Positions 1 to 64,000 of a stretch of DNA of 64,000 bases are shown piece after piece. This DNA is from Desulfosudis oleivorans. Lineage in GTDB: Bacteria; Desulfobacterota; Desulfobacteria; Desulfobacterales; SURF-7. The notes beneath the pieces were generated by a model. It saw nothing but the letters and a program-made list of their open reading frames with translations, had not been told where the DNA came from and searched no databases. The stretch spans positions 1-64,000 of the forward strand of contig DYJD01000005.1 in NCBI GenBank assembly GCA_020723325.1, given 5' to 3'. Each line of letters opens with the position of its first letter. The first letter of the stretch is position 1. The translations under genes were made by a program, and so were the position numbers.

Positions 1-423
1 GAATTCCCATTGTTTCCTTCAGCCAATAGCAAGGTCAAAAGCGAACACTTTACAAGTGCACAAAACTTGCCATGTTCTGGCCCATTGCAACCCATTTAAA
101 ATGATGCAGATAGCTACAGACATTCAGCACTTTATCAGTCCAGCGGTGGCGATGTCAATTCCCCAAATCAACCATATCAGTTGCCAGGATGAGCCATTAC
201 AAGGTGACGGTGTGAATCCATCAATTGACGCCTCGATTTGGCCCGGCGCCTCTACTGAAACCCGGTCACCCGAAAATGGGACCGGGTTTTCATTTTTGGA
301 TCATATGGGAATCGTTTTCTATGGGGGATATAGTGGTGGGATCGGGATATAAAATTGAACTGGTTTTTATCGTCGCCCGGAATCCTTGTACAGTCCTTGT
401 ACAAAACCAATTATGAACATCAC
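1..423. other. Window edge without a convincing gene
   Basis: No reading frame here has a ribosome-binding site, codon pattern or recognisable product. The only clear signal is the hairpin at 258-290, which suggests that a plus-strand transcript (a gene or small RNA starting upstream of the window) ends here. The rest looks non-coding. Confidence 0.4.
258..290 (+). terminator. Rho-independent terminator
   Basis: The arms AAACCCGGTC (258-267) and GACCGGGTTT (280-289) are perfectly complementary and are followed by TTTT and another T run at 292-297. The T-tract is on the plus strand, so it should end a plus-strand transcript entering from beyond the left edge of the window. Confidence 0.7.
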
Positions 424-463
424 AAAAAGAAAAAAGGGCTAGAGATTGAACCTCCAACCCTTT
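424..463 (-). terminator. Terminator of tRNA-Phe
   Basis: Read on the minus strand, a two-part stem (AAAGGG with CCCTTT, and an inner GAG with CTC) is followed by TTTTTTCTTTTTG. It lies 20 bp downstream of the tRNA 3' end and is the expected stop for that transcript. Confidence 0.65.
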
Positions 464-482
464 AATCTTGTTCGCTTTTTAC

Positions 483-558
483 TGGTGCCGAGGGACAGAA
501 TCGAACTGCCGACACGGGGATTTTCAGTCCCCTGCTCTACCGACTGAGCTACCTCGGC
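483..558 (-). tRNA. tRNA-Phe (GAA anticodon)
   Basis: The 76-nt minus-strand sequence folds as a full cloverleaf. The acceptor stem is GCCGAGG with CCTCGGC, the D-arm contains AGCTCAGTCGGTAGAGC, and the anticodon stem GGGGA/TCCCC encloses the loop CTGAAAA, giving anticodon GAA. The T-arm carries the usual GTTCGATTC. The 3' CCA is encoded (complement at 483-485). It lies 41 bp downstream of rsmE on the same strand and is followed by its own terminator. Confidence 0.97.
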
Positions 559-599
559 TCAAAAAGACAGATGCTACTTATGCGATGGGATTTTCTTTG

Positions 600-1352
600 T
601 CAAGCCTTTTTGTTGCCCATATCACCAAAAAGATATTGAAGGATGGCCGCTGCAGCCACTGGAGCGGTTTCGGCCCGCAGAATGCGAGGGCCAAGGCCCG
701 CCTTAATAAAACCGCGGGCTCCAGCCGCTTCGGATTCGGCCTGGGAAAATCCGCCTTCCGGGCCGATCATCAGCAGGATGCTTCGCCTGCCAGCTCCCTG
801 GATTTCAAAATTCTTCGGGATCAGGTCCTTGGCCTCTTCCCAGAAAAAGATTTTAGCATCGCAAGTCTCACTTAGTTCCAAAACCTGCTCAAAGGCTTGG
901 GGGGAATCAATCTGGATCGGTATGCCGCGCCGGCATTGTTTAATGGACTCGCGCGCGATTTTGCGCCAACGCTCCAGGCGGGGCTCAAAGCGATCGGGAT
1001 TGGCAATCGGCACGGAGCGGCTGCTGATAAATGGAACGAATCGCGCAACGCCTATCTCCGAAAGCTGCCGCAGGATTCCGTCCATTTTACCTTCCTTCAG
1101 CAGAGCCTGGGCAACAATCAGGTGCAAGGGGGATTCATTGCCGGAATTAAATTTTTCTTTAATATTGACATGAACATGCTCAGGTGAAAAACCGGTGATA
1201 ACGGCGACGTACTCATGGCCGGTCCCATCCAGCAGCCGGATGGCATCCCCGGGCTTCAACCGCAGCACCTTGCGGATGTGGCGGGCATCGCTTCCGGAAA
1301 TAGCTGCGGATCCTCCATGTATGGCATTTGTATCAACCCAAAAACGCCGCAT
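600..1352 (-). CDS. rsmE: 16S rRNA (uracil-1498-N3)-methyltransferase RsmE
   Basis: RsmE methylates N3 of U1498 in 16S rRNA using S-adenosylmethionine and is a SPOUT-class methyltransferase. The 250-residue product has the normal family length. An N-terminal PUA-like region (about 1-70) is followed by the SPOUT domain, whose knot carries the SAM-binding signature IGPEGGFSQAE near residue 197 and the C-terminal RILRAETAP loop, both diagnostic. The ATG start has a weak GAGG upstream. It is a stand-alone housekeeping gene; tRNA-Phe follows on the same strand and the gene to its right diverges from it. Nothing looks damaged. Confidence 0.95.
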   Translation of the reverse strand: MRRFWVDTNAIHGGSAAISGSDARHIRKVLRLKPGDAIRLLDGTGHEYVAVITGFSPEHVHVNIKEKFNSGNESPLHLIVAQALLKEGKMDGILRQLSEIGVARFVPFISSRSVPIANPDRFEPRLERWRKIARESIKQCRRGIPIQIDSPQAFEQVLELSETCDAKIFFWEEAKDLIPKNFEIQGAGRRSILLMIGPEGGFSQAESEAAGARGFIKAGLGPRILRAETAPVAAAAILQYLFGDMGNKKA

Positions 1353-1487
1353 TACGCCTCACTTTTTTTTATTGATGGGCAACCCAGACCAAGCGCACTT
1401 GCGTCTGGACGAAAAACAAATTGTAAAATATAATGATCCAAGTTTGAAAGTAAATGCCCTTTATGCATGTAAAGTCAGGCAAATGCC

Positions 1488-1516
1488 TTGACACAAGGGG
1501 CTCCGTATGCTAATTT
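1488..1516 (+). promoter_or_regulatory. Sigma-70 type promoter
   Basis: A consensus TTGACA at 1488-1493 is separated by 17 bp from TAATTT at 1511-1516. It points into the acidic repeat protein whose start is 78 bp further on, which leaves a leader of roughly 70 nt. Confidence 0.6.
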
Positions 1517-1593
1517 CCCAAAAATTATAGGGGCTTGATTATATATTTCAAAATTCCACAATGTTGAGGCTCACTTGAGGGAGCAGCATCCAT

Positions 1594-2802
1594 ATGACCG
1601 ATATGAATGAATCTGGAAAAAAGGGCAAGGCGCCTTTGTTGCCGGAAGAAGAAGAGATCATAGAACTGACTGATATTCTGGCGGAGGCCATCGCCGATGA
1701 AGATGATGACATTATCGATCTGACTGAAATCCTCGAGGAGCCGCAATCCCATGAGGAAGATATCATTGAACTGATTGATATTGTTCCAGAAAAGCCGATC
1801 CAATCAGAGGCCGTGCCGAAAAAACCAGAAGAAGATGAAATCATCGACCTGGCTGCTTTTGAAAAAGAGCTGCAAACCGATGAAGATGAAGATGAGATCA
1901 TCGAACTTTTGGATGCTGTGGAAGAACCAGACGAATCCTTGACGAAAATAGATGAAGCCATGGCCGCCACTCAAATTTTTGAGGCGGAAAAAGCGGTCGA
2001 GCCGATCATGGTTATGGATCAAGGTATTGAAGCAGATGATGATATCATCATGCTGACAGAGGAAATCACGGAAGAAACAGATACCCTGGAACCAGCACGA
2101 CCCGCGCCGTCCGCAAAACCGATTCCCATCGAACTGGAAGATTCCATCGGAATAACATTCGCGGATTCGGCTGCTTTAGAGGACTCTGAATCCAAAGCCG
2201 CCGCAGAAAAGCCGCCTGAAATCGACGAAGAGCTCATCGAGCTGATCGAAAGCGCCGAAGGCAAAGACTTGAATGCCCTGCTGGATGATGTGTCCGAGGA
2301 AAGCGCCCTGGAATCAGAGACCGAAGACGAAGAAGCGGTTGACTTGGAAGGCGACCTGCTGGAAGTGGATGCAACGCCGGAGCTCTCGGAAGAGGAAATT
2401 GCCGGGGATGAATTCGAAAAAAGTGATACTTTTGCGGATTCCCTTGGGGTTGATCTGGTTTCGGCCCTGACCCCCACGGGAAAAACCCCGGAAACCGATA
2501 TGGAAAAAATTCCGGAAAAACAACCCGGCAAGCTGTCAGTGCATGTTCAAAACAAACGCGAGGAAGGCGGTCCGATTGATTTTAAATTCGAATCGCGCCT
2601 GCATCCGGGGGAAGAAATCTACCGGGAACAGTACCTGGTTCCCGAGCCGCCGGCCGTATCCCAAGCCGATTTTGAAAAAGCACTGGAAAAGGTTGTGCGG
2701 GAGATGTTTGCTGAGAATATCGAGAGGATGCTGACGGATATTGTTCAAAAGGTGGTGAGTGAGGAAATTCGCAAAATCAAAAAGGCCCTTCTTGAAGAAT
2801 AA
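1594..2802 (+). CDS. Acidic repeat protein with PopZ-like C-terminal tail
   Basis: This 402-residue protein has no signal peptide or membrane segment. Residues 15-165 hold about seven imperfect copies of a short acidic motif, [DE]3-I-I-[ED]-L-x-[DE]-I, separated by Pro/Glu-rich linkers; acidic linkers continue to about 300. The last 50 residues are different: a predicted helical, basic-acidic segment containing EKVVREMFAENIERM and VVSEEIRKIKK. The overall plan (acidic disordered body, short helical C-terminus) resembles the polar organiser PopZ, and the tail resembles its oligomerisation helices. That homology is my inference from pattern only. A GAGGGAG ribosome-binding site 10 bp upstream supports the ATG start. 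It precedes valS and has a consensus promoter. Function unknown; a scaffold or partner-binding role is plausible. Confidence 0.8.
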   Translation: MTDMNESGKKGKAPLLPEEEEIIELTDILAEAIADEDDDIIDLTEILEEPQSHEEDIIELIDIVPEKPIQSEAVPKKPEEDEIIDLAAFEKELQTDEDEDEIIELLDAVEEPDESLTKIDEAMAATQIFEAEKAVEPIMVMDQGIEADDDIIMLTEEITEETDTLEPARPAPSAKPIPIELEDSIGITFADSAALEDSESKAAAEKPPEIDEELIELIESAEGKDLNALLDDVSEESALESETEDEEAVDLEGDLLEVDATPELSEEEIAGDEFEKSDTFADSLGVDLVSALTPTGKTPETDMEKIPEKQPGKLSVHVQNKREEGGPIDFKFESRLHPGEEIYREQYLVPEPPAVSQADFEKALEKVVREMFAENIERMLTDIVQKVVSEEIRKIKKALLEE

Positions 2803-2827
2803 AAAAGCGGTCTATAAATAGAGAACA

Positions 2828-2896
2828 GGTCGGCATCCTGTACATTGTGATGACGGCGGAAGATACCAGGGGGTTATTTGCCGACCCCCCTTTTTT
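2828..2896 (+). terminator. Terminator with a competing upstream pairing, before valS
   Basis: GGGGGT (2869-2874) pairs with ACCCCC (2884-2889) and is followed by six T, a textbook terminator. GGTCGGCA (2828-2835) can instead pair with TGCCGACC (2879-2886), which takes up the 3' arm of the first hairpin. The two structures exclude each other. This may simply end the upstream gene, or it may be an attenuator for valS, which starts 49 bp later. Confidence 0.55.
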
Positions 2897-2944
2897 ATTT
2901 TTAGAGCATGCAAAAAATCAAGTAACAAAAAAGAGGTCGATATT

Positions 2945-5623
2945 ATGAATGCTGGTTTGGTTGAGAGCGCCCTGGAAAAAGGTTATGAGCCCCATGAAGT
3001 TGAAAAAAGATGGTATGAATTCTGGGAAAAGCAAGGATTGTTTGCGGCTGCGGAAAAAAGCCATGGTCCGGCCTATGCTATCGTCATTCCCCCGCCCAAT
3101 GTCACCGGCGTCTTGCATATGGGGCATGCGCTCAACAATACCATGCAGGACATTCTCTGCCGCTACAGGCGCCTGCGGGGCGACAATGTATTGTGGATGC
3201 CCGGCACAGACCATGCCGGCATCGCCACCCAGAATGTTGTTGAAAAAAAACTGGCGGCCGAGGGCACCAATCGCCAGGCCCTGGGCCGTGAAAAATTCAT
3301 TGAGGCTGTCTGGCAGTGGCGTAAAAAATACGGCAACGCCATCATCAGCCAGCTCAAACGCCTGGGAGCTTCCTGCGATTGGGGCCGCGAGCGCTTCACC
3401 ATGGATGAAGGCCTGTCCCGGGCCGTGCGCAAAGTCTTTGTGGAGCTTTACGAGGCCGGCTTGATTTATCGCGGCCGATACATCATCAACTGGTGCCCGC
3501 GCTGCAATACGGCCTTGTCCGATCTGGAAGTGGAACATGAGGAAACCGCCGGCCGCTTGTACCATATCCGTTATCCCCTCATCGACGGCTCAGGCCATCT
3601 GACTGTGGCCACCACCCGGCCGGAGACCATGCTGGGGGATACGGCCCTGGCCGTCAACCCGGAGGACGAACGCTACCTGTATTTGACCGCCCAGCAGGTG
3701 GAACTGCCCCTCACCGGTCGCGTCATCCCCATCATCCGGGACGGCTATGTGGAAATGGCCTTCGGCACCGGGGCCCTCAAGGTCACACCGGCCCATGATC
3801 CCAACGATTTTGAAATTTGCGCCCGGCACAACCTGGAAATCGTGCGGGTCATCGGCGATGACGGCAAAATGACCGAAGCGGCCGGCATCTATACCGGCCT
3901 GGACCGTTACGAATGCCGGCAAAAGGTGGTGGCGGCCCTGGAGGCAAAAGGACTTCTGGAAAAAATGGTGGACCACAATCACAGCATCGGCCACTGCTAT
4001 CGCTGCAAAGACGTGGTGGAGCCCAATTTGTCCAAACAATGGTTTGTGAAAGTTAAACCCCTGGCCGAGGCAGCCATTGCCGCGGTGGAAGACGGCCGCA
4101 CCCGCATCCTGCCGGAGACCTGGACCAAGACGTATTACGAATGGATGTACAACATCCGCGACTGGTGTATTTCGCGCCAGATCTGGTGGGGCCATCAGAT
4201 TCCGGCCTGGACCTGCGGTGCCTGCCATAAAATTGTGGTGGCCATGGAGGCGCCCATGGTTTGCCCGGTCTGCGGCAGCAAGGACCTGACCCAGGAAACC
4301 GATGTTCTGGACACCTGGTTCAGCTCGGCCCTGTGGCCCTTCTCCACCATGGGCTGGCCGGATCAAACCGAATTGCTGAAAACCTTCTACCCCACCTCGG
4401 TGCTGGTGACCGGTTTCGATATCCTCTTTTTCTGGGTGGCCCGCATGATGATGATGGGCCTATATTTCATGAAGGCTGTGCCCTTCCGGGAAGTGTACGT
4501 CCATGCCCTGGTGCGGGACGAATACGGCAAAAAGATGAGCAAGTCCAAAGGGAATGTCATTGATCCCCTGGAAGTCATCGACAAATACGGCACTGATGCC
4601 TTCCGTTTCACCCTGGCGGCCTTTGCCGCCATGGGCCGGGATATCAAATTGTCCGAAGCACGGGTGGAAGGCTACCGGCATTTCATCAACAAACTGTGGA
4701 ATGCGGCCCGTTTCGCGCTGATGCACCTCCAGGCCCCCCAAGAACCGCTGAAGTCGGACAACATCTCCCTGCCGGATCGCTGGATCTTGTCCCGGCTCCA
4801 GCGCGCGACCAACCAGGCAGCCGAGGCCCTGGACAACTACCGCTTCAATGACGCCGCCGGAGTATTATATAAATTCGTCTGGCATGAATTGTGCGACTGG
4901 TACCTGGAAGCAGCCAAGCCGGCCCTGAACGGCAAACTCGGTGATAGTGCCCGGGACGCAGCCCGGGCCGCTTTGTGGCAAGTGTTCCACGACACCTTGA
5001 TTTTACTGCATCCGTTCATTCCCTTTGTAACCGAGGAATTGTGGCATAAACTGCCCGGAACGACAGGTTCCATCATGCAGGCGGACTTTCCCCAGGGCGC
5101 CCATGCCTCCCCAGGCGTCAGCGAGAATCCGGATGCGGAAGCGGTCATGGCGCTCCTCATGGATATCATCACCGCCATCCGCAACATTCGGGGTGAGATG
5201 AACATCGCCCCCTCCCTGGCCCTCAAGGTCATGATCCAGACCGACAATGAAACCATTCGCGCCCGGATTGCCACCCATGGGGATATGATCGTGAACCTGG
5301 CGCGGCTCTCATCCCTGTCCGTGGAACCACCCGGCGCCAAACACAAATCCGCGGCCACGGCCCTGTTCGAAGGCGGCACCATCTTCATTTCCTTGGCCGG
5401 TGTGATCGACTTCTCCCAGGAAGCCAAACGCCTGGAAAAAGAGTTGGATAAGGTAGTCAAGGAGCTGGAAACCAACTCTAAAAAACTTGCCAATAAGGAA
5501 TTCATGGACAAAGCCCCGGATCATGTGAAGGAAAAAGTCCAGGCCGGGCATGAGGCGTTGGCTGAGAAGCAGCAGAAACTCAGCCACAACCTGGAAAGAA
5601 TTCGGGCGTTGCAAGAAAACTGA
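2945..5623 (+). CDS. valS: Valyl-tRNA synthetase
   Basis: ValS is the class I synthetase that charges tRNA-Val and edits misactivated threonine. The 892-residue length is normal. The HIGH signature appears as HMGH within [13 protein letters not shown] (about residue 56) and KMSKS as KKMSKSKGN (about residue 530). The CP1 editing domain lies between them ([11 protein letters not shown] and [12 protein letters not shown] are typical). Cys pairs near 180, 360 and 425 fit zinc-binding ribbons, as in bacterial ValRS of this type. The C-terminal 70 residues form the usual valyl-specific coiled-coil arm. AGAGGT precedes the ATG. It follows a terminator-like leader and is the first of three plus-strand genes. 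Confidence 0.97.
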
Positions 5624-5632
5624 GGCGAACGC

Positions 5633-5685
5633 GGAACGCGGAAGGCGGAACGCGGAAGGCGGAACGCGGAAGGCGGAACGCGGAA
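5633..5685. repeat. 14-bp tandem repeat (3.7 copies)
   Basis: Three exact head-to-tail copies of GGAACGCGGAAGGC (5633-5646, 5647-5660, 5661-5674) are followed by a partial fourth. They fill almost the whole gap between valS and nadC, just upstream of the nadC start region. Confidence 0.9.
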
Positions 5686-5701
5686 TTGTGAATGTCGGAT
5701 T

Positions 5702-6535
5702 ATGATGTATATAAAACAACTCATTGAGCTGGCTTTGGCTGAGGATATCGGGCCGGGTGATATCACTACGGATAGCCTGATTACTTCGGACCAGGAAGGC
5801 ACGGGTAAAATCGTGGCCAAGCAGCGCCTGGTGCTGGCCGGAACGGAAACGGCCCGGGCGGTTTTCTCCGCCCTGGATCCAGGGCTCGAAATCCGCTGGC
5901 TGAAACAGGAGGGGGTATGGGTGGAAAAAGGTGAAACCGTCATGACCGCTCAAGGCAAGCTTGCGGTTTTGCTTAAAGGGGAAAGAACCGCCCTGAATTT
6001 TCTCCAGCGCCTCTCCGGCATCGCCACCCACGTGCGCCGCTTCTGTGAGGAAATCGCCGATCTGCCCGTGCGCCTGGTGGACACCCGCAAGACCACTCCC
6101 GGCTGGCGGGTGTTGGAAAAACACGCCGTGCGGGTGGGTGGAGCCCATAATCATCGTATGGGATTGTATGACGGCGTGCTCATCAAGGACAATCACATCG
6201 CCGCCTGCGGCAGCATCCTTACGGCTGTTCAGCGCGCCAGAGCAAGGGTTTCCCACCTAACTAAAATTGAAGTGGAAGTTTCCAACCAGGCGGAAGTCGA
6301 CGAGGCCCTCCAGGCCGGTGCCGACATCATCATGCTGGACAATATGGATCTGCCGGAAATCCGTGCCGCGGTTTCCCGGATCAAAGGTCGCGCCCTCGTC
6401 GAGGTCTCCGGCAACGTCACCCTGGAACGGTTACGCCCTCTGGCGGAAGCCGGCGTGGATCTGATCTCCGCCGGGGCCCTGACCCATTCGGCTGTTGCCG
6501 TGGATTTAAGCATGCAAATCCAAAGACAGCTATGA
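5702..6535 (+). CDS. nadC: Quinolinate phosphoribosyltransferase (nicotinate-nucleotide pyrophosphorylase, carboxylating)
   Basis: NadC converts quinolinate and PRPP to nicotinate mononucleotide, CO2 and pyrophosphate in de novo NAD synthesis. The 277-residue protein has the family landmarks: an N-terminal alpha/beta sandwich with DITTDSL, then the barrel with LNFLQRLSGIAT, DTRKTTPGWR, KHAVRVGGAHNHR, DGVLIKDNH, and the C-terminal EVEVSNQAE and MLDNMD segments, followed by EVSGNV and ISAGALTHS. All substrate-binding Arg, Lys and His positions of the family seem present. Two in-phase ATGs (5702, 5705) could be used; no strong ribosome-binding site is seen because the 14-bp repeat array occupies the leader. 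Its stop overlaps the next gene by 4 bp, so the two are probably translationally coupled. No nadA or nadB is nearby. Confidence 0.96.
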   Translation: MMYIKQLIELALAEDIGPGDITTDSLITSDQEGTGKIVAKQRLVLAGTETARAVFSALDPGLEIRWLKQEGVWVEKGETVMTAQGKLAVLLKGERTALNFLQRLSGIATHVRRFCEEIADLPVRLVDTRKTTPGWRVLEKHAVRVGGAHNHRMGLYDGVLIKDNHIAACGSILTAVQRARARVSHLTKIEVEVSNQAEVDEALQAGADIIMLDNMDLPEIRAAVSRIKGRALVEVSGNVTLERLRPLAEAGVDLISAGALTHSAVAVDLSMQIQRQL

Positions 6536-7509
6536 TACCCCTGCGCGACACCATCCCATCCAGGAACATCCCGGTGGTGAACCATGCCCTCATCGGCGTG
6601 AATGTGCTGGTCTTCCTGATTCAGCTCGCCCAAGGGGCGGATCTGGACCGTTTTATCTATATGTACGGTCTGGTGCCGGCCCGCTATTCCATCCCGCGTT
6701 TTTCCGCTTATTTCACCATCGCCGAACAAATCTTTGCGCTTTTCAGCTTCATGTTCCTGCACGGCGGTTTTTGGCATATCCTGGGCAATATGTGGTCGCT
6801 TTATATTTTCGGCGACAATGTGGAAGATCGGCTGGGCTCCTTGCGCTATCTTGCTTTCTATCTGCTTAGCGGTTTGGCATCAGGCCTGTTCCACATGTTT
6901 TTCAATCTTACTTCCAATGTCCCCACCATCGGCGCTAGCGGTGCCGTGGCCGGCGTCATGGGCGCCTATTTTATTTTGCATCCAAATGCTAAAATTCTGA
7001 CTTTGATACCCATCATCATCATTCCCTGGATAGTGGAAGTTCCCGCGTTTTTATTCCTGGGAATCTGGTTCGTGATGCAGATGCTGAACGCGGCCGGCAA
7101 TGAGGCCGGCGGCATTGCCTGGTGGGCCCATATCGGCGGATTTCTCTTCGGCATTTTTCTTCTGAAAGTTCTGCTGGCGCATCCCAATCTGGGCGCCACC
7201 AAGCGGATCCAAAGGGCCACGGTAAAGAAAAAAAGCGACCGCCTGCAAGTGATCAGGCCCATCAGTCATGGAAACGACAATCCCCATTTGTACGGCGAAG
7301 TGGTGATCACTTACTACGAAGCCTTGACCGGCACCCGCAAGCTGGTGAACATCCCCTGGGGCTTCCACAACCGCATGTTCAATATCGCCATCCCCAGCGG
7401 CACCCGTGAGGGCAATTTCCTGCGCCTGCGCGGCCTTGGAAAGGCCTTGCCGGACGGCGGCCGGGGGGACCTTTACCTGCGGGTTGCCATTCAAACCGTT
7501 GCCGGCTGA
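6532..7509 (+). CDS. Rhomboid family intramembrane serine protease with C-terminal DnaJ-C-like domain
   Basis: Residues 1-215 are a rhomboid core with about six membrane segments: HGGFWHILGNMW in the second region, the nucleophile in GASGAVAG (Ser136), and the catalytic His in WWAHIGG (His200). Rhomboids cut membrane proteins within or near the bilayer. After a basic linker, residues about 247-325 are a soluble domain unlike usual rhomboid tails: it has GEVVITYYEALTGT, IPSGTREGNFLRLRGLG and GDLYLRV, the order and spacing of the C-terminal substrate-binding domain of DnaJ/Hsp40. The family calls are from recognisable motifs; the idea that the tail presents substrates to the protease is inference. 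It overlaps nadC by 4 bp (ATGA), although no functional link to NAD synthesis is obvious. Confidence 0.9.
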   Translation: MIPLRDTIPSRNIPVVNHALIGVNVLVFLIQLAQGADLDRFIYMYGLVPARYSIPRFSAYFTIAEQIFALFSFMFLHGGFWHILGNMWSLYIFGDNVEDRLGSLRYLAFYLLSGLASGLFHMFFNLTSNVPTIGASGAVAGVMGAYFILHPNAKILTLIPIIIIPWIVEVPAFLFLGIWFVMQMLNAAGNEAGGIAWWAHIGGFLFGIFLLKVLLAHPNLGATKRIQRATVKKKSDRLQVIRPISHGNDNPHLYGEVVITYYEALTGTRKLVNIPWGFHNRMFNIAIPSGTREGNFLRLRGLGKALPDGGRGDLYLRVAIQTVAG

Positions 7510-7553
7510 AAGATTACCCTTTACAGAATCCAAAGAGACCGGCCCTATGCCGT

Positions 7554-9659
7554 TCATTCATGGGCATAGGCCCCCAGGTCCCATTGCCTGCGGGGACGGC
7601 CTTCCATATCCAGGGAAAAATCAAATTCCGGAAAAAGCGCCACCGGCAGCAAGGCCGTGATGTCCGTACCGGCGCCGATGGCCGGACTAGCGGGTAGCAG
7701 ATGAAAATCGAGATGCTCCCCATCCACGAAAATCTGGGACAGGTTTTCATTTACCGTTTCTCCATCTTCAAGCTGCCAGCCGTAGCGTTCTTGCTGGTTC
7801 CAGCGCAGTCCGGTATAGAGGTTGTGGGACCGGTCAATGCCCGGTACCGATGCACCGCCGTCAAAGATGTTGTTCTTGACGATATACGTGTTCTCTCCGG
7901 GAATAGTGCCGATATTCAAGGCGGAATTGCGGGCATTGCGCACCATGACATTATGGAAAAAGGCGATGGTGCCGCGCTCCCATGGACCGTGGGAAGTGTC
8001 CCCCCATTCATTGACATTGTTGTCCGCATTATGACCGTCGAAAATGTTGTTGATGAAAAACAGGTTGCCGCTGTCTTCAAAAGTCACCGGGCTGCCGGAA
8101 TCCAGCACCGTATTGTTGGCCGTGAGGATATTGCGGCAGCCCATGTAGAGGGTTATGCCGTTGGCATGGCTGCCGTTGCTGCCGCTGATGGTATTGCCGA
8201 TCAGCCGGCAGTCATGACCGGTATACAAGGTGAGGGCCGTTCCCCCCGGCCGAACAATGACGTTGTTTTCAACAAAGGTGTTCTGGGCATTTGCGAGAAA
8301 AATTCCTTTAGTACGGGGGTTGGACATTACTTGGTTCCCCATGATCCTTGAATCAACCACATTCTGAAGATAAATACCGCCGTAGCCTGTACGAGTTGCG
8401 CCGGTGCCGCTAAAGGCATTATGGGTGATCAGGTTGTTTTTGATAACAAGACCGATGTTCTGTTCATGGGCTGCGCTCAAAGTGCCGATGGCCACGCCCT
8501 GGCGGATGTTTTCGCCGGTAAGTTTTCTGACCTCAAATCCTTGAATGGTGATGTAGTCATGCCCTTGGATGTCCAGGCCGAATTGGCGCACCGACCGGGT
8601 GACACGGGCTGCAAGCCCGGTCTCATCCATGGGCCACAGGTAAATCCGGCGCATGTTGTTTGACGCCGGGCCGACGACATATTCACCGGCGCGATCCAGG
8701 GCGTGCAGGCTGTTATAGACCGCATAAGCCTGGTCCCGTCCGTCCGGGTAAAGGGCGTTGGTGCCCAGATCGGCAAAATAAACCGTATGGCTGGTCGGAT
8801 CAAAGGAAAGGATCTCCCGGATGATCACAATATTGGGGTTGACCCAGATCATCAGAAAGGACCCACGCCAATGCTCCGGCTCCGCCTGGGTAAAAAAGTC
8901 CCCGTCGGTAATGGAAAAACGCGTAAGTCGCGCTTGGGGGACAGAAATGAATTCAAAACGATTATCCATGAAATAAGGATCGCTGGGATTCGGCTCCTGG
9001 GCCAGCCAGAGGAAGTCATCCTTGCCGGTGGCAGGGTCCAATTCATGCAGGTTCAAGGACAATGGGGAATTCCCTTCCGGAATGTCCGCATAAAAGATAT
9101 GTTCAAAATTCGGATTGCCGCCGCATTCCAGGGCAGAGGGACAGGGCTGCCAGCCGGAAACCACGTCACCGCCGTCTATTACAGCCCGCCGGCCCGGCAG
9201 GCCGGGCCAGCCGTCTCCTTTATAGGTGATGGGCATCTGCGCCGAGCCGGCCGCTGGAATCCGGATTTGGCCGCGGTAGATCACATCCGATTTGAAAAGC
9301 AGGCAGTCACCGGGTTGCAACAGAACCTTTGCCGGATTGCCCCCGGCGGCCGGATCACCCGGCGCATGCTGCCAGGGGGTTTGCCGTGACAGACCATCGG
9401 TTGTATCCCGACCGTTTTCAAAGTCGATATAATACGTACGGCCCACTGTGATCCCCGTCCGCCCAAACAAGCCGCTGAATCGCCCCAGATCATCCTGGGT
9501 ATAATCACCAGCCGAATAGCCTGAGGCAAAAGCAAACAGGTCCGCTCCATCCACATCTTGATCGGGTTCAAAATCCAGTCCTGCCGATAAGACAGTACCG
9601 GCAATACCGATCAATGCCGACAGAAAAAAGACCATAAAACGACTGGTTTTCAAAATCAT
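7554..9659 (-). CDS. Secreted right-handed beta-helix protein with N-terminal EF-hand tag
   Basis: This 701-residue exported protein starts at an ATG with GGAGGTG 5 bp upstream; an in-phase ATG 24 bp earlier lacks one. A signal peptide (about 1-25) is followed directly by a dockerin-like calcium loop (DQDVDGADL) and a helix ending LFGRTG, about 40 residues in all. The remaining 620 residues are a pectate-lyase-like parallel beta-helix, with many short N/G-rich rungs such as ENNVIVRPGG, RLIGNTISGSNG and TANNTVLDSG. Such folds usually bind or cleave acidic polysaccharides, but no catalytic residues could be assigned. It is last of five consecutive exported genes on this strand. A stem (7544-7551 with 7563-7570) overlaps its stop codon. 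Confidence 0.88.
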   Translation of the reverse strand: MILKTSRFMVFFLSALIGIAGTVLSAGLDFEPDQDVDGADLFAFASGYSAGDYTQDDLGRFSGLFGRTGITVGRTYYIDFENGRDTTDGLSRQTPWQHAPGDPAAGGNPAKVLLQPGDCLLFKSDVIYRGQIRIPAAGSAQMPITYKGDGWPGLPGRRAVIDGGDVVSGWQPCPSALECGGNPNFEHIFYADIPEGNSPLSLNLHELDPATGKDDFLWLAQEPNPSDPYFMDNRFEFISVPQARLTRFSITDGDFFTQAEPEHWRGSFLMIWVNPNIVIIREILSFDPTSHTVYFADLGTNALYPDGRDQAYAVYNSLHALDRAGEYVVGPASNNMRRIYLWPMDETGLAARVTRSVRQFGLDIQGHDYITIQGFEVRKLTGENIRQGVAIGTLSAAHEQNIGLVIKNNLITHNAFSGTGATRTGYGGIYLQNVVDSRIMGNQVMSNPRTKGIFLANAQNTFVENNVIVRPGGTALTLYTGHDCRLIGNTISGSNGSHANGITLYMGCRNILTANNTVLDSGSPVTFEDSGNLFFINNIFDGHNADNNVNEWGDTSHGPWERGTIAFFHNVMVRNARNSALNIGTIPGENTYIVKNNIFDGGASVPGIDRSHNLYTGLRWNQQERYGWQLEDGETVNENLSQIFVDGEHLDFHLLPASPAIGAGTDITALLPVALFPEFDFSLDMEGRPRRQWDLGAYAHE

Positions 9660-9686
9660 ATTCACCTCCATGGCTCTCCTCAAAGC

Positions 9687-11228
9687 CTAATCCGTGCACA
9701 ACGGATTCTGCAAATCCAGTGCAAAGGCCGCCAGATCACCGCCGTCCGCATCTGCATCTCCGTCCATATCGCCGCCAGCGGCAACAAGTCCGGTGCGACC
9801 AAAGGATGCGGCCAAATAGGCCAGATCAGCAATGTCGACAACGCCGTCGCCGTTGCGATCTCCCCGGCATCGACCCGGCGTTTCATAGGCGCCGATACTG
9901 GGCGGGTTCAGGTAGGCCTGGCCGGCCATATCCTGCTGGACAAGGACCGGGGCAAGGCCGGCTTGAAAGGCGGGACTGGTTTCCGTGATGGTGTAGTCTT
10001 GGCCGCCGGGATCGGCCAATTGCGGATTTTGGCCGTAAAGCCCGTTGGTCTCGGGTGCCGGCAGACTCGGAGCCGAGGCGCCCGGATTGTCATGGGCGTA
10101 CCACAGATTGTTGGAAAAATGAAAGGTGTCCGGCGCGGTGTAGGCGCCGATATTCACATGGGTCCGGATCTGGCCCCGGCTAAAATAAAACAGGTTATTG
10201 GAAAGGCTGTTAGCCCCGCTGGCCAGGAAAGTATATTCCGGCGTGGAACGGGTTTCCTGCAGGATGCGGAACAGCCAGTTCACGGGATCGATGATGGTGT
10301 TGTTGGCGGCGATGCTGTTTACACAGCCCACAAAGGCAAAGGGTGTCACCGAGCCCACAAACACATTGGAAAGTACCCGAATGTTTTTGGCTTCAAAATT
10401 GGGCGCGGTGGTGGACAAGGGCGGCCGGAAATATTGAAAACCGGTGGACCCGCCGATATTAATGCCCCGCTCCCCGGCATTCTGGATCCAGCACCAGCGG
10501 ACTTCCACATCTTCCGACCCGCCCTTCACCTGGACGGCATTGCCGCTGAGATCCGTAAAGATACAGCCGGCGATCATGCCCCGGTGGCAGCCCACTTGAT
10601 CGATCCCGCTGCCGGAGCCTCCGCCGCCGTTGCGGGTCATGCGACAATCCAGGACAAAATAATCCCGCAGGCCTGAAAGTTTCAAAGCGTCCTGATTGCC
10701 GCTGCCGCCGATGTCATGGATGAAGAGACGTTGAAAAAGGAGGTGATGGGCGGCCAGGGGGTTGGCGGTGTCGCCGCCGTCGTCGAAGTTGATCCCGTTG
10801 CTGGCGGCGCCGGTGACCTCCAGATCATGGAGGATCACATAAGCCGAACGGCTGAACTGGATGCCGGTGCCGCCGCCGGAAATGACCGGCGGATGCTGGG
10901 GATCACTGCCCCCGATCCAGATGGGCGCTACGGCCGTGCCGGCAACCCCGCTACTGTATATCCCGCCCCCGTAGGTTCCGGGCTGAATCCGGACTGCCGT
11001 GCCCGGCACCGCCCGGGAAATCCCGTAGCCGATGGTGGCATAGGGGGCGGCAACGGAACCGTTGCCGGAGACATCGCTGCCCGTTGTGGCCACATGGATT
11101 TCGGCAATGGGCGCGAGGCTGTCGGCAAAGGTGGCCACATCCACCCCCAATACGCTTGCCGGTATCCATACTACCTGAACGATACAAAACAAATATGTAA
11201 TTATAAATCGGTACTTGCAGACCGCCAT
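9687..11228 (-). CDS. Secreted beta-helix protein with C-terminal dockerin-like repeats
   Basis: This 513-residue exported protein has a signal peptide to about residue 28 and a DUF1565/pectate-lyase-like parallel beta-helix (about 40-440). The helix opens with HVATTGSDVSGNGS and APYATIGYGISRA, the usual first coil of this family. The C-terminus holds two calcium-loop/helix halves, DRNGDGVVDIADLAYL then DMDGDADADGGDLAAF, separated by FGRTG, very like a type I dockerin. AGGAG upstream of the ATG supports the start. Only 27 bp separate its stop from the next start, so it sits in the five-gene exported-protein operon. Substrate unknown; a polysaccharide is the likeliest target, by fold alone. 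Confidence 0.88.
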   Translation of the reverse strand: MAVCKYRFIITYLFCIVQVVWIPASVLGVDVATFADSLAPIAEIHVATTGSDVSGNGSVAAPYATIGYGISRAVPGTAVRIQPGTYGGGIYSSGVAGTAVAPIWIGGSDPQHPPVISGGGTGIQFSRSAYVILHDLEVTGAASNGINFDDGGDTANPLAAHHLLFQRLFIHDIGGSGNQDALKLSGLRDYFVLDCRMTRNGGGGSGSGIDQVGCHRGMIAGCIFTDLSGNAVQVKGGSEDVEVRWCWIQNAGERGINIGGSTGFQYFRPPLSTTAPNFEAKNIRVLSNVFVGSVTPFAFVGCVNSIAANNTIIDPVNWLFRILQETRSTPEYTFLASGANSLSNNLFYFSRGQIRTHVNIGAYTAPDTFHFSNNLWYAHDNPGASAPSLPAPETNGLYGQNPQLADPGGQDYTITETSPAFQAGLAPVLVQQDMAGQAYLNPPSIGAYETPGRCRGDRNGDGVVDIADLAYLAASFGRTGLVAAGGDMDGDADADGGDLAAFALDLQNPLCTD

Positions 11229-11247
11229 TCGACATTCTCCTTTCAGA

Positions 11248-13986
11248 TCAATTCCTCCCGAAGTTTCGACAAAATTCCAAAAGGGATACGACGGGCGTGC
11301 CTTGAATCAGGGCGCTGACATACTGCGAAAGGTCGAACCCATCCACATCGCCGTCGTCATCCAGATCCGCATCCAGATTCAAATAGGCCAGGCTGTGATG
11401 CAGATTGACAAACATCTCGGCATTGGTTTTTTCCCAAGGATTGTCGCGGCTTTCCCGGAAAGCCTCGGTGCCCAGTATGTAATCGAGACCTTCCATGCCG
11501 AAAGTGGTCAGAGCGGCATCCCCCTGCATTGCCCCGGCCCGCAGCATGCTAAGAATCATAAGGGATTTACCGGCGCTATAGAGGACCGCATCGCCGTCGA
11601 ACACCGGGTAAACCGCGGTGAGCGTACCGTTCAAGCGATGGCCGGTAAATTCAACGCCCAGCTTGTTGGCCCAGCCGCCGTACCAGGTTCCGTCCCCGCC
11701 TGAACAGACCGGACCGCTGCAGGCGGTCGGAACATACTGCGCCAGGCCGTTGACCAAGGCACCGTAAACCGCGGAGGTCTTCAAGGAGACGTCGCCGAGC
11801 CCCGGATCATGCCATCTGACTTCCGGATCATGCCATTCCTTGTAATACCCGTACAAATCATTCAAACCGTACATGGCGATCATCCAGTTCTGTTCCGCTT
11901 CCGTACCGGAAACAAACACCTGGCGGGCCAGGATGTCATCGCCGTAAAAGGCATATTCCGGATTTCCCTGGCTGTCGTTTTGCAGGAAAAGGCTGCGGGC
12001 GAACACATGGCGGAACATATGGTGAAAGTCCTGCAGAAAGCTCAGATTGTCCGATGCATGGGGATACCGGTTGTCCACGTGGCCCAGGAATTTGAAAATT
12101 CTTACGAATTGGGAGCCGATGCGGCCCTGGTGCTCGGACCAATCCACGCCGCCGCTAATTGGATCGTTCAACGCATTGTTGTTTCTGGTGAAGGCCTTTC
12201 TTTGCTTTTCACCCCCGACCCGCAGGATGTCGACGACTTCCAGGTCACCGGTGAGATAATAATAATTGTACAGATTCTCAAAATAGGAATGGGCGGAATT
12301 GCCGTCGGAACGATAGCGGTCATAGCCCGCATAGCCCCAGCCCATGAAATGGGAAGAGCCGGCCCAATCCGGCTGGATGATCTGGGTATGCAGCATGCGC
12401 CGCGCGCCCATGAAGGACAGATCGTATAACAGGCTGGGGTCCCTTTCCAGCAGAAAATGGAACACCACGTTGTTCCAGGCGCTGTGATAATCCGTCAGGT
12501 TGCCGGTGCTGTAAATCTTATCCCAGCCGGTGCCTGTGCCGATTTCGGACGGCGAGTTGTAGCGCGGCATACCACCCCAGACCATCAGCCCATGAAACTT
12601 CTCCGCCTCCAGAAAAGTCCGGGTGGTCTGGGAAACGGCTTTGACTTCATTGTAATAGGCCTGTAGGCGCGGGTCCGAGGTGGCATCCGGCGTTATCGGC
12701 ACTTCCCGGAACACCTGCGATGATACCACATACGCATTGGTCGGAAAGGCGAACACCCGCTGGTTCAGCGGGGCGTAGTTGTATGTCAGGACGTCTTCGC
12801 GGCTGGCGCCCGGCGGCAGGGCCGAAATTCCCACCCGGGCCCAGGTTCCCTGGTTATTGGCGAAATATTGCGGCTCGGACATCACCTTGATTCTGATTTT
12901 GCCGGTATGCCCGGTTTCCATGGACTGGGGCTCGAACACCTGCATATGGTCCATGCTCACGGCGATGGCACCGTTGTCCGAGCGGTTGATCAGCAAGGGC
13001 TGCGTCGCCAGGGGGGTTGAAACGCTGTGCAGGCCGTGGATGACTTCCGCCCGCTGGGGGTCGGCAAACAAGGTTCTTCTGCGTTGGGCCACACCGGCGG
13101 TCTGGGATGGGCTCAGCAAACCTTCCAGGATGGTGGATTGGTCGGCGCCGACGACTGTCCACCGACAGTCACCGGTCATATCCGGCAGGGTCAGGGAGGT
13201 GTTGTTGACGGTGATGAAATAGTTTCCGGAAGGCCTGCCGCTGCCTTCGCTTTCATAACCGGACCAGAAAAATTTATGATACACGATCACAGTGGGGGAA
13301 CCGGCGAAAAACGAATAACGGATCTTGTAGGAAAGGGTTTTGGCGCTGCCCGGTCCCACCGGGATGTTGCCGTAATCCCCCTGCACCTTGATAACAAGAT
13401 ACTGAGCGGTCTGCCGTTCGATGGAAACCGAATTCGGCGCCAGGGCCGGTGCTTCGGCCTGTCCGGCGATGGTGGAATGGCTGCCGCCGTTACCCGCAAG
13501 CAGCGTGACATGGTTTTGCAGGACCGCATCGAAAAACGTCAGTCGGTGTTTGTTGATCACAAACTGGGCCGCCCCTGTGTCCACCTGGTAGGCATCATTG
13601 GTCTCGCTGAGGGTGACGCCCACCAATGGGCTGATGGGCGCTCCGTGCTTCAGGATATACGTTTTTTCCGTATTGGCGCTCAGGGTTGCCGGGAAAGAGA
13701 CCAGCAGCCATTGAATGGCCCTGTCCGTGTCATCCCGCCCGCCGGCCCAGCGGCTCAATACCTCGAAGGAGGCCGGGACCTGCGTGCCGACATCGTCTTC
13801 GATGATCAGCTGATCCGTGGTGAAAAATTGCTCGTTTTCCGCCACGGGAATACCGTTGTGAATCATCTCGTTAACCCGGTCGATGCCCAGGGTTTCCCTG
13901 ACGGTCAACGGAATGTCCGCGAAGACAGCCTGGATCTGTGAGAAGCCGAGCAGAAGAACAACGATACCTTGCAACATCTTTTTCAT
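11248..13986 (-). CDS. Secreted RIFT-barrel (PcRGLX/YetA-like) protein with C-terminal EF-hand tag
   Basis: This 912-residue exported protein starts at the ATG preceding KKML, which has AAGGAA upstream; an in-phase codon 30 bp earlier is less likely. Residues about 25-450 resemble the RIFT-barrel and central domains of the PcRGLX/YetA-type exo-rhamnogalacturonan lyase superfamily (for example IPLTVRETLGIDRVNEMI, a positive-charge-poor beta region and paired FFTTDQL). The region from about 480 to 850 is probably an alpha/alpha toroid, with many aromatic segments such as SHFMGWGYAGYDRYR. The last 45 residues are the EF-hand tag (DDDGDVDGFDLSQY ... FCRNFGRN). Lyase activity on a pectin-like or other acidic glycan is inferred from the family; no catalytic set could be verified. 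Confidence 0.78.
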   Translation of the reverse strand: MKKMLQGIVVLLLGFSQIQAVFADIPLTVRETLGIDRVNEMIHNGIPVAENEQFFTTDQLIIEDDVGTQVPASFEVLSRWAGGRDDTDRAIQWLLVSFPATLSANTEKTYILKHGAPISPLVGVTLSETNDAYQVDTGAAQFVINKHRLTFFDAVLQNHVTLLAGNGGSHSTIAGQAEAPALAPNSVSIERQTAQYLVIKVQGDYGNIPVGPGSAKTLSYKIRYSFFAGSPTVIVYHKFFWSGYESEGSGRPSGNYFITVNNTSLTLPDMTGDCRWTVVGADQSTILEGLLSPSQTAGVAQRRRTLFADPQRAEVIHGLHSVSTPLATQPLLINRSDNGAIAVSMDHMQVFEPQSMETGHTGKIRIKVMSEPQYFANNQGTWARVGISALPPGASREDVLTYNYAPLNQRVFAFPTNAYVVSSQVFREVPITPDATSDPRLQAYYNEVKAVSQTTRTFLEAEKFHGLMVWGGMPRYNSPSEIGTGTGWDKIYSTGNLTDYHSAWNNVVFHFLLERDPSLLYDLSFMGARRMLHTQIIQPDWAGSSHFMGWGYAGYDRYRSDGNSAHSYFENLYNYYYLTGDLEVVDILRVGGEKQRKAFTRNNNALNDPISGGVDWSEHQGRIGSQFVRIFKFLGHVDNRYPHASDNLSFLQDFHHMFRHVFARSLFLQNDSQGNPEYAFYGDDILARQVFVSGTEAEQNWMIAMYGLNDLYGYYKEWHDPEVRWHDPGLGDVSLKTSAVYGALVNGLAQYVPTACSGPVCSGGDGTWYGGWANKLGVEFTGHRLNGTLTAVYPVFDGDAVLYSAGKSLMILSMLRAGAMQGDAALTTFGMEGLDYILGTEAFRESRDNPWEKTNAEMFVNLHHSLAYLNLDADLDDDGDVDGFDLSQYVSALIQGTPVVSLLEFCRNFGRN

Positions 13987-14015
13987 GCGTGTTTCCTTTC
14001 CAATCCATTCATTCA

Positions 14016-16037
14016 CTATAATCCGAAACGAGCGGCAAATGCCCCGAGGCAGGCCATATCCGGTTGCGCTGCCAGCAACGCCAGGTCATGGCCGTCCACA
14101 TCCCCGTCGCTGTCCTTGTCCACCATGCAGTCGCTGATGGATTCAAAGGCCCCCATGTCCGGGGCCGAGCCTGAAAAGTTGTCATTGATTCCCGGCAACA
14201 CCACGCCCCGGTCAATGAAAAGAGCGCCCGCAGCCGGCCGGTAGTCCCCGGCCGCCGCATTCATGAATTCCGGCATGATATCCAGCCCGTTTTGCTCTTG
14301 GCCGGTGCGGGACTGAAAGGTGGCAAGATCGCGCATGTGCCGGTCGCCGCCGGCGTCCCAGTAGACATATTCAGCGCTGCGGCTGGTGTAGAGCACATCA
14401 TAGTCGAAATCCAGGGGCTGGGAGGTGTTGTAGTTGTTCAGGGCGTAATCAGTGCCGGACCAGATGTTGTTGCGGGAAACGATCTTCTCCCAGGTGCCCG
14501 GCGCCTTGATGTAGATGCCGTTGTTGCCGGCCAGGACCGCGTCGCAGGTGTTGTGAAAAAGGAACATGGGCCCCGAAAGGCTGTACCCGCTGTTGAACTT
14601 GAAAGGGCTGCCGGTGTATTCGCTGTTGCCGGCGCCGGTCCGGTAAATCAGGTTGCGGACAGCGTAAACCGGGCCGTCGTACACCGGGGCCAGGGAAATG
14701 CCCATGAGCACGTCATGAAACGTATTGTCCCACAGGCGCACATTGGCCGCCCGGCCGTCCACTTCCACCCCGTCGTCGCCGGTGTTGTAGACCAGGTTGC
14801 CGTACACATCGGTCTCGTTGGTCACCTGATTGGTGCTGCCCGTACCGCAACCGAACCCGTCGAAATAGTCATGAAACGTATTGTGGCGGATGACGTTGCC
14901 GCGGCCGTTGAGGGGGTCATAGAAGCGCACGCCGCCGGTCTCCAGGTTGGAGACTTCCTTGACCGGGTGCCAGGGCCACTGGAAAATGGTGTCATAAAAT
15001 TCGTTGTACTCCATCAGGTTGCGGGAGCAACTGCGCTTGAGGCCGATTCCCAGGTCATTGACCGCGAAGGTGCAGCCGCGGACCAGATTGTTGCTGGCAT
15101 TGTTGAAATAGATGGCTTTGGCCCAGCTTCCCTGGCCGAAATGCGTGAACGTAAGATCGGTGAAATAGATATAGTCCCGTTCCACGATAAAACCGTAATT
15201 GTACCGGGAGACCTGGATCAGATGGGCATTGGGATCCGCATCATTTGCCAGATGGATGGAGAGCGTAGTGCCGTCGCAGTAGAACCCGGGCACTTGGTAT
15301 ACCAGCCCCTGAAGATTGGTGAGACTGTCATAGGGGAACAGACGCTGACCGTCCACAGTGACCAGATGGGTATTCGGCACGTTGATGACGGTGCGGTAAA
15401 CGCCCTGGCCCTGGGGTGTCCAAACCAACGTCGCCGGATCGGCCCCGCTGATCACCGCCGTCTGATCCGCCGCGCCGCGGATGGTGATGGGCGCGGCGGC
15501 CGTGCCGGATCGGGGAAACGCGAGTCCCCCCTGGTAGTAAGTGCCGCCCGTCAGCACAATTTCATCCCCGGACTGGGCCAGTGCAATCCCCTGGGACAAG
15601 GCGCAGGGACTTCCTGCTGTGCAGGCGCTTCCACTTCCGTTGGGCGAAACGTAATAGCTATTCCCTGCCGGGGAAATCACGATTTCGCTCCGGGTTGCTG
15701 CGGTGGATGACAAAACCACGCCGTCCAGCACACCGCCCGGGTCCGTAAAGGTCACCTGCACATCATAGCTCGTACCCGGGTCCAGGAAAAAGAGACTGCC
15801 GGTGAACTGCAGGCCATCCACCCGGGCAGGCGGGTAGGCCTGTCGAAAGGGTCCGCCGACTGAACGGTATTCCACCAGCACCGCAGCGTTTTGCTCTGGA
15901 TCCTCGCCGGCGCCCAGGGTGATTATCACTCCCATGGCGTGAAAATTTCCATACAGCGCAAGTTCAGCCGCCGTGGCCGATCCTGCCATAAACAGAGAAG
16001 TAATCACTACCCATAATTTCAAATAAGCCCGCTTCAT
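14016..16037 (-). CDS. Secreted beta-helix protein with Fn3-like N-domain and C-terminal EF-hand tag
   Basis: This 673-residue exported protein has a clear signal peptide (MKRAYLKLWVV ... ATAA, about 24 residues). A short beta-sandwich resembling fibronectin type III (LDPGTSYDVQVTFTDPGG) covers about 25-115. A right-handed parallel beta-helix then runs to about 620, opening with YYVSPNGSGSAC and containing rungs such as NNLVRGCTFAVND and VIRHNTFHDY. The C-terminus has an EF-hand loop DKDSDGDVDGHDL and a helix ending AARFGL. The Fn3-like plus beta-helix order is common in polysaccharide lyases of families such as PL6 and PL9, but I cannot assign a family. It has short gaps (29 and 90 bp) to its neighbours. 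Confidence 0.87.
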   Translation of the reverse strand: MKRAYLKLWVVITSLFMAGSATAAELALYGNFHAMGVIITLGAGEDPEQNAAVLVEYRSVGGPFRQAYPPARVDGLQFTGSLFFLDPGTSYDVQVTFTDPGGVLDGVVLSSTAATRSEIVISPAGNSYYVSPNGSGSACTAGSPCALSQGIALAQSGDEIVLTGGTYYQGGLAFPRSGTAAAPITIRGAADQTAVISGADPATLVWTPQGQGVYRTVINVPNTHLVTVDGQRLFPYDSLTNLQGLVYQVPGFYCDGTTLSIHLANDADPNAHLIQVSRYNYGFIVERDYIYFTDLTFTHFGQGSWAKAIYFNNASNNLVRGCTFAVNDLGIGLKRSCSRNLMEYNEFYDTIFQWPWHPVKEVSNLETGGVRFYDPLNGRGNVIRHNTFHDYFDGFGCGTGSTNQVTNETDVYGNLVYNTGDDGVEVDGRAANVRLWDNTFHDVLMGISLAPVYDGPVYAVRNLIYRTGAGNSEYTGSPFKFNSGYSLSGPMFLFHNTCDAVLAGNNGIYIKAPGTWEKIVSRNNIWSGTDYALNNYNTSQPLDFDYDVLYTSRSAEYVYWDAGGDRHMRDLATFQSRTGQEQNGLDIMPEFMNAAAGDYRPAAGALFIDRGVVLPGINDNFSGSAPDMGAFESISDCMVDKDSDGDVDGHDLALLAAQPDMACLGAFAARFGL

Positions 16038-16127
16038 TTGATATTCCTTTTCGTCAATCGAGTTAAAATCTTGTCATGGATTATAATTCTCCTGTTCCTT
16101 TTACAAAGCGATAGCTATGAATCTCAG

Positions 16128-17624
16128 TTAAAATTGATTGCGGTAGACATCCCACATCTCCTCACTGAACCGGCTCCAACTTCTTTGCCAGGTGCCGCTG
16201 GTCTGGATATTCATGTAGCGATCCTGGTAGTCGAATAATGCATCATGGGCCCAGAGGTTTTTGGCGTTCATGATGCGGGCCGCCAGCACAAACCCGGGCC
16301 AGGCATTGGCCGTACAACATTGGCGGTAAACAGCGCACCAGGCATTGTTGTCGGCAACTGGTTCCGTGCTGTGACGGATGCCCCATTCAGGCATGCCGAT
16401 ATCCGCGGATTTATAGGGCTCATAAAAACAGCCCCGGAGATCCGGCTGGTGAACCCGATCCACATCCGCCTGGGACACATAAAAAGTCTGACCGTCTTCG
16501 CCGAAATGAAAGGCGCTGCTGCCGTCTCCAGGACCGACATTTTTCAGATCATCATCCCCGAATATCAGCCCGGCGAAGATAATGGGCCATTTGCGGCCGG
16601 AGGAATGGCCGCCGTTGGGAACCCAGTTCTCCCGGCCGCCATCCATGAGAACGCCATGTAAGTCGATTCCCACCTGGAGAAAGCGGATCAGCAGGGTCCG
16701 CTTTTCCGCTGGGGAAAAGTCAAGCTGCAGCATCAAGGCGCCGTCACCGATGCGGGCGGCAATTTCCCTTCCATAATTGGGCAGGTTGTCCTGGGGATGG
16801 TGGTAGTCCGACATCCAGTTGGGCACATGATCGATAAACGGACGGGCAAACCAGCCTTCCGCCGTTGCCAGGGAAGGAGTTTTGGAAACCCGCGGCAAGG
16901 TCGCCAATAGGTCTGCATTGATTTGAGCCGTGTGAAAGCGGATGGTTTTATCTGCCCCGGAATAGGGCGGTCGGAAACTGCCTTCCGACGGCGGCGCTTC
17001 CAGGACCGTGAGAACTGCGGCGGTTTTCAACTGGGGTCTGGCCCCCAACGCTGGCAGACTGACAGCGGAAACCAGGGAATGCCTTGGAGGAATTGCCAAA
17101 GGGTTTTGTTCCGACAGATTCTGACCGTTGGGCCGGGCCACATTCAGGTCGGCCCGATAGTGGGGACCGTAGTTTCCATACATGGAGCTGTCATAACCCT
17201 GATCGCTGCCGGTACGCGGTGAAGGATCCAGCATGGAACCATGCATGACCCGCCCGTTCTCTTCTGTGGATAAAGGATCAATATGGACCACGGTAACCGG
17301 ACCCAGGACCCAGTAGTCCCCATTGGCAAAGCTGCCAAACTTGACTGGTTGGGAAAAGGTCCAGGTGATTCCGAATTGCGTGACGGATCTGGCCCAGATG
17401 ATTTTTCGCTGGCCGAAATTGGCGGCGAATACAGCCAGATCCTCCATTAACAAGCTGCCATCAGCCACGTTCTCTTTCAAAACCGCGAGATCCGCGCCGT
17501 CCACATCCTGATCCAGATCAAAATCCCCTGTGGGCAGAACCGCCCCCCACAGATTGTTAATAAAAAAAACAGACAGAATCGTAATCAAAAAGATACAGTT
17601 TCTGATACTGGTGCACCGGCCCAT
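16128..17624 (-). CDS. Secreted protein of unknown fold with N-terminal EF-hand tag
   Basis: This 498-residue exported protein is the first gene of the five-gene run. AGGAGGGG lies 7 bp before the ATG of MGRCTS; a GTG 6 bp upstream is too close to that site. The signal peptide (about 1-28) leads into the same tag as in the gene at the other end of the run: DLDQDVDGADLAVL, then a helix ending FAANFGQ. The body (about 75-498) is rich in Trp, Tyr and Gly (TQFGITWTF, GDYWVLGPVTV, MYGNYGPHYRAD) and has late segments resembling alpha/alpha-barrel carbohydrate enzymes. I do not recognise the family. Context suggests a role in the same exported polysaccharide-related set. Confidence 0.83.
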   Translation of the reverse strand: MGRCTSIRNCIFLITILSVFFINNLWGAVLPTGDFDLDQDVDGADLAVLKENVADGSLLMEDLAVFAANFGQRKIIWARSVTQFGITWTFSQPVKFGSFANGDYWVLGPVTVVHIDPLSTEENGRVMHGSMLDPSPRTGSDQGYDSSMYGNYGPHYRADLNVARPNGQNLSEQNPLAIPPRHSLVSAVSLPALGARPQLKTAAVLTVLEAPPSEGSFRPPYSGADKTIRFHTAQINADLLATLPRVSKTPSLATAEGWFARPFIDHVPNWMSDYHHPQDNLPNYGREIAARIGDGALMLQLDFSPAEKRTLLIRFLQVGIDLHGVLMDGGRENWVPNGGHSSGRKWPIIFAGLIFGDDDLKNVGPGDGSSAFHFGEDGQTFYVSQADVDRVHQPDLRGCFYEPYKSADIGMPEWGIRHSTEPVADNNAWCAVYRQCCTANAWPGFVLAARIMNAKNLWAHDALFDYQDRYMNIQTSGTWQRSWSRFSEEMWDVYRNQF

Positions 17625-17840
17625 TTTCACTCCCCTCCTGGATTCGCCTCAAAGATCCGCTTTTGATTCCACTTTCTTCCGCCGCTGTACCATTATGATT
17701 TAGCAATAATAGTGCCGATCCGCACTGCCAAGCTAATTTGCTGAAGGCTGATGGCTCTTTAGGTCTTCAGACTTCGATTTTAACATCAGCGTCTAAAGAG
17801 AAGTGTAGTCAGCCTTGGTCATCCTTTCAGCCATCCTCCA

Positions 17841-17872
17841 TTGTGGGAGCGGCTTCCAGCCGCGATTCGGCC
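17841..17872. repeat. REP-like hairpin, copy 1
   Basis: The core GCGGCT-TCC-AGCCGC is preceded by TTGTGGGA and followed by GATTCGGCC. The same core occurs at 19828-19850, 35511-35540 and, decayed, at 61776-61800. The outer TTGATC/GATCAA-type arms seen around the other copies are degenerate here. Confidence 0.8.
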
Positions 17873-17969
17873 TAAACCATAATCAAGGTCGTGAGATCTT
17901 TTTACCACTGACCAAGGCGGCAATCTTCGTGCTTTGGGTTACGATATTTTCCCAGTCGAAAAAATGGAA

Positions 17970-18014
17970 AACCGATACGATGGCGACCCCGATACCGACC
18001 CTGACCCCGAAAAC
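17970..18014. repeat. Hexamer array (CGACCC/CGATAC type), single arm
   Basis: Degenerate tandem units of CGATAC and CGACCC end in CCCCGAAAA. It is one of six such arrays in the window; this one has no obvious inverted partner nearby. Confidence 0.75.
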
Positions 18015-18138
18015 CAGCGTAACGGCACCCCATGCCGCCCTGAATATTGAATCTTAGCGGCTTTTGTATTAAGATGATTGATATCCGTTAGGGGTTGCAG
18101 GATCAACCTTTGTTCTTTGAAATGAAAGGAGGCAAGCC

Positions 18139-18519
18139 ATGAGAAAATATCTCATTCTTTGCGTGATTTTGGAGCTAATGGTCATCACCGGCTGTAATCT
18201 GAACATCGTTGTGGTCGGAGGAGTTCCCGATGACCAAAGAAACCTGGAGAACAGTTTCCGCGTATCACCGCTAATTCTGTTTGCAATCGGCGCCTTGGAA
18301 CTGGTTATCAGTACCCTGTGGACCAAGTCGGTGAGCGATGGCAAATTCCTGATAAGCGGGGTCATCACCCTGGTGAATGTGCTCATCTGGTGTTATGTGA
18401 TTCAACTGTTTGTCCAGGAACTCAACAACATGTCGTTGGTGGCATCCTATGCCGGCGGATGTGCATTCGGAAATGTCACTTCGGCATACTACCTGAAAAA
18501 AAAGAGAGGGCAACTATGA
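18139..18519 (+). CDS. Small membrane protein, possible lipoprotein
   Basis: This 126-residue product is preceded by AAAGGAGG at ideal spacing. The N-terminus (MRKYLILCVILELMVITGC) looks like a lipoprotein signal with the lipobox ITGC. Two further hydrophobic stretches follow (about 42-60 and 72-92), the second rich in aromatic residues, and the tail is basic (KKKRG). It could be a small polytopic protein rather than a lipoprotein. No family is recognised. It is monocistronic, ending in a strong terminator. No neighbour suggests a function. Confidence 0.7.
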   Translation: MRKYLILCVILELMVITGCNLNIVVVGGVPDDQRNLENSFRVSPLILFAIGALELVISTLWTKSVSDGKFLISGVITLVNVLIWCYVIQLFVQELNNMSLVASYAGGCAFGNVTSAYYLKKKRGQL

Positions 18520-18531
18520 ACTTCCCTAATC

Positions 18532-18582
18532 AATAGCCGCCCCCCAAAGTGACATCACTTGGAGCGGGGCGGCTATTTTTTT
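18532..18582 (+). terminator. Strong Rho-independent terminator
   Basis: The perfect 12-bp arms AATAGCCGCCCC (18532-18543) and GGGGCGGCTATT (18566-18577), with an inner AAGTGA/TCACTT pairing, are followed by a T run to 18582. It ends the small membrane protein gene and, being near-symmetrical, may also stop the convergent toxin gene. Confidence 0.9.
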
Positions 18583-18591
18583 GCCCAAGCA

Positions 18592-18984
18592 TCATGTCCA
18601 TGAAACCAATCTCAGTCCCTCGATTCTGCTGTAATGTTTTGCATTATTTGAGACTAAAATTAAATTATGCGCCATGGCACAGGCAGCGATTATGAGATCG
18701 AAATCATCCAAGCGTTTTCCTATGGCCTCGAAATTTGCTTTCAATAGGCCGAAAATCTGTACGGATTCAACTCCTATTGGAAGTACTTCAAAAGCTTCTT
18801 CGATTGCCTTCACTTTTGCCAAATTGCTTAATACCATCTGAGATTTATAGGCCCCATAATAGAGTTCCATAAGAGTTGCCGAACAGATTTTCATCGGCTC
18901 GTTTGCATATTGGCTGATGTTCTGATTTACAATTGGATCACCCTTGAGGCTATAGATGATCGTATCTGTGTCGAGCAAGAACAT
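18592..18984 (-). CDS. vapC: PIN-domain ribonuclease toxin of VapC type
   Basis: VapC toxins are Mg-dependent endoribonucleases, often acting on tRNA, held inactive by the cognate antitoxin. The 130-residue protein shows the PIN acidic set: Asp5 and Asp7 in LLDTDTII, Glu40 in ATLMELYYGA, and Asp96 in DDFDLIIAA. LVSNNAKHYSRIEGL near the C-terminus matches the usual last PIN motif, with Asn where some members have Asp. Its ATG overlaps the antitoxin stop in TAATG, the typical coupling for such pairs. Family assignment is firm; the RNA target is unknown. Confidence 0.93.
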   Translation of the reverse strand: MFLLDTDTIIYSLKGDPIVNQNISQYANEPMKICSATLMELYYGAYKSQMVLSNLAKVKAIEEAFEVLPIGVESVQIFGLLKANFEAIGKRLDDFDLIIAACAMAHNLILVSNNAKHYSRIEGLRLVSWT

Positions 18985-19256
18985 TAGAATCCTTCGCGAA
19001 GTTTTCTCGAATTAGTTCTGGCCTTGCGTATCTCCGTGATGATTTCATCGGCTTGCCTTTTGTCTTCCCAAGACCCGGAAAGATCCAACAATGTTTTTGC
19101 CGGTGATTTGATAGCTGAAAATGCTTGCCGGTTTGCCAGATAGGTTTTTATCAGAAAGATAACTTCCTGGCTGATGGAACGGTTTTCGGATTCCGCCAGC
19201 TCTTTGATTTGCCGGTATAGGTCATCGTCCATACCCTTAATTTGTAAATTCGCCAT
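18984..19256 (-). CDS. FitA/VapB-like ribbon-helix-helix antitoxin
   Basis: This 90-residue partner of the PIN toxin starts at the ATG of MANLQIKG, which has GGGGAGG upstream; a longer in-phase frame exists but lacks such a site. Residues 1-40 form an Arc/FitA-type ribbon-helix-helix: a beta strand NLQIKGM, a helix DDLYRQIKELAES, and a second helix starting at RSISQEVIFLI. The tail (about 45-90) is polar and probably wraps the toxin. These antitoxins dimerise and repress their own promoter, so autoregulation is expected. Confidence 0.9.
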   Translation of the reverse strand: MANLQIKGMDDDLYRQIKELAESENRSISQEVIFLIKTYLANRQAFSAIKSPAKTLLDLSGSWEDKRQADEIITEIRKARTNSRKLREGF

Positions 19257-19380
19257 ACACAACCTCCCCATAGCTGGTTGCATGAAAATATAATCAAAAT
19301 TCATGAAAAAATCAAAATAAAAACAATTCTTGTTTGGTATTAAGGATTACATGCAATCTCTAAAAAAATGATGGAGGGTC

Positions 19381-19704
19381 TCATTTTTGGGGCAACATTA
19401 CTGCGAATTCACGGGCCTTTTCCAGCCACTGGCTTAAATTTGGACCGGAGATGCGGGATTCTTCGATCATGACCCAGCCTTTCATGGGCTTACCGGTGAT
19501 GTCAAAGGGCTTTGCCTCTTGGGCTGCGAGCAGCGCTTCTGCCTGGGATTCACCCAGGCGCAGAATCAGATTATCCTTGTAGACGCCGCACATCATATTG
19601 CCATGGAGCAAATAACAAGTACCGCCGAACATTTTCTTGCGGGCCGCGCCCCATTGGGAAACGATCTTCTGGACTTTTTGGTCTATCTCTTCGCTGAAAG
19701 GCAT
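19381..19704 (-). CDS. TfoX/Sxy N-terminal domain protein
   Basis: This 107-residue protein starts at MPFSEE, preceded by AGGGG; the frame remains open about 150 bp upstream but that stretch looks non-coding. It carries the TfoX N-terminal domain signature: RKKMFGGTCYLLHGNMMCGV followed by LILRLGE, then KGWVMIEESRI. TfoX/Sxy regulates competence genes in gamma-proteobacteria, but short one-domain relatives like this are common in other phyla and have no established function. It stands alone. Confidence 0.85.
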   Translation of the reverse strand: MPFSEEIDQKVQKIVSQWGAARKKMFGGTCYLLHGNMMCGVYKDNLILRLGESQAEALLAAQEAKPFDITGKPMKGWVMIEESRISGPNLSQWLEKAREFAVMLPQK

Positions 19705-20036
19705 TTTACTACCCCTTTTTTCCAGGAGGATTGTCTGTTTTTCATAATATATTAACGGAAAATCGGGAAAAGACAATAAAAAGATGTACAACCTCAAACC
19801 TATACCTGAAGCCTTTTTTTGAGCCCTATCGCGGCTGGAAGCCGCTCCCACTGGGCATAAGCACTAAGTTGGTTTTGAGTAGAACGATGATGCTTAAATA
19901 CTACAAACAGTTGTTGAATCAAAGATCCTTGGCGTTCTTTGCGCCTTTGCGAGAGAACACTTTTGCCTTAGGCATCATGGATTGCAAGGCTGTTTTGTTA
20001 CTCTCGCCAAGCCGCCAAGCGCGCCAAGAAAGATTT
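19705..20036. repeat. Intergenic repeats: REP-like core and paired CTTGGCG elements
   Basis: No gene is seen. A REP-like core (GCGGCT-GGA-AGCCGC type) lies at 19828-19850. Two CTTGGCG-type elements lie at 19928-19955 (reading CTTGGCG ... GCGAGAG) and at 20001-20032 in inverted orientation (CTCTCGCCAAG ... CGCCAAGAAAG). A third copy of the latter family is at 55356-55380. Confidence 0.7.
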
Positions 20037-20984
20037 TCAACTCCTTTTTACAGTGCGCACAAAATCGGCAAAGGCGCTGCGGGTGTTGTAGTGGAAGCGG
20101 TATCCGGTCTTTTCCTTGAGGCGCTGGGAAGAAGCCAGCCAGGGATGGAGCACCAAGTTCAAACCGGGGCTGGGGAATTCGGTGAGGAAGCGGAAACGCA
20201 GGTGCCAAAACAGATTGTTCAGGGGCCAAAGCAGCCAAATGGGAAGATGTACTACCCGGTTGCCGAGCTGTTTGACCATCTCCGGAAATTCCATGGTGCC
20301 TTCACCGGCCACATTGAAGATGCCGCTGATGGATCGGGTCAGGCAGAGATTGATCACTCCCATCAAGTCATCCTCATGCACGAACTGGAAGGACGCGGTT
20401 TTGCGCGGCAGGATGACAATGGGTTTTTGCAGATAGCGCGCCAGGGGATTGTCGAATCCAGGCCCCACCACAAAACAGGGCCGCAACACAGTGACTACCA
20501 TTTCCGGATGTTGACCCGCGAAGTCCTGGATGATAGCCTCAATTTCTTTTTTGTTTTTGGCATAGGTGAAGTCGTCGTTGCCCCGCAGGGGGCTGTCTTC
20601 CGTAAGCGGATTGGGATTGTCCGCATAAAAACCATAGGAAGTGGTGGAGCTGGTGTACAGCAAGTGTTTGACCCCGGCTTGGACGCAGGCGGATAAAATG
20701 TTGCGGGTGCCGGCCACATTGATGTCTTCCATCAAGGCCTGGTCATGAATGGGCGCCAGCACATAGGCAGCATGGATAACGGTATCGATTTCATGTGCCT
20801 TGAGAAGATCCATTATTGGCTCGCGCACATCCCGGGCAACAAAAATCAGTCCATCCATTTTGCTGCGGGGCGGCCGGATGTCGATGCCCACAATTTTGGC
20901 CACATCCGGGTTGCCGGATAGAGTCCCAACTATTTTTGTGCCGATATAGCCGGACACTCCGGTGATGAAGACATTTTTCAACAC
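20037..20984 (-). CDS. NAD(P)-dependent epimerase/dehydratase family (extended SDR)
   Basis: This enzyme of about 315 residues has a Rossmann start (VFITGVSGYIG), the NVAGT segment and the catalytic pair in FTYAKNK (YxxxK). AGGAGG lies 4 bp before a GTG and 7 bp before a TTG (20981); either could be the start, and no ATG fits. The C-terminus (RFLTEFPSPGLNLVLHPWLAS ... ADFVRTV) is typical of the epimerase subfamily that acts on isoprenoid, sterol or acyl substrates rather than nucleotide sugars, but substrate choice is speculative. It is the last gene of the TetR-led acyl-CoA operon, 14 bp after the upstream SDR. Confidence 0.85.
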   Translation of the reverse strand: MLKNVFITGVSGYIGTKIVGTLSGNPDVAKIVGIDIRPPRSKMDGLIFVARDVREPIMDLLKAHEIDTVIHAAYVLAPIHDQALMEDINVAGTRNILSACVQAGVKHLLYTSSTTSYGFYADNPNPLTEDSPLRGNDDFTYAKNKKEIEAIIQDFAGQHPEMVVTVLRPCFVVGPGFDNPLARYLQKPIVILPRKTASFQFVHEDDLMGVINLCLTRSISGIFNVAGEGTMEFPEMVKQLGNRVVHLPIWLLWPLNNLFWHLRFRFLTEFPSPGLNLVLHPWLASSQRLKEKTGYRFHYNTRSAFADFVRTVKRS

Positions 20985-20998
20985 GATTCCTCCTAATA

Positions 20999-21778
20999 TT
21001 ACTTTGCAGAAAAACCCAGCAACCGGGCGGAAGTTTTTCTGGCAAAGGGAAAAGCCCAGGTTAAAAACACCAGCAGGTCCAACAACAGGCTGACCCGCCA
21101 GTGCACTCTGTTGCCATGGGCGGCCTTCCACACCACCCGGGCCACATCCAGCGGTTCCAACCGGATGCCCATGCGGGACACGCTCACCGCCTGGACCGAA
21201 GCCTGGGTGATCATGGGCGTGCGCACATAAGCGGCCATGACATCGCTCACCGTGATCCCCAAGGGCTCGAATTCGATGTTGAGTGCTTCTGTCAGACCGC
21301 GCACGGCGAATTTGGTGGCGGAATACACCGCCAGTTCGGGCGTGCCGTAGATGGCCGAGGCTGACGACATGTTGATGATACGGGCGCCCCCGGTTTTGCG
21401 CAGCAGCTCAAAACCGGCATGGATACAATGGAGAATCCCCTCGAAATTCACCGCCACGATCTTGCGCTGCATCTCGATGGCGATGCGGTGGTGGTGCCCC
21501 ATGGCCAGGATGCCGGCGCAGTTGAACAGGACGTGCATTTTCCCGCCGGTGTTTTCTGCAAAATGGGCCACGGCCGCCTGCACGCTGCCGTAATCCGTAA
21601 CATCCATGGGCTGGTGGCAACAATGTTCCCGGCCCAATGAACCTGCCAGGGCGGCCAATTGTTCAGCGTTGACATCATATAGGCCGGCATACCAACCGTT
21701 TCGCACAAACAATTCAGCCGTGGCCCGGCCGATTCCGGAACCAGCCCCGGTAATGAAGATACACTTGCGATGGCCCAT
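20999..21778 (-). CDS. Short-chain dehydrogenase/reductase
   Basis: This 259-residue classical SDR has the cofactor loop TGAGSGIG (about 10-17), an Asp at the end of beta-2 (LYDVN) that favours NAD(H), NCAGIL, and the catalytic Ser/Tyr/Lys in NMSSASAIYG and YSATKFA. The C-terminal 20 residues are hydrophobic and basic (LLDLLVFLTWAFPFARK), so it may associate with the membrane. GGAGG precedes the ATG. In a beta-oxidation-type operon it could be a 3-hydroxyacyl-CoA or alcohol dehydrogenase. The gap to the upstream thiolase is 260 bp and contains the hexamer inverted pair. Confidence 0.9.
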   Translation of the reverse strand: MGHRKCIFITGAGSGIGRATAELFVRNGWYAGLYDVNAEQLAALAGSLGREHCCHQPMDVTDYGSVQAAVAHFAENTGGKMHVLFNCAGILAMGHHHRIAIEMQRKIVAVNFEGILHCIHAGFELLRKTGGARIINMSSASAIYGTPELAVYSATKFAVRGLTEALNIEFEPLGITVSDVMAAYVRTPMITQASVQAVSVSRMGIRLEPLDVARVVWKAAHGNRVHWRVSLLLDLLVFLTWAFPFARKTSARLLGFSAK

Positions 21779-21830
21779 ACCTCCCCCTCCTTGAAAGCCT
21801 TTCCGTCTTAAGTGGGAATCACTTCTGTTT

Positions 21831-21984
21831 TTTTCGGGGTCGGGGTCGGTATCGGTATCGGGGTCGTATCTTTAATTTTACAAATAGCACTCTTCGTCTA
21901 TCCCGAACTTCCTGCTTTTTTGGAGCAACTCGAAAAAAACTGATTCGATACCGATTCCGACCCCGATACCGACCCCGAAAAAAA
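21831..21984. repeat. Hexamer arrays as an inverted pair (copy A/B)
   Basis: Arm A (21831-21870) reads TTTTCGGGGTCGGGGTCGG followed by TATCGG units. Arm B (21942-21984) is close to its reverse complement and ends CCCCGAAAAAAAG. About 71 bp of AT-rich DNA lies between them. The pair could form a long hairpin with T-rich flanks. It interrupts the acyl-CoA operon between the thiolase and SDR genes. Confidence 0.85.
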
Positions 21985-22038
21985 GACAGCTCCGGATTCA
22001 AATTCCCTTGTGACTGATGGTAAATGGTTTTCCCCGGT

Positions 22039-23277
22039 TTAAACTTTCTCTAATATGTGAATACACATGGCAGCCTCCTCAACTCCGATATTGCCGCCGC
22101 CGTTTTCCGCCAGTCCCAGCCGGGCGCCCTCTACCTGGCGCTGTCCGGCCGCGCCCCGGAGTTGCAGGCCCAATTCATAAATCTGGGCCAGCCCCGAGGC
22201 CCCGATGGGATGGCCGCGGCATTCCAGCCCGCCGCTGGTGTTCACCGGCTGCTTGCCCCCCAGTCTGGTGGCCCCGGTCTCGGTATAGGGCCCGCCTTCA
22301 CCCATGGGACAGAATCCCATGGCCTCGGTCTGGTGCAGCTCGCCGTAGGCAGTGGCGTCGTGCAACTCCGCCAGACTGATATCTTTCGGTCCGACCCCGG
22401 CCATGTCATAAGCCTTTTTCACCAAACGCTCGCCGATGTCCTCGCCGTTCAAATCCCGATTCGTGCCGGTGCCCAGCACCGAAGCCCTGATCTTCACCGG
22501 CCGGACGCCGGTCAGCTTTTTCAGAAACCGTTCGGAGCAGACAATGGCCGCCGCCGCCCCGTCCCCCACTGGCGCGCACATGGCCCGGGTCAGGGGATAG
22601 GCAATGGCTTTGTCCGAAAGGACTTCCTCTACGGTCATGTCCTGCTGATACTGGGACAGGGGGTTCAATGAACCGTGCCAGTGGTTTTTGGCACAAACCA
22701 CCGCCAGTTGACGCTGGGTGGTACCGAATTTGCTCATGTGCCAGCGCGCACCCATGGCATAGGCATCCATGAAAATGCTCCGGCCCTCCCCCGGCGGCGT
22801 TTGCCCTTCCGGAATGGTAATGGAAAAAGTCTTGTTGACTTCCTCCATCAACTTCAACTGCTCGCCGAAATTACCCACATCCATACAGGTGGCATAGGCC
22901 GACAAGGACAGGGCCTTGTTGGGGTTGGTAATCTTTTCCGCGCCGATGGCAATGGCCACATCGTACATCTGGGCGCGAATCCCTGTGTACGCCAGGTGCA
23001 GGGCCGTGGAAGCCCCGGCGCAGGCGTTCTCCACATTGGTCACGGGAATGGCCTCGATGCCCATGGAGCGCAAAACCACTTCCCCCCGGATGGAATGCTG
23101 ATTGGCAAACATCCCCCAGAAAGTATTTGAAAAAAAGGCCGCCTCCAACTGCTTCTTGTCCAGCCCGGCATCGCCCAGGGCCAACCGGACAACCTCATGG
23201 GCCATGTCGCGCACATCCCGGTCCGGATATTTGTTGAACCGCAACATGCCCAGCCCGATAATATAAACATTTTCCAT
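22039..23277 (-). CDS. SCPx-type thiolase (acetyl-CoA acetyltransferase family)
   Basis: This 412-residue thiolase-fold protein belongs to the SCP2/SCPx branch. The nucleophile is Cys86 in ENACAGAS; the HDA-type motif is in ELHDATAYGEL; NTSGGLECRGHPIGASG supplies the oxyanion/His residues. Degradative SCPx thiolases cleave branched or sterol-side-chain 3-ketoacyl-CoAs; others with this fold often work with a DUF35 protein, which is absent here. AGGTAGGAAG precedes the ATG. An SCP2-domain protein is in the same operon, which fits a bulky hydrophobic substrate. Direction of reaction and substrate are inferred. Confidence 0.9.
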   Translation of the reverse strand: MENVYIIGLGMLRFNKYPDRDVRDMAHEVVRLALGDAGLDKKQLEAAFFSNTFWGMFANQHSIRGEVVLRSMGIEAIPVTNVENACAGASTALHLAYTGIRAQMYDVAIAIGAEKITNPNKALSLSAYATCMDVGNFGEQLKLMEEVNKTFSITIPEGQTPPGEGRSIFMDAYAMGARWHMSKFGTTQRQLAVVCAKNHWHGSLNPLSQYQQDMTVEEVLSDKAIAYPLTRAMCAPVGDGAAAAIVCSERFLKKLTGVRPVKIRASVLGTGTNRDLNGEDIGERLVKKAYDMAGVGPKDISLAELHDATAYGELHQTEAMGFCPMGEGGPYTETGATRLGGKQPVNTSGGLECRGHPIGASGLAQIYELGLQLRGAAGQRQVEGARLGLAENGGGNIGVEEAAMCIHILEKV

Positions 23278-23366
23278 ACTCTTCCTACCTTTTATCCATA
23301 AAGTCTTTTAGCACCATTTCCCTGATCCACAATTCCTAATTCCCAATTCATAATTCATAATTGTTT

Positions 23367-24587
23367 TTACAGGTGGTGGGCCCCGGTAATCATCAAGCTG
23401 TCATTGGCCCCGTCCTCGATCATCCCGGCCCGGGCATCCCGGAAGAATTTCTCGATGGGATATTCCCGGCTCAAGCCATTGCCGCCGAAGATCTGGATGG
23501 CCTCGCTGGTGACTTCCAGGGCCGTGTTGGTGCAGAAGACCTTTGAGGCAATGGAATACTGGATCAGGGGCGGAGTGTTGTTGTAGTTGTAGATCATAGC
23601 CGCCCGCGAAAGGGCCCGGGCCGCCTCGATCTTCATGAACATGTTGAACAATTTGTGTTTGATCATCTGGTGATCGAAGAGCATTTTGCCGCCTTGCACA
23701 CGCTGCTTGCTGTAAGCCAGGGCTTCCTCGTAGGCGGCCCGGGCCACGCCCACGAACAGGGCGCCCATGCCGGCATTGGCCGTGGACAAAGTCACATCCA
23801 GCATGGAATCATAGCTTTCCTCATCCACCAGCATGTATTCCCGGGGCACGCGCACACCGTCAAAATAAATTTCGCCCTGGTTCAAGGCCCGCTGGCCCAT
23901 TTTATCCAGGGGCTTGCCTTTACGCACCCCCGGCAGGTTCAAAGGCACGATGCAGATGCCGCCGCCGGACATGCCCTTGCGGGGATCAATGGTCAGATAA
24001 ACCAGGGAATGGGTGGCGATGGTGCCGTTGGAAACCCAGGCGGATTTCTGACCCTCAATGATGTAGGCGTCGCCGTCCAGACGGGCCGTGACTTGGCCGG
24101 AAATAGTGGGATCCGTGAACTGGGGGGTAAACGGGCACAAGGTATCCGTACCGTGTTCCGGTTCGGTGATGCCCCAGCAACCCACAATGGAGGCGTCCTT
24201 GCAGGCGCAGAAAGGCTCGATAATGTCCTCGATCAGCTTTTCCGTAGGCACCATGGAGGCGAAAAAGGCCGGAAAGCAGGAAACCCCGAGACTGATGGCA
24301 AAGTCGACACTACCCCAAGCCAGTTCCTCCAATACCATGTGGGTTTCAATGGGGTCCGTGGCCAGACCGCCGTAAGTGTCCGGGATGAAAATCGTATGAT
24401 ACCCGAGATCATACCCTTTTTTCATGGTGTTCCAAAACAGTTTGCTTTTGATGACTTCCTCGGGCGCCATTTTATCCAGTTCCAGACTAGCCGGACGCAG
24501 GACTTCCTTGGCAAACCGATGGGTCTCCTCCTTGATGGCATTCTGTTCAGGAGTCAACTCAAAATTGAGATCAGTATAGAGTGCCAT
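23367..24587 (-). CDS. Acyl-CoA dehydrogenase
   Basis: This 406-residue FAD flavoprotein introduces a 2,3-double bond into an acyl-CoA and normally passes electrons to ETF. Features seen: an N-terminal helical domain, the flavin/substrate strand region CWGITEPEHGTD, WVSNGTIATHS, GQRALNQGEIYFDGVRVP, and the C-terminal EAIQIFGGNGLSREYPIEK. The usual catalytic Glu sits in YEGT; here the aligned segment reads MIEDGAND, so either a neighbouring Glu or an Asp must serve, or the activity differs. AAGGAG precedes the ATG. It follows the acyl-CoA ligase by 42 bp. A decayed AT-rich direct repeat (CAATTCATAATTCATAATT) lies just beyond its stop. Confidence 0.92.
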   Translation of the reverse strand: MALYTDLNFELTPEQNAIKEETHRFAKEVLRPASLELDKMAPEEVIKSKLFWNTMKKGYDLGYHTIFIPDTYGGLATDPIETHMVLEELAWGSVDFAISLGVSCFPAFFASMVPTEKLIEDIIEPFCACKDASIVGCWGITEPEHGTDTLCPFTPQFTDPTISGQVTARLDGDAYIIEGQKSAWVSNGTIATHSLVYLTIDPRKGMSGGGICIVPLNLPGVRKGKPLDKMGQRALNQGEIYFDGVRVPREYMLVDEESYDSMLDVTLSTANAGMGALFVGVARAAYEEALAYSKQRVQGGKMLFDHQMIKHKLFNMFMKIEAARALSRAAMIYNYNNTPPLIQYSIASKVFCTNTALEVTSEAIQIFGGNGLSREYPIEKFFRDARAGMIEDGANDSLMITGAHHL

Positions 24588-24629
24588 TTTTATTCTCCTT
24601 AAAAAATGGTTTAGAGATTTGGAAATTAG

Positions 24630-26243
24630 CTATTTCATCCTGCCGAAGCTATACACATTCTGCTGCTCCGGCCCAAAGGCCTGGCGCAGCACCCGGTCCA
24701 AGGCCTTTTCGGAAATGGTCTTGGGAATTTCATCCACCACCTGCAGAAAAGAGGGGATGAAATTCGGCTCCAGATCCTTTTTGCATTTTTCAAAAATGAC
24801 GGTGGGATCGATGCGTTTCCCTTCCAAGGGCGCCACCGCCGCCACCAGGTCGCTTTCCCCCGGGGCCCCGGAAGCTGCCGGAATACCGTAAACGCAGACT
24901 TCACTCACATCCGGATGATCACCGATGACCTTTTCGATATGGTCCGGCTGGATGAAATCCCCGGCCCGGCGCAGTTCCGAACCCTTGCGGCATTGGAAGT
25001 AATACCAGCCCTCCTTGTCCTTTTTCACCAGGTCGCCGGTGCGCAGCCAGCCGCCCCGGGTCTTTTCCTCCGAAGCTGCGGGCAGGCCGTGGTAGTCCAC
25101 CTTGGTCTCGCCGCGCATCATGCGGATGATCAGCTCGCCGGCTTCACCGTCCGGCACAGGCTTATCCTGTTCATCCACCACCTTGAACTCCATCATCCCC
25201 GGCAAGGGTTTGCCGAATGAACCGATGGGGCCCTGGCCCGGCGGCTTGTAGGCAAAACCGCCTTCCACCGCCGCATACCATTCCAGGATCTGCACATTGA
25301 AACGCTTTTCAAAATCCTCCCAGATGGCGGCGGGGGTGCCGGCGCTGATTACCGTCCGTACGGGATTGTCCGTGTCGTTTTCCTTGGGCGGTTCATTGTA
25401 GATCCCGGCCATCATGCCCCCCAGCAGGGAGAAAGAGGTGCAGCCGTATTTCCGGCAGATATCCCAGATGCGGGTCTTGGTGAACTTGGCGCTGAGCACG
25501 GCCTTGGTGCCGGTGCTGATGCTGGGGAACAAGGTCACGGCCTGGGCATTGCCGTGGGTCAGGGACAAACCCGTGTACAGCACGTCTTCGGCGGTGTACT
25601 TCCACACCAGGCGGGTGGCGATGTTGTAAAGCCCGAAACGGTTGTTGCGGATCATCACCCCTTTGGGATCACCGGTGGTGCCGGAAGTATAGATGATCTC
25701 CATGGGATGGCGCACATCCATGATCTGCTGGGGCACCACGGTCCAACTGTCCTTTTCCAGGGTTTCATTCAGGGCCGGATAATCCGGTGATACCGCCATA
25801 TCCTGATCCGGTCGATAGGCCACGGCCGTGAATTTCAATCCGGGCACCCCTGCGATGACCTCCGCCAAGGGCTGAAGCAGTTCGCCGGAAACCAGCACGG
25901 CTTTTGCTCCGGAATTGTTCAGCAGGAAGCGCAAACGCTCCCCCCGGCTGCGCGGGTCGATGGGAATCATAATGGCGCCGATCACCGGCCCGGCCAGCAT
26001 GGCATAGATAAATTCCGGATGATTGCGCATAAACACGGCATAGGTGTCGCCCTTGGCGAGGCCCTTTTCCAGAAACAGGCGCGCCACCCGGTTGGACTTC
26101 TCATAGAGATCGCGGTAGGTCAGGATATCCGCCGCCAGATCCCCGTTTTCAAAGACAAGCACTTCCTTGTCAGGCTGTTCGTCTGCCTTCATCTCCACCA
26201 GGTGGGAACAGATGGCCTGATTCAAATGCGCTTTTGAACTCAT
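24630..26243 (-). CDS. AMP-forming acyl-CoA synthetase (class I adenylate-forming)
   Basis: This 537-residue enzyme would activate a carboxylic acid to its CoA thioester through an acyl-AMP. The P-loop-like signature YTSGTTGDPKGVMI lies near residue 187; ISAGTPA, WYAAVEGGF and GWLRTGD (the conserved Asp) follow in order, and the C-terminal Lys lies in KTISEKALDRV. GGAAGGTGA precedes the ATG. It is first of the catabolic enzymes after the DUF2148 genes, with a gap of about 40 bp, and would feed the dehydrogenase and thiolase downstream. Relatives include crotonobetaine/carnitine-CoA ligases and bile-acid ligases; the substrate cannot be read from sequence. Confidence 0.92.
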   Translation of the reverse strand: MSSKAHLNQAICSHLVEMKADEQPDKEVLVFENGDLAADILTYRDLYEKSNRVARLFLEKGLAKGDTYAVFMRNHPEFIYAMLAGPVIGAIMIPIDPRSRGERLRFLLNNSGAKAVLVSGELLQPLAEVIAGVPGLKFTAVAYRPDQDMAVSPDYPALNETLEKDSWTVVPQQIMDVRHPMEIIYTSGTTGDPKGVMIRNNRFGLYNIATRLVWKYTAEDVLYTGLSLTHGNAQAVTLFPSISTGTKAVLSAKFTKTRIWDICRKYGCTSFSLLGGMMAGIYNEPPKENDTDNPVRTVISAGTPAAIWEDFEKRFNVQILEWYAAVEGGFAYKPPGQGPIGSFGKPLPGMMEFKVVDEQDKPVPDGEAGELIIRMMRGETKVDYHGLPAASEEKTRGGWLRTGDLVKKDKEGWYYFQCRKGSELRRAGDFIQPDHIEKVIGDHPDVSEVCVYGIPAASGAPGESDLVAAVAPLEGKRIDPTVIFEKCKKDLEPNFIPSFLQVVDEIPKTISEKALDRVLRQAFGPEQQNVYSFGRMK

Positions 26244-26282
26244 GGGTCACCTTCCTTTAAGACCTTGATCATGATCCGGCGG

Positions 26283-26933
26283 CTAATCTTCCACCGCACC
26301 GATAAAACCCCGGTTGTACGTGGGGAATTCCTTGTCGAAAATCTGGTCCCAATGTTCCTTTGTCCAGAATTCATGGCGGTCGAAATAAGGATTCTTCTTG
26401 CCCGCACTCACGGACACGCTGATCACCAGATCCACATCCGTGATCACTTGCAAGGCCAGAGCCGCAAAAGCCAGGGTGCTGAAGACCCGGCAGTGCAGGC
26501 CCAGGCGATGGGCCGTGCTGGCCGCGGCATTGGCGGCGATGTTCAGATTGATACTTTTGAACATGCAGCTCGGACCATTGGCGGTCAGGGATTCCACCTG
26601 TTCCGCCTTGTTCAGTTCCGCACAGGTCCTGTATCCGCAGGCGCCGCAATTGTAATTGAAATCCGACTTGCGCTTTTCCCCCATGATCATCAGGGCGCTA
26701 GGTTCTTTCATCAACTGGATCAGATGCCGCCCGTCCCGGGCCGCCAGGGGCGCCATATCCCCCAGGGAAAAACAGTATTCGGCGATCTGCTGCAAGTCTT
26801 CGCCCTGAACATTGATAATTTTAATGGCGTTGCGGTCCTTGAAGCGGAAGCTGTTGTGGGCGCTTAGCGCCATCAGCTCCACGGCCCGCTCCAGTCCGCT
26901 TTCAACCAGATCCGACATTTCTCTGATGGTCAT
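26283..26933 (-). CDS. DUF2148 ferredoxin-domain protein (paralogue 1)
   Basis: This 216-residue protein belongs to DUF2148. Cysteines in NYNCGACGYRTC plus a later one in GPSCMF fit a single 4Fe-4S site like that of acetyl-CoA synthase-associated Fe-S domains. The C-terminal half has the family's small-residue helix (NAAASTAHRLGLHCRV) and the VSVSAGKKNPYFDR ending. Function is unknown; the cluster suggests electron transfer or sensing. GAGGAGGATGAT precedes the ATG. It lies between its paralogue and the acyl-CoA ligase. Confidence 0.88.
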   Translation of the reverse strand: MTIREMSDLVESGLERAVELMALSAHNSFRFKDRNAIKIINVQGEDLQQIAEYCFSLGDMAPLAARDGRHLIQLMKEPSALMIMGEKRKSDFNYNCGACGYRTCAELNKAEQVESLTANGPSCMFKSINLNIAANAAASTAHRLGLHCRVFSTLAFAALALQVITDVDLVISVSVSAGKKNPYFDRHEFWTKEHWDQIFDKEFPTYNRGFIGAVED

Positions 26934-26966
26934 ATCATCCTCCTCTCGGCCATGGCCTTCCTTTGG

Positions 26967-27638
26967 TTAACTGTAGATGGAGCGGAACTGGGGCCATAAG
27001 CGCTGGATCATGCGATCGTTCATGGTGCGCTGGTTGATTTCCGCATACCGTCTGGGAATGTCCCGGAACGGACTTTTCTCTGTAATGGAAATGGCCACGG
27101 CCGTGGCAAAACCCGTGTTCCGCGGCAGGATGCGCAGGCGCATGGCCGCGGCTCCGGCTGTCCAGAAAACACCATAATCAACACCCAAATTGCGGGCCTG
27201 GGAAACCATACCGTCAATGGCATAGGCGATATTGGTGGCCCGGAAGATGCACAATGGCCCCTGGAAAGCCACTTCCGGATCAGGGGGCAGCCGTTCCGTC
27301 TCCTTCAGGTATTCGCACACCAGTTTGCCGCACATGTTGCAGTTGATGTCCGCCGGGTCTGAAACACAGCGCAGGGAAGTCGTGATCAGCACCGCGTCCG
27401 CATCCCGCAGCATAGCCGCATCGCGTTTGAAAAACTGCCAGGTCTCCTTGATATCCCCCATGCGCTCCATTTCCTGGCAGAGATCCTCGATGTCGCAGGC
27501 GTCATCCAGAATATGGATGGTGCATTCCCCTACCCCGCCCACCCGCGGAGAAGTAGTGCCCGAGGCCAGGATCAGGCGCGCCGTGAGTTTGGCCGCCTCC
27601 AGGCGGTCGGTCTCGTATTGCTTCATGCTTCTTTCCAT
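26967..27638 (-). CDS. DUF2148 ferredoxin-domain protein (paralogue 2)
   Basis: This 223-residue paralogue of its neighbour shares the plan: an N-terminal helical region with GTTSPRVGGVGE, a cysteine cluster (DINCNMCGKLVC, then PLCIF), the AIDGMVSQARNLGVDYGVFW segment and a final SITEKSPFRDIPRR. The spacing of the first three cysteines differs from paralogue 1 in detail (CNMCGKLVC versus CGACGYRTC), but a 4Fe-4S site is still plausible. AGGAGG lies 5 bp before the ATG. It follows the SCP2 gene by 9 bp. Two diverged copies in one operon suggest a heterodimer; that is inference. Confidence 0.88.
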   Translation of the reverse strand: MERSMKQYETDRLEAAKLTARLILASGTTSPRVGGVGECTIHILDDACDIEDLCQEMERMGDIKETWQFFKRDAAMLRDADAVLITTSLRCVSDPADINCNMCGKLVCEYLKETERLPPDPEVAFQGPLCIFRATNIAYAIDGMVSQARNLGVDYGVFWTAGAAAMRLRILPRNTGFATAVAISITEKSPFRDIPRRYAEINQRTMNDRMIQRLWPQFRSIYS

Positions 27639-27647
27639 AAGCGCCTC

Positions 27648-28061
27648 CTATTCTTTTTCAATGGAAAGGCCGTGGGCTTTGGCATGTTCCGGATACATCT
27701 CATAGGCCGGCTTAAGCAGGGGCAGGAGTTTCAACACCTTCGGCATGGGCCCCTTGGCCTTGATCAGACCCTTGGCCAGGGCCACCGGCATGGAGATGTG
27801 CTTTAACCAGAACTTGTGACAGGTATCCCCACTGAGAGTCATTTCCACCGTGGCAGTCTGGCCGATGTCGCCCCACAGCACCGCGCCCTTGGTGCCGTCC
27901 CCGGGTGTCAGCCACAAGGCGCCGGCCGGATCAGAAATGTTGAATTTGATGATGATGTTGGTTGCCACGAATCTGGGCCCCATGATGGGATCTTCCATCA
28001 GTTTTTCAAACAGGCCGCCCAATACTGTCTGCATTTTTTCCTTGCTTTCAAATACCGGCAT
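27648..28061 (-). CDS. SCP2 sterol-carrier-domain protein
   Basis: This 137-residue single-domain protein has the SCP2 pattern: IIKFNISDPAGALWLTPGDG, TVEMTLSGDTCHKFW, and the helix region VALAKGLIKAKGPMPKVLKLLPLL. SCP2 domains form a hydrophobic tunnel that binds sterols, fatty acyl-CoAs or other lipids. It has a strong AAAGGAGG and sits 22 bp after tetR and 9 bp before the DUF2148 pair. With the SCPx-type thiolase downstream, it suggests handling of a bulky hydrophobic acyl group. Confidence 0.9.
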   Translation of the reverse strand: MPVFESKEKMQTVLGGLFEKLMEDPIMGPRFVATNIIIKFNISDPAGALWLTPGDGTKGAVLWGDIGQTATVEMTLSGDTCHKFWLKHISMPVALAKGLIKAKGPMPKVLKLLPLLKPAYEMYPEHAKAHGLSIEKE

Positions 28062-28083
28062 TTCTCCCCCTCCTTTCCTTTGT

Positions 28084-28695
28084 TTATGGTTGGTCTTGGT
28101 AGGAATTCAGCAAGCCGACAACGGCCCGCTTCAAGGCATCAAGGGCCCATTCCGTGGAGTGCAGCTCCGGCGCTAGAAACCAGCGGGTGGCGATTCCCTG
28201 GTAGATGGCGGAAACGGATCGGGCTGCGGCTTCCGCATCAATGCCGCGGAAACGTCCGGACCGCATTCCTTCATGGATGGCTTCTTTCAATAGAACCAGC
28301 CAGTTTTGCACCCAGTCATGGAAAATCCGGCGGTATTCCCGGTCATGCACGGCAATGGACATGAAATCATAGAGCACTGGATAGCCCAGCAAGGCATCCG
28401 GATCATCAGCGTTGTAGAGCCAGGAGAAAGACAATAGCTTGTCCAAGGGGTCCGTGAACTGGGCCATGGTGATTTTCCCCCGCACGAAAATACGTTTGAA
28501 AAACTCCTCAAAAGCCGCGAGGAACAGTTCGTTCTTGGATTTATAGTAGTGGGCCAACCCGCCTTTGGAAAGCCCGGCGGCCCGGCAGATGTCGGCCATG
28601 GTCACATTGGCGCAGCCGTTGGCGGCGATGGTTTTCAGGGCAGCTTCTAGAATCTGGGCTTTGCGGATGGCTTCGAGTTCGATGATAGGCGGCAC
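28084..28695 (-). CDS. TetR family transcriptional regulator of the acyl-CoA operon
   Basis: This 203-residue regulator starts at GTG with AGGAG 7 bp upstream. The N-terminal HTH is typical: ILEAALKTIAANGCANVTMADIC then AGLSKGGLAHYYKSKNEL. The C-terminal ligand domain (about 60-203) is helical and variable; in related regulators the ligand is often an acyl-CoA. It is first gene of the minus-strand operon that continues through SCP2 to the extended SDR, and a palindromic operator overlies the start of its own transcript, so it probably represses itself and the whole operon until an acyl-CoA is bound. Confidence 0.93.
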   Translation of the reverse strand: MPPIIELEAIRKAQILEAALKTIAANGCANVTMADICRAAGLSKGGLAHYYKSKNELFLAAFEEFFKRIFVRGKITMAQFTDPLDKLLSFSWLYNADDPDALLGYPVLYDFMSIAVHDREYRRIFHDWVQNWLVLLKEAIHEGMRSGRFRGIDAEAAARSVSAIYQGIATRWFLAPELHSTEWALDALKRAVVGLLNSYQDQP

Positions 28696-28826
28696 GCCGT
28701 AGCTCCTGTGGATGATCGCTTGATTTGTATACCAAGCGCTGTTTTATAGACGCAACGTTGTTTTAGTCGGACACAAAAAAAAGAACGCGAAAATCAGAAT
28801 AAATTACCGGCCAACTGGTCTGTTGT

Positions 28827-28842
28827 CCGACCGAGCGGTCGG
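28827..28842. promoter_or_regulatory. TetR operator
   Basis: CCGACCG-AG-CGGTCGG is a perfect 16-bp palindrome. It lies 4 bp downstream of the -10 box, across the predicted transcription start of the tetR operon. Similar ACCGA(n)CGGT sites are used by TetR regulators of acyl-CoA genes. Confidence 0.75.
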
Positions 28843-28846
28843 TTAC

Positions 28847-28876
28847 TTAATATGAAAATTCATTATACTTTGTCAA
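28847..28876 (-). promoter_or_regulatory. Promoter of the TetR/acyl-CoA operon
   Basis: On the minus strand TTGACA (28871-28876) is separated by 18 bp from TATTAA (28847-28852), close to sigma-70 consensus. The operator lies immediately downstream, so binding would block initiation. Confidence 0.7.
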
Positions 28877-28920
28877 GCGTTTTTTTCGCTTTATAAAAAA
28901 CTTATTGATATCAAAAGAAT

Positions 28921-29808
28921 TTAATTACCAACAAGCCGCCGGTCAATGATCAAATTGATGAACTCCTGCTGAAAAGCCGGAGGATCGACAGCCCTCAGGC
29001 TGGCCGCCTCCCAAGTCATGTAAACTCCTTTTTTGGTCAGGGAACGGCCCTGAATCTCGCCGGATTCCAGACAAGAGGCCACGGCCCAACGGGGCAGCAG
29101 ACTGACCCCGAACCCGGCTTTGACAAGCTCGATCACCGCCTGGGGATGTTCGGCCTTGATGACCTTGGCCACCCTGATCCCGGCCGGGGCCAAATAATAC
29201 TCGTAGAGATCCCCCTTGGCCGTGTCCCGGCTGACCACCAGGGTCAACTCGGAAAGCTCCTCGATCTCCAGAAAAGGCTTGACGGATTTCAGTTCCCGGG
29301 GCGGCATGATCACCAGAACCTCGTCTTTGAACAATGGGACATAATGGATGTCCCGCTTATCATCCTTGATGGTCGTGATGATCAGATCAAGCTGCTGATC
29401 CCGCAAGGCTTGGAAATAATCCGGGGGCGTGAGCAACTCCACCGTGACCTTGGGAAACAGCTCCTGGAGTCTTTTCATGACCCCGGGCAGCCATTGATAA
29501 CTGAACAGGCAGGTGGTGCCGATGCGTAGCGCGCCGGTCTCGCCGTGGACGAGCTTGCCGATGTCCAGTTCGAGCAAATGGATTTCATCCAGGACCGTAC
29601 GGGCGCTCTTCAGCATGCGCGCACCGGCCGGGGTGGGGATCATCTGCTTCTTGGTCCTTATAAACAAGGGGGTATTGAGTTTGTCCTCAATATCCTGAAG
29701 CTGATGACTCAAGGCCGGCTGGGTAAGGCAGAGCTTTTTCGCAGCCCTGGTCAGATTGCCGATCTCGGTGATGGTCTTTACCAGCAGCAAATGGCGCATT
29801 TCAATCAT
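28921..29808 (-). CDS. LysR family transcriptional regulator (MetR-like)
   Basis: This 295-residue LysR protein probably starts at MIEMRHLLLV, matching the usual family N-terminus, as in MetR; the frame continues 36 bp further to another ATG and neither start has a clear ribosome-binding site. The HTH is in NLTRAAKKLCLTQPALSHQLQDIE, and the co-inducer domain begins near GALRIGTTC. It is transcribed away from the Fe-S protein gene, with a 21-bp interrupted palindrome between them. Regulation of that gene, not of the acyl-CoA operon, is the simplest reading. Ligand unknown. Confidence 0.9.
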   Translation of the reverse strand: MIEMRHLLLVKTITEIGNLTRAAKKLCLTQPALSHQLQDIEDKLNTPLFIRTKKQMIPTPAGARMLKSARTVLDEIHLLELDIGKLVHGETGALRIGTTCLFSYQWLPGVMKRLQELFPKVTVELLTPPDYFQALRDQQLDLIITTIKDDKRDIHYVPLFKDEVLVIMPPRELKSVKPFLEIEELSELTLVVSRDTAKGDLYEYYLAPAGIRVAKVIKAEHPQAVIELVKAGFGVSLLPRWAVASCLESGEIQGRSLTKKGVYMTWEAASLRAVDPPAFQQEFINLIIDRRLVGN

Positions 29809-29848
29809 GGGCATACGCAAACATTCATAAAATTTATTTATCATTATT

Positions 29849-29869
29849 ATAAAAACAATCGATTTTTAT
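29849..29869. promoter_or_regulatory. Candidate LysR box
   Basis: The 7-bp arms ATAAAAA and TTTTTAT are separated by 7 bp, giving the T-N11-A spacing of LysR sites. It lies in the 114-bp gap between the divergent lysR and Fe-S genes. Confidence 0.5.
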
Positions 29870-29922
29870 TATCATACGAAAAAGGATAAGATTTGTCCAA
29901 CTCAAAAGAAAGGAGAACAACC

Positions 29923-30930
29923 ATGTTTAAATCCGAATTATGCAAATTATGCGGCACATGCCTGACCGGCTGTCAGTGGATGGATGTAATCCAAGAGCAG
30001 GCCATCATTTGGCAGGGAGCCATGCTGCGCGGAGAAAGCACACCGGTGCTGGAGCAATGCATCACCTGTTATGCCTGCAACGAGCGCTGCCCCCAGGGGG
30101 CCAATCCATTTGATCTGCACTGCGAACTGCAGGGTAAATACGAAAGTCTTGTGTCCCAGGGCTCTGTGGCCGGCATGGAGGCCTACTATGCCTTTTCCGG
30201 CGAGCTGCGTAATGTTCCCCAAGCCCAGCGTGTCTTGGCCGCCTGTATGTACGAGAAGTCCGAGCCGGCCCTGATGCAAGGCCGCCTCTATGATCTACCC
30301 AGGGTGGGCGGGAAGCCGTTTTTCTGTTGGGGCTTGTTCAGCCATATGGGCGCAAGCGCCGTCCAGCGCAAGCACGCCCAAACCTTTGTCGATCGCCTGG
30401 CCATGACCGGGGCCAAGGAGGTGGTCTGTTTTCACGTGGATTGCTATTCCATGCTGGCCGCCACCATACCGGATTTCGGCATAGAAGTGCCCTTCCGCCC
30501 CATCCACCTTGCCGAATATCTGGTTGAAAAACTGCAAGCCGACATAACCCAAATCAAGCCCTTGAACATGGCCATTGCCTACCAGCGACCGTGCGCCTCC
30601 CGGCATACACCGGACATGGAACCCAAAATCGATGAACTCTTTGCCTTGACCGGCGTTAAAAGAGTGGCGCGCGAATATGACCGGGAAAACGCCTTGTGCT
30701 GCACCAGCGTGAAACTCATGTATAACAAAGGCAATGATATCGCCGACCGCGAAAAAAACGTCCTAGATGCCAAAAAAGCCGGAGCCCAGTGCATAGTGTA
30801 TTTCTGTCCAGTGTGCCGGCAGATGCTGGAGGAAGTCGCCGCCAAGCATGGACTTCCCATGGTTTTTCTGGGGGATCTGGCCCGCATGGCCATTGGAGAG
30901 ATCCCATTTCCGAATACGGAGGCCAAATGA
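29923..30930 (+). CDS. (Fe-S)-binding protein with ferredoxin and CCG-like domains (HdrD/GlpC-like)
   Basis: This 335-residue protein starts at an ATG with AAAGGAG upstream; an in-phase TTG 30 bp earlier is unlikely. Two 4Fe-4S motifs open it: CKLCGTC with C17, and CITCYACNERC followed by a Pro. The C-terminal half carries cysteine-rich segments resembling CCG domains (FHVDCYSML, ENALCCTS, YFCPVCRQM), as in HdrB/HdrD and GlpC-type oxidoreductases, although the canonical CCG pairs are incomplete. Such proteins pass electrons between ferredoxin, quinone and disulfide or flavoprotein partners. No HdrA or flavoprotein partner is adjacent; the MFS gene downstream is the nearest companion. Confidence 0.85.
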   Translation: MFKSELCKLCGTCLTGCQWMDVIQEQAIIWQGAMLRGESTPVLEQCITCYACNERCPQGANPFDLHCELQGKYESLVSQGSVAGMEAYYAFSGELRNVPQAQRVLAACMYEKSEPALMQGRLYDLPRVGGKPFFCWGLFSHMGASAVQRKHAQTFVDRLAMTGAKEVVCFHVDCYSMLAATIPDFGIEVPFRPIHLAEYLVEKLQADITQIKPLNMAIAYQRPCASRHTPDMEPKIDELFALTGVKRVAREYDRENALCCTSVKLMYNKGNDIADREKNVLDAKKAGAQCIVYFCPVCRQMLEEVAAKHGLPMVFLGDLARMAIGEIPFPNTEAK

Positions 30931-31037
30931 AAAAAATCATCCGGGCTGTTGATCGCTGAGTATATTATGTAGTTTTCAAGCTCGGTCTCCTTATCGGTTG
31001 CATACCGACGCGCCTCAAATGGAATCGCCTGACCAGG

Positions 31038-31241
31038 ATGCTCATGCGTTTCAATGCCAAGACGGTGCTCCTCATGCGGGGCACCGGCGATGTCCATGCC
31101 TGCCATCAACTCATGGAATTCGACCGGACCCTTCTGGAAACCATTGGCGGAGAGTTGATTGTCCTCAGTTCCCAGGCCCAGGGCGATGCCAAAGATTGCG
31201 AGATCGCCATCCGCCTACAGAACAACCCACCGAGGGAATGA
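31038..31241 (+). pseudogene. Probable C-terminal gene remnant, unrecognised
   Basis: An open frame runs from about 30960 to a stop at 31241 without a start codon before the ATG at 31038, and reads as coding throughout (KTVLLMRGTGDVHACH, GGELIVLSSQAQGD). The upstream part (LLIGCIPTRLKWNRL) is also protein-like but lacks a start, as if a longer gene lost its 5' part. No family could be assigned; a small real protein of 67 residues is possible. Confidence 0.35.
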
Positions 31242-31377
31242 TGGACTTGTAACTTTCTTTTTCAACCGGAAAATGTTAAATTCCATTCAACATTTGGGCT
31301 TTGACCATAGTTTCGGCATAGCGAATCCGATAAAACCGACATACGCCGGAGGTGCTGCTGTAATCAACCGACTGCCC

Positions 31378-32493
31378 ATGATGATCCTTGGAATTTACAT
31401 GATCATCATCTCCATCACCTGTTTTTTTCTGAGCCTTTATTTCAAGGACACCCTCGCCTTTTCCGGCAGTCAGATCGGCGTGTTGTTTTCCATCCAGGCC
31501 GTCACCGGAATGCTGGCGGCTTTCCCGGCAGGTCTGGGGCTGGATCGGATTTCCAGCAGAACTTTTGCTGTGGCAAGTCTTCTGATCCAAGCTGTCTGCT
31601 TTGCATTCATGGGCAAGGTGGGTTCCTTTCCGATTTATGCCCTCGTGTTTTTGATCTGGTCACTATCTAGCTGGGTTTTCCGTATGAGCATCGACGTTCA
31701 GGTCCTAAAAACCGTTGACCAGGAACAGCCGGCCTATCCCATCGGCGTTTTCCAGGCCTGGCGCTTTGCCGGTCTGACCGTGGGCATGCTCATGGTCGGC
31801 TATGCTCTCCCCTTCCTGGATTTTTCCCTCAGTCTGATTCTGGCCGGCCTTGCTTGTCTTATTCTGGCGGTTCCGGCCGGATTTTTAGCCCCCACTGCCG
31901 TGGGGCGCATCCGTCTGGCCGAATATGGAAAGGATTTCAGCAACCGCACTGCCCAGCTTTTCTCCCTTTGGATGCTTCTCTTTGCCACCCATTGGGGTGC
32001 TGAGCAGACCTGTTATGGTCTTTTCTTGAAATACGACCTGAAGTTGTCCAGCATCGGCATGGCCTGGTATATTGCCTCGGAATTCGCGGTCATCATAATT
32101 ACTATGCTCAGCGTGCCCAAGTATATGCACCAGAGAAGCGGTGTATTGAAAGTCGCCCTGTTGGGCCTTTTGACCTCCGGTATAGGTCACATGGGAATGG
32201 TCGTGCCCTGGGTTTGGTTGTCTGTTCTTTTCCGCATGCTCCATGGGGTCGGCGACGGTTGCATGCTTTTGATCTTCTATCTGGGGATTGCCAAGCTGTT
32301 CCCAGCAGCGCATATGGGCGGCAACGCCGGTATTGTCAATCTCGCCACCATGATCGGTTATGTGGCCGGGTCCATGCTGTACGGTCCTTTTGGAGAAGCC
32401 TTTGGATATGGCCGGCCCCTCTGGATCAGCGGCCTTACCACCCTGCTGCTGATTCCGCCTTTGTGGGTTTTGCAGGCGCGGCAGAAGGGGTGA
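31378..32493 (+). CDS. MFS permease
   Basis: This protein of about 371 residues has eleven to twelve hydrophobic segments and the pattern of the major facilitator superfamily, including a GLGLDRISSRT loop between segments 2 and 3 where the family signature usually lies. The start is uncertain: the frame is open to about 31159, but hydrophobicity begins at MMILGIYM; GGAGGTG is at 31348, too far upstream, so another start could be used. C-terminal segments are rich in Gly. Substrate unknown. It lies 450 bp after the Fe-S gene on the same strand. Confidence 0.8.
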   Translation: MMILGIYMIIISITCFFLSLYFKDTLAFSGSQIGVLFSIQAVTGMLAAFPAGLGLDRISSRTFAVASLLIQAVCFAFMGKVGSFPIYALVFLIWSLSSWVFRMSIDVQVLKTVDQEQPAYPIGVFQAWRFAGLTVGMLMVGYALPFLDFSLSLILAGLACLILAVPAGFLAPTAVGRIRLAEYGKDFSNRTAQLFSLWMLLFATHWGAEQTCYGLFLKYDLKLSSIGMAWYIASEFAVIIITMLSVPKYMHQRSGVLKVALLGLLTSGIGHMGMVVPWVWLSVLFRMLHGVGDGCMLLIFYLGIAKLFPAAHMGGNAGIVNLATMIGYVAGSMLYGPFGEAFGYGRPLWISGLTTLLLIPPLWVLQARQKG

Positions 32494-32558
32494 GACGGGA
32501 ATAAGGAACAATCGAAAAGTTTTCCTGGGGATATATTCTTCTCACTCAGGCCTTTTTC

Positions 32559-32612
32559 GGAGTGCGCAGACTTGTCTGCGCTTTTAAAAGCGGCGACATG
32601 TCGCCGCACTCC
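32559..32612. repeat. Triple-palindrome element, copy 1
   Basis: Outer arms GGAGTGC and GCACTCC flank three palindromes in a row: GCGCAGACTTGTCTGCGC, CTTTTAAAAG and GCGGCGACATGTCGCCGC. Copy 2 is at 37412-37464, with paired base changes that keep the first stem intact. It lies between convergent genes. Confidence 0.85.
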
Positions 32613-32635
32613 AAAGACCTGCCGACATCTGCATA

Positions 32636-33028
32636 TTATTCCTGAACGATTAAGGCTCCACGTTCCTTCAACAGCGCCCGCAGGATGGAGCGGTGACAAC
32701 GCTTTTCCTCCGTGCAGTAACAGCCGAGAGCCAGGTTGGTGCGTTGGGATAGACTCGCCAGCAGATCCAGAATCCGATCGGCGCCCGAAGCCTTCAGCTC
32801 AGAAATGAATGCTTTTCGAAATACAGACCAGGCCTTGTCATCAACCGCGGCCTGCCCGGTTTTCATCAATTCCGGGCTCGGGGACAACAAAGGCAGCCAG
32901 ACATCATAGTAATCCCGCTTGGCGAATTCCACCTTGGGAACCCCCCGGGGCGGGCGGCGGACCGTGCCCAGGCGCAGGCCTTCATCCGGTAGTCGTGGTT
33001 CACCCAGTCTGACAATTCGAATCGCCAT
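32636..33028 (-). CDS. DUF488 family protein
   Basis: This 130-residue protein shows the DUF488 pattern: IVRLGEPRLPDEGLRLGTVRRP at the start, YYDVWLPLLSPSPEL in the middle, and the cysteine-containing CYCTEEKRCHRSIL near residue 105. DUF488 members are widespread and have been linked to DNA or nucleotide metabolism in some genomes, but no activity is established for this type. GGAAAGGA precedes the ATG at 33028. It is convergent with the MFS gene, with the palindrome element between. Confidence 0.88.
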   Translation of the reverse strand: MAIRIVRLGEPRLPDEGLRLGTVRRPPRGVPKVEFAKRDYYDVWLPLLSPSPELMKTGQAAVDDKAWSVFRKAFISELKASGADRILDLLASLSQRTNLALGCYCTEEKRCHRSILRALLKERGALIVQE

Positions 33029-33305
33029 GGTCTTTTCCTTTCTTACAGTTCCGTTGCCGGTGTTTTAGGGCCTCAAAGGATTTTTGGGGCCGCATGAACC
33101 TCCGTGTTGAATATCAGGATGGGTGGATTATACACCATTTTCGGCTTTTTGAAATGGTTGGACCCGTTAATTAGGATTGACCTGACCAAGGGGAAATGAT
33201 ATCTTTTATTATTAATTTATTTCATGTAATTTCATGACTTTATATAATAACATCGGACGCGCTTTTTCATCCAAAGCAGCACGGTAAAAAGAAGGGAATA
33301 CCTTT

Positions 33306-34019
33306 ATGGCAAACGTGGATTTCACCTTGGACGAATCCGTGGCGGTGATCACCCTCAACAGCGGGGAAAACCGCTTCAACCCGGATTTCCTGAATACGTT
33401 CCGCAAGGTCCTTACCACAGTGGAAACCGAAACCGAGGCCAGGACCATCATCGTGACCTCTGGGCATGAAAAGATCTTTTCCAACGGCCTGGATCTAGAG
33501 TGGCTCGCACCCATCATCCAGAACCAGGACACTGCGGCAGCCAAGTCCTTTTTTTATCTGCTGATGGACACTTTCAAGCGGGTGGCCACCTGCCCGTTGA
33601 TCACCATGGCCGCCATCTCCGGCCATGCCTTTGCCGGTGGCGCCATTTTCAGTTGCGCCTTTGATTATCGGCTGATGCGCTCGGACCGCGGTTTCTTCTG
33701 TTTCCCGGAAGTGGACCTGGGGATTCCTTTTCTGCCGGGCATGCTGGCCCTGCTGCGCAAAGCGATCCCCTATTCCGTCATGGAAGACATGGTGTTTTCC
33801 GGCCGGAGGCTCACGGCGGAAGAATGCCTGGCCGGCCGCATCGTCCGCTCCATCCATCCCATGGAACAACTGCTGCCCGCAGCCCTGACCTTTGCTAAAA
33901 GCCTCAACAAGAAACGCAGCACCGTGGCGGAAATGAAAAAACGCATGAACAAACCGATTTTGGATGCCATCGAAAAGGAAGATCCGGCCTATATCGAATC
34001 CGGAGCCTTCCATGTGTGA
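33306..34019 (+). CDS. Enoyl-CoA hydratase/isomerase family protein
   Basis: This 237-residue crotonase-fold protein resembles delta3-delta2-enoyl-CoA isomerases more than hydratases. The oxyanion segments are FSNGLDLEWL (about 57-66) and SGHAFAGGAIFSCAFDYR (about 100-117), followed by FPEVDLGIPFLPG, whose Glu fits the isomerase position. GAAGGG precedes the ATG. It is monocistronic, separated from the acyl-CoA operon by 4.6 kb, and could supply auxiliary beta-oxidation of unsaturated acyl-CoAs. The assignment of isomerase over hydratase is inference. Confidence 0.9.
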   Translation: MANVDFTLDESVAVITLNSGENRFNPDFLNTFRKVLTTVETETEARTIIVTSGHEKIFSNGLDLEWLAPIIQNQDTAAAKSFFYLLMDTFKRVATCPLITMAAISGHAFAGGAIFSCAFDYRLMRSDRGFFCFPEVDLGIPFLPGMLALLRKAIPYSVMEDMVFSGRRLTAEECLAGRIVRSIHPMEQLLPAALTFAKSLNKKRSTVAEMKKRMNKPILDAIEKEDPAYIESGAFHV

Positions 34020-34057
34020 ACGCCTAGCGTGAACACCAGGGGGATCGCAGGTAGTTC

Positions 34058-34092
34058 TTTTCGGGGTCGGGGTCGCTATCAGTATCGGGCCC
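34058..34092. repeat. Hexamer array, single arm
   Basis: TTTTCGGGGTCGGGGTCG is followed by degraded CTATCAG/TATCGGG units. It is the same family as the paired arrays at 21.8 and 62.0 kb, but without an inverted partner nearby; it lies between convergent genes. Confidence 0.75.
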
Positions 34093-34321
34093 GAGATGCT
34101 GATCGGCATTGGGCATTGTGGGGCATTGGGGCATTGTGGCGCCAATCAAGGATTTGAATTTAAAAATTGGCTGTTTTCCGACCTTAAACCGAGCTTTTTG
34201 TGGCCGAAAAAGAGCTTTAAATCGGGTAGTCAGAGGGAACGCTTTTCGGCTACTTTTTCTTTTTCCATTAAAAATGACAGCATACCGAGTAAGAATATTT
34301 CTTTCCCATGTTAAATTAATT

Positions 34322-35440
34322 TCAGCTTGTAAATTCGGATCGTAGATCCGGGTTTTCAAATTTATCTGGTTCCATCCCAAACCATAGCAGAATCCGGCTG
34401 TTTTGTTCACGGGGATAGACATGGGAAAGATTCGGGACTACTTCAAGGGTGATGTCGGCGCCGGCCTGTTGCAGGAGGGTGCAGGCGAAACGCGCGCGGC
34501 TTACGGGAAACATCCAATCCAGCTCGCCGTGGACCCATAGAATCCGCTTGCCTTTTGCGGTTTTCAAATTCAGCGGCGGCAGCGTTCCGGCGATTATGGC
34601 AAAACCCGTAAAGATTGAATTCGGCTCCAGGGCGCAGGTCAACGCAAAGGTTCCCCCATCGGAAATCCCCGTCAACAGAATTTGGGTTTTATCCACCGGC
34701 CAGCGTTCCATCACCTGGTCCAGGGCTGATCGAATCAGCGCGCGGTCCTTATCCGGCTGTGTAATAGCCCAGGTGGTAGCAGAAGATGTGGGCGCGAGAA
34801 CCATAAAATTCCGGCAGCGGGCTTCCCGCAGCCAGGACCAGATAAAGTCGCGACCATGTCCCAGGCCGCCGTGCAAAGCGACCACCAGCGGCAGGCAGGA
34901 TTTGCCGGCGAAATTTTCCGGTATGTAAACCGAAAAAGCACCGCGGGTATACGGCTCTGCCCCAGCCCCCATGTGGACCAAGCCGGAATCGTATATCCCA
35001 GTGGAATCCCGCAGAGCGATTTCCGTGGCCGGCCTTTCAAGGAACAACTCATCAACGGCCGGCAAAAGATGCCGCAAGGGGAACAACATTTCCTGGGCGC
35101 GACAGTATTTGCGATTTGCCTTCAGAAGCCTTGTGATGATTTCCTCCGGCCCGCCAGTCTGGGGTTTAATGAAGGCAGTCATGACCTCGCATAAGAAGAA
35201 GATCGCCTGGTCAAGGGTTGCTTTCAAATCCTGAAATTGGGCTTGATTGTCCGGAAATTTTTCTAACGTCCGTCGGCACAGTTCAAGTTCGTATAAATGC
35301 TTCAGCAGCTTTGGATGATAACCTTCGAACCCTGGTGAAAAGAAATAGCGCTGGGCATTCTCTACGGCATTCCGGGCGGAAAGCAAAACCCGGCATTCTG
35401 TGTTGATCTGTTTTAAAACAGCCGCGTCTTTTTGATCCAT
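34322..35440 (-). CDS. Alpha/beta hydrolase (phospholipase/carboxylesterase-like)
   Basis: This 372-residue protein has a helical N-terminal region (about 1-160) and an alpha/beta hydrolase domain: VVALHGGLGHGRDF, the nucleophile in LLTGISDGGTFAL (GISDGG), and later HGELDWMFPVSRAR with the Asp, and NLSHVYP with the His. This order fits a serine esterase/lipase. No signal peptide is seen. The ATG start has a weak upstream site. A remnant of the same gene, about 90 percent identical with two internal deletions, lies at 41129-41472. A REP-like element follows its 5' end. Confidence 0.82.
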   Translation of the reverse strand: MDQKDAAVLKQINTECRVLLSARNAVENAQRYFFSPGFEGYHPKLLKHLYELELCRRTLEKFPDNQAQFQDLKATLDQAIFFLCEVMTAFIKPQTGGPEEIITRLLKANRKYCRAQEMLFPLRHLLPAVDELFLERPATEIALRDSTGIYDSGLVHMGAGAEPYTRGAFSVYIPENFAGKSCLPLVVALHGGLGHGRDFIWSWLREARCRNFMVLAPTSSATTWAITQPDKDRALIRSALDQVMERWPVDKTQILLTGISDGGTFALTCALEPNSIFTGFAIIAGTLPPLNLKTAKGKRILWVHGELDWMFPVSRARFACTLLQQAGADITLEVVPNLSHVYPREQNSRILLWFGMEPDKFENPDLRSEFTS

Positions 35441-35480
35441 GTTTTGTTCACTTCATTCGCATTCAGTTCAATAGTCCTTC

Positions 35481-35560
35481 AGCTTTGATCACCGTTTCGG
35501 CCGACCTTCATTGTGGGAGCGGCTTCCAGCCGCGATACGGCCGAAACGATGATCAAGGCC
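35481..35560. repeat. REP-like element with nested outer stem, copy 3
   Basis: The core GCGGCT-TCC-AGCCGC lies at 35519-35533. Outside it, CGTTTCGGCCG (35493-35503) pairs with CGGCCGAAACG (35538-35548), and TTGATC (35485-35490) with GATCAA (35551-35556). Copies of the core are at 17.84, 19.83 and 61.78 kb. Confidence 0.85.
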
Positions 35561-35583
35561 GGCTCTTCATATATAAATAGTCA

Positions 35584-35985
35584 TCATTGTCTTGAGAATT
35601 GAACTTTGATCCAGTCTGCATTTTGGAATTGCAAATGGTTCCAAAATTCGTTTCCGATCTCATTATTTTTTCGAACCATGATGATGACATGTCTTCGTTG
35701 CAGGAAACGGATGCACTCTTCAACCAAGGATTTCCCGATCCCTTGCTTTCTTTTAACTTTCGCAACTGCCAAATGATGGATATAGCCATATCTTCCATCA
35801 TTGCCACATAAAACCGCTCCTATTATATTTCCATGTTCCTGTGCTACAAAGCCAGTTCCCTGAGAAGATTTCAGCAAGGCTTCAACTTCTTCTCTCCCAT
35901 CTTCGGGTTCCTCACTTAATTCGCATTCAAGCCAAAGGTCTTTCACATATAAATAGTCATCAATAACCATTTTGCGTATTTTCAT
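35584..35985 (-). CDS. GNAT family N-acetyltransferase
   Basis: This 133-residue acetyl-CoA-dependent acetyltransferase has the GNAT motif A in RRKQGIGKSLVEECIRFL form (RKQGIGKS, about residue 84) after YGYIHHLAVAKVKR. It is short but complete. No target is indicated. Starts at an ATG without a clear ribosome-binding site. A sequence almost identical to its 5' coding end (GATGACTATTTATAT) occurs again just after its stop, near 35570-35590, so the gene is bracketed by a direct repeat. It lies in an AT-richer stretch. Confidence 0.85.
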   Translation of the reverse strand: MKIRKMVIDDYLYVKDLWLECELSEEPEDGREEVEALLKSSQGTGFVAQEHGNIIGAVLCGNDGRYGYIHHLAVAKVKRKQGIGKSLVEECIRFLQRRHVIIMVRKNNEIGNEFWNHLQFQNADWIKVQFSRQ

Positions 35986-36104
35986 AATTCAATGTTTGCC
36001 CAATAACCAAAAATCAGCAGACTGTCCGAAACGGCATTGACTGGCATTTTGCGCTACTTTCTTCCAAAACTTCACAAATTGACGAGTCCACAACATTATA
36101 CTCT

Positions 36105-36545
36105 TTAGATCTGCCAGTCAGGCGGATAATGGATATCACTTTCTTTGAACCTTTCAGCTATGCGTCGAACTATTTCTTCTCTCCGGTTGGCGGCCCAAAG
36201 AGGAACTGTTTCAGACCAATCCACAAGCGAGGGAACATACAATTCGAAGTGACCCGGCTCTGTATTCTCAAGCTTGAGTGGCAGCATACACACTTCTCCA
36301 TCGTGTATTTCTTCATACAACCATTGGCCCCTGAATCTTCGACCTGCAAAATATCCTTTATCACGAAGCGAGAGTATTCTTTTGGCCTTCAGAATGGAAA
36401 ACACAGCCGCTATGGCAATTGGCAAAGCTATAAGAAACCACCAACCAACAATTAATGACATTATATTTATGATGGCCGCAAGCAAAATGAAACCAAACAA
36501 CAAACACCAGACTTGATCGAGTTTTTGAGAACGTCCCCTGGTCAT
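36105..36545 (-). CDS. Small membrane protein, unrecognised
   Basis: This 146-residue protein has two N-terminal membrane segments (about 12-33 and 35-50, rich in Leu/Ile/Trp) and a hydrophilic domain from about 60 on (GYFAGRRFRGQWLYEEIHDGEVC, then ETVPLWAANRREEIVRRIAERF). The soluble part would lie in the cytoplasm or periplasm depending on topology. No family is recognised. GAGG is weakly placed before the ATG. The surrounding DNA is AT-rich, and neither neighbour suggests a role. Confidence 0.7.
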   Translation of the reverse strand: MTRGRSQKLDQVWCLLFGFILLAAIINIMSLIVGWWFLIALPIAIAAVFSILKAKRILSLRDKGYFAGRRFRGQWLYEEIHDGEVCMLPLKLENTEPGHFELYVPSLVDWSETVPLWAANRREEIVRRIAERFKESDIHYPPDWQI

Positions 36546-36700
36546 TGGTGCCTCGTAATGGGTGGCCTAATATATATCGTTAATGCAGCCAGCTCAAATA
36601 GCCGATAAAAATTAGCTTTTTCCCCAATTTTAATTATAAAAATTTTCAATACCTTATGAAAATCGAAATTCCGGGAGACTCGATTTGCGATTATATACAC

Positions 36701-37345
36701 TTATTTCCCGGCAAACCTGGCGCCCATTTCAAATGCCTTTCGCTGATCCAGAGGGAAAACGTCCCGGCGTCGTTTGGCCTTTTTCTCAGGATCGAAACGG
36801 GTTGACAGCACTTTAGAATAATCCGTGAACTGATAGGTATCGCAACAACAAATGGATTCGGAATCTCCAAACAACATTTTCAGTATTCGATCATAATTGC
36901 TGAAATGTCGGTCATATCCATATTCTGAAATTTGTTCCTCGGAAATATTCATGGTATAGATCATTCCGGTTTTAATTTTGCGGGGAAATAAAGACTGGGG
37001 CGGGTTTGTATACGTCAAATACGGAAAAAACAGACGCTCCGTAAAGGATTTCAGCTCGCCTGAAACGGTTCCAAAATAAATCGGAGAACCGAGGATAATC
37101 CCATCGGCGGCTTCGATTTTTTTCAGGATGGGGGTCAAATCATCTTGGATGGCACAGCGGCCATAATGAATCCCGCCGATTGTCTTGCAGGCGAAACAGC
37201 TTTGACATCCTTTATAGGTTAAATCATACAGGTGTATAAGTTCGGTTTCGGCGCCGCTGGCGGCGGCGCCCTCCAGTGCGCTTTTCAGAAGTGTGGCCGT
37301 GTTCCATTCTTTTCTGGGACTGCCGTTAAAAGCTATTATCATCAT
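36701..37345 (-). CDS. Flavodoxin-family NADPH-dependent FMN reductase-like protein
   Basis: This 214-residue protein has the FMN-binding N-terminus IIAFNGSPRKEWNTATLL, then a cysteine cluster KGCQSCFACK and GRCAIQDDLTPILKKI, and the phosphate/isoalloxazine loop GSPIYFGTVSGELKSF. These are hallmarks of the iron-sulfur flavoprotein/NAD(P)H oxidoreductase family found in strict anaerobes. The cysteine cluster could hold a 4Fe-4S. AGGA precedes the ATG. A long palindromic element lies between it and the upstream aldo/keto reductase. Confidence 0.88.
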   Translation of the reverse strand: MMIIAFNGSPRKEWNTATLLKSALEGAAASGAETELIHLYDLTYKGCQSCFACKTIGGIHYGRCAIQDDLTPILKKIEAADGIILGSPIYFGTVSGELKSFTERLFFPYLTYTNPPQSLFPRKIKTGMIYTMNISEEQISEYGYDRHFSNYDRILKMLFGDSESICCCDTYQFTDYSKVLSTRFDPEKKAKRRRDVFPLDQRKAFEMGARFAGK

Positions 37346-37387
37346 TTGTCCTGCTTCCTTTCTCTATTCTCGAAAGCCGATGATACT

Positions 37388-37464
37388 CCACCCGCATAGC
37401 GGGTGGCATTTGGAATGCGCGGACGCGTCCGCGCTTTAACAGCGGCGACACGTCGCCGCACTCT
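37388..37464. repeat. Triple-palindrome element, copy 2, with adjoining hairpin
   Basis: A hairpin CCACCCGC-ATA-GCGGGTGG (37388-37406) precedes copy 2 of the element: GCGCGGACGCGTCCGCGC (37417-37434) and GCGGCGAC-AC-GTCGCCGC (37442-37459). Compared with copy 1, both arms of the first stem changed together (GCAGAC/GTCTGC to GCGGAC/GTCCGC), which supports pairing. Confidence 0.85.
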
Positions 37465-37631
37465 AAAATATTACATCGTTCTTCCTATTCGCCATCATTC
37501 AGGGCTTCTCCGAGGAAGAACCCATATCATTTCTTGCCGGATCGGTAGAAACAATCCGGGTCCACCGCCATAGCCGGTGAGTTTAGGGAAAACTAAATTT
37601 TTTCTGCCTCGACCTCGAAACCATGAAAGCT

Positions 37632-38678
37632 TTAGGAGTCTGAAGACGCGGCCAATCGACTGCGATGCTCCAGATACAATTCATAGTTGTGTTTGATGAT
37701 TTCCGGAATCGGCAAGTCATAGGGACAACGGTCAAGGCATTCTTCGCAGTTCTCGCAAAGCGCAACGCTCTCCATAGCCTTTTGGGCAAAATTCATCGCT
37801 ACCTTAAAATCCATTCGGCTGACGATGATGGGGTACCCCATGGCCATGGTTATCAATACCCCGTTGGGGCATGGCTGGCAATACTCGCAGCGTCGGCAAA
37901 AATTCCGGCCGAGGCTGAGCCGGTAACCCTCGATCAGTGCTGAATCCTGATCAGTAAGCGTATTCGGTATCGGAATGGATAAAAACGCCGGAATATCGTC
38001 CACGGCACTCAAAGAGTCAAAGCCGGGCAGCGGTATGATGCCGGAATACTGTCTGAGGAATTTGAACGCCAGCATTCCGTTGTCAATGACACCGCCGGCA
38101 AACGGCTTCATGACCAGGATGCCCATTCCGCGTGCCCGGGCAGCCGGATGCAATTCCTCAAGGGCTTCGGTTTCAATGAAATTAAACGGAAATTGGATGG
38201 TGCTGAACAAGCCGGATTTGACCAGTGTGACGGCCATTTCCAGATTGTGCGAAGTGACACCGATATGGCGGATCTTTCCCGCCTGCTTTGCTTGCATAAC
38301 CGCCTCCAGCGCCCCACCAGGTGCTGTGACCGCCTCGAAATCCTTTTGCTGAGCGATCTGATGTAGTTGGAAAAGATCGATGTAATCCGTTTCCAGCGCC
38401 CGCAAGCTGTCGTCGATCTGTTGACCCGCCCCATTGGCGTCCCGGAGAATCGTTTTGGTGGCGATCAAAACTTTGTCGCGCATCCCGTAAAATGCTTTCC
38501 CGATCTTGTTTTGACTGTCGTGATACGCATTGGCCGTGTCATAAAAATTGATTCCATGCTCAAACGCCCGCCGCAGAACCTTCACAGCCGAGTCGGTTCC
38601 AAGCCGAATGATGGGTATGCCGCCGAAACCGATTTCGGAAACCAGCATGCCGGTATGGCCGAGTTCGATATATTTCAT
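37632..38678 (-). CDS. Aldo/keto reductase with C-terminal ferredoxin domain
   Basis: This 348-residue protein has an aldo/keto reductase barrel (LGHTGMLVSEIGFGGIPIIRLG, NFYDTANAYHDSQ with the catalytic Tyr, DLFQLHQI) followed by a C-terminal 4Fe-4S region (CRRCEYCQPCPNG and CENCEECLDRCPYDLP). Fused forms like this are common in anaerobes and are thought to couple NAD(P)H-type reduction with ferredoxin. AAAGGAG precedes the ATG. It is monocistronic. Substrate unknown. Confidence 0.92.
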   Translation of the reverse strand: MKYIELGHTGMLVSEIGFGGIPIIRLGTDSAVKVLRRAFEHGINFYDTANAYHDSQNKIGKAFYGMRDKVLIATKTILRDANGAGQQIDDSLRALETDYIDLFQLHQIAQQKDFEAVTAPGGALEAVMQAKQAGKIRHIGVTSHNLEMAVTLVKSGLFSTIQFPFNFIETEALEELHPAARARGMGILVMKPFAGGVIDNGMLAFKFLRQYSGIIPLPGFDSLSAVDDIPAFLSIPIPNTLTDQDSALIEGYRLSLGRNFCRRCEYCQPCPNGVLITMAMGYPIIVSRMDFKVAMNFAQKAMESVALCENCEECLDRCPYDLPIPEIIKHNYELYLEHRSRLAASSDS

Positions 38679-38907
38679 GGCTTGCTCCTTTAATTTGTGA
38701 GCATCTGGGGGTTGGCAAGAATTCTGCTACAAACACCTCATTTCGAATTATAACTATTTAATATCAAGTTTGTCCATGTTTCTTAAATTGAACATCCCTT
38801 CAAATTGGGTTATAGCATCCCTTAAAATCATTTGTTCATGGTTCGACAACACGAGAAACAGTTCCGCATGTCAGGCCTTTTCAAACCGCGTAATACGGAG
38901 ACTCTTT

Positions 38908-41052
38908 ATGAAAAAGATCTTGATCGGGCTGGGTGTTTTCCTGGGGCTGGTCCTGGCACTGCTGATCATCCTGCCCTTTGTCATCAACATCAGGGAGATC
39001 GTGGCCGCACAGCTTCCCGCGGTTGAAAAACAGATTCATCGCAAGATAGCCATCGGCGATGTTAGACTGACGTTGCTGACCGGTGTCGGCGCTGAAATCA
39101 GGAGCGTCAGCATTTCCAATCATCCGGATTTCCGCAAAGAAGCGTTTGTCAGCATGGAAAGCCTGCGCGCCAGGGTCCGATTGCTGCCCCTTTTAAAAAA
39201 GACGGTGATGGTTTCCTCGATTTCCATTGTCAAACCCGACATCCTGATTGAAAAAGACGGTCAGGGCCGCATGAACTTCGCTGATATGATCACCGCCCCA
39301 AAAACCGCCGAACCGGAATCAAAGGAACCAAAACCCCAGGAACCTGTAAAAGATCCCCTGGCCCTTTTGGGAACAATTCAGGTTTCCAATATTTCCATCA
39401 AAGACGCCCGTTTCCGTTTCTACGACGCCTCCAAGCCGGAATCCGCCAAGGAATACGCCTTGGACCGGCTCAATCTTGCACTGGATGCCGCGTATTCGCC
39501 CCAGGAAATCCAAGTAGATCTAGGTATGGATGTCAACCTCATGGTCAGCGATGTCTTTCCCAAGGATGCCGGCGCGCCTTTGTCCATCCGCTGTTCCACG
39601 CTGTTGCGCAAGAACGAGCTTCTGATCGAGCGGTTGAAACTGGTTCTCGGTAAAATGACCTTCAACGCCGCGGCCCGGATTCAGGACTTTGCAGCACCGC
39701 ACATCGACGGCCAACTGGATTTGGAGCCCACTTCCCTTGAGAATCTGCCGGCGATCCTGCCAATGCTGAAACCATTTGCACTCAAGGGTAAACTTGCCCT
39801 GTCCGATCTACGGGCAACCGGCACCATTGATGAATTGAAAGAATTGAAAGGCATCGGCGGGAAAGTAAGCCTGCAAAACGGCAGCATCACATCCTCTGCT
39901 TTGGTAAACTCCATCGAAAAAATTCAGGTTTCGGCCGTCCTGGCAGGCAAGGACGTCAAGGTGCAGGAGCTGACCTTTCAGGTGGGCGCGTCCGATGTCC
40001 GGCTCGACGCCGGGATTCAAAATATTTTCAAGCCGGCTGTTACCTTTAACTTAACCTCCTCCTATTTGGATGTGGACGGGCTGCTACCGCCCGCATCCAA
40101 AGCGGCTCAGCCAGGTGAAACAAAAAAAGAAGCCGGTGCTGGCAAGCCCCAAAAAGCGCCGGATCTCAAGGCCGATGGTCGCGTGGCGATTCAAAAATGC
40201 AAGCTCAAAGGCGTGCAACTGGAGGATGTTACGGCGGAACTCACATACGCCGATGCGGTGGCCGTCTTGAAAAAACTGCGCTTCACCACTTTCGGTGGGG
40301 TTGTCGCCACCAGCGCCCGGGTGGATCTTACAGATATGCAGACCCCCAAGTGGAGCATTGATCTGGGCCTGGAAAACATCAGCGCCAATTCAGCCCTCAG
40401 TCAGTTCACCAGCCTGAAAGACACCTTGTACGGCAATGTAAATACGCGCCTGTCGCTTCAGGGCACAGGCAAAGAGTGGTCTTCCATATCGAAAAGCCTG
40501 GGCGGCAAGGGTTCGGCCAATGTCGTCAGCGGCAAGCTGGCCTCGCTGAACCTGTTGGATGCGGTGGGCCAAAGTCTGGGAAAATTTCAGGGCCTGGGCT
40601 TGTTGGCCCAGACCCTTGCGCCCCAGGCCGGTGTCCAATCAAAGGAAACCACTTTCCAGGATCTGGCCGGCAAATTCTCGGTTCTGGAAGGGAAGATCCA
40701 GTTGGAGGACCTGACCATGGCGGCCCGAGATTTCCTGCTTTCCGGCGGCGGCCAGATCGGCTTGGACCAGAAGCTTGATTTGCGGACCTCCGTGGTGCTT
40801 TCCAACGCTCTTTCCGCCCGTCTAGAGAAAGACAACTATATGAAGTATCTGTTGAACAAAAACAAACAACTGGAAATTCCCTGCGCCATCTCGGGCGATG
40901 TCCAAAAGCCCCAGGTGGCGGCGGACGGCGACAGCCTCAACCGCATGCTCCAAAAAGCCGCCACTACCGCCGCCAAGGATCAGCTTCAGCAAGGTCTCGA
41001 AAAGAAAGTGGGCAAGGACGCGGGCAAGTTGCTGCAGGGCTTATTCGAATGA
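38908..41052 (+). CDS. AsmA family protein
   Basis: This 714-residue protein starts at MKKILIG with CGGAG upstream; an in-phase frame runs 138 bp further upstream but looks non-coding. One N-terminal membrane anchor (about 1-25) is followed by a long periplasmic beta-rich domain with the AsmA signature (LPAVEKQIHRKIAIGDVRL; FRKEAFVSMESLRARV). The central region is Ala/Lys/Glu-rich, and the end carries LSARLEKDNYMKYLLNKN and a basic helix. AsmA-like proteins are implicated in lipid transport and outer membrane biogenesis in Gram-negatives. It is monocistronic and divergent from the aldo/keto reductase. Confidence 0.88.
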   Translation: MKKILIGLGVFLGLVLALLIILPFVINIREIVAAQLPAVEKQIHRKIAIGDVRLTLLTGVGAEIRSVSISNHPDFRKEAFVSMESLRARVRLLPLLKKTVMVSSISIVKPDILIEKDGQGRMNFADMITAPKTAEPESKEPKPQEPVKDPLALLGTIQVSNISIKDARFRFYDASKPESAKEYALDRLNLALDAAYSPQEIQVDLGMDVNLMVSDVFPKDAGAPLSIRCSTLLRKNELLIERLKLVLGKMTFNAAARIQDFAAPHIDGQLDLEPTSLENLPAILPMLKPFALKGKLALSDLRATGTIDELKELKGIGGKVSLQNGSITSSALVNSIEKIQVSAVLAGKDVKVQELTFQVGASDVRLDAGIQNIFKPAVTFNLTSSYLDVDGLLPPASKAAQPGETKKEAGAGKPQKAPDLKADGRVAIQKCKLKGVQLEDVTAELTYADAVAVLKKLRFTTFGGVVATSARVDLTDMQTPKWSIDLGLENISANSALSQFTSLKDTLYGNVNTRLSLQGTGKEWSSISKSLGGKGSANVVSGKLASLNLLDAVGQSLGKFQGLGLLAQTLAPQAGVQSKETTFQDLAGKFSVLEGKIQLEDLTMAARDFLLSGGGQIGLDQKLDLRTSVVLSNALSARLEKDNYMKYLLNKNKQLEIPCAISGDVQKPQVAADGDSLNRMLQKAATTAAKDQLQQGLEKKVGKDAGKLLQGLFE

Positions 41053-41128
41053 ACTTATAGGAATCGAGACGCGCATTCAAAAATCCGTGACTAAGGGTGG
41101 CATTATTCACAAACTTACACGCTAATCT

Positions 41129-41472
41129 GATTCCATTCCAAACCATTGCAGAATCCGGCTGTTTTGTTCACGGGGATAGACATGGGAAAGATTCGGGACT
41201 ACTTCAAGGGTGATATCGGCGCCGGCCTGTTGCAGGAGCGTGCAGGCGAAACGGGCGCGGCTTACGGGAAACATCCAGTCCAGGGCGTTGGTCAATGCAA
41301 AGGTCCCCCATCGGAAATCCCGGTCAACAGGATTTGGGTTGTATCCACCGGCCAGCGTTTCATCACCTGGTCCAGGGTTGCTTTCAAATCCTGAAATCGG
41401 GGCGGATTGTCCGGAAGTTTTTCTATTGCCCGTCGGCACTGCTCAAGTTCATAATAAATGCGTCAGCAGTTA
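41129..41472 (-). pseudogene. Deletion remnant of the alpha/beta hydrolase gene at 34.3 kb
   Basis: The sequence matches the hydrolase gene at about 90 percent but lacks two internal pieces. Near 41370-41383 it jumps from the sequence around 34713 to that around 35206 of the intact gene (about 490 bp lost), at a shared CCTGGTC-AGGG. Near 41278-41288 it jumps again over about 110 bp, at a shared TCCAG. The catalytic Ser segment survives in altered form (GISDGG), but large parts of the fold are missing. A frame stays open across both joins. Compared with the original, the copy seems non-functional. Confidence 0.8.
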
Positions 41473-41780
41473 TTGTCTTGAACGACCCAAATTTTCAAAA
41501 TTGCAGCATTGAATAAACCAATTCCTGGCAAAAGGTACAACTCATTTTTTTAGCAACATCAGCATCCCGGGCCACCGACTTGTCCACCGCCGCGCTTGAG
41601 ATAATGAATCGGCGAGCCATGGCAACCTTGCTTACACTAAATAATCCAAATCATTTTCTCTGACCAGATTCCACCATACGAATACTGGATTCAATAGGTT
41701 GGTAAAAAACACCAGTCGCCCCATACCGACCAGTGCGCCCCAAATCAGCCGCTCTTACCTATTGTATCCTATCCCTTCCC
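41473..41780. other. Intergenic region, no gene seen
   Basis: I see no gene, RNA or clear repeat here. It separates the hydrolase remnant from the efflux locus on the left. Confidence 0.5.
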
Positions 41781-42029
41781 TTAGTATTTTGAAACAAATA
41801 CGGCCACCGGCCCGGGGACACCCGGCATAATCTGAAACCGCACCGCGTTGCCGCATTTGAGCGCATCCGCGAGACCGGCCGTTTTCGATGGCGTAAAGAC
41901 AACCAATTGATGATCCGCATCGGTTTCGATCAGGCCGATGTCGAGATTTTGGGCACCCAGAAAAACGATGCGGCCGGAAGCTGTTTTCCAGCGAGCGCTT
42001 GCCCTCCCATGCGTTGAATTCTGGATCAT
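41781..42029 (-). CDS. Small cold-shock-domain-like protein with degenerate RNA-binding motifs
   Basis: This 82-residue protein starts at MIQNST with AAAGGAGGAG upstream. Residues 19-80 follow the spacing of the cold-shock OB-fold: GRIVFLGAQNLDIGLIETD in the first half, QLVVFTP, a loop, LKCGNAVRFQIMPG, then VPGPVAVFVS. The last segment closely resembles the KVSFTI(n)GAKGPAA(n)NV end of CspA. But both RNA-binding motifs are altered: NLDIGLI replaces KGFGFI, and LVVFTPS replaces VFVHFS, so aromatic base-stacking residues are missing. It lies 39 bp after the RND/TolC gene and may be the last gene of that operon. The homology is inferred by eye. Confidence 0.6.
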   Translation of the reverse strand: MIQNSTHGRASARWKTASGRIVFLGAQNLDIGLIETDADHQLVVFTPSKTAGLADALKCGNAVRFQIMPGVPGPVAVFVSKY

Positions 42030-42067
42030 GGTTCTCCTCCTTTCCAAGGAAAATGATTGTTAAAGCG

Positions 42068-45000
42068 TTAGAACAAACCGGCTGCCGGGTCATCTTCGCC
42101 CATGGCAAGCCACAGCCGCACGGCCGTCCGTACCACTTCGATGCGCGCCAGACGATGCGCCGTGATCCGGTCGCGAAGCTGGGCTTCCGCCGCCAGCAAA
42201 TCGTTGGTGGTGGCTCGGCCTTCCAAATGGCGGACCCGTTCCACCCTCAAGGTTTCCGAAGCCTGAGCCACAGCTTTTTCCTCCACGGTCACCGCCTCCC
42301 GAGTGGTGGACAAATCGGCCTGGACAGCCTGCAATTCGAGTTCGATCCCGCGATGGGCTTCCTGGATCTCGAGATCCAAGGCTTTCCTTTCCGCAGCCAT
42401 TTGAGCGGACCGTGAAGCGATGGTACCCGCGGCAAAAGGGGTCCAGGTTACCATGAGACGCCCCTCGGCCACATTGTCAGGCTCATAGGCCGAGCCTCCA
42501 TCCCAGGCCCATCCAAGGCTGGCATCCAGGCGGGGCCAACGCTCCGCCCGTACAGCGGATTCCTGATTGCGCAGGGACTCGGCGGCCGCCTTCATGGCCT
42601 GGATATCGGGACGGCAATTCCGAGACCGGTCAATCGAATCCGCCAGGCCGGGAATGTTTTCCAGCCGGATTTCCGGCAAAGTGCCGGCCGTGACGGTTCC
42701 CTTATGATGAATGGCGCGGGCCAGAGCCTGACGGGCAACCCCTGTTGCCTGTTCAAGGCGATTCAGGTCGAGGGCTGCCTGGTCATGAGCCAGGCGGACT
42801 TTCAGCATGTCGATCTCCAGGGCCCGGTCCGCGTCGGCCATGGCCGTGACCTCGGAAAGCCGGGATGCGAGACTGGCCAGATAGGCCTTGGTGGCGTCAA
42901 TGCGCGCCTCCACCGCAAGGACGTTCAAGAAATTTTCCGCCGCTTCCGCGGCCATGCGCTGCCGCCACCGCTCGGCATCATGCTGCTGGGCCAGGGTGCG
43001 TGCCTCCGCTGCCGGAATTCCATAGAAGATTTCAGACGGATGAAAAATCGGCTGCAGCAGCGATACCGAGGCTGAACCGGCCTGTTGTTCACCGACGCTG
43101 ATGGCACCCAGCAGGGGCATATCCATTTTCAGCTCCCGATCCCGTTTCCAAACCGAGGCACTCGAAGTCAGCTGGGGCAGGTAAACGGATCTCTTAATCG
43201 TTGCCGCTTCCTCTCGGGCCGCCGTTGTCCTTTGATCCGCGGCCTCCACAAACGGTCGGCTTTGCCCGCGCTGCATGGCTTCCTTCAGGGATATAACAAG
43301 CGGTTCCCCGCCATGTGCCGGAGCGATGAGGATCAGGGTGATCGCCGCCGTCACCGCCGCCTTTTTGAAGGGAATCCGGAAACCATGGCCGAAAGGTGAC
43401 ATGAGCAGGCGGTACAGCGCTGGCACCACCAGCAGGGTCAGCATGGTGGAAGCCATCAGACCGGAAATCATGGCTGAGGCCAGCGGCGGCCACAGGGTGG
43501 AGGAGGAAAACGCCAGCGGCAGAAGACCGGCCACGGTGGTTCCCGAGGTCAGCAGAATCGGACGGATGCGCCTGACCACCGCATCCTGAAGGGCGGTATC
43601 CATATCGGCCCCTTCCGCCAGCCGACTCTCCACCACCTCCAGCAACACAATGGCGTTGTTGACCACCACCCCCACCAGGGCGATCACGCCCAAAAGGGAC
43701 ATGAAGCCAAAGGGCTGATCGCCGATGACCAACCCAGGTATGACTCCGGCGGCTGCCAGCGGAATGGTGCTGAGAATGATGGCCGTACGACGGAAGGAGT
43801 TGAATTCGGCCATCAGCACGCCGAGCAGCAGCAGCATGCCGATGGGAAAGCTTTTCATCAACGCGGCGTTGGCCTCCCCCGAACCTTCGGCATCCCCGCC
43901 GAACTTCATTTCAACCCCTGGTGGAAGTGCCAGGGCCTCTCGCTGATTCGCAAATTTGGAAAGCACCTGGCTGAAGGTGACGCCTTCCTTTAATTGGGAG
44001 GAAACCGTCACCACCCGCTGGGCATTGCGATGTTTGATGGCTGCCGGCTGCCAGGCGGTGGATATTCGGGCGATCTGGCTCAGCGGCACGGTCCGGCCGT
44101 CCGGCCCGGTTACATCCAGGGAATCCAGGGAAGCGACGGGAATGCGTTCCCCGGCCGGGGCGCGGATCACCACCGGAATGGGGTCCTTTCCAGAACGCAG
44201 CTCGCCGGCTGGCAGTCCGCGTGTTCGGCCGTAAAGGCTGAGGGCCAGATTCGTGCGGGTCACCCCGTGCCGGGCCGCCGTGGCATCATCCACCTGAAAG
44301 CGCAGCATGGGGCCTCCGGGTCCTAAATCATGGCGGATATCCTTGGTTCCCGGAACAGATTTCAGCGCACCGGCGACCATGGTCGCCGCTTGGTTGAGGG
44401 TTTCGAGATCATCGCCGAACAGGCGGATTTCCACGGGCGCCTCTACCGGCGGGCCCTGCTCCAGTTTGCGCGCCACCAGTTCCACCTGGGGCAGTTCCGC
44501 CGTCGCAAACCGGCGGATCTCCTCCAGCAGCGGCTCGATCTCCGCCACCTGACGGGTTTCGACAATCAGCTGAGCGAAATGCGGACTGAAGGGCACCCGC
44601 TGAATATTGTAATAGAAGTGCGGTGCGCTGCGGCCCATGAATCCGGCAATTTTAACGACTTCCGGCCGGGAAAGTAACAGCGTTTCAATGCGCCGCACCG
44701 CCGCATCCGTGGCATCCAGATGACTGCCCTCCGGAAGCCGCAGATCGATAATGGCCTGGTTCCGGTCGGAGGAAGGAAAGAATTGGCTGCGTATCAGCGG
44801 CGCCAATGCCAATGAAACCCCCAGCAGAATCACCGCGCCGGCGATCACATTCCGGGGATGCCTCACCGCAATTGCGGCGAGCTTTTGGCCAAAGGTTTCC
44901 AACTGCATACTCCGGCGGATTTTTTCCGGGACCAGGACCGCCTGGGCCAGGGCCGGGGTGACCAGGACCGCATAGACATAACTCACACTCAAGGTGAGCA

Positions 45001-46390
45001 TCATGACCACCGGAATGGTCCGCGTAAAAGCGGCGGTGGGTCCATCGGCGATCAGCATGGGAACAAAGGCCGCCAAAGTGGTCAGGGTGGCTCCAGCCAG
45101 GGGGACGGCCAATTCCCGGACCGCCCCCAAGGCGGCTTCCCGGCCCGACTCCCCCCGATCCATACGCCACTGAACGTTTTCGGCTATCACAATGGCATTG
45201 TCCACCAGCATGCCCAGGGCCAGTACGATGGCCGCGATGGATATTTGGTGTAGAACACCGCCGTTCCAGGCAAATAGCGCTACGGATGTAAAAGTTACCA
45301 GAGGAATCACCGCGGCCACCAACAGTCCCAGGCGGGCGCCCATGGTCAGGAAGAGGATCCCGGCGACGATCAAGACGCCGAACAACAGCGACTGGTTCAG
45401 TTCGGAAAGACGTGTCACTGTGCGATCCGGCTGAAAGGTCACCTCGTGAACCGTCAGGGGCCGGATCAACGGTTGGATTTGAAGCAGTTTTTCCCGCAGC
45501 GCGGTTCCAAAATCCACCAGGTTGATGGACTTGCGGGGAACCACGCCGAGACCGACACTCATTTCACCGTTGAAGCGCATCCGCGCCGTTGCTGGTTCCC
45601 GCGGTCCCTGATAAACCCGGGCCACTTCGCTCAGTGGAACAAAGTCACCCGAAGCCAACTGGATGGGCGTTCCGGAGATTTCCTGCACCGAAGCGTATTC
45701 GGAGATCGGGCGGAGCCGGACGGTTTTTCCCTGGAGCTGCAGCGAACCGCCGGACAGAATCCGGTTGCGCGTTTCCAGTTGCGCCGAAAGCTGCCAGGCG
45801 TTGATGCCCAGGCGTCTGGCCACGGCATCGTCCAGCGCCACAATGACCTGTTCCTCAGGATCGGCGATCAGCTGGACCCTGGAAACCTGCGGCATGAGCA
45901 ACAACTGTTCCTTGATGGTGCGGGCGGCTTCCAGCAGCACCTTAAGATCGCCGCTGCCCGTGACGGATAGAACGACGGACTCCTGATCTTGCTGTTTTTC
46001 ATCCAGCACCGGTGCGCCGGCGCCTGCCGGGAAATCCCGCCGCCCGATCTCAAGGGATCGCCGCACCTCGTCCCAGGCCTTGTCAAAATCCACCGTGTCC
46101 CCGTGAAGTTCTAAACTAAGCACCGCCACTTCATCAAAGGCCGTGGCTTCGATTTCCTTGATTTCGGCCACTTCCGAAAGGGCGTCTTCCACGGGATTCA
46201 AGATCAGTCGCTCCACGGTAAGGGCGTCTGCGCCGGGAAATGGGATCACCACTTGGCCCCAAAAATCCGGGAGCCTGGGATCCTCCTGCCGGATCATGGT
46301 GACCCACAACAGCATTCCCGAAATCGATAGCAGCAGCGCCGTGGTCAGGATCAGCCGCCTTTGTTCCACAAGCTGTATCAGCCATTTCAT
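42068..46390 (-). CDS. RND efflux permease fused in frame to a TolC-like outer membrane factor
   Basis: The open frame encodes 1440 residues. Residues 1 to about 996 are an RND permease: a first membrane helix, the large periplasmic loops, and the proton-relay segment GMLVDNAIVIAENV in transmembrane helix 4, through to the last helices (LLTLLVVPALYRLL). From Met997 there is a basic stretch, then hydrophobic AAVTAAITLILIAPAHGG (about 1010-1028), which resembles a signal peptide. Residues about 1030-1440 are a TolC-type outer membrane factor with long helices. No stop lies between. Possible explanations: real fusion cleaved after export, or an internal start at Met997. It overlaps the adaptor gene by 4 bp. 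Confidence 0.88.
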   Translation of the reverse strand: MKWLIQLVEQRRLILTTALLLSISGMLLWVTMIRQEDPRLPDFWGQVVIPFPGADALTVERLILNPVEDALSEVAEIKEIEATAFDEVAVLSLELHGDTVDFDKAWDEVRRSLEIGRRDFPAGAGAPVLDEKQQDQESVVLSVTGSGDLKVLLEAARTIKEQLLLMPQVSRVQLIADPEEQVIVALDDAVARRLGINAWQLSAQLETRNRILSGGSLQLQGKTVRLRPISEYASVQEISGTPIQLASGDFVPLSEVARVYQGPREPATARMRFNGEMSVGLGVVPRKSINLVDFGTALREKLLQIQPLIRPLTVHEVTFQPDRTVTRLSELNQSLLFGVLIVAGILFLTMGARLGLLVAAVIPLVTFTSVALFAWNGGVLHQISIAAIVLALGMLVDNAIVIAENVQWRMDRGESGREAALGAVRELAVPLAGATLTTLAAFVPMLIADGPTAAFTRTIPVVMMLTLSVSYVYAVLVTPALAQAVLVPEKIRRSMQLETFGQKLAAIAVRHPRNVIAGAVILLGVSLALAPLIRSQFFPSSDRNQAIIDLRLPEGSHLDATDAAVRRIETLLLSRPEVVKIAGFMGRSAPHFYYNIQRVPFSPHFAQLIVETRQVAEIEPLLEEIRRFATAELPQVELVARKLEQGPPVEAPVEIRLFGDDLETLNQAATMVAGALKSVPGTKDIRHDLGPGGPMLRFQVDDATAARHGVTRTNLALSLYGRTRGLPAGELRSGKDPIPVVIRAPAGERIPVASLDSLDVTGPDGRTVPLSQIARISTAWQPAAIKHRNAQRVVTVSSQLKEGVTFSQVLSKFANQREALALPPGVEMKFGGDAEGSGEANAALMKSFPIGMLLLLGVLMAEFNSFRRTAIILSTIPLAAAGVIPGLVIGDQPFGFMSLLGVIALVGVVVNNAIVLLEVVESRLAEGADMDTALQDAVVRRIRPILLTSGTTVAGLLPLAFSSSTLWPPLASAMISGLMASTMLTLLVVPALYRLLMSPFGHGFRIPFKKAAVTAAITLILIAPAHGGEPLVISLKEAMQRGQSRPFVEAADQRTTAAREEAATIKRSVYLPQLTSSASVWKRDRELKMDMPLLGAISVGEQQAGSASVSLLQPIFHPSEIFYGIPAAEARTLAQQHDAERWRQRMAAEAAENFLNVLAVEARIDATKAYLASLASRLSEVTAMADADRALEIDMLKVRLAHDQAALDLNRLEQATGVARQALARAIHHKGTVTAGTLPEIRLENIPGLADSIDRSRNCRPDIQAMKAAAESLRNQESAVRAERWPRLDASLGWAWDGGSAYEPDNVAEGRLMVTWTPFAAGTIASRSAQMAAERKALDLEIQEAHRGIELELQAVQADLSTTREAVTVEEKAVAQASETLRVERVRHLEGRATTNDLLAAEAQLRDRITAHRLARIEVVRTAVRLWLAMGEDDPAAGLF

Positions 46391-47472
46391 AATGCCACCT
46401 CCACGGCATCGCCGTCCGAAAGCTTCGTCTGTCCGGTCGTCACGACCTGTTCTCCTGGGCGGAGCCCGCCATTGACCACAATGCGCTGCTCCAAAAGCGG
46501 CCCCAGGTCCACCACCTGCTTTTGAACTGCGCCTTCATGATAACGAAAAACATAAGGACGGCTGGAGCCAGGATTGACCACGGCGGTGATCGGAATGGTC
46601 ATCACCGAATCCGTCACCAGCTCGAACAGGACTTCGGCGGTCATACCAGCGGTGATCCGTTTGGCTGGATCCAAATCCACCGTAACCGGAAACAGACGGC
46701 CGGGCCCGGAAGCAGCCCGGGCGATGGCGCTGATGCTTGCCGTAACCGGCAGGCTGTCGGCAAGCGGAAACGACACCCCCACGGTCTGACCCATCTGCAG
46801 CCGAATCATGACCGCCTCCGGAACTTCCACATTGATTTCCAGCGGGCCGTCCCCCGAAATCTCCAACACTGGGCGACCCGGAGCGGTCCATTCGCCGGCT
46901 TCGATAAAAACGCCGGTCACTGTGCCGGCATACGGCGCCCGTAGAACGGTTTCATCCCGCAGGCGCTCGGCTTCGCGGAGTCTGGCGTTTGCAGCTTCCA
47001 GAGCTGCGGCCAAGCCCTTTTCGGCCGCCGTGGTTTTTTCCAGTTCCTCACCAGTGGCGGCTTTGGCGGTCACCAGCCGTTGGGCGCGGGAGCGGTCATT
47101 TTGCGCCTGGGCCAGCCGAGTTTCCAGCTCCGTCACCGACCCTAATGCCATGGCAACCGCGTTCCGAAACTCACGCGCATCCAGCTCCGCCAACGGCTGG
47201 CCGGCCCGGACATGTTCGCCCACATCCACTGGACGTTGCATGACCCGCGCCGGAACTCCAAAGGACAGCGCCGCGCGCTGCCGGGAACGGGTCGCACCGG
47301 AAAAGCGCACCGCACGCTTCATCTGGGACTGATCCACTGATTCCACCACCACCCGGACCCGGGATTGTGGTTCCGGGGACACCGTTTCCTTGCGGGGCAT
47401 GGCCCACAAAGCCACGGCAACACCCAAACACATTACGCCGATTGCCAGGGAAATAACTGTATTCCGTTTCAT
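46387..47472 (-). CDS. RND efflux periplasmic adaptor (membrane fusion protein)
   Basis: This 361-residue adaptor starts at MKRNTVISL with GGGAGGAG upstream; the frame is open about 57 bp further. An N-terminal anchor (about 1-25) is followed by the biotinyl-lipoyl-like halves (FGVPARVMQRPVDVGEHVRAG and VLRAPYAGTVTGVFIEAG) enclosing a coiled-coil hairpin (about 100-150), and then a beta-barrel and membrane-proximal domain. It bridges the permease and the outer membrane factor across the periplasm. It follows tetR and is preceded by an operator; its stop overlaps the permease start. Confidence 0.93.
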   Translation of the reverse strand: MKRNTVISLAIGVMCLGVAVALWAMPRKETVSPEPQSRVRVVVESVDQSQMKRAVRFSGATRSRQRAALSFGVPARVMQRPVDVGEHVRAGQPLAELDAREFRNAVAMALGSVTELETRLAQAQNDRSRAQRLVTAKAATGEELEKTTAAEKGLAAALEAANARLREAERLRDETVLRAPYAGTVTGVFIEAGEWTAPGRPVLEISGDGPLEINVEVPEAVMIRLQMGQTVGVSFPLADSLPVTASISAIARAASGPGRLFPVTVDLDPAKRITAGMTAEVLFELVTDSVMTIPITAVVNPGSSRPYVFRYHEGAVQKQVVDLGPLLEQRIVVNGGLRPGEQVVTTGQTKLSDGDAVEVAL

Positions 47473-47509
47473 CTGTCTCCTCCCGATCATTGCAATATCG
47501 CCGCCATTT

Positions 47510-47529
47510 TTAACTGGTCGGCCAATCAA
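47510..47529. promoter_or_regulatory. TetR operator before the adaptor gene
   Basis: TTAACTGGTCGGCCAATCAA matches the operator before tetR at 17 of 20 positions. A minus-strand pair TTGAAT/TAAATT, about 16 bp apart, overlaps its right edge and could be the efflux promoter. Confidence 0.6.
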
Positions 47530-47622
47530 TTTAAATCACAAAAAAAACCATTCAATGGATTCCGGACCCCGTCTTTCCCCGGAGCGGCGGAACATCGCCT
47601 TTTGGCCCCATCAAATTTTAAC

Positions 47623-48243
47623 TCAACGTTTTCGAGGAAGAATCCCCTCAAAAAATATTTTGATGATGGCTTCCAGATAACCGTCATCCAGTTTTTCCGG
47701 CAAGCCGTCCGTCCCGAAGTCAGCGATAAAATGTTCTTTATCCTGAAACCAGTGCTGACACAGGCCGATGAAAACGAACAGAAGGAACCGCGCATCCACG
47801 TCGTCCCGGATCTCTCCGGCTGCCTGGGCCTGTTTGACCTTCTGGAGGCCGATATCAATCAGTTCCTTGTCTTTCTGCATGCAATCGTAGTTGTCGTTTT
47901 CCAGAAAGATCCAGGCCAGAATCCTGACAATTTGCGGATTTCTTTTCAAAAAATCAAAATAAAACACCAGGGAAGCCCGCAGAAGCTCCACCGAGGGTTC
48001 CGCGTCCTGGATGATTTCAAGCTGCCGGTCCGCATATACCATGAACCGCCGGGTTTTGATCTCCTGCCACAGCCCTTCTTTGGAATTGAAATAATGGTGG
48101 ATCAGGCTTTTGGTGATATCGGCGCGCCGGGCGATATCACTGAGTGAGGTATTGCCAAAACCCTTTTCCAGAAAGACCGCCTCTGCAGCCTCTAGGAGAG
48201 CCTCGCGGGTCGCTTCCGGATTGCGGATTTGTTTGGATGTCAT
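47623..48243 (-). CDS. TetR family regulator of the efflux operon
   Basis: This 206-residue regulator starts at MTSKQIRNPEATR, with GGAGG upstream; an in-phase start 27 bp earlier is less likely. The HTH is in NTSLSDIARRADITKSLIHHYFNSKEGL, following AEAVFLEKGFG. It lies 151 bp upstream of the adaptor gene on the same strand. Related operators before both itself and the adaptor gene suggest it represses itself and the pump. The inducing ligand is unknown. Confidence 0.92.
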   Translation of the reverse strand: MTSKQIRNPEATREALLEAAEAVFLEKGFGNTSLSDIARRADITKSLIHHYFNSKEGLWQEIKTRRFMVYADRQLEIIQDAEPSVELLRASLVFYFDFLKRNPQIVRILAWIFLENDNYDCMQKDKELIDIGLQKVKQAQAAGEIRDDVDARFLLFVFIGLCQHWFQDKEHFIADFGTDGLPEKLDDGYLEAIIKIFFEGILPRKR

Positions 48244-48272
48244 GGGTCGTTCCTCCGAATTTCCTCTCATCT

Positions 48273-48323
48273 ATTAATTGGTCGGCCGATTAATAAAATA
48301 CGAAAATCCAATGGGTTTGTCAA
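48273..48323 (-). promoter_or_regulatory. Promoter and TetR operator of the efflux regulator
   Basis: On the minus strand TTGACA (48318-48323) lies 17 bp from TATTTT (48295-48300). Immediately downstream, 48273-48294 is an imperfect palindrome (ATTAAT ends, TCGGCCGA centre; 18 of 22 positions symmetric). The arrangement matches that of the other TetR gene at 28.8 kb. Confidence 0.65.
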
Positions 48324-48375
48324 GCAAAAAAACTCACCCGGCAACCGGCCCCTTTAATTTGATCCCGCCCTTGTG

Positions 48376-48669
48376 CTATAAGAAGCCGATTTTGAATTTC
48401 GTAGGTGCAATTGCTCCGCTCAAGATCCATACAACATCAACAATCTCATCTCCCGCCATTGCCTGAAACGTATACTCGTTCCATTTATAGTTGGAATTTG
48501 CGGCTTGCTTGGTCATTACTCCTAAAAAACGAAGAGAAAAATCGGGATATTTAATAACGTCATTCTGTGTATACTCAACTTCCTCGCCATATTTTGCAAC
48601 TTCACCGGCATAGCTCCCTCCGGACATCAAACAGAAGAAGACAATCAATAAGATGACTATTCTCCACAT
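48376..48669 (-). CDS. Small exported protein, unrecognised
   Basis: This 97-residue protein has a clear signal peptide (MWRIVILLIVFFCLMSGGSYA, about 21 residues) and a strong AAGGAGG upstream. The mature part of about 76 residues (EVEYTQNDVIKYPDFSLRFLGV, then KWNEYTFQAMAGDEI) has a beta-rich look and no cysteines. No family is recognised. It follows the alpha/beta hydrolase gene by 16 bp on the same strand, so it may be the end of that operon. Confidence 0.75.
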   Translation of the reverse strand: MWRIVILLIVFFCLMSGGSYAGEVAKYGEEVEYTQNDVIKYPDFSLRFLGVMTKQAANSNYKWNEYTFQAMAGDEIVDVVWILSGAIAPTKFKIGFL

Positions 48670-48685
48670 AATACCCTCCTTGGCT

Positions 48686-49480
48686 TTACGCTATTGACTT
48701 TGTTCTTAGAAAATCTTTGACGGCATGTACCACGGTTTCAGGTTTTTCTCTGTGCGGCAGATGCCCGCAGTCTTTTAGAATCATCAATTCCGAAACCCCG
48801 CCCGAATTTCCAGCAATGAATTCCGCGGACGCCGTGGAGCCGTATTCATCCCTGCCCCCGTGAATAGCGAGTAACGGGCAATGCACGTTTTGAATACTCC
48901 CATTCAAACTCCAGTCCGCAAAATCAGGAGACAGCCATACGCCGGTCCAGGCATCAAGAACCCATTTCGCTTTTCTACCGTGCCATCGCTCCAGCCGTTT
49001 GAACTGACCGGACCGCTCGAATTCCTTTTTGGCATTGACAATGCCCTCTTTGGTCAGCTCCTCGATAAAGGCCTGGGTCGCGACTGTTACCACGGCCTTG
49101 CAGTCCGGATCGCGTGACGCGATATGGACGGACATCCCGCCTCCCACACTGTGACCAAAGAGGATGTACGATGACATCGACAGCCCGGATTTCACGAAGG
49201 GAAAATACGTGCTCGCCTCTTCTACGATAAAATCGAGGGACGGCGGTTCAACGCGCGGATCAGACTTCCCGAATCCAAGACGGTCATAAGCAAAGACCGC
49301 ACGGGAGAGATTCCGCGCAAGCGTTTCCGGAAAATCCCGCCATAAGTCAACACATCCCAGTGAGTCATGCATCAGCACGACCGGTACATCGGACAGTTTT
49401 TTTTCCGGCATCCACGACTTGGCGTAAACATTTCCACCGAGGACGCTGATGGTGAACTCTTTTGTTCTGATTTTATTCAT
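48686..49480 (-). CDS. Alpha/beta hydrolase
   Basis: This 264-residue hydrolase carries the complete triad: the nucleophile in ILFGHSVGGGM (GHSVGG, about residue 110), Asp in IHGGRDEYG, and His in KDCGHLPHREKP. It starts VPVVLMHDSLGCVDLWRDFPE, which supplies the oxyanion loop. It is 17 bp downstream of the WS/DGAT gene, so a lipase or esterase acting on storage lipids is a reasonable guess. No signal peptide is seen. Confidence 0.9.
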   Translation of the reverse strand: MNKIRTKEFTISVLGGNVYAKSWMPEKKLSDVPVVLMHDSLGCVDLWRDFPETLARNLSRAVFAYDRLGFGKSDPRVEPPSLDFIVEEASTYFPFVKSGLSMSSYILFGHSVGGGMSVHIASRDPDCKAVVTVATQAFIEELTKEGIVNAKKEFERSGQFKRLERWHGRKAKWVLDAWTGVWLSPDFADWSLNGSIQNVHCPLLAIHGGRDEYGSTASAEFIAGNSGGVSELMILKDCGHLPHREKPETVVHAVKDFLRTKSIA

Positions 49481-49497
49481 GATCGGAGCAACAATAT

Positions 49498-50907
49498 TTA
49501 ATCTTTAAGATGTGACCCCAGATCATGCAACTCCTCTTCAAATTCTTCCAATATGGTATCCGGATCCGGTACCAAGCGCTCATCGGTAACCAGGCCGACA
49601 ACCACTTTGCCGGCATAGCTGAAAATACTTATCCCCATGCCGACCTTACCGGTTCGCGGGACCCAGCCGATAAAATTTTCAATCCTTTTTCCTGCCAGAT
49701 AGAGCGCTTCCTGAGGGCCGGGAACGTTGGTCATGGCCATGGAAGCCTTATTCGCAAAAAAATTGGAGGCGGTCTTGGCGATATTGGCCGATGATAGACC
49801 AAGGGCATTCAAAACCATAAAAGCGACAAACGCATCCTGCGATTGTTTGAGATGATCCATGCGCTTTTTGACCTCTTGCAACCGCGCAACAGGATCTTCG
49901 ATGTATACCGGCAACGCGAGAAAAACCAGGCTGAATTTATTTCCCAGTTCAAACGCGGCCCCCTGCTTGCGGATGTTGACCGGAATGGCGGCGCGCAGTT
50001 CGGTTTTAGTAATTTTGTCACCTTTGGAAAGTAGGTAACGCCGTAACGCCCCGGTTACCGTAGCCATCAGCACATCATTGATGGTGGCATCAAGGAATTT
50101 GCTTAAGGCTTTAATTTTTTTTAATGGTATCGGATTGGACCAGGCCACACATTTACGTACTCCCAACCGTCCCCTGAAGGATGTTTTCGGATCAGAAGGC
50201 ATCATGGCAAGCTTGCCCAAAACCGCTACCGTGTCCAGAGGCAGGCTGGAGGTATTTTTGGCCAGCTTCTTTACATAGGCTGGGTTGGCGATGACTTTTG
50301 AGCATTCTTTCAACAGCTTTTCACCGATGACTTGCGATTTTTCGATAATCCCTGCGACATTGGTCATGAATGGTCCGTGCGGTATGATAGACGGCAACCA
50401 TTGCTTTTTCTTTCTGGGAGATTTTTCGCCGAATAAGGGCTTGCCGTCCTTGGTGTCGGTGGTGGATAGTAAAACATAGACCAGGGCAATGCCGTCGGCG
50501 ATGCAATGGTGAAGACGAAAAAACAGCGCACAGCCCTTATTATAATTTTCGATAAGATGGCATGACCAAAGCGGCTTGGTCCTGTCCATGGGGATCGACA
50601 TCAAATCACTGACCATCTCTTGAAGTTCCTTCTTGCCGCCGGCTCCAGGCAGCGCGACTCTGTGAAAATGGGAGCGGATGTCGAAGTAGGGATCCAGCTC
50701 CCAGCTAGCGATTCCAATGCCTGATATCGGCATAACAACGCGTTGCTTGAAACGATTAAACGCGCATAAACGGTTTTCCAGAACAGTATAGACCTCCTCA
50801 TACGCCAGTGTTTTCTTAAATTCCATAATGCCGGTAATGATCATCAAATTTGTTGGATGATCCATGTGAAGCCAGAAATTATCCGCATTGGTCATTGTTC
50901 GAGCCAT
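49498..50907 (-). CDS. Wax ester synthase/diacylglycerol acyltransferase (WS/DGAT) family
   Basis: This 469-residue enzyme starts at MARTMTNADN, with GAGGGG upstream; the frame is open 57 bp further. The WS/DGAT catalytic motif HHxxxDG is HHCIADG (133-139). Further matches are PLWSCHLIENYN, RRYLLSKGDKI and NVPGPQEALYLAGK. The family transfers acyl-CoA groups to long-chain alcohols or diacylglycerol, making wax esters or triacylglycerol. The motif being intact argues that it is active. It is followed by an alpha/beta hydrolase and a small exported protein. Confidence 0.9.
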   Translation of the reverse strand: MARTMTNADNFWLHMDHPTNLMIITGIMEFKKTLAYEEVYTVLENRLCAFNRFKQRVVMPISGIGIASWELDPYFDIRSHFHRVALPGAGGKKELQEMVSDLMSIPMDRTKPLWSCHLIENYNKGCALFFRLHHCIADGIALVYVLLSTTDTKDGKPLFGEKSPRKKKQWLPSIIPHGPFMTNVAGIIEKSQVIGEKLLKECSKVIANPAYVKKLAKNTSSLPLDTVAVLGKLAMMPSDPKTSFRGRLGVRKCVAWSNPIPLKKIKALSKFLDATINDVLMATVTGALRRYLLSKGDKITKTELRAAIPVNIRKQGAAFELGNKFSLVFLALPVYIEDPVARLQEVKKRMDHLKQSQDAFVAFMVLNALGLSSANIAKTASNFFANKASMAMTNVPGPQEALYLAGKRIENFIGWVPRTGKVGMGISIFSYAGKVVVGLVTDERLVPDPDTILEEFEEELHDLGSHLKD

Positions 50908-51060
50908 GATGAACCCCTCAAAAATTCTCAAAATGAAAAAGCGCTGTATTGAAATTGAATTCATTGAACGATCTATTTACTACTATTATTGCGATGGCTG
51001 TCAAGGTGCAATTGGGGTCACAAATTAAATATTTCCGATTGATTATTTCTGAGGTAATCC

Positions 51061-51197
51061 AAAAGGCTTGATGTTCAACCATATCCTCAACCAGTGGGTA
51101 TCGATCTCGATTTCCCACCTGTCGGCTAATAATTTCCAATAGCTTCGATATAGTTCCATTCTGCAGCATCTTCACCATATCACGTTCGAGCAAACAA
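51061..51197 (-). pseudogene. 137-bp fragment of the AbiEii-type toxin gene
   Basis: It matches the C-terminal part of the nucleotidyltransferase gene (56654-56791) with about nine differences in 137 bp. Same orientation as the original. On the plus strand at 51200-51310 lies a short protein-like stretch (ETVVKLIDPENKAFRSAMET) that I do not recognise and take as a further gene remnant. Confidence 0.75.
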
Positions 51198-51352
51198 GGC
51201 GCTGGAGACGGTGGTGAAGCTCATCGACCCTGAAAATAAGGCCTTTCGAAGCGCAATGGAAACCTGTTGCGCAACGAACAATCGCAGGCATTCTGCCCAT
51301 GAAAAATAAGTTCAAACCATAGACCGACATTGAGTCAGCCATTCATCAAGCT

Positions 51353-54277
51353 TTAATCCATGATTCGCGAAGGCTTTGACAGTTTTTCATACAATCTTTG
51401 AGTTCGAGGACTTAATTCACAGGATAAATCATTTACGATATTTTGTTTGCAGGTTTCATAGATCATAGTGACCATAGCTCTGTTGCCTTGGGCATCATAA
51501 AGCTCCATCAATAAGCGATATACTTCTTCGCCATACTTATCTATCACCAGATATTTCTGGGCATATTCAATACATTTTTCAAGCATTGACCCGTATCGAT
51601 AGTAGGCCATGATTTCTTTTACTATCTTTAAATATTCACTCTTATAGTACTCCCTTTCCCGGGCACACCAATCCGCGTAGGGATCTTCTTCAAAAAGTTC
51701 CCCGGTATACATCTTTTCCGCCTTTACAAGATGGTTGATCATCTGCTTCGGATCCGATCTTTTTTGCCGGGCATTTTTGATTTCCTGGGCATATACATCT
51801 ATATCCGCCGCACCATCCGCCCCAAGATCAAGCCGGTAAGCATCTTCATGACTGATGATGTAAGCGGATTTCATACCTTTTTTAAGATCAGGTTCCAAAC
51901 TTTTTCTTAGATTGTGCATGGTCACATAAAACCGGTTGACCACCTGCTTGGGATTTTTTTCAGGCCATAACCATTCCATTAAAATCTCTTTTGATTTATA
52001 ACCTCGTGCGCGAGTCAATAACAGATATTTAAAAATGGCTATGGCTTTTTTGCTTTTCCACTTTTCAATCCTTATTTCTTCATCGCCTTTAAATAGTTTG
52101 AATCTGCCAAAGCAAAAGACCCGGAGCCCGGCCGGAGCAGTCTCTACCACCGGTCCGAATAAACCGGCAATGCCTTTGTCGATCGGCAGGTTCAATTCGT
52201 CGCAAATGGCAAGGCAGGCTTTTAACGCGGTTTCAGCCTCCTGGGGATTATCAAACGCTTTATGAATCGCATACAGTGTATAGTAGCCAAACATCCTGCC
52301 CCAGGGATTTTCAGAGCGTGAACTTAGTTGCAAGCCTTGTTTTACATCCTTAATTGCTTCCGCCTTTTTTCGCAATCCCATCGCGTTTAACGAACTACCG
52401 GATAAAAGAAGCGGATAGGTCAGAAACGTATCGATCTGTTTTCGCTGCATCAAATTTATGCCGGCCTGCGCCTCTTTAAATCCCTGGTCAAAATCACCCA
52501 GAAAAAAACAAGCATAGGAAATGATAATATAGCTGAAAGTGGCCATGATGTCATACCCGGCCTCTTCGACCTTTGCCTTTAGATTCATGCCGATACCAAG
52601 GGCCTTGGAAAAATCGCCTGATACAATAAACCTGAATCCGCGGGAAAAATAAACCCATGAGTAAATGCTGATGCGTTGTTCATCATTTTCTATGGATGCC
52701 AAAAGCGAGTTTGCCTGGGCAAAATATTGATCAGCATCCTTTTGTTCGCCCAGCAAAACGCTCATCAACGATAATGTTCCAAGGGAAGATATATATTCAA
52801 CCGTGCCTTTGGCTTGAGTGAGCGATGTTTTTAAAAATCGGATTGCCTTGTGAATATCCCCGGCGGATAAATACTGTCGGCCTAGTGCCTCAATGCACAA
52901 CCCGATTCCATTGATTGATTTTTGCTCAACGAAACGCTTGTAGGCCTTTTCAAAACACCAAATCGCTTCCGACCTCTTGCCAAAAAGATCATAGGCTTGG
53001 GCTTGTAAGGATTGAAGCCACGGATGCCTATTAATTAATTTTTCAGGAACATTTCTTAAATAGGATTGCATTAGATGCAATTGGCCTCTGAAGGTAAGGC
53101 TGTTCGATAAATGATAAATCAAAATCGAGGCTTTTTCAAAATCATGGCCTTGCAAATAGTGCCTGAGCGCTTCCTGGAATTCACCTTGCCGCTCGTAGGT
53201 TACGGCTGCGGAAACGTGCAACCGGCGTATCTTTTCCTCCTGCATGTTGTTAACCAGTCTTTTATACAAAAAATCTTGAAAGAGCTGATGATAGCGATAC
53301 CATTGGCCTTCCGAATCCATTTGGTAAGTAAACAGATGCCGAGTCTCCAGATATTCTAATATTTCAGATGAGTTACTAATTTCCAGAAAATGATTGCAGA
53401 ATTTGATATGGATTCGTTCAAGAATGGATGTTTTTAGCAAGAAATCTCTAATTTCAGGCTGCTGAAGATGGTACACGTTCTCTTCCAAATATTCGGAAAT
53501 GATGACATGGGAGCCTATTAATTTGACCAAGAGATTTTCAATTTCTTCTGGATTTTTTTTCTGTAGGGCGTGATAAAAGAGAATGAGAGCGGAAACCCAC
53601 CCTTGCGTTTTTTGCCAGAGTGTTTCAAGGGTTGGCTTTTGCAAGTGAAGTTGAAACACTTGTAAAAAGAGCTGCTCAATTTCCCGTATTGAAAAAGCAA
53701 GTTGTGGCTCTTTGATTTCAAACACTTGTCTTCTGGCGCGCAACAAGGACAATGGCAAATTGGGTTCAGTACGGCTGGAAATGATCAGATGCATTTGGGA
53801 AGACATATTTTCCAGCAAATAGGTTACACATTGACAAATTTCCTTGGATTCATTGACTTCATGGAAATCATCCAAAACAACAATGATATCTTCCGTGACA
53901 AACTGATCGATCTCACGCAAAAAACTATTTTGTATATTTTTAGATGTTTTATCTGAATCAGGAATTTTGGCCAATTTTTCCAGAGTTCGTCTGCCGAATT
54001 CCGGAAAATGTTTTCGCAATCCATCGATTAAATAAAAAAGAAACGTTTTCAGGTCCGTGTCATACGAATCGAACCGATACCAACTCACAGGCATTTTCAA
54101 ACTTTCCGTTGCCTGAAAAAGCAGAGTGGACTTGCCGTACCCGGCTCCGGCAATCACGGTCGTCAACCGCTTTTGACGGATTTCCTCAAAGAGCGGAAAC
54201 AGGCGTGCCCGTGGAATCAAACAGTCTGAACCCCAATAACGGGTCTTTGAACTCAGAATTTGTATTTCCTGTAACAT
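51353..54277 (-). CDS. MalT-like ATPase transcriptional regulator with C-terminal BTAD domain
   Basis: This 974-residue regulator has an N-terminal STAND/AAA ATPase with Walker A GAGYGKST (44-51) and Walker B near DIIVVLDDFHE (about 135), a winged-helix region, and then about 400 residues of tetratricopeptide-type helices. After about 720 comes an OmpR-like winged helix (LRVFCFGRFKLF and KSKKAIAIFKYLLL) and a BTAD region to the end. Such proteins are ligand-activated transcription activators. The BTAD/wHTH end differs from MalT itself, which ends in a LuxR HTH, so this is closer to the SARP/AfsR architecture turned around. It is divergent from the EFR1 gene, with 150 bp between. Confidence 0.88.
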   Translation of the reverse strand: MLQEIQILSSKTRYWGSDCLIPRARLFPLFEEIRQKRLTTVIAGAGYGKSTLLFQATESLKMPVSWYRFDSYDTDLKTFLFYLIDGLRKHFPEFGRRTLEKLAKIPDSDKTSKNIQNSFLREIDQFVTEDIIVVLDDFHEVNESKEICQCVTYLLENMSSQMHLIISSRTEPNLPLSLLRARRQVFEIKEPQLAFSIREIEQLFLQVFQLHLQKPTLETLWQKTQGWVSALILFYHALQKKNPEEIENLLVKLIGSHVIISEYLEENVYHLQQPEIRDFLLKTSILERIHIKFCNHFLEISNSSEILEYLETRHLFTYQMDSEGQWYRYHQLFQDFLYKRLVNNMQEEKIRRLHVSAAVTYERQGEFQEALRHYLQGHDFEKASILIYHLSNSLTFRGQLHLMQSYLRNVPEKLINRHPWLQSLQAQAYDLFGKRSEAIWCFEKAYKRFVEQKSINGIGLCIEALGRQYLSAGDIHKAIRFLKTSLTQAKGTVEYISSLGTLSLMSVLLGEQKDADQYFAQANSLLASIENDEQRISIYSWVYFSRGFRFIVSGDFSKALGIGMNLKAKVEEAGYDIMATFSYIIISYACFFLGDFDQGFKEAQAGINLMQRKQIDTFLTYPLLLSGSSLNAMGLRKKAEAIKDVKQGLQLSSRSENPWGRMFGYYTLYAIHKAFDNPQEAETALKACLAICDELNLPIDKGIAGLFGPVVETAPAGLRVFCFGRFKLFKGDEEIRIEKWKSKKAIAIFKYLLLTRARGYKSKEILMEWLWPEKNPKQVVNRFYVTMHNLRKSLEPDLKKGMKSAYIISHEDAYRLDLGADGAADIDVYAQEIKNARQKRSDPKQMINHLVKAEKMYTGELFEEDPYADWCAREREYYKSEYLKIVKEIMAYYRYGSMLEKCIEYAQKYLVIDKYGEEVYRLLMELYDAQGNRAMVTMIYETCKQNIVNDLSCELSPRTQRLYEKLSKPSRIMD

Positions 54278-54426
54278 ATCGATCCTGATGGGGCCGGTTC
54301 GTTTGTCCTATGATGATTGCGCATCAACCATATAAAATATCATTTTCTAAGTCAAATTTAAGTCGGCTGGTTTATCGATTCCCTGTCTATATTGATACCT
54401 AAAAAATCCATTGGAGGATTGCGCAA

Positions 54427-55341
54427 ATGAAAGCAAGTATATTAACGTTCAGCCAAACCGGCAATACACTTAAAATCGGGAATTGTATTGAAGCGGGACT
54501 TAGAGAGAATGGGTTTGAAGTGGATCACACCCAATTTCTGAAAAAAGAGAAATTTGATCCCAATGGTGCTGATCTTATTGGAATTGGAAGCCCTTGTTTT
54601 GAAAGCCGGCCGGCGGAGATTATCCCGGAATTTCTAAAGAATCGCCGTTTTGATTTTACGGGAAAAAAAGCATTTGTCTTCATTACATCCTCTAGCTCCC
54701 CTGCAAAATCGCTGTGGCGTTTATCCCGAATGGTCGCGGATACCGGTGCCCACATTATCGGCGGTATCCAAATAATAGGAGTGAGTACCGCGCCGACCAT
54801 GTTCGGCTTAACCCCCAATCGACCCAACCAAAATGATTTTGAATTTGCCCAGGTCTTTGGAAGGGCCATTGCCGAGAATATAAAAAACGGTACAGCGCTG
54901 CCCAACCCATACCTCATTGATCCCAATACAGGCAGCCTTTTCTTTGATAAGGTCGGACTTATCGCAAATTATATAAAAAAGAAAATGCTTTCTCCGCCCA
55001 GAATCGTTGCTGAAAATTGCGATCTATGCGGTACCTGCATCTATGAATGCCCGGTCGGTAACTTTTCCGTGGAGGATAAAAAGATCAAGGTCCATAAAAA
55101 ATGTATCGTTTGCTGGAGGTGCTGGCATGTTTGTCCGAATGAGGCAATCTCTACGAACATAACACCGGGAAATGGATTAATCGAAAGATTGATATGGTCT
55201 GAAAGAATGGAACGATTTTGGGGGGAACTCAAACCAGGCCAGGATAGAGGGCAAAATCTGTACAAGGATGTTTTGACCCGGAAAATCAAGCTGAAATATG
55301 ACCGGAAAAATCCCACCGCTGAATTTGGATTTGTCGATTAA
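54427..55341 (+). CDS. EFR1 family flavodoxin/ferredoxin fusion protein
   Basis: This 304-residue fusion has an N-terminal flavodoxin-like domain (LTFSQTGNTLKIGNCIEAGL for FMN phosphate; IGIGSPCFESRPAEIIPEF) and a C-terminal ferredoxin part with two 4Fe-4S motifs: CDLCGTCIYECPVG and CIVCWRCWHVCPNE. The order defines the EFR1 group, common in clostridia and sulfate reducers; the physiological partner is unknown. GGAGG precedes the ATG. The divergent MalT-like regulator is a good candidate for its activator. Confidence 0.92.
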   Translation: MKASILTFSQTGNTLKIGNCIEAGLRENGFEVDHTQFLKKEKFDPNGADLIGIGSPCFESRPAEIIPEFLKNRRFDFTGKKAFVFITSSSSPAKSLWRLSRMVADTGAHIIGGIQIIGVSTAPTMFGLTPNRPNQNDFEFAQVFGRAIAENIKNGTALPNPYLIDPNTGSLFFDKVGLIANYIKKKMLSPPRIVAENCDLCGTCIYECPVGNFSVEDKKIKVHKKCIVCWRCWHVCPNEAISTNITPGNGLIERLIWSERMERFWGELKPGQDRGQNLYKDVLTRKIKLKYDRKNPTAEFGFVD

Positions 55342-55355
55342 TTAAAATTGATCGT

Positions 55356-55380
55356 CTTTCTTGGCGTCTTCGCGTGAGAG
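55356..55380. repeat. CTTGGCG-type element
   Basis: CTTTCTTGGCG at 55356-55366 is followed by TCTTCGCGTGAGAG. It matches the inverted pair at 19928-19955 and 20001-20032. Confidence 0.6.
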
Positions 55381-55491
55381 CCAAAACGAAAAAATCGGTT
55401 GCGAAAAAAAGCTGGACACCGTTGTTCCTTATAAATGGCCCCTGGTTGCATGAATGTTGGGATTACGCCATCATGGCAGCGAGGCGGGCAG

Positions 55492-56199
55492 CTATAATTG
55501 CAGCGGATTCATGCCCAGCACTGACGCTGCGGCCCAGGGCCAGATCATAAGAAAATTCAATATTGCGTGAGATGTGATGTTGTGAAGGATGGTGCCCGTT
55601 TTTTGAAATACAATCATCCAGAGGAGGCCGGCGATAAAGGTCGTGATAATCGTCATGGCCAGGGAGACCGGCACCAGGGCGGCAGGGAAGAGGAACACGA
55701 TGAAGATGAAGTGCCATGGCGCGAATAGCGCCGTGGAATACCAGAGCCGTGTTTTCGCATCAAGACCCGCATCTTTTCCGCAGCGGTCAAGAAAGAGCCT
55801 CCAATAGATCTCCTCGGAAGGTCCGTTGATGAGGCTGAAGGGAATGCCTGCGGCGATCCATTGCCATGAAAGGAGTGGCGCGTTCTGATGGAACATGGCG
55901 CCGCCCGCTGCAAAGGGATAGATGAATATGAAAAAGTACATCCAGGGCGTAAATCCCTGAAGGCTCCAGGTAAAGAGGCCCCGGGCCAGCACCGGCTTAT
56001 CTTTTCCATATCGCCGGTTGTATATCATTATGGTCATCCAGATATAGGAATAATATGAAATGGTGAGGGGCAGCGATAGAATCACCGGCGGGAGAAAGAA
56101 ATGTAATATATAGGTAATGGTAAAGACAAAGACTATCAGAAAAACAGGGGAGAGGTAAAAGAGATATTTTGCTGGTTTGGTCATGCTTTTTTCATCCAT
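55492..56199 (-). CDS. CPBP family intramembrane glutamic protease (CAAX protease-like)
   Basis: This 235-residue membrane protein has about eight hydrophobic segments. The CPBP motifs are present: GPSEEIYWRLF (the EExxxR pair, Glu about 140), FAPWHFIF (a further His) and HNITSHAILN (last His). In bacteria such proteases are often linked to bacteriocin immunity or membrane protein processing. No neighbour points to a substrate. The start is uncertain: two ATGs lie 15 bp apart and neither has a clear ribosome-binding site. Confidence 0.88.
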   Translation of the reverse strand: MDEKSMTKPAKYLFYLSPVFLIVFVFTITYILHFFLPPVILSLPLTISYYSYIWMTIMIYNRRYGKDKPVLARGLFTWSLQGFTPWMYFFIFIYPFAAGGAMFHQNAPLLSWQWIAAGIPFSLINGPSEEIYWRLFLDRCGKDAGLDAKTRLWYSTALFAPWHFIFIVFLFPAALVPVSLAMTIITTFIAGLLWMIVFQKTGTILHNITSHAILNFLMIWPWAAASVLGMNPLQL

Positions 56200-56313
56200 A
56201 ATAAGTTAACTGATCAGATATATAAAATCGATGGGTGATGTACAAGATATATCAAGTTGAGCGTATACAGCTTTTTTGCTCGCCGCTTGAACGCAATGTT
56301 CGTCGAAGGCGAA

Positions 56314-56514
56314 TTATTCCATGGCCTCGGCAATTTTTATATCACCTCTTATCAAATCATTCACGACCGCTGATCGATCAGTCCCTTTCTTGGAAGCGAT
56401 CTTCTCCACAAAGGCTGAAACCTCCTCATCAAGATAAATGGTAATATTTAGTTTCATGTTTGCGCGATAAAATTTCCCTTTTTCACCTTTTGAAAAATCA
56501 TATTTATTTCTCAT
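56314..56514 (-). CDS. Ribbon-helix-helix protein, BrnA-like, orphan
   Basis: This 66-residue protein has a BrnA-like N-terminus (NKYDFSKGEKGKFYRANMKL) followed by the CopG/Arc type strand and helices: NITIYLDEEVSAFVEKIASKKG then DRSAVVNDLI. BrnA is the antitoxin of BrnTA, which needs a BrnT toxin; no BrnT-like gene is adjacent, so this is an orphan antitoxin or a free regulator. It lies 67 bp downstream of the AbiEii gene on the same strand. Confidence 0.82.
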   Translation of the reverse strand: MRNKYDFSKGEKGKFYRANMKLNITIYLDEEVSAFVEKIASKKGTDRSAVVNDLIRGDIKIAEAME

Positions 56515-56580
56515 AGTTCGATCCGTGTGTTTTGCCGGTTTTGTTCCATTATTGCTGTGTCAGAAAAGAAACCGCCATGA

Positions 56581-57447
56581 TCACATTGGATTATTTGTAA
56601 GTCCATTCAAAAGATACTCTATCATCTTAATCTTTTTTTTAAATTTCTCTCCGAAAAAGGCTTGATGTTCAATCATATCCTCAACCAGTGGGTATCGATC
56701 TCGATTTCCCACCTGTCGGCTGATAATTTCCAATAGCTTCGATCTGGTTCTATTCTGCAGCATCTTCGCCATGTCACGGCCGAGCAAACAAGCTCCGGCA
56801 AATTCGTATTCGAATTCCTTTAAGTCCAGGATATCTGCTTCTTCTGAATAAAGGCGCTCCTCATTTCCGGCATATACATAATTCCGCATCACATAATCCA
56901 GATCCATTGCATCCTTTTTACGTTCCGGATATCTTTCGTTCCATGCAAAAATTTTTAACACAGCTATTCCGCATAATGACGCAAATTCAATTCGAAATTC
57001 CGGATCATTGCTCAATCGAACTGAAATCGTATCAGCATGGGCATCCTGAAAACCTAGCGTGGTCATTTTCATTTCATGATGCAGAGGCCATAAAATGTGA
57101 CTGCCGCCATTTGCAATCGCGCCGAAAGGCACAATATCCATCGGTAGCTCTTCTTTGAATTTTAATCGCTGCGGTTCTCTCTCCTCCCGAAATTTACCTG
57201 TACCAACCAGAGCCGATTTTAGCTGATTATATATGTTCCAGTTTTCGACCTGAACGCCCAAATCCAAATCAAGTGTCGCCCGCTCGGATTCGACACCGTA
57301 GCCAACACTCATAATTATATCCCGCGCTGTGGCACCAATAACGAAGAAGGGAATTTTCAATTTCTCTGCAATTGCCGAGACAGCATGCAAAGCATCAATC
57401 AGTGTCTGATCAATCTTTCCGGATAAGTCGAGCGATCTCTTTTTCAT
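56581..57447 (-). CDS. AbiEii-type nucleotidyltransferase toxin (type IV toxin-antitoxin)
   Basis: This 288-residue protein starts most plausibly at MKKRSLDLSGK; a GTG 36 bp earlier is possible. The nucleotidyltransferase motif reads IGATARDI followed by DLDLG (Asp60 and Asp62 here the metal ligands), and the C-terminal region keeps the family's DAMDLDYVMRN. AbiEii/MenT-type toxins modify tRNA 3' ends with nucleotides, which stops translation. It is downstream of AbiEi and overlaps it by up to 38 bp, as in the usual antitoxin-first order. A 137-bp part is duplicated at 51.1 kb. Confidence 0.88.
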   Translation of the reverse strand: MKKRSLDLSGKIDQTLIDALHAVSAIAEKLKIPFFVIGATARDIIMSVGYGVESERATLDLDLGVQVENWNIYNQLKSALVGTGKFREEREPQRLKFKEELPMDIVPFGAIANGGSHILWPLHHEMKMTTLGFQDAHADTISVRLSNDPEFRIEFASLCGIAVLKIFAWNERYPERKKDAMDLDYVMRNYVYAGNEERLYSEEADILDLKEFEYEFAGACLLGRDMAKMLQNRTRSKLLEIISRQVGNRDRYPLVEDMIEHQAFFGEKFKKKIKMIEYLLNGLTNNPM

Positions 57448-58435
57448 ATACCATTTCAGCTGTTTCGATATCGCGAGGATCACTTGTCGCCATCAGATCG
57501 GCATACACCAGAATCGGATGGACAGTATTGCGGTTATTCCATCCGGTTTCAACATTCCAGAAGGCCTTTAGTATCTCAACATCGCCGTTTGGATTTTTTA
57601 CAAGACGGTTTTTTAAAACAATTTTCCCGGCCGTCTTTTTTATATATATTGTTATCCTCTTCGGTTTCAAATAACCTGTTAGTATAGCACCGGCCGCTTC
57701 ACCTCCCCAGCACCCTTGGCCCTCCAGACCGGCCTTTAACCACCAACCCTTCTGTTCTGCCTGGAATTTGCCGATATGGAGTTTCGGCCTCAATTGTTCC
57801 GGATACGCGATAACCCATCTTTTGATCAGTCCTTCTTTATTCACCAGTTTTCTGCCACGTTCTCCCATGTCGAGGACATAGCCCATCCCCTTTAACTCGT
57901 TTACGATGCCTGCTACCGTCCCGAGAGCTACGCCGGCGTGTTCTGCGATTTCTCTGAACGGTCTTTCGATCAAGTCAGGCTTGCAGAGCAGTGCGAAAAT
58001 TATCCTGAGGCCTCCAGCTTTAAATGCCCTCTTTACTGGTGCTGTTTCAAAGCCATCAGGCCTTTTATTGCCTTTAATAAACAGAAATAAAGGCGGGTCA
58101 TTGATATAGGTATTACCTGCCGCGTCCATAAAAGCTATATCATTTTGCTTTAAGAGATCCGCCATTTGTGGTGCCACATAATCGGTCATCAATAGATATT
58201 TCGCGCCTTGTTTCGCTATTTGTTCCGTCATCATGGAAATAATCGGCCTGGTGATCCGCGTTTTCACCTGCACGGCAAACTTCTTTACCACATCCCCACT
58301 TTTTATCTCCAAAATTCCATCATGTATTCCTGGATCAGTTCGCAGGTTATCCAGACAGCGGGCTTTGAGCCCCGTCGTATCCTGAAAATTTTCAAGGGCT
58401 ATTACCTGAATCTTCTTTTTAGTTTCTTCGGTCAT
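57410..58435 (-). CDS. AbiEi-type antitoxin and regulator (type IV toxin-antitoxin)
   Basis: This 341-residue protein has an unusual N-terminal domain of about 130 residues (HDGILEIKSGDVVKKFAVQVK, which could be a PD-(D/E)xK-like fold, by inference), then a winged helix (LRIIFALLCKPDLIERPFREIA, TVAGIVNELKGMGYV, about 145-195), and the AbiEi C-terminal domain with GWWLKAGLEGQGCWGG and ITIYIKKTAG. AbiEi neutralises the toxin and binds inverted repeats before its own operon. Four such GTTCAT sites lie 6-61 bp upstream of the ATG. Confidence 0.88.
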   Translation of the reverse strand: MTEETKKKIQVIALENFQDTTGLKARCLDNLRTDPGIHDGILEIKSGDVVKKFAVQVKTRITRPIISMMTEQIAKQGAKYLLMTDYVAPQMADLLKQNDIAFMDAAGNTYINDPPLFLFIKGNKRPDGFETAPVKRAFKAGGLRIIFALLCKPDLIERPFREIAEHAGVALGTVAGIVNELKGMGYVLDMGERGRKLVNKEGLIKRWVIAYPEQLRPKLHIGKFQAEQKGWWLKAGLEGQGCWGGEAAGAILTGYLKPKRITIYIKKTAGKIVLKNRLVKNPNGDVEILKAFWNVETGWNNRNTVHPILVYADLMATSDPRDIETAEMVYEKEIARLIRKD

Positions 58436-58441
58436 ATGCGT

Positions 58442-58496
58442 TTGTTCATTATGTTATTTTGTTCATTTTTTTTGAACATTAATATATTATGAACAA
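58442..58496. promoter_or_regulatory. Four-box operator of the AbiE operon
   Basis: TTGTTCAT occurs at 58442-58449 and 58459-58466; inverted forms TTGAACAT (58472-58479) and ATGAACAA (58489-58496) follow. The outer pair and the inner pair form nested inverted repeats, matching the AbiEi type of autoregulation. Confidence 0.7.
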
Positions 58497-59096
58497 TTAG
58501 GACAAATCAAGAATAATATATACCAAATTTCTCTGCCGGATTCGCTGGCCATGGCTGCTCGAGGGTTTCAAAAACAAAACCAATATCATCCTGCGTGAAC
58601 GCGGCTGTTACAACAGTCCTGATGATTTCGATTCAATTGTTCCATGCTTATTGAAGGGCAGCTCTTCATAGTCCTCTACCCCCACCCCTGATTTTCAGCC
58701 GTCAATGCGCTATGCCCGCTTGACGTTAGCAATCCTTTTCCTCTCTTTCTACTTTCCAAGAACACAATTTTAATCAATCAAGATTTTTCAATTGGCTAAA
58801 TGCGCATAGAAATGTGGATAGAACCTGTACCAATTTTTCATAACAATTTTTCATAAGGCTTATCCGAAATTATTTTTCTTCCGAAAAGCCGCTACGTGCC
58901 ATTTTACCATTATTTATTCAAAGGTTGAAATCGTATCTATGACTGAAACTCGGACACCCTTGCATTGCCATATCGAAATCTACTATAGCCAGTATAGGAA
59001 GCATTCAACGAACAACTAATGAATATAGGTCTCCAGCAGATTATGAGCTGGAATGGTGAAATAATCGGAAAGCGACTTAATATAGACTCCAGAAAA
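58497..59096. other. Intergenic region, one possible gene remnant
   Basis: No complete gene. A plus-strand stretch at about 58529-58670 reads RWPWLLEGFKNKTNIILRE, then SPDDFDSIVPCLLKG, in one frame, and looks like a protein remnant without a start. The rest is AT-rich and unassigned. Confidence 0.4.
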
Positions 59097-61373
59097 TTAT
59101 TGCTGGATAACCTTATTCTTATTCTTTTTTTTAGGATAAAAATTTGTATGCCTAAAATCTCTTCCAAATTGCCCCCATTCAATTGCTCCATGTTTTTGTC
59201 CACCAAGGTCATAAACATAAATAATTGGGTCATATTCAGAAGTATTCCCTCTTACAACAATTTCATTTCGTCCATCTTGATCGATGTCATCGATTGCAGC
59301 TGTCCCGCCCATATTTAAACTTCCCCTTTTTGGGAATTTAGCATTAAAATGCCCATCGATTTCATAAACTTGTATTTCATCTTCATTAAATGAGTTAAAG
59401 ACAGTAACAACTATTTCTTGCTTCCCATCACCATCAACGTCTCCAACAACCGGTGAGGAGTTTGCAACATGACAACTTGCCCCTTTTGATAGTCTTTGCG
59501 GCCATCCTGGACAACAAATAAATTTATTCCCATCATATTCAAATATATATAAATAGGAATTTGTTCGATATATAATTTCAGGCACATCGTCGTCATCTAT
59601 ATCGGCCAGTACAGGTGCTGAGCCGTAAAAACTTCTATAATATGGGAGGTCAATCGTATATTTCTCTTTACCGTCGTTTGAGGCAATTAAGATTGTCTCA
59701 ACAAAACGATTTTGGATTGAACTATTGAAGCAACCCACCACAATTTCACAACTGCCATCATCGTCAACATCGCCAATGACAGGATAGACATCCACATTCC
59801 CAATTATTTGCATCGGGAACCCGTTTACAGTACTTCCATCGCCATGCATCGCATAAATGGCCTGGTCATAATTCACAGCAATAATTTCGATCTTGTCATC
59901 ATGATCAATATCTCCTGCAGCTATATGCGAAACCATATAATTTCCTGAAACCTTTACCGGCCATCCAGGCAAAATACTTCCATCGGCTTTGTAACCATTA
60001 ATGCATGAATTTGCCTCACCAATGAAAATTTCATCTATTCCGTCACTATCAATATCCGATAAAGTTGGTGGATTAGATATATAATTATGATCAGGAATCG
60101 GCCATCCTACCAGTAAATTGCCGAAACCGTCATACGCCGAAATGGTTCCTTTAAGTAAACCGCCAAAAACTACTTCCAGTCCGGAAGAGTCTTTCTTCAG
60201 TTTGCCAAGCGCCGGATAGACAACGCTATCGGCAATAGGCTTTCCAAAGATAAATAAAAAAGAACCATCATATTTGTAGGCATATAATGGGCCAGAGGCA
60301 AGACCACTGAAGATAATCTCCTTATAAAGATCTCCATCTATGTCACCAACGAGGTTTGAGATAACTGGTCCGGCATGATACTTTCCCATAAGTTGTTGGA
60401 CACCGATCGGAAATCCGCTTTCTAAATCAGTAGCCAAATCATAACTGATATTTTCACTCAAGATATCTAAACTTACTCTAAAATGGTCCTGTGCCTCTTG
60501 TGGTGAACGTAAATAACCATTCATATTAGAGAAATAGTTCTTTGTGTTTAGCGTATCAAAAAGACCCAATATTACACGGTTGTTACCAAAATCTTCCGTG
60601 CTTTGATTGAAATCTATATTCAAATCCGTAATCGCGTCTTCCGCACCAGAATTGATTCTGATTCCATTATCCAATATAGTATCACTATCCAGAGATTGAA
60701 GAAATCTGCAGATATTTGTTACCGTCGGATCTTTTTCATCAACAGCTCCATTTACCAAGTCGATAGGCGTTACTACATCTTTTCCTTGGCATTGACCGAT
60801 AAGGAGGTCGGAAATATAGAAGGAAACCATTTCTCCTTCATAATATTTAAAATTTCCATTGTCAGTCGTTAAACCTCGCAATTTACCACAAAAGTATCTC
60901 AGGTTACTAACAGGGCAGTCAATAAATGCACCGTATTTTTCATTGGGTGTTGCTAATGTAGTAACCTCAATTATATTACTGAAAGTAGATTCAATATTAT
61001 CGTTATAAATTGCGCAAATCTTGAAAAAATAAGTACTGGAAGGGTTTAATTCATCAATCTCACATGAGTTTTGAGTGGCGGATCTATTAAAAGAAAATAA
61101 TGAACTATTGGATTCTCTCATATATACATCATATCGGATGATTTGGTCATCCGAATCAATTGGATCTTCCCATGCCAAAGAAATCCTGTTATAGCCTAAA
61201 GAAATAACGATTAAATTAGTTGGCGGTGATTGTTTGTTACTTAAACCAATGTTTTTTTGACTATCATTGCTATTTCCGCTACTGCAACCAGTTATAGCGC
61301 CCCAAAAGATACAAAAGAAAAATAAATTGTATATAGATATCATAAATAGCCTTTTTACCGAAGACTTGCCCAT
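59097..61373 (-). CDS. FG-GAP/VCBS-repeat lipoprotein with fibronectin type III domain
   Basis: This 758-residue lipoprotein probably starts at MGKSSVKRLFMISIY, whose basic n-region, hydrophobic core and lipobox AITGC fit export; in-phase starts lie both 27 bp upstream and 30 bp downstream. A fibronectin type III domain follows (about 40-130, SPPTNLIVISLGYNRISLAWE). A region with EMVSFYISDLLIGQC and VTPIDLVNGA precedes the FG-GAP-type propeller blades (about 360-740), with repeated DIDxDGxxE calcium loops such as DIDSDGIDE, DIDHDDKIE and DVDDDGSCE. These proteins are usually cell-surface adhesins or sensors. Base composition is markedly AT-rich compared with most of the window, suggesting acquisition. 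Confidence 0.8.
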   Translation of the reverse strand: MGKSSVKRLFMISIYNLFFFCIFWGAITGCSSGNSNDSQKNIGLSNKQSPPTNLIVISLGYNRISLAWEDPIDSDDQIIRYDVYMRESNSSLFSFNRSATQNSCEIDELNPSSTYFFKICAIYNDNIESTFSNIIEVTTLATPNEKYGAFIDCPVSNLRYFCGKLRGLTTDNGNFKYYEGEMVSFYISDLLIGQCQGKDVVTPIDLVNGAVDEKDPTVTNICRFLQSLDSDTILDNGIRINSGAEDAITDLNIDFNQSTEDFGNNRVILGLFDTLNTKNYFSNMNGYLRSPQEAQDHFRVSLDILSENISYDLATDLESGFPIGVQQLMGKYHAGPVISNLVGDIDGDLYKEIIFSGLASGPLYAYKYDGSFLFIFGKPIADSVVYPALGKLKKDSSGLEVVFGGLLKGTISAYDGFGNLLVGWPIPDHNYISNPPTLSDIDSDGIDEIFIGEANSCINGYKADGSILPGWPVKVSGNYMVSHIAAGDIDHDDKIEIIAVNYDQAIYAMHGDGSTVNGFPMQIIGNVDVYPVIGDVDDDGSCEIVVGCFNSSIQNRFVETILIASNDGKEKYTIDLPYYRSFYGSAPVLADIDDDDVPEIIYRTNSYLYIFEYDGNKFICCPGWPQRLSKGASCHVANSSPVVGDVDGDGKQEIVVTVFNSFNEDEIQVYEIDGHFNAKFPKRGSLNMGGTAAIDDIDQDGRNEIVVRGNTSEYDPIIYVYDLGGQKHGAIEWGQFGRDFRHTNFYPKKKNKNKVIQQ

Positions 61374-61753
61374 TAATTTGGGGTAGAAACCTTTCTTCAT
61401 TGCAATTTCGATTATCGCCAAACACCAAAACAAGAAAAGCAAGGCGTCAAGAGGCAAGGGGCGCATCAAGCTAACAGGATAATATTTCGATATTAATGTT
61501 CTAAAAATTTAATTGAAAAAATAGTTAATTTGGAAAAAATAATTTTACATTTGTATATAGCTGTTTACACAATATATCTTATCTTGACAAGCGTTTTCTA
61601 GTATCGAAATTGAAACCCATTTTTTGTATTTCAGGTATGTGTGGCGACAGCCAAGCTGGGGCTTGATGTTCCCAGACCGCAGTGACGTGGTGGCCTGAGA
61701 GTGGGGGCTTCTTTTGAATTATATACAGATGCACATATGATTTGGGAGGAAGG
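61374..61753. other. Intergenic region, no gene
   Basis: AT-rich DNA upstream of the lipoprotein gene, presumably with its promoter. I see no other gene. Confidence 0.5.
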
Positions 61754-61861
61754 CTTTGATCATCGTTTTGCCTGCATCGCGGCTGGAAGCTGCTCACCCA
61801 ATAGGGATGGCCGAAAGCTGCCCACCCAATGGGGGAAGGATGGCCGGAACGATGATCAAAG
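61754..61861. repeat. REP-like element with nested outer stem, copy 4
   Basis: Outer arms CTTTGATCATCGTT (61754-61767) and AACGATGATCAAAG (61848-61861) are reverse complements. Inside is a decayed core ATCGCGGCTGGAAGCTGC in the orientation opposite to copies 1 and 3, duplicated with CCCACCCAATGGGG. Confidence 0.75.
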
Positions 61862-62040
61862 CTGAAGATGGATTGGAAAGAAGGTGATGTAGTTCTGCTG
61901 ATCTTCAGTGGGGGAATCGCATGCAAACTTGGCGTGGAATGTGCAACCATTAATTGCCAACATTTCACCCCGCGAATACTATTGCCCGCCAATACAAAGC
62001 GATTCGTGAATTCTTGGGTATTGTCTCTGTCATCCAACCT

Positions 62041-62288
62041 CTCGGGGTCGGGGTCGGTATCGGAATCGGTATCGAGTTTTTTCTTTTCCCCTCAAAGGCA
62101 ATTCGCCAACGGGACTGGACAGGGCGGCCGGCCGATGTGCAGGGGCGGTTCGCGAACCGCCCCTACGGAAAGGCTATCGTGTTAGGTCTTTAGGTCAGCA
62201 GGGAAAACGCCCTGGTTTTTCGCATCCGGGGTCCCCCAATTTTTTTTTTCGATACCGATCCCGATACCGACCCCGACCCCGAAAAAAA
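62041..62288. repeat. Hexamer arrays as an inverted pair (copy C/D)
   Basis: Arm C (62041-62076) is CTCGGGGTCGGGGTCGG followed by TATCGG/AATCGG units; arm D (62249-62288) is its near reverse complement, ending CCCCGAAAAAAAAC. About 172 bp lie between, including the palindrome at 62141-62164. Confidence 0.85.
62141..62164. repeat. 24-bp perfect palindrome
   Basis: The half-site AGGGGCGGTTCG is followed at once by its exact reverse complement. The flanks GC and AC continue the pairing weakly. It lies inside the hexamer inverted pair. Confidence 0.9.
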
Positions 62289-62354
62289 ACGATATGCGAT
62301 TGCCCTGTGATCTTCAGTCTTCAGCCTTCGGTCTATTCACCTACGCATTTCCAA

Positions 62355-63158
62355 TCAATGCCCCTTGAAATGATCCATGCACCGGGAGGTTCCCAGAACA
62401 TCCCCCAGCCAGTCCACGAAACCGGAAGGAAAAAATTTGAACAAGGGGATGGTGTTCACCATAAAGGGCAGCTTGACGTAGGTCTTTTCTTTTTTCACTC
62501 CGGCCACCACCTGTGCGGCCACATATTGGGGCTCAAGCATGGGACTCAGGGTGGGCGGATCAAAACCGGTGAACATGCCGGTGTTGATGATGGAGGGGCA
62601 CACGCATGTGGTTTTCACGCCGGTATGGCCGAATTTCTTCATCTCCATGCGCAGGGCGTCGTTGAAGCCCACCACGGCAAACTTGCTGGCGCAGTAATCG
62701 GCCAGCATGGGAATGGCCAGCATGCCGGCGGCCGAGGCGATGTTGACGATATGGCCGGAATTCCGTTTGATCATGCTGGGCAGGAATTGCTTGGTTATCC
62801 AGATCACGCCGATGGCATTGACATCCATGGTGCGCTTGATGTCCTCATAGGAGCAGTCCACCAGGGATTTGCCCACCACGATGCCGGCGTTGTTCACCAG
62901 CACATCCACCGGACCGAATTCCTGATTGATCCGGGCGCAGACGGATTCCACTTCTTCCTTGGAAGCCACGTTGCAAAGATACGTTTCCACCCGTACACCG
63001 CTGCGGCTGATTTCCGCGGCGGTCTGGTTCAACTGGACGGCATTGATGTCCAGCAGGGCCAGATCCGCTTTTTCCGCGGCGAACAGCTTGGCCATTTCCT
63101 TGCCGAGACCGGCGGCGCCGCCGGTGATGACGATTTTTTTGCGGGCCAGATTTTTCAC
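62355..63158 (-). CDS. Short-chain dehydrogenase/reductase
   Basis: This 267-residue classical SDR starts at GTG with GGAGG upstream, and its GTG overlaps the stop of the oxidoreductase gene (GTGA), so the two are coupled. Seen are the cofactor loop TGGAAGLG, the NNAGIV segment, the catalytic Ser in NIASAAGM and Tyr-Lys in YCASKFA. The C-terminal helix is hydrophobic and basic. Together with the aldehyde:ferredoxin oxidoreductase it could interconvert alcohol, aldehyde and acid. Confidence 0.9.
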   Translation of the reverse strand: MKNLARKKIVITGGAAGLGKEMAKLFAAEKADLALLDINAVQLNQTAAEISRSGVRVETYLCNVASKEEVESVCARINQEFGPVDVLVNNAGIVVGKSLVDCSYEDIKRTMDVNAIGVIWITKQFLPSMIKRNSGHIVNIASAAGMLAIPMLADYCASKFAVVGFNDALRMEMKKFGHTGVKTTCVCPSIINTGMFTGFDPPTLSPMLEPQYVAAQVVAGVKKEKTYVKLPFMVNTIPLFKFFPSGFVDWLGDVLGTSRCMDHFKGH

Positions 63159-64000
63159 CTTTCTCCTCCTTTGTTCAGAGCCGGATTAAGCGTCGTAAAC
63201 TGCAGATCAAGGCGCTTCAAGGTTTTCGGGGTGGGAATTCCGTTTTCATCCCAACCCCGTAACTTGTAATACTTGGGAAGCATTTTTCCCAGGGGCACGC
63301 GGGTTTTGTCTTTACCGGGGATAAGCTGCTCGTCGGTAAAGCGTTTAGCCAGCGTGTCGTGTTCCTTATTGATTCCTTCCCGCAGGTTGAACATGCGTTC
63401 CAGGGTGTAACCCCTGGCTCCAGCCCTCAAGAAACGGCCGTAGTCCATTTTCATGCCCGTGGCCAGATGGATGAATTTGGAATGGGGCAAAAGCGGCAGG
63501 TGGAATTTCATCAGGAAAGGTGGCAGCTTCAGCAACATGTCGATGAGAAACCACGAATAGGTCAGAATTTTGCTCACCACCATGGACAAAATGCGATAGC
63601 CCGGCAGCACATAGGCGAAATTGGGGATGAAGGTCCAAGAGGTAAACAAGCAGTTACCGCCGGCGCTCACCGCCGCCATCAGGTCCTGATCTAGAACGAC
63701 CCAGCCGGGTTTGGAACGGAAATGAAAGGGGTCCAGGGTCATAGGGCCGCTGACTTCCAGATAGACCATGTAACCGCCGTCCAGATGGCAAGCCCCCCGG
63801 CTGGCCGTAGCATAGCCCAGGGCATGGCCCACACAAGCCCGGGGCTCATAGGCGGCCACTTCAAGTCCTTTCACATGGGCCGCGAAATCCTTGCCGCCGT
63901 ATTTTTCAGACAGGAAGCGCACGCCCTCGGCCAGATCCGCGCCCACCCCCCGTCGGGCGGCGATGTCCTGCAGAATCCCCGAAATATTTTCGGTTTTGCC
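63155..64000 (-). CDS. Aldehyde:ferredoxin oxidoreductase, C-terminal part (continues beyond window)
   Basis: The visible 281 residues are the C-terminal portion of a tungsten-containing aldehyde:ferredoxin oxidoreductase. Diagnostic segments are GADLAEGVRFLSEKYGG, VKGLEVAAYEPRACVGHALGYA and TASRGACHLDGGY, followed by AGGNCLFTSW, which probably provides the 4Fe-4S ligand cysteine near the end of the fold. The 5' part lies to the right of 64000, and the frame is open at the edge. These enzymes reversibly oxidise aldehydes to acids with ferredoxin as electron carrier. Its stop overlaps the following SDR. Confidence 0.92.
   Translation of the reverse strand, partial: GKTENISGILQDIAARRGVGADLAEGVRFLSEKYGGKDFAAHVKGLEVAAYEPRACVGHALGYATASRGACHLDGGYMVYLEVSGPMTLDPFHFRSKPGWVVLDQDLMAAVSAGGNCLFTSWTFIPNFAYVLPGYRILSMVVSKILTYSWFLIDMLLKLPPFLMKFHLPLLPHSKFIHLATGMKMDYGRFLRAGARGYTLERMFNLREGINKEHDTLAKRFTDEQLIPGKDKTRVPLGKMLPKYYKLRGWDENGIPTPKTLKRLDLQFTTLNPALNKGGER

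Follow-up and report, generated by a model that had tools for sequence, protein, structure and literature searches.

A one-loop dockerin-like tag on secreted proteins of a Desulfobacterota bacterium, and a candidate cohesin partner

Dockerins and cohesins in and beyond the cellulosome

The closest described relatives of the tag considered here are the type I dockerins (PF00404), terminal modules of secreted carbohydrate-active proteins that have two calcium loops in about 60 residues. The tag shares with them its terminal location on such proteins, a calcium loop of the form D1-x-D3-x-D5-G6-x-V8-D9-x-x-D12-L13 followed by a helix, and a predicted structure that superposes on dockerins, but it has a single loop in 37–48 residues and its second unit retains a helix alone (LxxFAxxFGR). 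The precedent that a shortened dockerin works comes from the group-2 truncated dockerins of Ruminococcus flavefaciens, to which the tag is likened here by description. A single binding mode has been suggested for them (PMC2930009, PMC5301203) and a shortened dockerin of this species binds cohesin with a Ka of 1e6–1e7 per M (PMC5301203), although these modules belong to a Firmicute cellulosome with a different means of anchoring.

Non-cellulosomal anaerobes, Desulfobacterota included, also carry cohesin and dockerin domains, with examples in syntrophic sulfate-reducing bacteria (SRB), ANME archaea (where their use in non-cellulosomal settings is described in PMC9012536) and Archaeoglobus (PMC10553843, PMC9012536; Peer et al. 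2009 as cited there). In the parts of these accounts that were available, such proteins were found by standard domain libraries, whose cut-offs are not reached by the tag and cohesin described here, and the same parts mention neither a linkage to exosortase nor a one-loop form. One review calls the role of dockerins outside cellulosomes unknown (PMC5244752).

The tagged operon and its genome-wide family

The window, the 64,000-nucleotide stretch of DNA that was analysed, comes from the genome of an uncultured bacterium of the sulfate-reducer type (G000; 7.2 Mb, contigs labelled C). It holds five consecutive minus-strand open reading frames (ORFs; 16128–17630, 14016–16037, 11248–14016, 9687–11228 and 7554–9683), which look like one operon because the gaps between them, in that order, are so short (90, about 0, 19 and 3 nt). 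Scanned for promoters and terminators, the operon gave no more than shuffled background. On visual inspection, all five proteins start with a signal peptide of the Sec type, in agreement with the preliminary description of five consecutive exported proteins.

The first gene of the operon encodes 500 aa, with a signal peptide, an N-terminal one-loop tag (17403..17531, minus strand; TGDFDLDQDVDGADLAVLKENVADGSLLMEDLAVFAANFGQRK) and a body of unknown family that was matched by no Pfam or NCBIfam family. The 673 aa product of the second gene is a beta-helix protein, its N-terminal segment resembling chondroitinase B and alginate lyase, and has a C-terminal one-loop tag with a Cys pair (14019..14129, minus strand; CMVDKDSDGDVDGHDLALLAAQPDMACLGAFAARFGL). 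The third (922 aa) combines a PcRGLX-like body (Pfam PF21345) with a C-terminal one-loop tag (11251..11373, minus strand; LDADLDDDGDVDGFDLSQYVSALIQGTPVVSLLEFCRNFGRN); PDB sequence relatives were searched for with this body and that of the first gene, and none was found. In the fourth (513 aa) a beta-helix body is followed by a two-loop dockerin-like module, formed by the C-terminal 60 residues (9690..9869, minus strand; CRGDRNGDGVVDIADLAYLAASFGRTGLVAAGGDMDGDADADGGDLAAFALDLQNPLCTD) with two loop–helix units in sequence, and a weak PF00404 match of 10.9 bits is found at 9741–9863. The fifth (709 aa) has a signal peptide, then an N-terminal one-loop tag (9453..9578, minus strand; LDFEPDQDVDGADLFAFASGYSAGDYTQDDLGRFSGLFGRTG), and a beta-helix or NosD-like body. 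The tags are therefore placed as originally reported, N-terminal in the outer two genes and C-terminal in the inner three.

Each of the four one-loop tags is a module of about 40 residues with one canonical calcium loop (DxDxDGDVDGxDL), a helix, a short turn and a second helix ending in FxxxFGR. They have in common D-x-D-x-D-x-D-V-D-G-x-D-L and LxxFxxxFG, and 12 of 44 alignment columns are invariant. The reported observation holds, with four of the five proteins having this one-loop form; gene 9687, the sole bearer of two loops in the window, is the member correctly said to have two half-repeats, and the two-loop form is seen in this gene and its relatives. In a wider alignment all 37 tags have one loop only, with D11, D13, D15, G16 and D18 invariant and D7 nearly so.

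The observation is larger than was first noted, as a profile search of the genome finds 17 tags, seven of them in a second cluster. The 13 beyond the four used for the profile have E-values of 3e-8 to 3e-5, every one in a long open frame, and the loop DNA pattern has 15 genome matches against 0 for the reversed pattern, which is not the behaviour of background-level matches. All 17 copies are found at one end or the other of secreted enzyme-like proteins, behind the signal peptide or at the C-terminus. The bodies include GH18, GH42-like, beta-helix lyase-like and PcRGLX-like domains, and most are polysaccharide-active or beta-helix proteins as predicted from sequence.

Neither Pfam nor NCBIfam calls the one-loop tag. 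Full window proteins gave no match to PF00404 at E<=1, and isolated tags reached at best an E-value of 9e-4, the first member scoring 14.1 bits against a cut-off of 22.9, below the gathering score. The tags also have a DxDGxDL pattern similar to that of the GC-type dockerin-anchored proteins (NF041540), but this model matches only 6 of the 37 tags weakly (best E 0.005) and the single matching window protein has 13.3 bits against a cut-off of 29.

The AlphaFold2 model of the tag of the first gene (pLDDT 91) is a loop–helix–turn–helix, and among the matches listed with Z>=2 in a VIA search of the PDB, all are dockerin-containing chains, the best being 2y3n_B (Z 5.3, 2.0 A over 44 of 48 residues). 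The Foldseek E-value is weak (0.77), as expected for a tag of only 48 residues. Relative to PDB dockerins the model is without the second calcium loop. Judged by its sequence and predicted structure, the tag is a one-loop dockerin, in which the second calcium-binding loop appears to have been deleted and the helix of the second unit kept. The earlier term dockerin-like is thus apt for fold and loop, though the four tags, with two helices but one calcium loop, are not full dockerins.

Single-cohesin proteins, co-occurrence and PEP-CTERM neighbours

The remark that no cohesin lies in the window was right but misleading, since two single-cohesin proteins are encoded on other contigs of the genome (C98:50.1 kb and C101:32.3 kb). 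The C98 protein is small and secreted, with a cohesin and a C-terminal dockerin, and its gene stands upstream of the second tag cluster in the order cohesin–dockerin, PEP-CTERM protein (C98:49525–50046), seven tagged genes. It scores 16.2 bits against PF00963, below the cut-off of 24.1, and other members of its family reach E 4e-7. By predicted fold it is clearly a cohesin (pLDDT 91.7), the best 45 matches listed being cohesins, led by 6kgc_A (Z 13.9, 2.7 A over 134 residues). The C101 cohesin shares 43% identity with it across residues 10–191, is without a dockerin, and has a C-terminus resembling a cut-short CFI box. This cohesin is previously unrecognised and is not called by Pfam, and the tags score below the Dockerin_1 and NCBIfam cut-offs, so that this is not a case of known dockerins copied unchanged alongside a cohesin already described. 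The C98 protein is like adaptor scaffoldins in joining a single cohesin to a dockerin, but its dockerin is symmetric and belongs to another class than the tag of the enzymes, and the candidate anchor beside it is a PEP-CTERM protein. Neither a conventional cohesin at the Pfam cut-off nor a multi-cohesin scaffoldin was found in the genome, whose assembly is 99.5% complete yet fragmented enough to hide one of the latter.

Tag and cohesin track each other across genomes. Among 95 relatives (own genome excluded) seven have the tag, six the cohesin and five both (p 2e-6, uncorrected for shared ancestry). A second set, sampled independently from the phylum and free of seed genomes, comprises 394 genomes; the tag is present in 17 of them and the cohesin in eight, all eight having both (p about 2e-12, uncorrected for phylogeny), and the six cohesin families of this set all fall inside its 11 tag families. 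Searches of other Desulfobacterota and for a co-occurring receptor gene had been proposed with the preliminary description. In 11 tag-positive genomes a cohesin of the C98/C101 family is absent even by a 19-sequence profile, some of them (G175, G386 and G089) having full one-loop tags; the cohesins of these genomes may have diverged further, or else the tag binds something different there. One genome, G005, has the cohesin and no tag at E<=0.001.

Tagged genes lie no more than a few kb from the cohesin gene in G026, G059, G074, G132, G227, G282, G468, Pec_A4 and M17. Of 21 cohesin loci, 13 have a PEP-CTERM neighbour no further than 1.5 kb away, against 0 of 151 control ORFs, and the cohesin is itself fused to a PEP-CTERM signal in G074, G132 and G282 (L123:979–1587, L194:5427–6032 and L191:2562–3179). 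TIGR03370 (VPLPA-CTERM) matched in two members. Exosortases (PF09721) are encoded in G000 at C53 and C85, so that exosortases accompany the PEP-CTERM-type signal carried by the cohesin or by the protein beside it. When PEP-CTERM neighbours were compared with cohesins by HMMER and hhalign, one further possible case emerged beyond the three fusions (G227, hhalign 50%) and the rest had no similarity; we do not claim that these neighbours are generally cohesins. Among the papers searched, none named a dockerin or cohesin domain together with PEP-CTERM.

Docking, anchoring and other possible roles of the tag

Dockerin-like tags and a matching cohesin suggest a cellulosome-like pinning of enzymes to a Gram-negative surface. 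The system is of the cohesin–dockerin kind, a new variant in its one-loop form, and is not a cellulosome, because a multi-cohesin scaffold was not found. We consider it fairly probable that it is a non-cellulosomal surface-anchoring system of Desulfobacterota, in which the tag would dock to single-cohesin adaptors or anchors. Most likely the one-loop tag, with Ca2+ bound, docks into the single cohesin of the two small secreted proteins, a step that we infer from co-occurrence and gene linkage. With less assurance, the cohesin protein may stay at the cell surface by one of two routes, either directly through a PEP-CTERM signal to which the cohesin is fused, or via its own C-terminal symmetric dockerin, perhaps bound to the PEP-CTERM protein next door, the PEP-CTERM anchor being presumably processed by exosortase. 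Polysaccharide-active enzymes would then be shown singly on the Gram-negative surface, without a multi-enzyme scaffold. The original idea of a sorting or anchoring tag for a carbohydrate-degrading set accordingly finds partial support, from the dockerin fold, the enzyme bodies and the co-occurring cohesin, its anchoring part being inferred.

Other roles for the tag have to be set against this docking system. A calcium-binding module serving folding or stability only, in the manner of thrombospondin type 3 repeats or single EF-hands and with no docking partner, would fit the 11 tag-positive genomes without cohesin and a loop whose motif, Dx[DN]xDG, is generic and has many separate origins in extracellular proteins (PMC3123361). 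We think it unlikely, given that one module with a conserved second helix is found at the N- or C-termini of unrelated bodies, resembles dockerins only among the VIA matches listed, and tracks cohesin in two genome samples as well as by physical linkage. Less likely again is that the tags do bind cohesin, but for cell–cell or biofilm adhesion instead of enzyme display. An adhesive role has been proposed for such proteins in syntrophic sulfate reducers and in ANME archaea, and one study counts those of syntrophic SRB among the putative adhesins and describes high expression of them in consortia (PMC10553843), but the tagged bodies of G000 are mostly predicted polysaccharide-active or beta-helix proteins and not adhesins.

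That type I and II dockerins are the closest folds and sequences, and that gene 9687 and its relatives have a two-loop form, could mean that these are ordinary two-repeat type I dockerins of a conventional cellulosome with a degenerate second half. This we hold to be very improbable, as G000 has neither a Pfam-level conventional cohesin nor a multi-cohesin protein, and conventional cohesins abound in four genomes of the same order (G017, G043, G049 and G086), none of which has the tag; a conventional cellulosome was rejected, no scaffoldin having been found in G000. Least credible is the view that a transporter or sortase-like enzyme recognises the tag as a signal for secretion or sorting, as happens with the C-terminal domains of the type IX secretion system (T9SS). 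The tag is indeed common to unrelated secreted bodies, but it is placed immediately behind the signal peptide in some proteins and at the C-terminus in others, has a predicted folded calcium-loop structure, and is followed by no hydrophobic segment or basic tail; T9SS-like C-terminal sorting was rejected on account of the N-terminal copies.

A more elaborate form of the docking system is possible, though we would sooner doubt it than assume it: a two-tier, exosortase-anchored enzyme display in Gram-negative anaerobes, in which one-loop dockerins with a single binding mode would engage single-cohesin adaptors, and the adaptors' second, symmetric and species-specific dockerin would engage adjoining PEP-CTERM surface proteins. 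Against this second tier, most PEP-CTERM neighbours show no cohesin similarity by which they could be recognised as its receptor. If true, the two-tier arrangement would parallel the type I/type II cellulosome hierarchy independently and without a multi-cohesin scaffold. Enzyme display through the docking system, if it holds, would mean a genetically encoded retention of polysaccharide-degrading enzymes on the cells of Desulfobacterota and their relatives, would tie cohesin–dockerin biology to exosortase/PEP-CTERM sorting, and would provide an unusually small dockerin, useful for designer protein assembly. The purpose of non-cellulosomal dockerins would thereby become testable.

The tagged operon and the spread of the tag

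Five minus-strand genes with operon-like spacing, named by their lower coordinates, run from 17630 down to 7554 in the window, and all five encode proteins that, judged by eye, begin with a signal peptide. The bodies of 7554, 9687 and 14016 are right-handed beta-helices, the last with a chondroitinase-B/alginate-lyase-like segment; that of 11248 is PcRGLX-like, and that of 16128 is without known relatives, with no family match in Pfam or NCBIfam and no sequence relative in the PDB. Upstream of the operon, a 130-aa ORF (18592–18984, minus strand) has by eye the look of a PIN-domain (VapC-type) toxin.

The preliminary description gave all five proteins a common tag. This holds for 7554, 11248, 14016 and 16128, in which one Ca loop (D-x-D-x-D-x-D-V-D-G-x-D-L) leads into two helices joined by a short linker, the second of them LxxFxxxFG, but not for 9687, which carries a two-loop module instead. 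The tag is a family and not a chance pattern; searched over the 7.2 Mb genome, a profile built from the four window tags recovers 17 tags in all, and the 13 that lie beyond the window's five genes score E 3e-8 to 3e-5. The loop pattern searched in DNA gives 15 matches in the genome against none for a reversed-pattern control. Seven tagged genes are clustered on contig C98, with bodies that include GH18, GH42-like, PKD-LamG, CBM96 and beta-helix, and lone tagged genes with mostly beta-helix or FG-GAP bodies occur on C13, C18, C89, C101 and C64. The tag lies at the extreme C-terminus or directly behind the signal peptide. A disulfide clasp closing the module is suggested because a Cys before the loop and a Cys after helix 1 are mostly present together (18 of 37 tags) or absent together (17 of 37).

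The tag as a reduced dockerin

The tags stay below the cut-offs of the Pfam Dockerin_1 and NCBIfam dockerin models, and so are not plain copies of known dockerins. Searched against all PDB sequences, a profile of 37 one-loop tags matches mainly dockerins, aligned to the loop and first helix only. The AlphaFold2 model of the tag is confident (pLDDT 91), with a loop and helices at 16–27 and 33–42, and among the VIA structural matches listed every one with Z>=2 is a dockerin-containing chain; the best of these (2y3n_B, Z 5.3, 2.0 Å over 44/48 residues) aligns across both halves of a 60-residue dockerin. Related genomes hold a two-loop form with CEGDFDGDNDVDGSDLAVFAADFGRTDC twice in tandem, which is the likely parent of the one-loop tag. 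By sequence and predicted fold, the best description of the tag is a dockerin from which the second Ca loop has been lost while that loop's helix is retained. Truncated dockerins with cohesin-binding ability are known in R. flavefaciens (PMC2930009, PMC5301203).

Cohesins as candidate receptors

No cohesin exceeds the Pfam cut-off anywhere in the window's own genome (G000). A candidate receptor is nevertheless present: a weak Pfam cohesin match (16 bits) lies in a 229-residue secreted protein whose gene is found a little upstream of the tagged cluster on C98. At its C-terminus this protein bears a genuine two-loop dockerin (the adaptor dockerin). Its model (pLDDT 91.7) has only cohesins among the best 45 matches listed (best Z 13.9, 2.7 Å over 134 residues), making it a cohesin by predicted fold. 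A second copy, without a dockerin, is encoded on C101 (L127:8221-8883, plus strand); its C-terminus, ...SDSNLCFISTAFGK, resembles a CFI-box sorting motif truncated by a stop soon after its beginning, possibly an alternative or decayed anchor. The window operon is linked to neither cohesin.

The tag and the cohesin co-occur across genomes. In a set of 95 relatives, with the genome itself left out, the tag occurs in 7, the cohesin in 6 and both in 5 (p 2e-6, shared ancestry ignored); among 394 phylum genomes, none a source for either profile, the counts are 17, 8 and all 8 (p 2e-12, likewise ignoring ancestry), and all 6 cohesin-bearing families are also tagged. Tagged genes adjoin the cohesin gene or lie within 10 kb of it in G000, G026, G059, G074, G132, G227, G282, G468 and the MAGs M17 and Pec_A4. 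G132, a single contig of 2.5 Mb, has one cohesin-PEP-CTERM gene with six tagged genes after it (L194:5427-17299); most of these six bear the two-loop form of the tag, and in one the tag is a single loop-helix half (CKGDFDHDGDVDGADLAIFASEFGRTDCLP). In Desulfobacterium sp. Pec_A4 (L176:7182-9790) the cohesin frame is cut off after 136 aa, immediately ahead of a gene with a one-loop tag, perhaps by a frameshift or a fault in the assembly.

Even a wider profile, which gave one marginal match in 41 control genomes, finds no cohesin of the C98/C101 family in eleven tag-positive genomes. Some of their tag matches are short alignments to two-loop dockerins, but the one-loop tags of G175, G386 and G089 are full. 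Part of these absences is explained by incomplete assemblies; that of G089 is 71% complete. The tag occurs in none of 22 genomes bearing a conventional PF00963 cohesin over cut-off, a result not significant alone with only 8 tag genomes (p 0.11). Conventional cohesins are abundant in the order-level relatives G017, G043, G049 and G086 (13 to 26 matches, part of them in long proteins), which points to Desulfobacterota having separate scaffoldin-like systems.

Proposed surface anchoring and mechanism

A PEP-CTERM-type protein is encoded within 1.5 kb of the cohesin at 13 of 21 loci, compared with none of 151 control-stretch ORFs from G000, and a looser pattern adds such neighbours in G471 and G387. 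The cohesin itself ends in a PEP-CTERM signal in three genomes, two family members match VPLPA-CTERM, and G000 has exosortases.

The adaptor dockerin belongs to another class than the tag. Over the recognition segment its two repeats share 93% identity, compared with only 32% between proteins, the mark of a symmetric dockerin with specificity drifting from species to species. Near-identical, species-specific segments, each present twice (for example ITPPDIN, INSVDYV and LTNADMF), are seen in L044:12087-12776 (minus strand), L126, L125, L124, L169, L187, L188, L190, L192 and L193, a pattern of a symmetric interface whose two halves change in concert. The adaptor dockerin's obvious candidate partner is the PEP-CTERM neighbour, but most such neighbours lack a cohesin signature by sequence.

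Non-cellulosomal cohesin and dockerin domains, including those of syntrophic sulfate reducers, are already known and have been interpreted as adhesins (PMC10553843, PMC9012536, PMC5244752). Our literature search, which covered few subscription journals, found no paper joining either domain to PEP-CTERM, and one only with dockerin and exosortase together, which names the two separately among the features of ANME archaea; within that scope the link is new. We consider it moderately likely that the tag binds the cohesin in a Ca-dependent manner. The cohesin would in turn be anchored at the surface through PEP-CTERM, likely where the two are fused and plausibly elsewhere, and the adaptor dockerin could possibly provide a second tier on a PEP-CTERM protein.

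Follow-up and report, generated by a model that had tools for sequence, protein, structure and literature searches.

Tripartite RND efflux pumps are usually described as three separately made parts (permease, periplasmic adaptor and outer membrane channel), and the channels are often shared. Outer membrane factors (OMFs) of the TolC family normally have genes of their own and begin with an N-terminal signal peptide. The MexJK pump of Pseudomonas aeruginosa works with channels that are encoded separately from it, either OprM or OpmH (PMC9323910). Outer membrane pore families have been surveyed, and fusions are described there as rare, with none to an RND protein listed (PMC4827864). No published natural RND-OMF fusion was found in our literature search, which covered few subscription papers.

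We analysed a 64,000-nucleotide stretch of Desulfosudis oleivorans DNA (here called the window), in which a gene at 42068-46390 on the minus strand encodes an RND permease and a TolC-family OMF in a single frame of 1440 amino acids. The closest solved permeases are of the drug type, namely MexK of MexJK (E 7e-121) and an RND transporter chain in entry 6vej (E 8e-116), which we take to be TriC of Pseudomonas aeruginosa TriABC. In contrast to MexJK, the window pump has its own channel inside the permease gene, and in contrast to ordinary OMFs the channel's signal-like segment is internal, after 12 transmembrane (TM) helices.

Architecture of the fused gene

The earlier note had proposed a permease and a TolC-like channel in one reading frame, and this is borne out: all 1440 codons between 42068 and 46390 are free of stops. 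The permease domain (residues 1-996, 43403..46390 on the minus strand) was identified from Pfam and motifs as a 12-TM, AcrB-type protein, with ACR_tran (PF00873) spanning residues 11-996 at 481.6 bits against a cutoff of 28. The channel domain (residues 1028-1440 and the stop codon, 42068..43309, minus strand) contains two OEP (PF02321) repeats, scoring 104.2 bits with the best match at 1250-1413. Both domains are complete. A sequence search of the PDB found no relative of the OMF part, which was therefore assigned by fold. Residues 951-1440 were modelled with AlphaFold from a 20-row alignment, giving a mean pLDDT of 83 and a structure that passes from TM12 through a short linker helix into a TolC-type arrangement of two beta-hairpins and long helices. 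Foldseek matched the channel model to TolC and ST50 (E about 1e-19) and also to OprN and CusC, with TMt of about 0.70-0.80.

The proton relay of AcrB uses an Asp pair in TM4 and a Lys in TM10. In TM4 of the fused permease the motif is GMLVDNAIVIAE, where the first Asp is kept and the second is Asn, and in TM10 it is GVVVNNAIVL, with Asn at the position of the AcrB Lys. This residue pattern is also found in ordinary split relatives. Scores fall below every NCBIfam subfamily cutoff, the best being NF033617 (391 against 1250 bits), with the HME family TIGR00914 at 278 against 701 and the HAE-1 family TIGR00915 at 204 against 940. By these profile comparisons, the permease is a member of the RND superfamily that is assigned to no named subfamily.

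The fusion gene is the last in an operon with the order TetR-MFP-RND::OMF, all on the minus strand. A TetR-family regulator (47623..48270, Pfam TetR_N) lies upstream of the periplasmic adaptor gene (MFP; 46387..47529, TIGR01730 RND_mfp, 210.9 bits against a cutoff of 94.9), and the adaptor stop and fusion start share 4 nt (ATGA). Neighbouring genes were assigned mostly by eye. Beside the operon are an alpha/beta hydrolase-like gene (48686-49480, minus strand) and a wax ester synthase/acyltransferase-like gene (49498-50964, minus strand). On its other side, a large AsmA-like gene (38770-41052, plus strand) separates it from a gene that resembles aldo/keto reductases and contains Cys motifs (37632-38678, minus strand).

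Conservation of the fusion in relatives

An apparent fusion could result from an assembly or sequencing error, or from a decaying gene that has lost its stop codon. The genome is 99.5% complete and the gene lies within a 284-kb contig, which argues against such an error, and base composition shows no jump inside the gene. The same genome has some twelve matches to RND permeases of the AcrB type, and this gene is the only one of them that continues into an OMF; its stop-to-stop frame measures 1488 amino acids, and other full-length RND frames there measure 1042-1140.

Relatives could also have carried two separate genes, a possibility that the earlier note had raised. Instead, the same fusion was found in four further genomes, forming with the window a set that we call group 1: G322 (1439 amino acids), L044 (1438), L045 (1439) and a broken copy in G024. 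G322 and G024 came from searches of the window's order, and L044 and L045, both MAGs, from an alignment scan of a genome collection. That scan returned no match when a single fusion sequence was used and three loci when it was repeated with a three-row alignment. Group-1 permeases are 63-66% identical to that of the window, and the G322 orthologue is 63% identical in the RND part and 42% in the OMF part. All five loci share the order TetR, MFP, fusion gene as well as the 4-nt overlap between the latter two, and the four other TetR orthologues, found in the same place, are 58-62% identical to the window's. Among G322, L044 and L045, dN is about 0.11-0.12 for the permease (dS 0.82-1.01) and 0.17-0.20 for the channel (dS 0.75-1.03), and these low values relative to dS indicate purifying selection on both domains.

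The G024 copy (L021:4846-9235) is decayed, with about 150 permease residues lost and a frameshift, and its MFP reading frame appears shortened at the start; the fusion junction is intact. Decay of the operon thus occurs in the family. Against this, there are intact fused copies in three relatives, in which both domains are under purifying selection, and we regard error or decay as a highly improbable explanation of the window gene. The fusion architecture is real and is conserved in relatives.

The linker and the fate of the chain

The earlier note had placed a basic, hydrophobic, signal-like segment at about 1000-1028. Its presence was confirmed and its limits were refined: the signal-peptide-like segment recognised by rule-scored features covers residues 1005-1027 (43310..43378, minus strand; RIPFKK AAVTAAITLILIAPA HG), and its hydrophobic part spans about 1011-1025, preceded by R1005, K1009 and K1010. 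It combines a basic n-region (+4), a 15-residue uncharged run and an AxG/AxA motif, with a predicted signal peptidase I cut (shown by a slash) at AHG/GEP or APA/HGG. When all ten fused linkers were scored by the same simple rules, each was found to have +3 to +8 basic residues, an uncharged run of 11-22 residues and a small-residue motif at -3/-1 near the expected start of the mature channel (for example ARA/D, AHG/G, ALA/G and SSG/Q), the motif being a permissive one with several candidate sites per sequence. Linker identity within group 1 is only about 10-45%, and constraint is weak (dN/dS about 0.4-0.8 over about 33 codons). As far as sequence features can tell, signal-peptide character persists in the linkers while their sequence diverges.

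Internal initiation could instead yield the channel as a protein of its own, in which case the fusion of the two reading frames would be incidental. The earlier note had offered Met997 for this role, and its ATG (43400..43402, minus strand) does lie in frame directly ahead of the signal-like segment. For every in-frame ATG, GTG and TTG in the linkers, we calculated the energy of pairing with the 16S tail. Met997 gives +0.9 kcal/mol, against a random median of -2.5, -10.6 for the ATG of the fused frame itself and -4.2 to -8.2 at the OMF starts of split homologues, and its position is not conserved among fused homologues. It is therefore judged to be unused. The lack of a Shine-Dalgarno (SD) sequence at Met997 is evidence rather than proof, because several other window genes also lack one by this measure, so that a leaderless or SD-independent internal start is conceivable. 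GTG1013 pairs weakly (-3.2) and could also serve as a start, although the resulting signal peptide would have no basic residues.

Other fused genes bear on internal initiation in both directions. An ATG occurs just before the hydrophobic segment in G322, G024 and G237, possibly as a relic of a former OMF start, and stronger SD-like pairing is seen at internal codons in G322 (codons 1016/1018), G237 and Persicobacter. In the last two this pairing is moderate, so internal initiation is possible there. In G128, however, no ATG, GTG or TTG was found between TM12 and the hydrophobic segment, and L045 has a single internal candidate, an ATG where TM12 ends (SD -1.7). Furthermore, the frame is open through the linker in all five group-1 genomes. 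We consider it unlikely that the window channel is made from Met997 or GTG1013.

A second alternative is that the hydrophobic segment forms a 13th TM helix and is not cleaved, so that permease and channel stay covalently joined. This would fit the continuous encoded chain, and AlphaFold places a helix at 1008-1021 in its model of the last 490 residues. However, with 15 uncharged residues (11-12 in Persicobacter) the segment is short, and each of the ten sequences has a cleavage-like motif after it. A TolC-type channel begins far from the inner membrane in a tripartite pump. Given the short segment and a distance too great for the few residues before the OEP domain, such a tether is quite improbable.

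The earlier note's other proposal, one chain with an internal signal segment and release by signal peptidase, is the best-supported reading, with signal-like linkers in all of the fused sequences. We think it probable that the window gene encodes a single-chain polyprotein from which signal peptidase I releases the channel at an internal signal peptide, followed by ordinary tripartite assembly. Translation from 46390 would yield one chain, whose permease part would insert its 12 TM helices and end on the cytoplasmic side. The basic linker would then serve as n-region for a Sec signal peptide lying inside the chain, and the short hydrophobic segment would insert N-in/C-out, bringing the TolC-like domain into the periplasm. 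Cleavage after about residue 1027 (AHG/GEP) would free the channel, which would trimerise and enter the outer membrane. A permease trimer, the co-encoded adaptor and the channel trimer would form the pump, and permease and channel would be produced in a 1:1 ratio. In this scheme Sec export, cleavage and assembly of the products with their own partners are inferred steps.

Recurrence and comparison with known systems

The arrangement had been called unusual in the earlier note. The fusion itself is real, and that description has to be qualified, since RND::OMF fusions recur in the order and in Bacteroidota. More distant examples in the same order are G237 (1476 amino acids), G380 (1474) and G128 (1472), and two genes of 1467 and 1466 amino acids are carried on Persicobacter (Bacteroidota) plasmids. 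Among the matches listed from 389 genomes of the order, at least five genomes have intact fused frames (G000, G322, G237, G380 and G128), plus the broken copy in G024.

Several other larger-than-usual OMF frames were considered and rejected as fusions. In G214 the frame is an extension of a 441-amino-acid gene starting at its own ATG, and in G324 and G296 the upstream parts look non-coding by eye. An OMF in G097 (L070:1611-4130, minus strand) has a long N-terminal extension with LytR_C (PF13399) after its own signal-like start; this extension is unrelated and the fusion is of a different type.

Split relatives of the second group of fusions were also found. The fused G237 permease shares 81% identity with the permease of G273, which is encoded apart from its channel, with about 65 bp between the two genes. 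In the group-2 split operons of G273, G325 and G005, the OMF directly follows an RND permease 64-81% identical to that of G237, and the split genes are adjacent or overlap out of frame, with an SD ahead of the OMF start. The G325 channel gene starts within the permease 3' end in another frame (L062:9038-9114), and from an overlap of this type one indel could yield a fusion. In G052 the split permease and channel genes overlap by ATGA. OMFs of split MFP-RND-OMF operons start with an ordinary N-terminal signal peptide similar in make-up to the fused linkers, in a comparison that leaves out G005, where the codon used (SD -5.8) lay in the wrong frame. The split arrangement is likely to be the pre-fusion state for group 2.

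A permease tree implies about five changes between the fused and split states, at least four of them forced by well-supported branches, in a quick analysis with SH-aLRT support only and two long branches, one of which is fused G128. In this tree the fused genes of group 1 form a clade that has full support and a long stem, and no close split relative of it was found. Fusion probably arose more than once, and fission may have occurred in some lineages. These genes could tentatively be viewed as a class of efflux polyproteins that recurs and is under selection, in which an internal signal after a 12-TM permease directs export, signal peptidase releases the channel and stoichiometry is 1:1, possibly delivering a channel to its own pump as opposed to a shared TolC pool.

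If the polyprotein reading is correct, motor and exit duct made in one chain would have a fixed ratio, and the channel could be dedicated to its pump. It would also provide a naturally occurring example of outer membrane protein delivery from within a polytopic membrane protein. The apparently repeated fusion from an MFP-RND-OMF order provides natural fused/split pairs, such as G237/G273 (81%), in which the effect of fusion can be tested.

Persicobacter WP_338399011.1 (1467 amino acids) has the same architecture, an overlapping upstream MFP gene and a signal-like linker, although it is only about 26% identical to the window protein over the covered part and lies on a different permease branch. 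Its RefSeq name, 'efflux RND transporter permease subunit', does not mention the channel part, and annotation of this kind can hide a channel. A TolC domain may also be present at the end of some CusA/CzcA-type proteins from Bacteroidota, which are about 1440 amino acids long. The window channel domain shares its fold with TolC, ST50, OprM and CusC. A polytopic inner membrane protein followed by an internal signal peptide and an exported domain, and then cut, is known from FbcH of Bradyrhizobium, the cytochrome b/c1 polyprotein. FbcH serves a respiratory complex, and the part cut from it remains at the inner membrane, whereas the window channel is proposed to reach the outer membrane. The window fusion is a variant of the tripartite RND pump and not a new kind of system.
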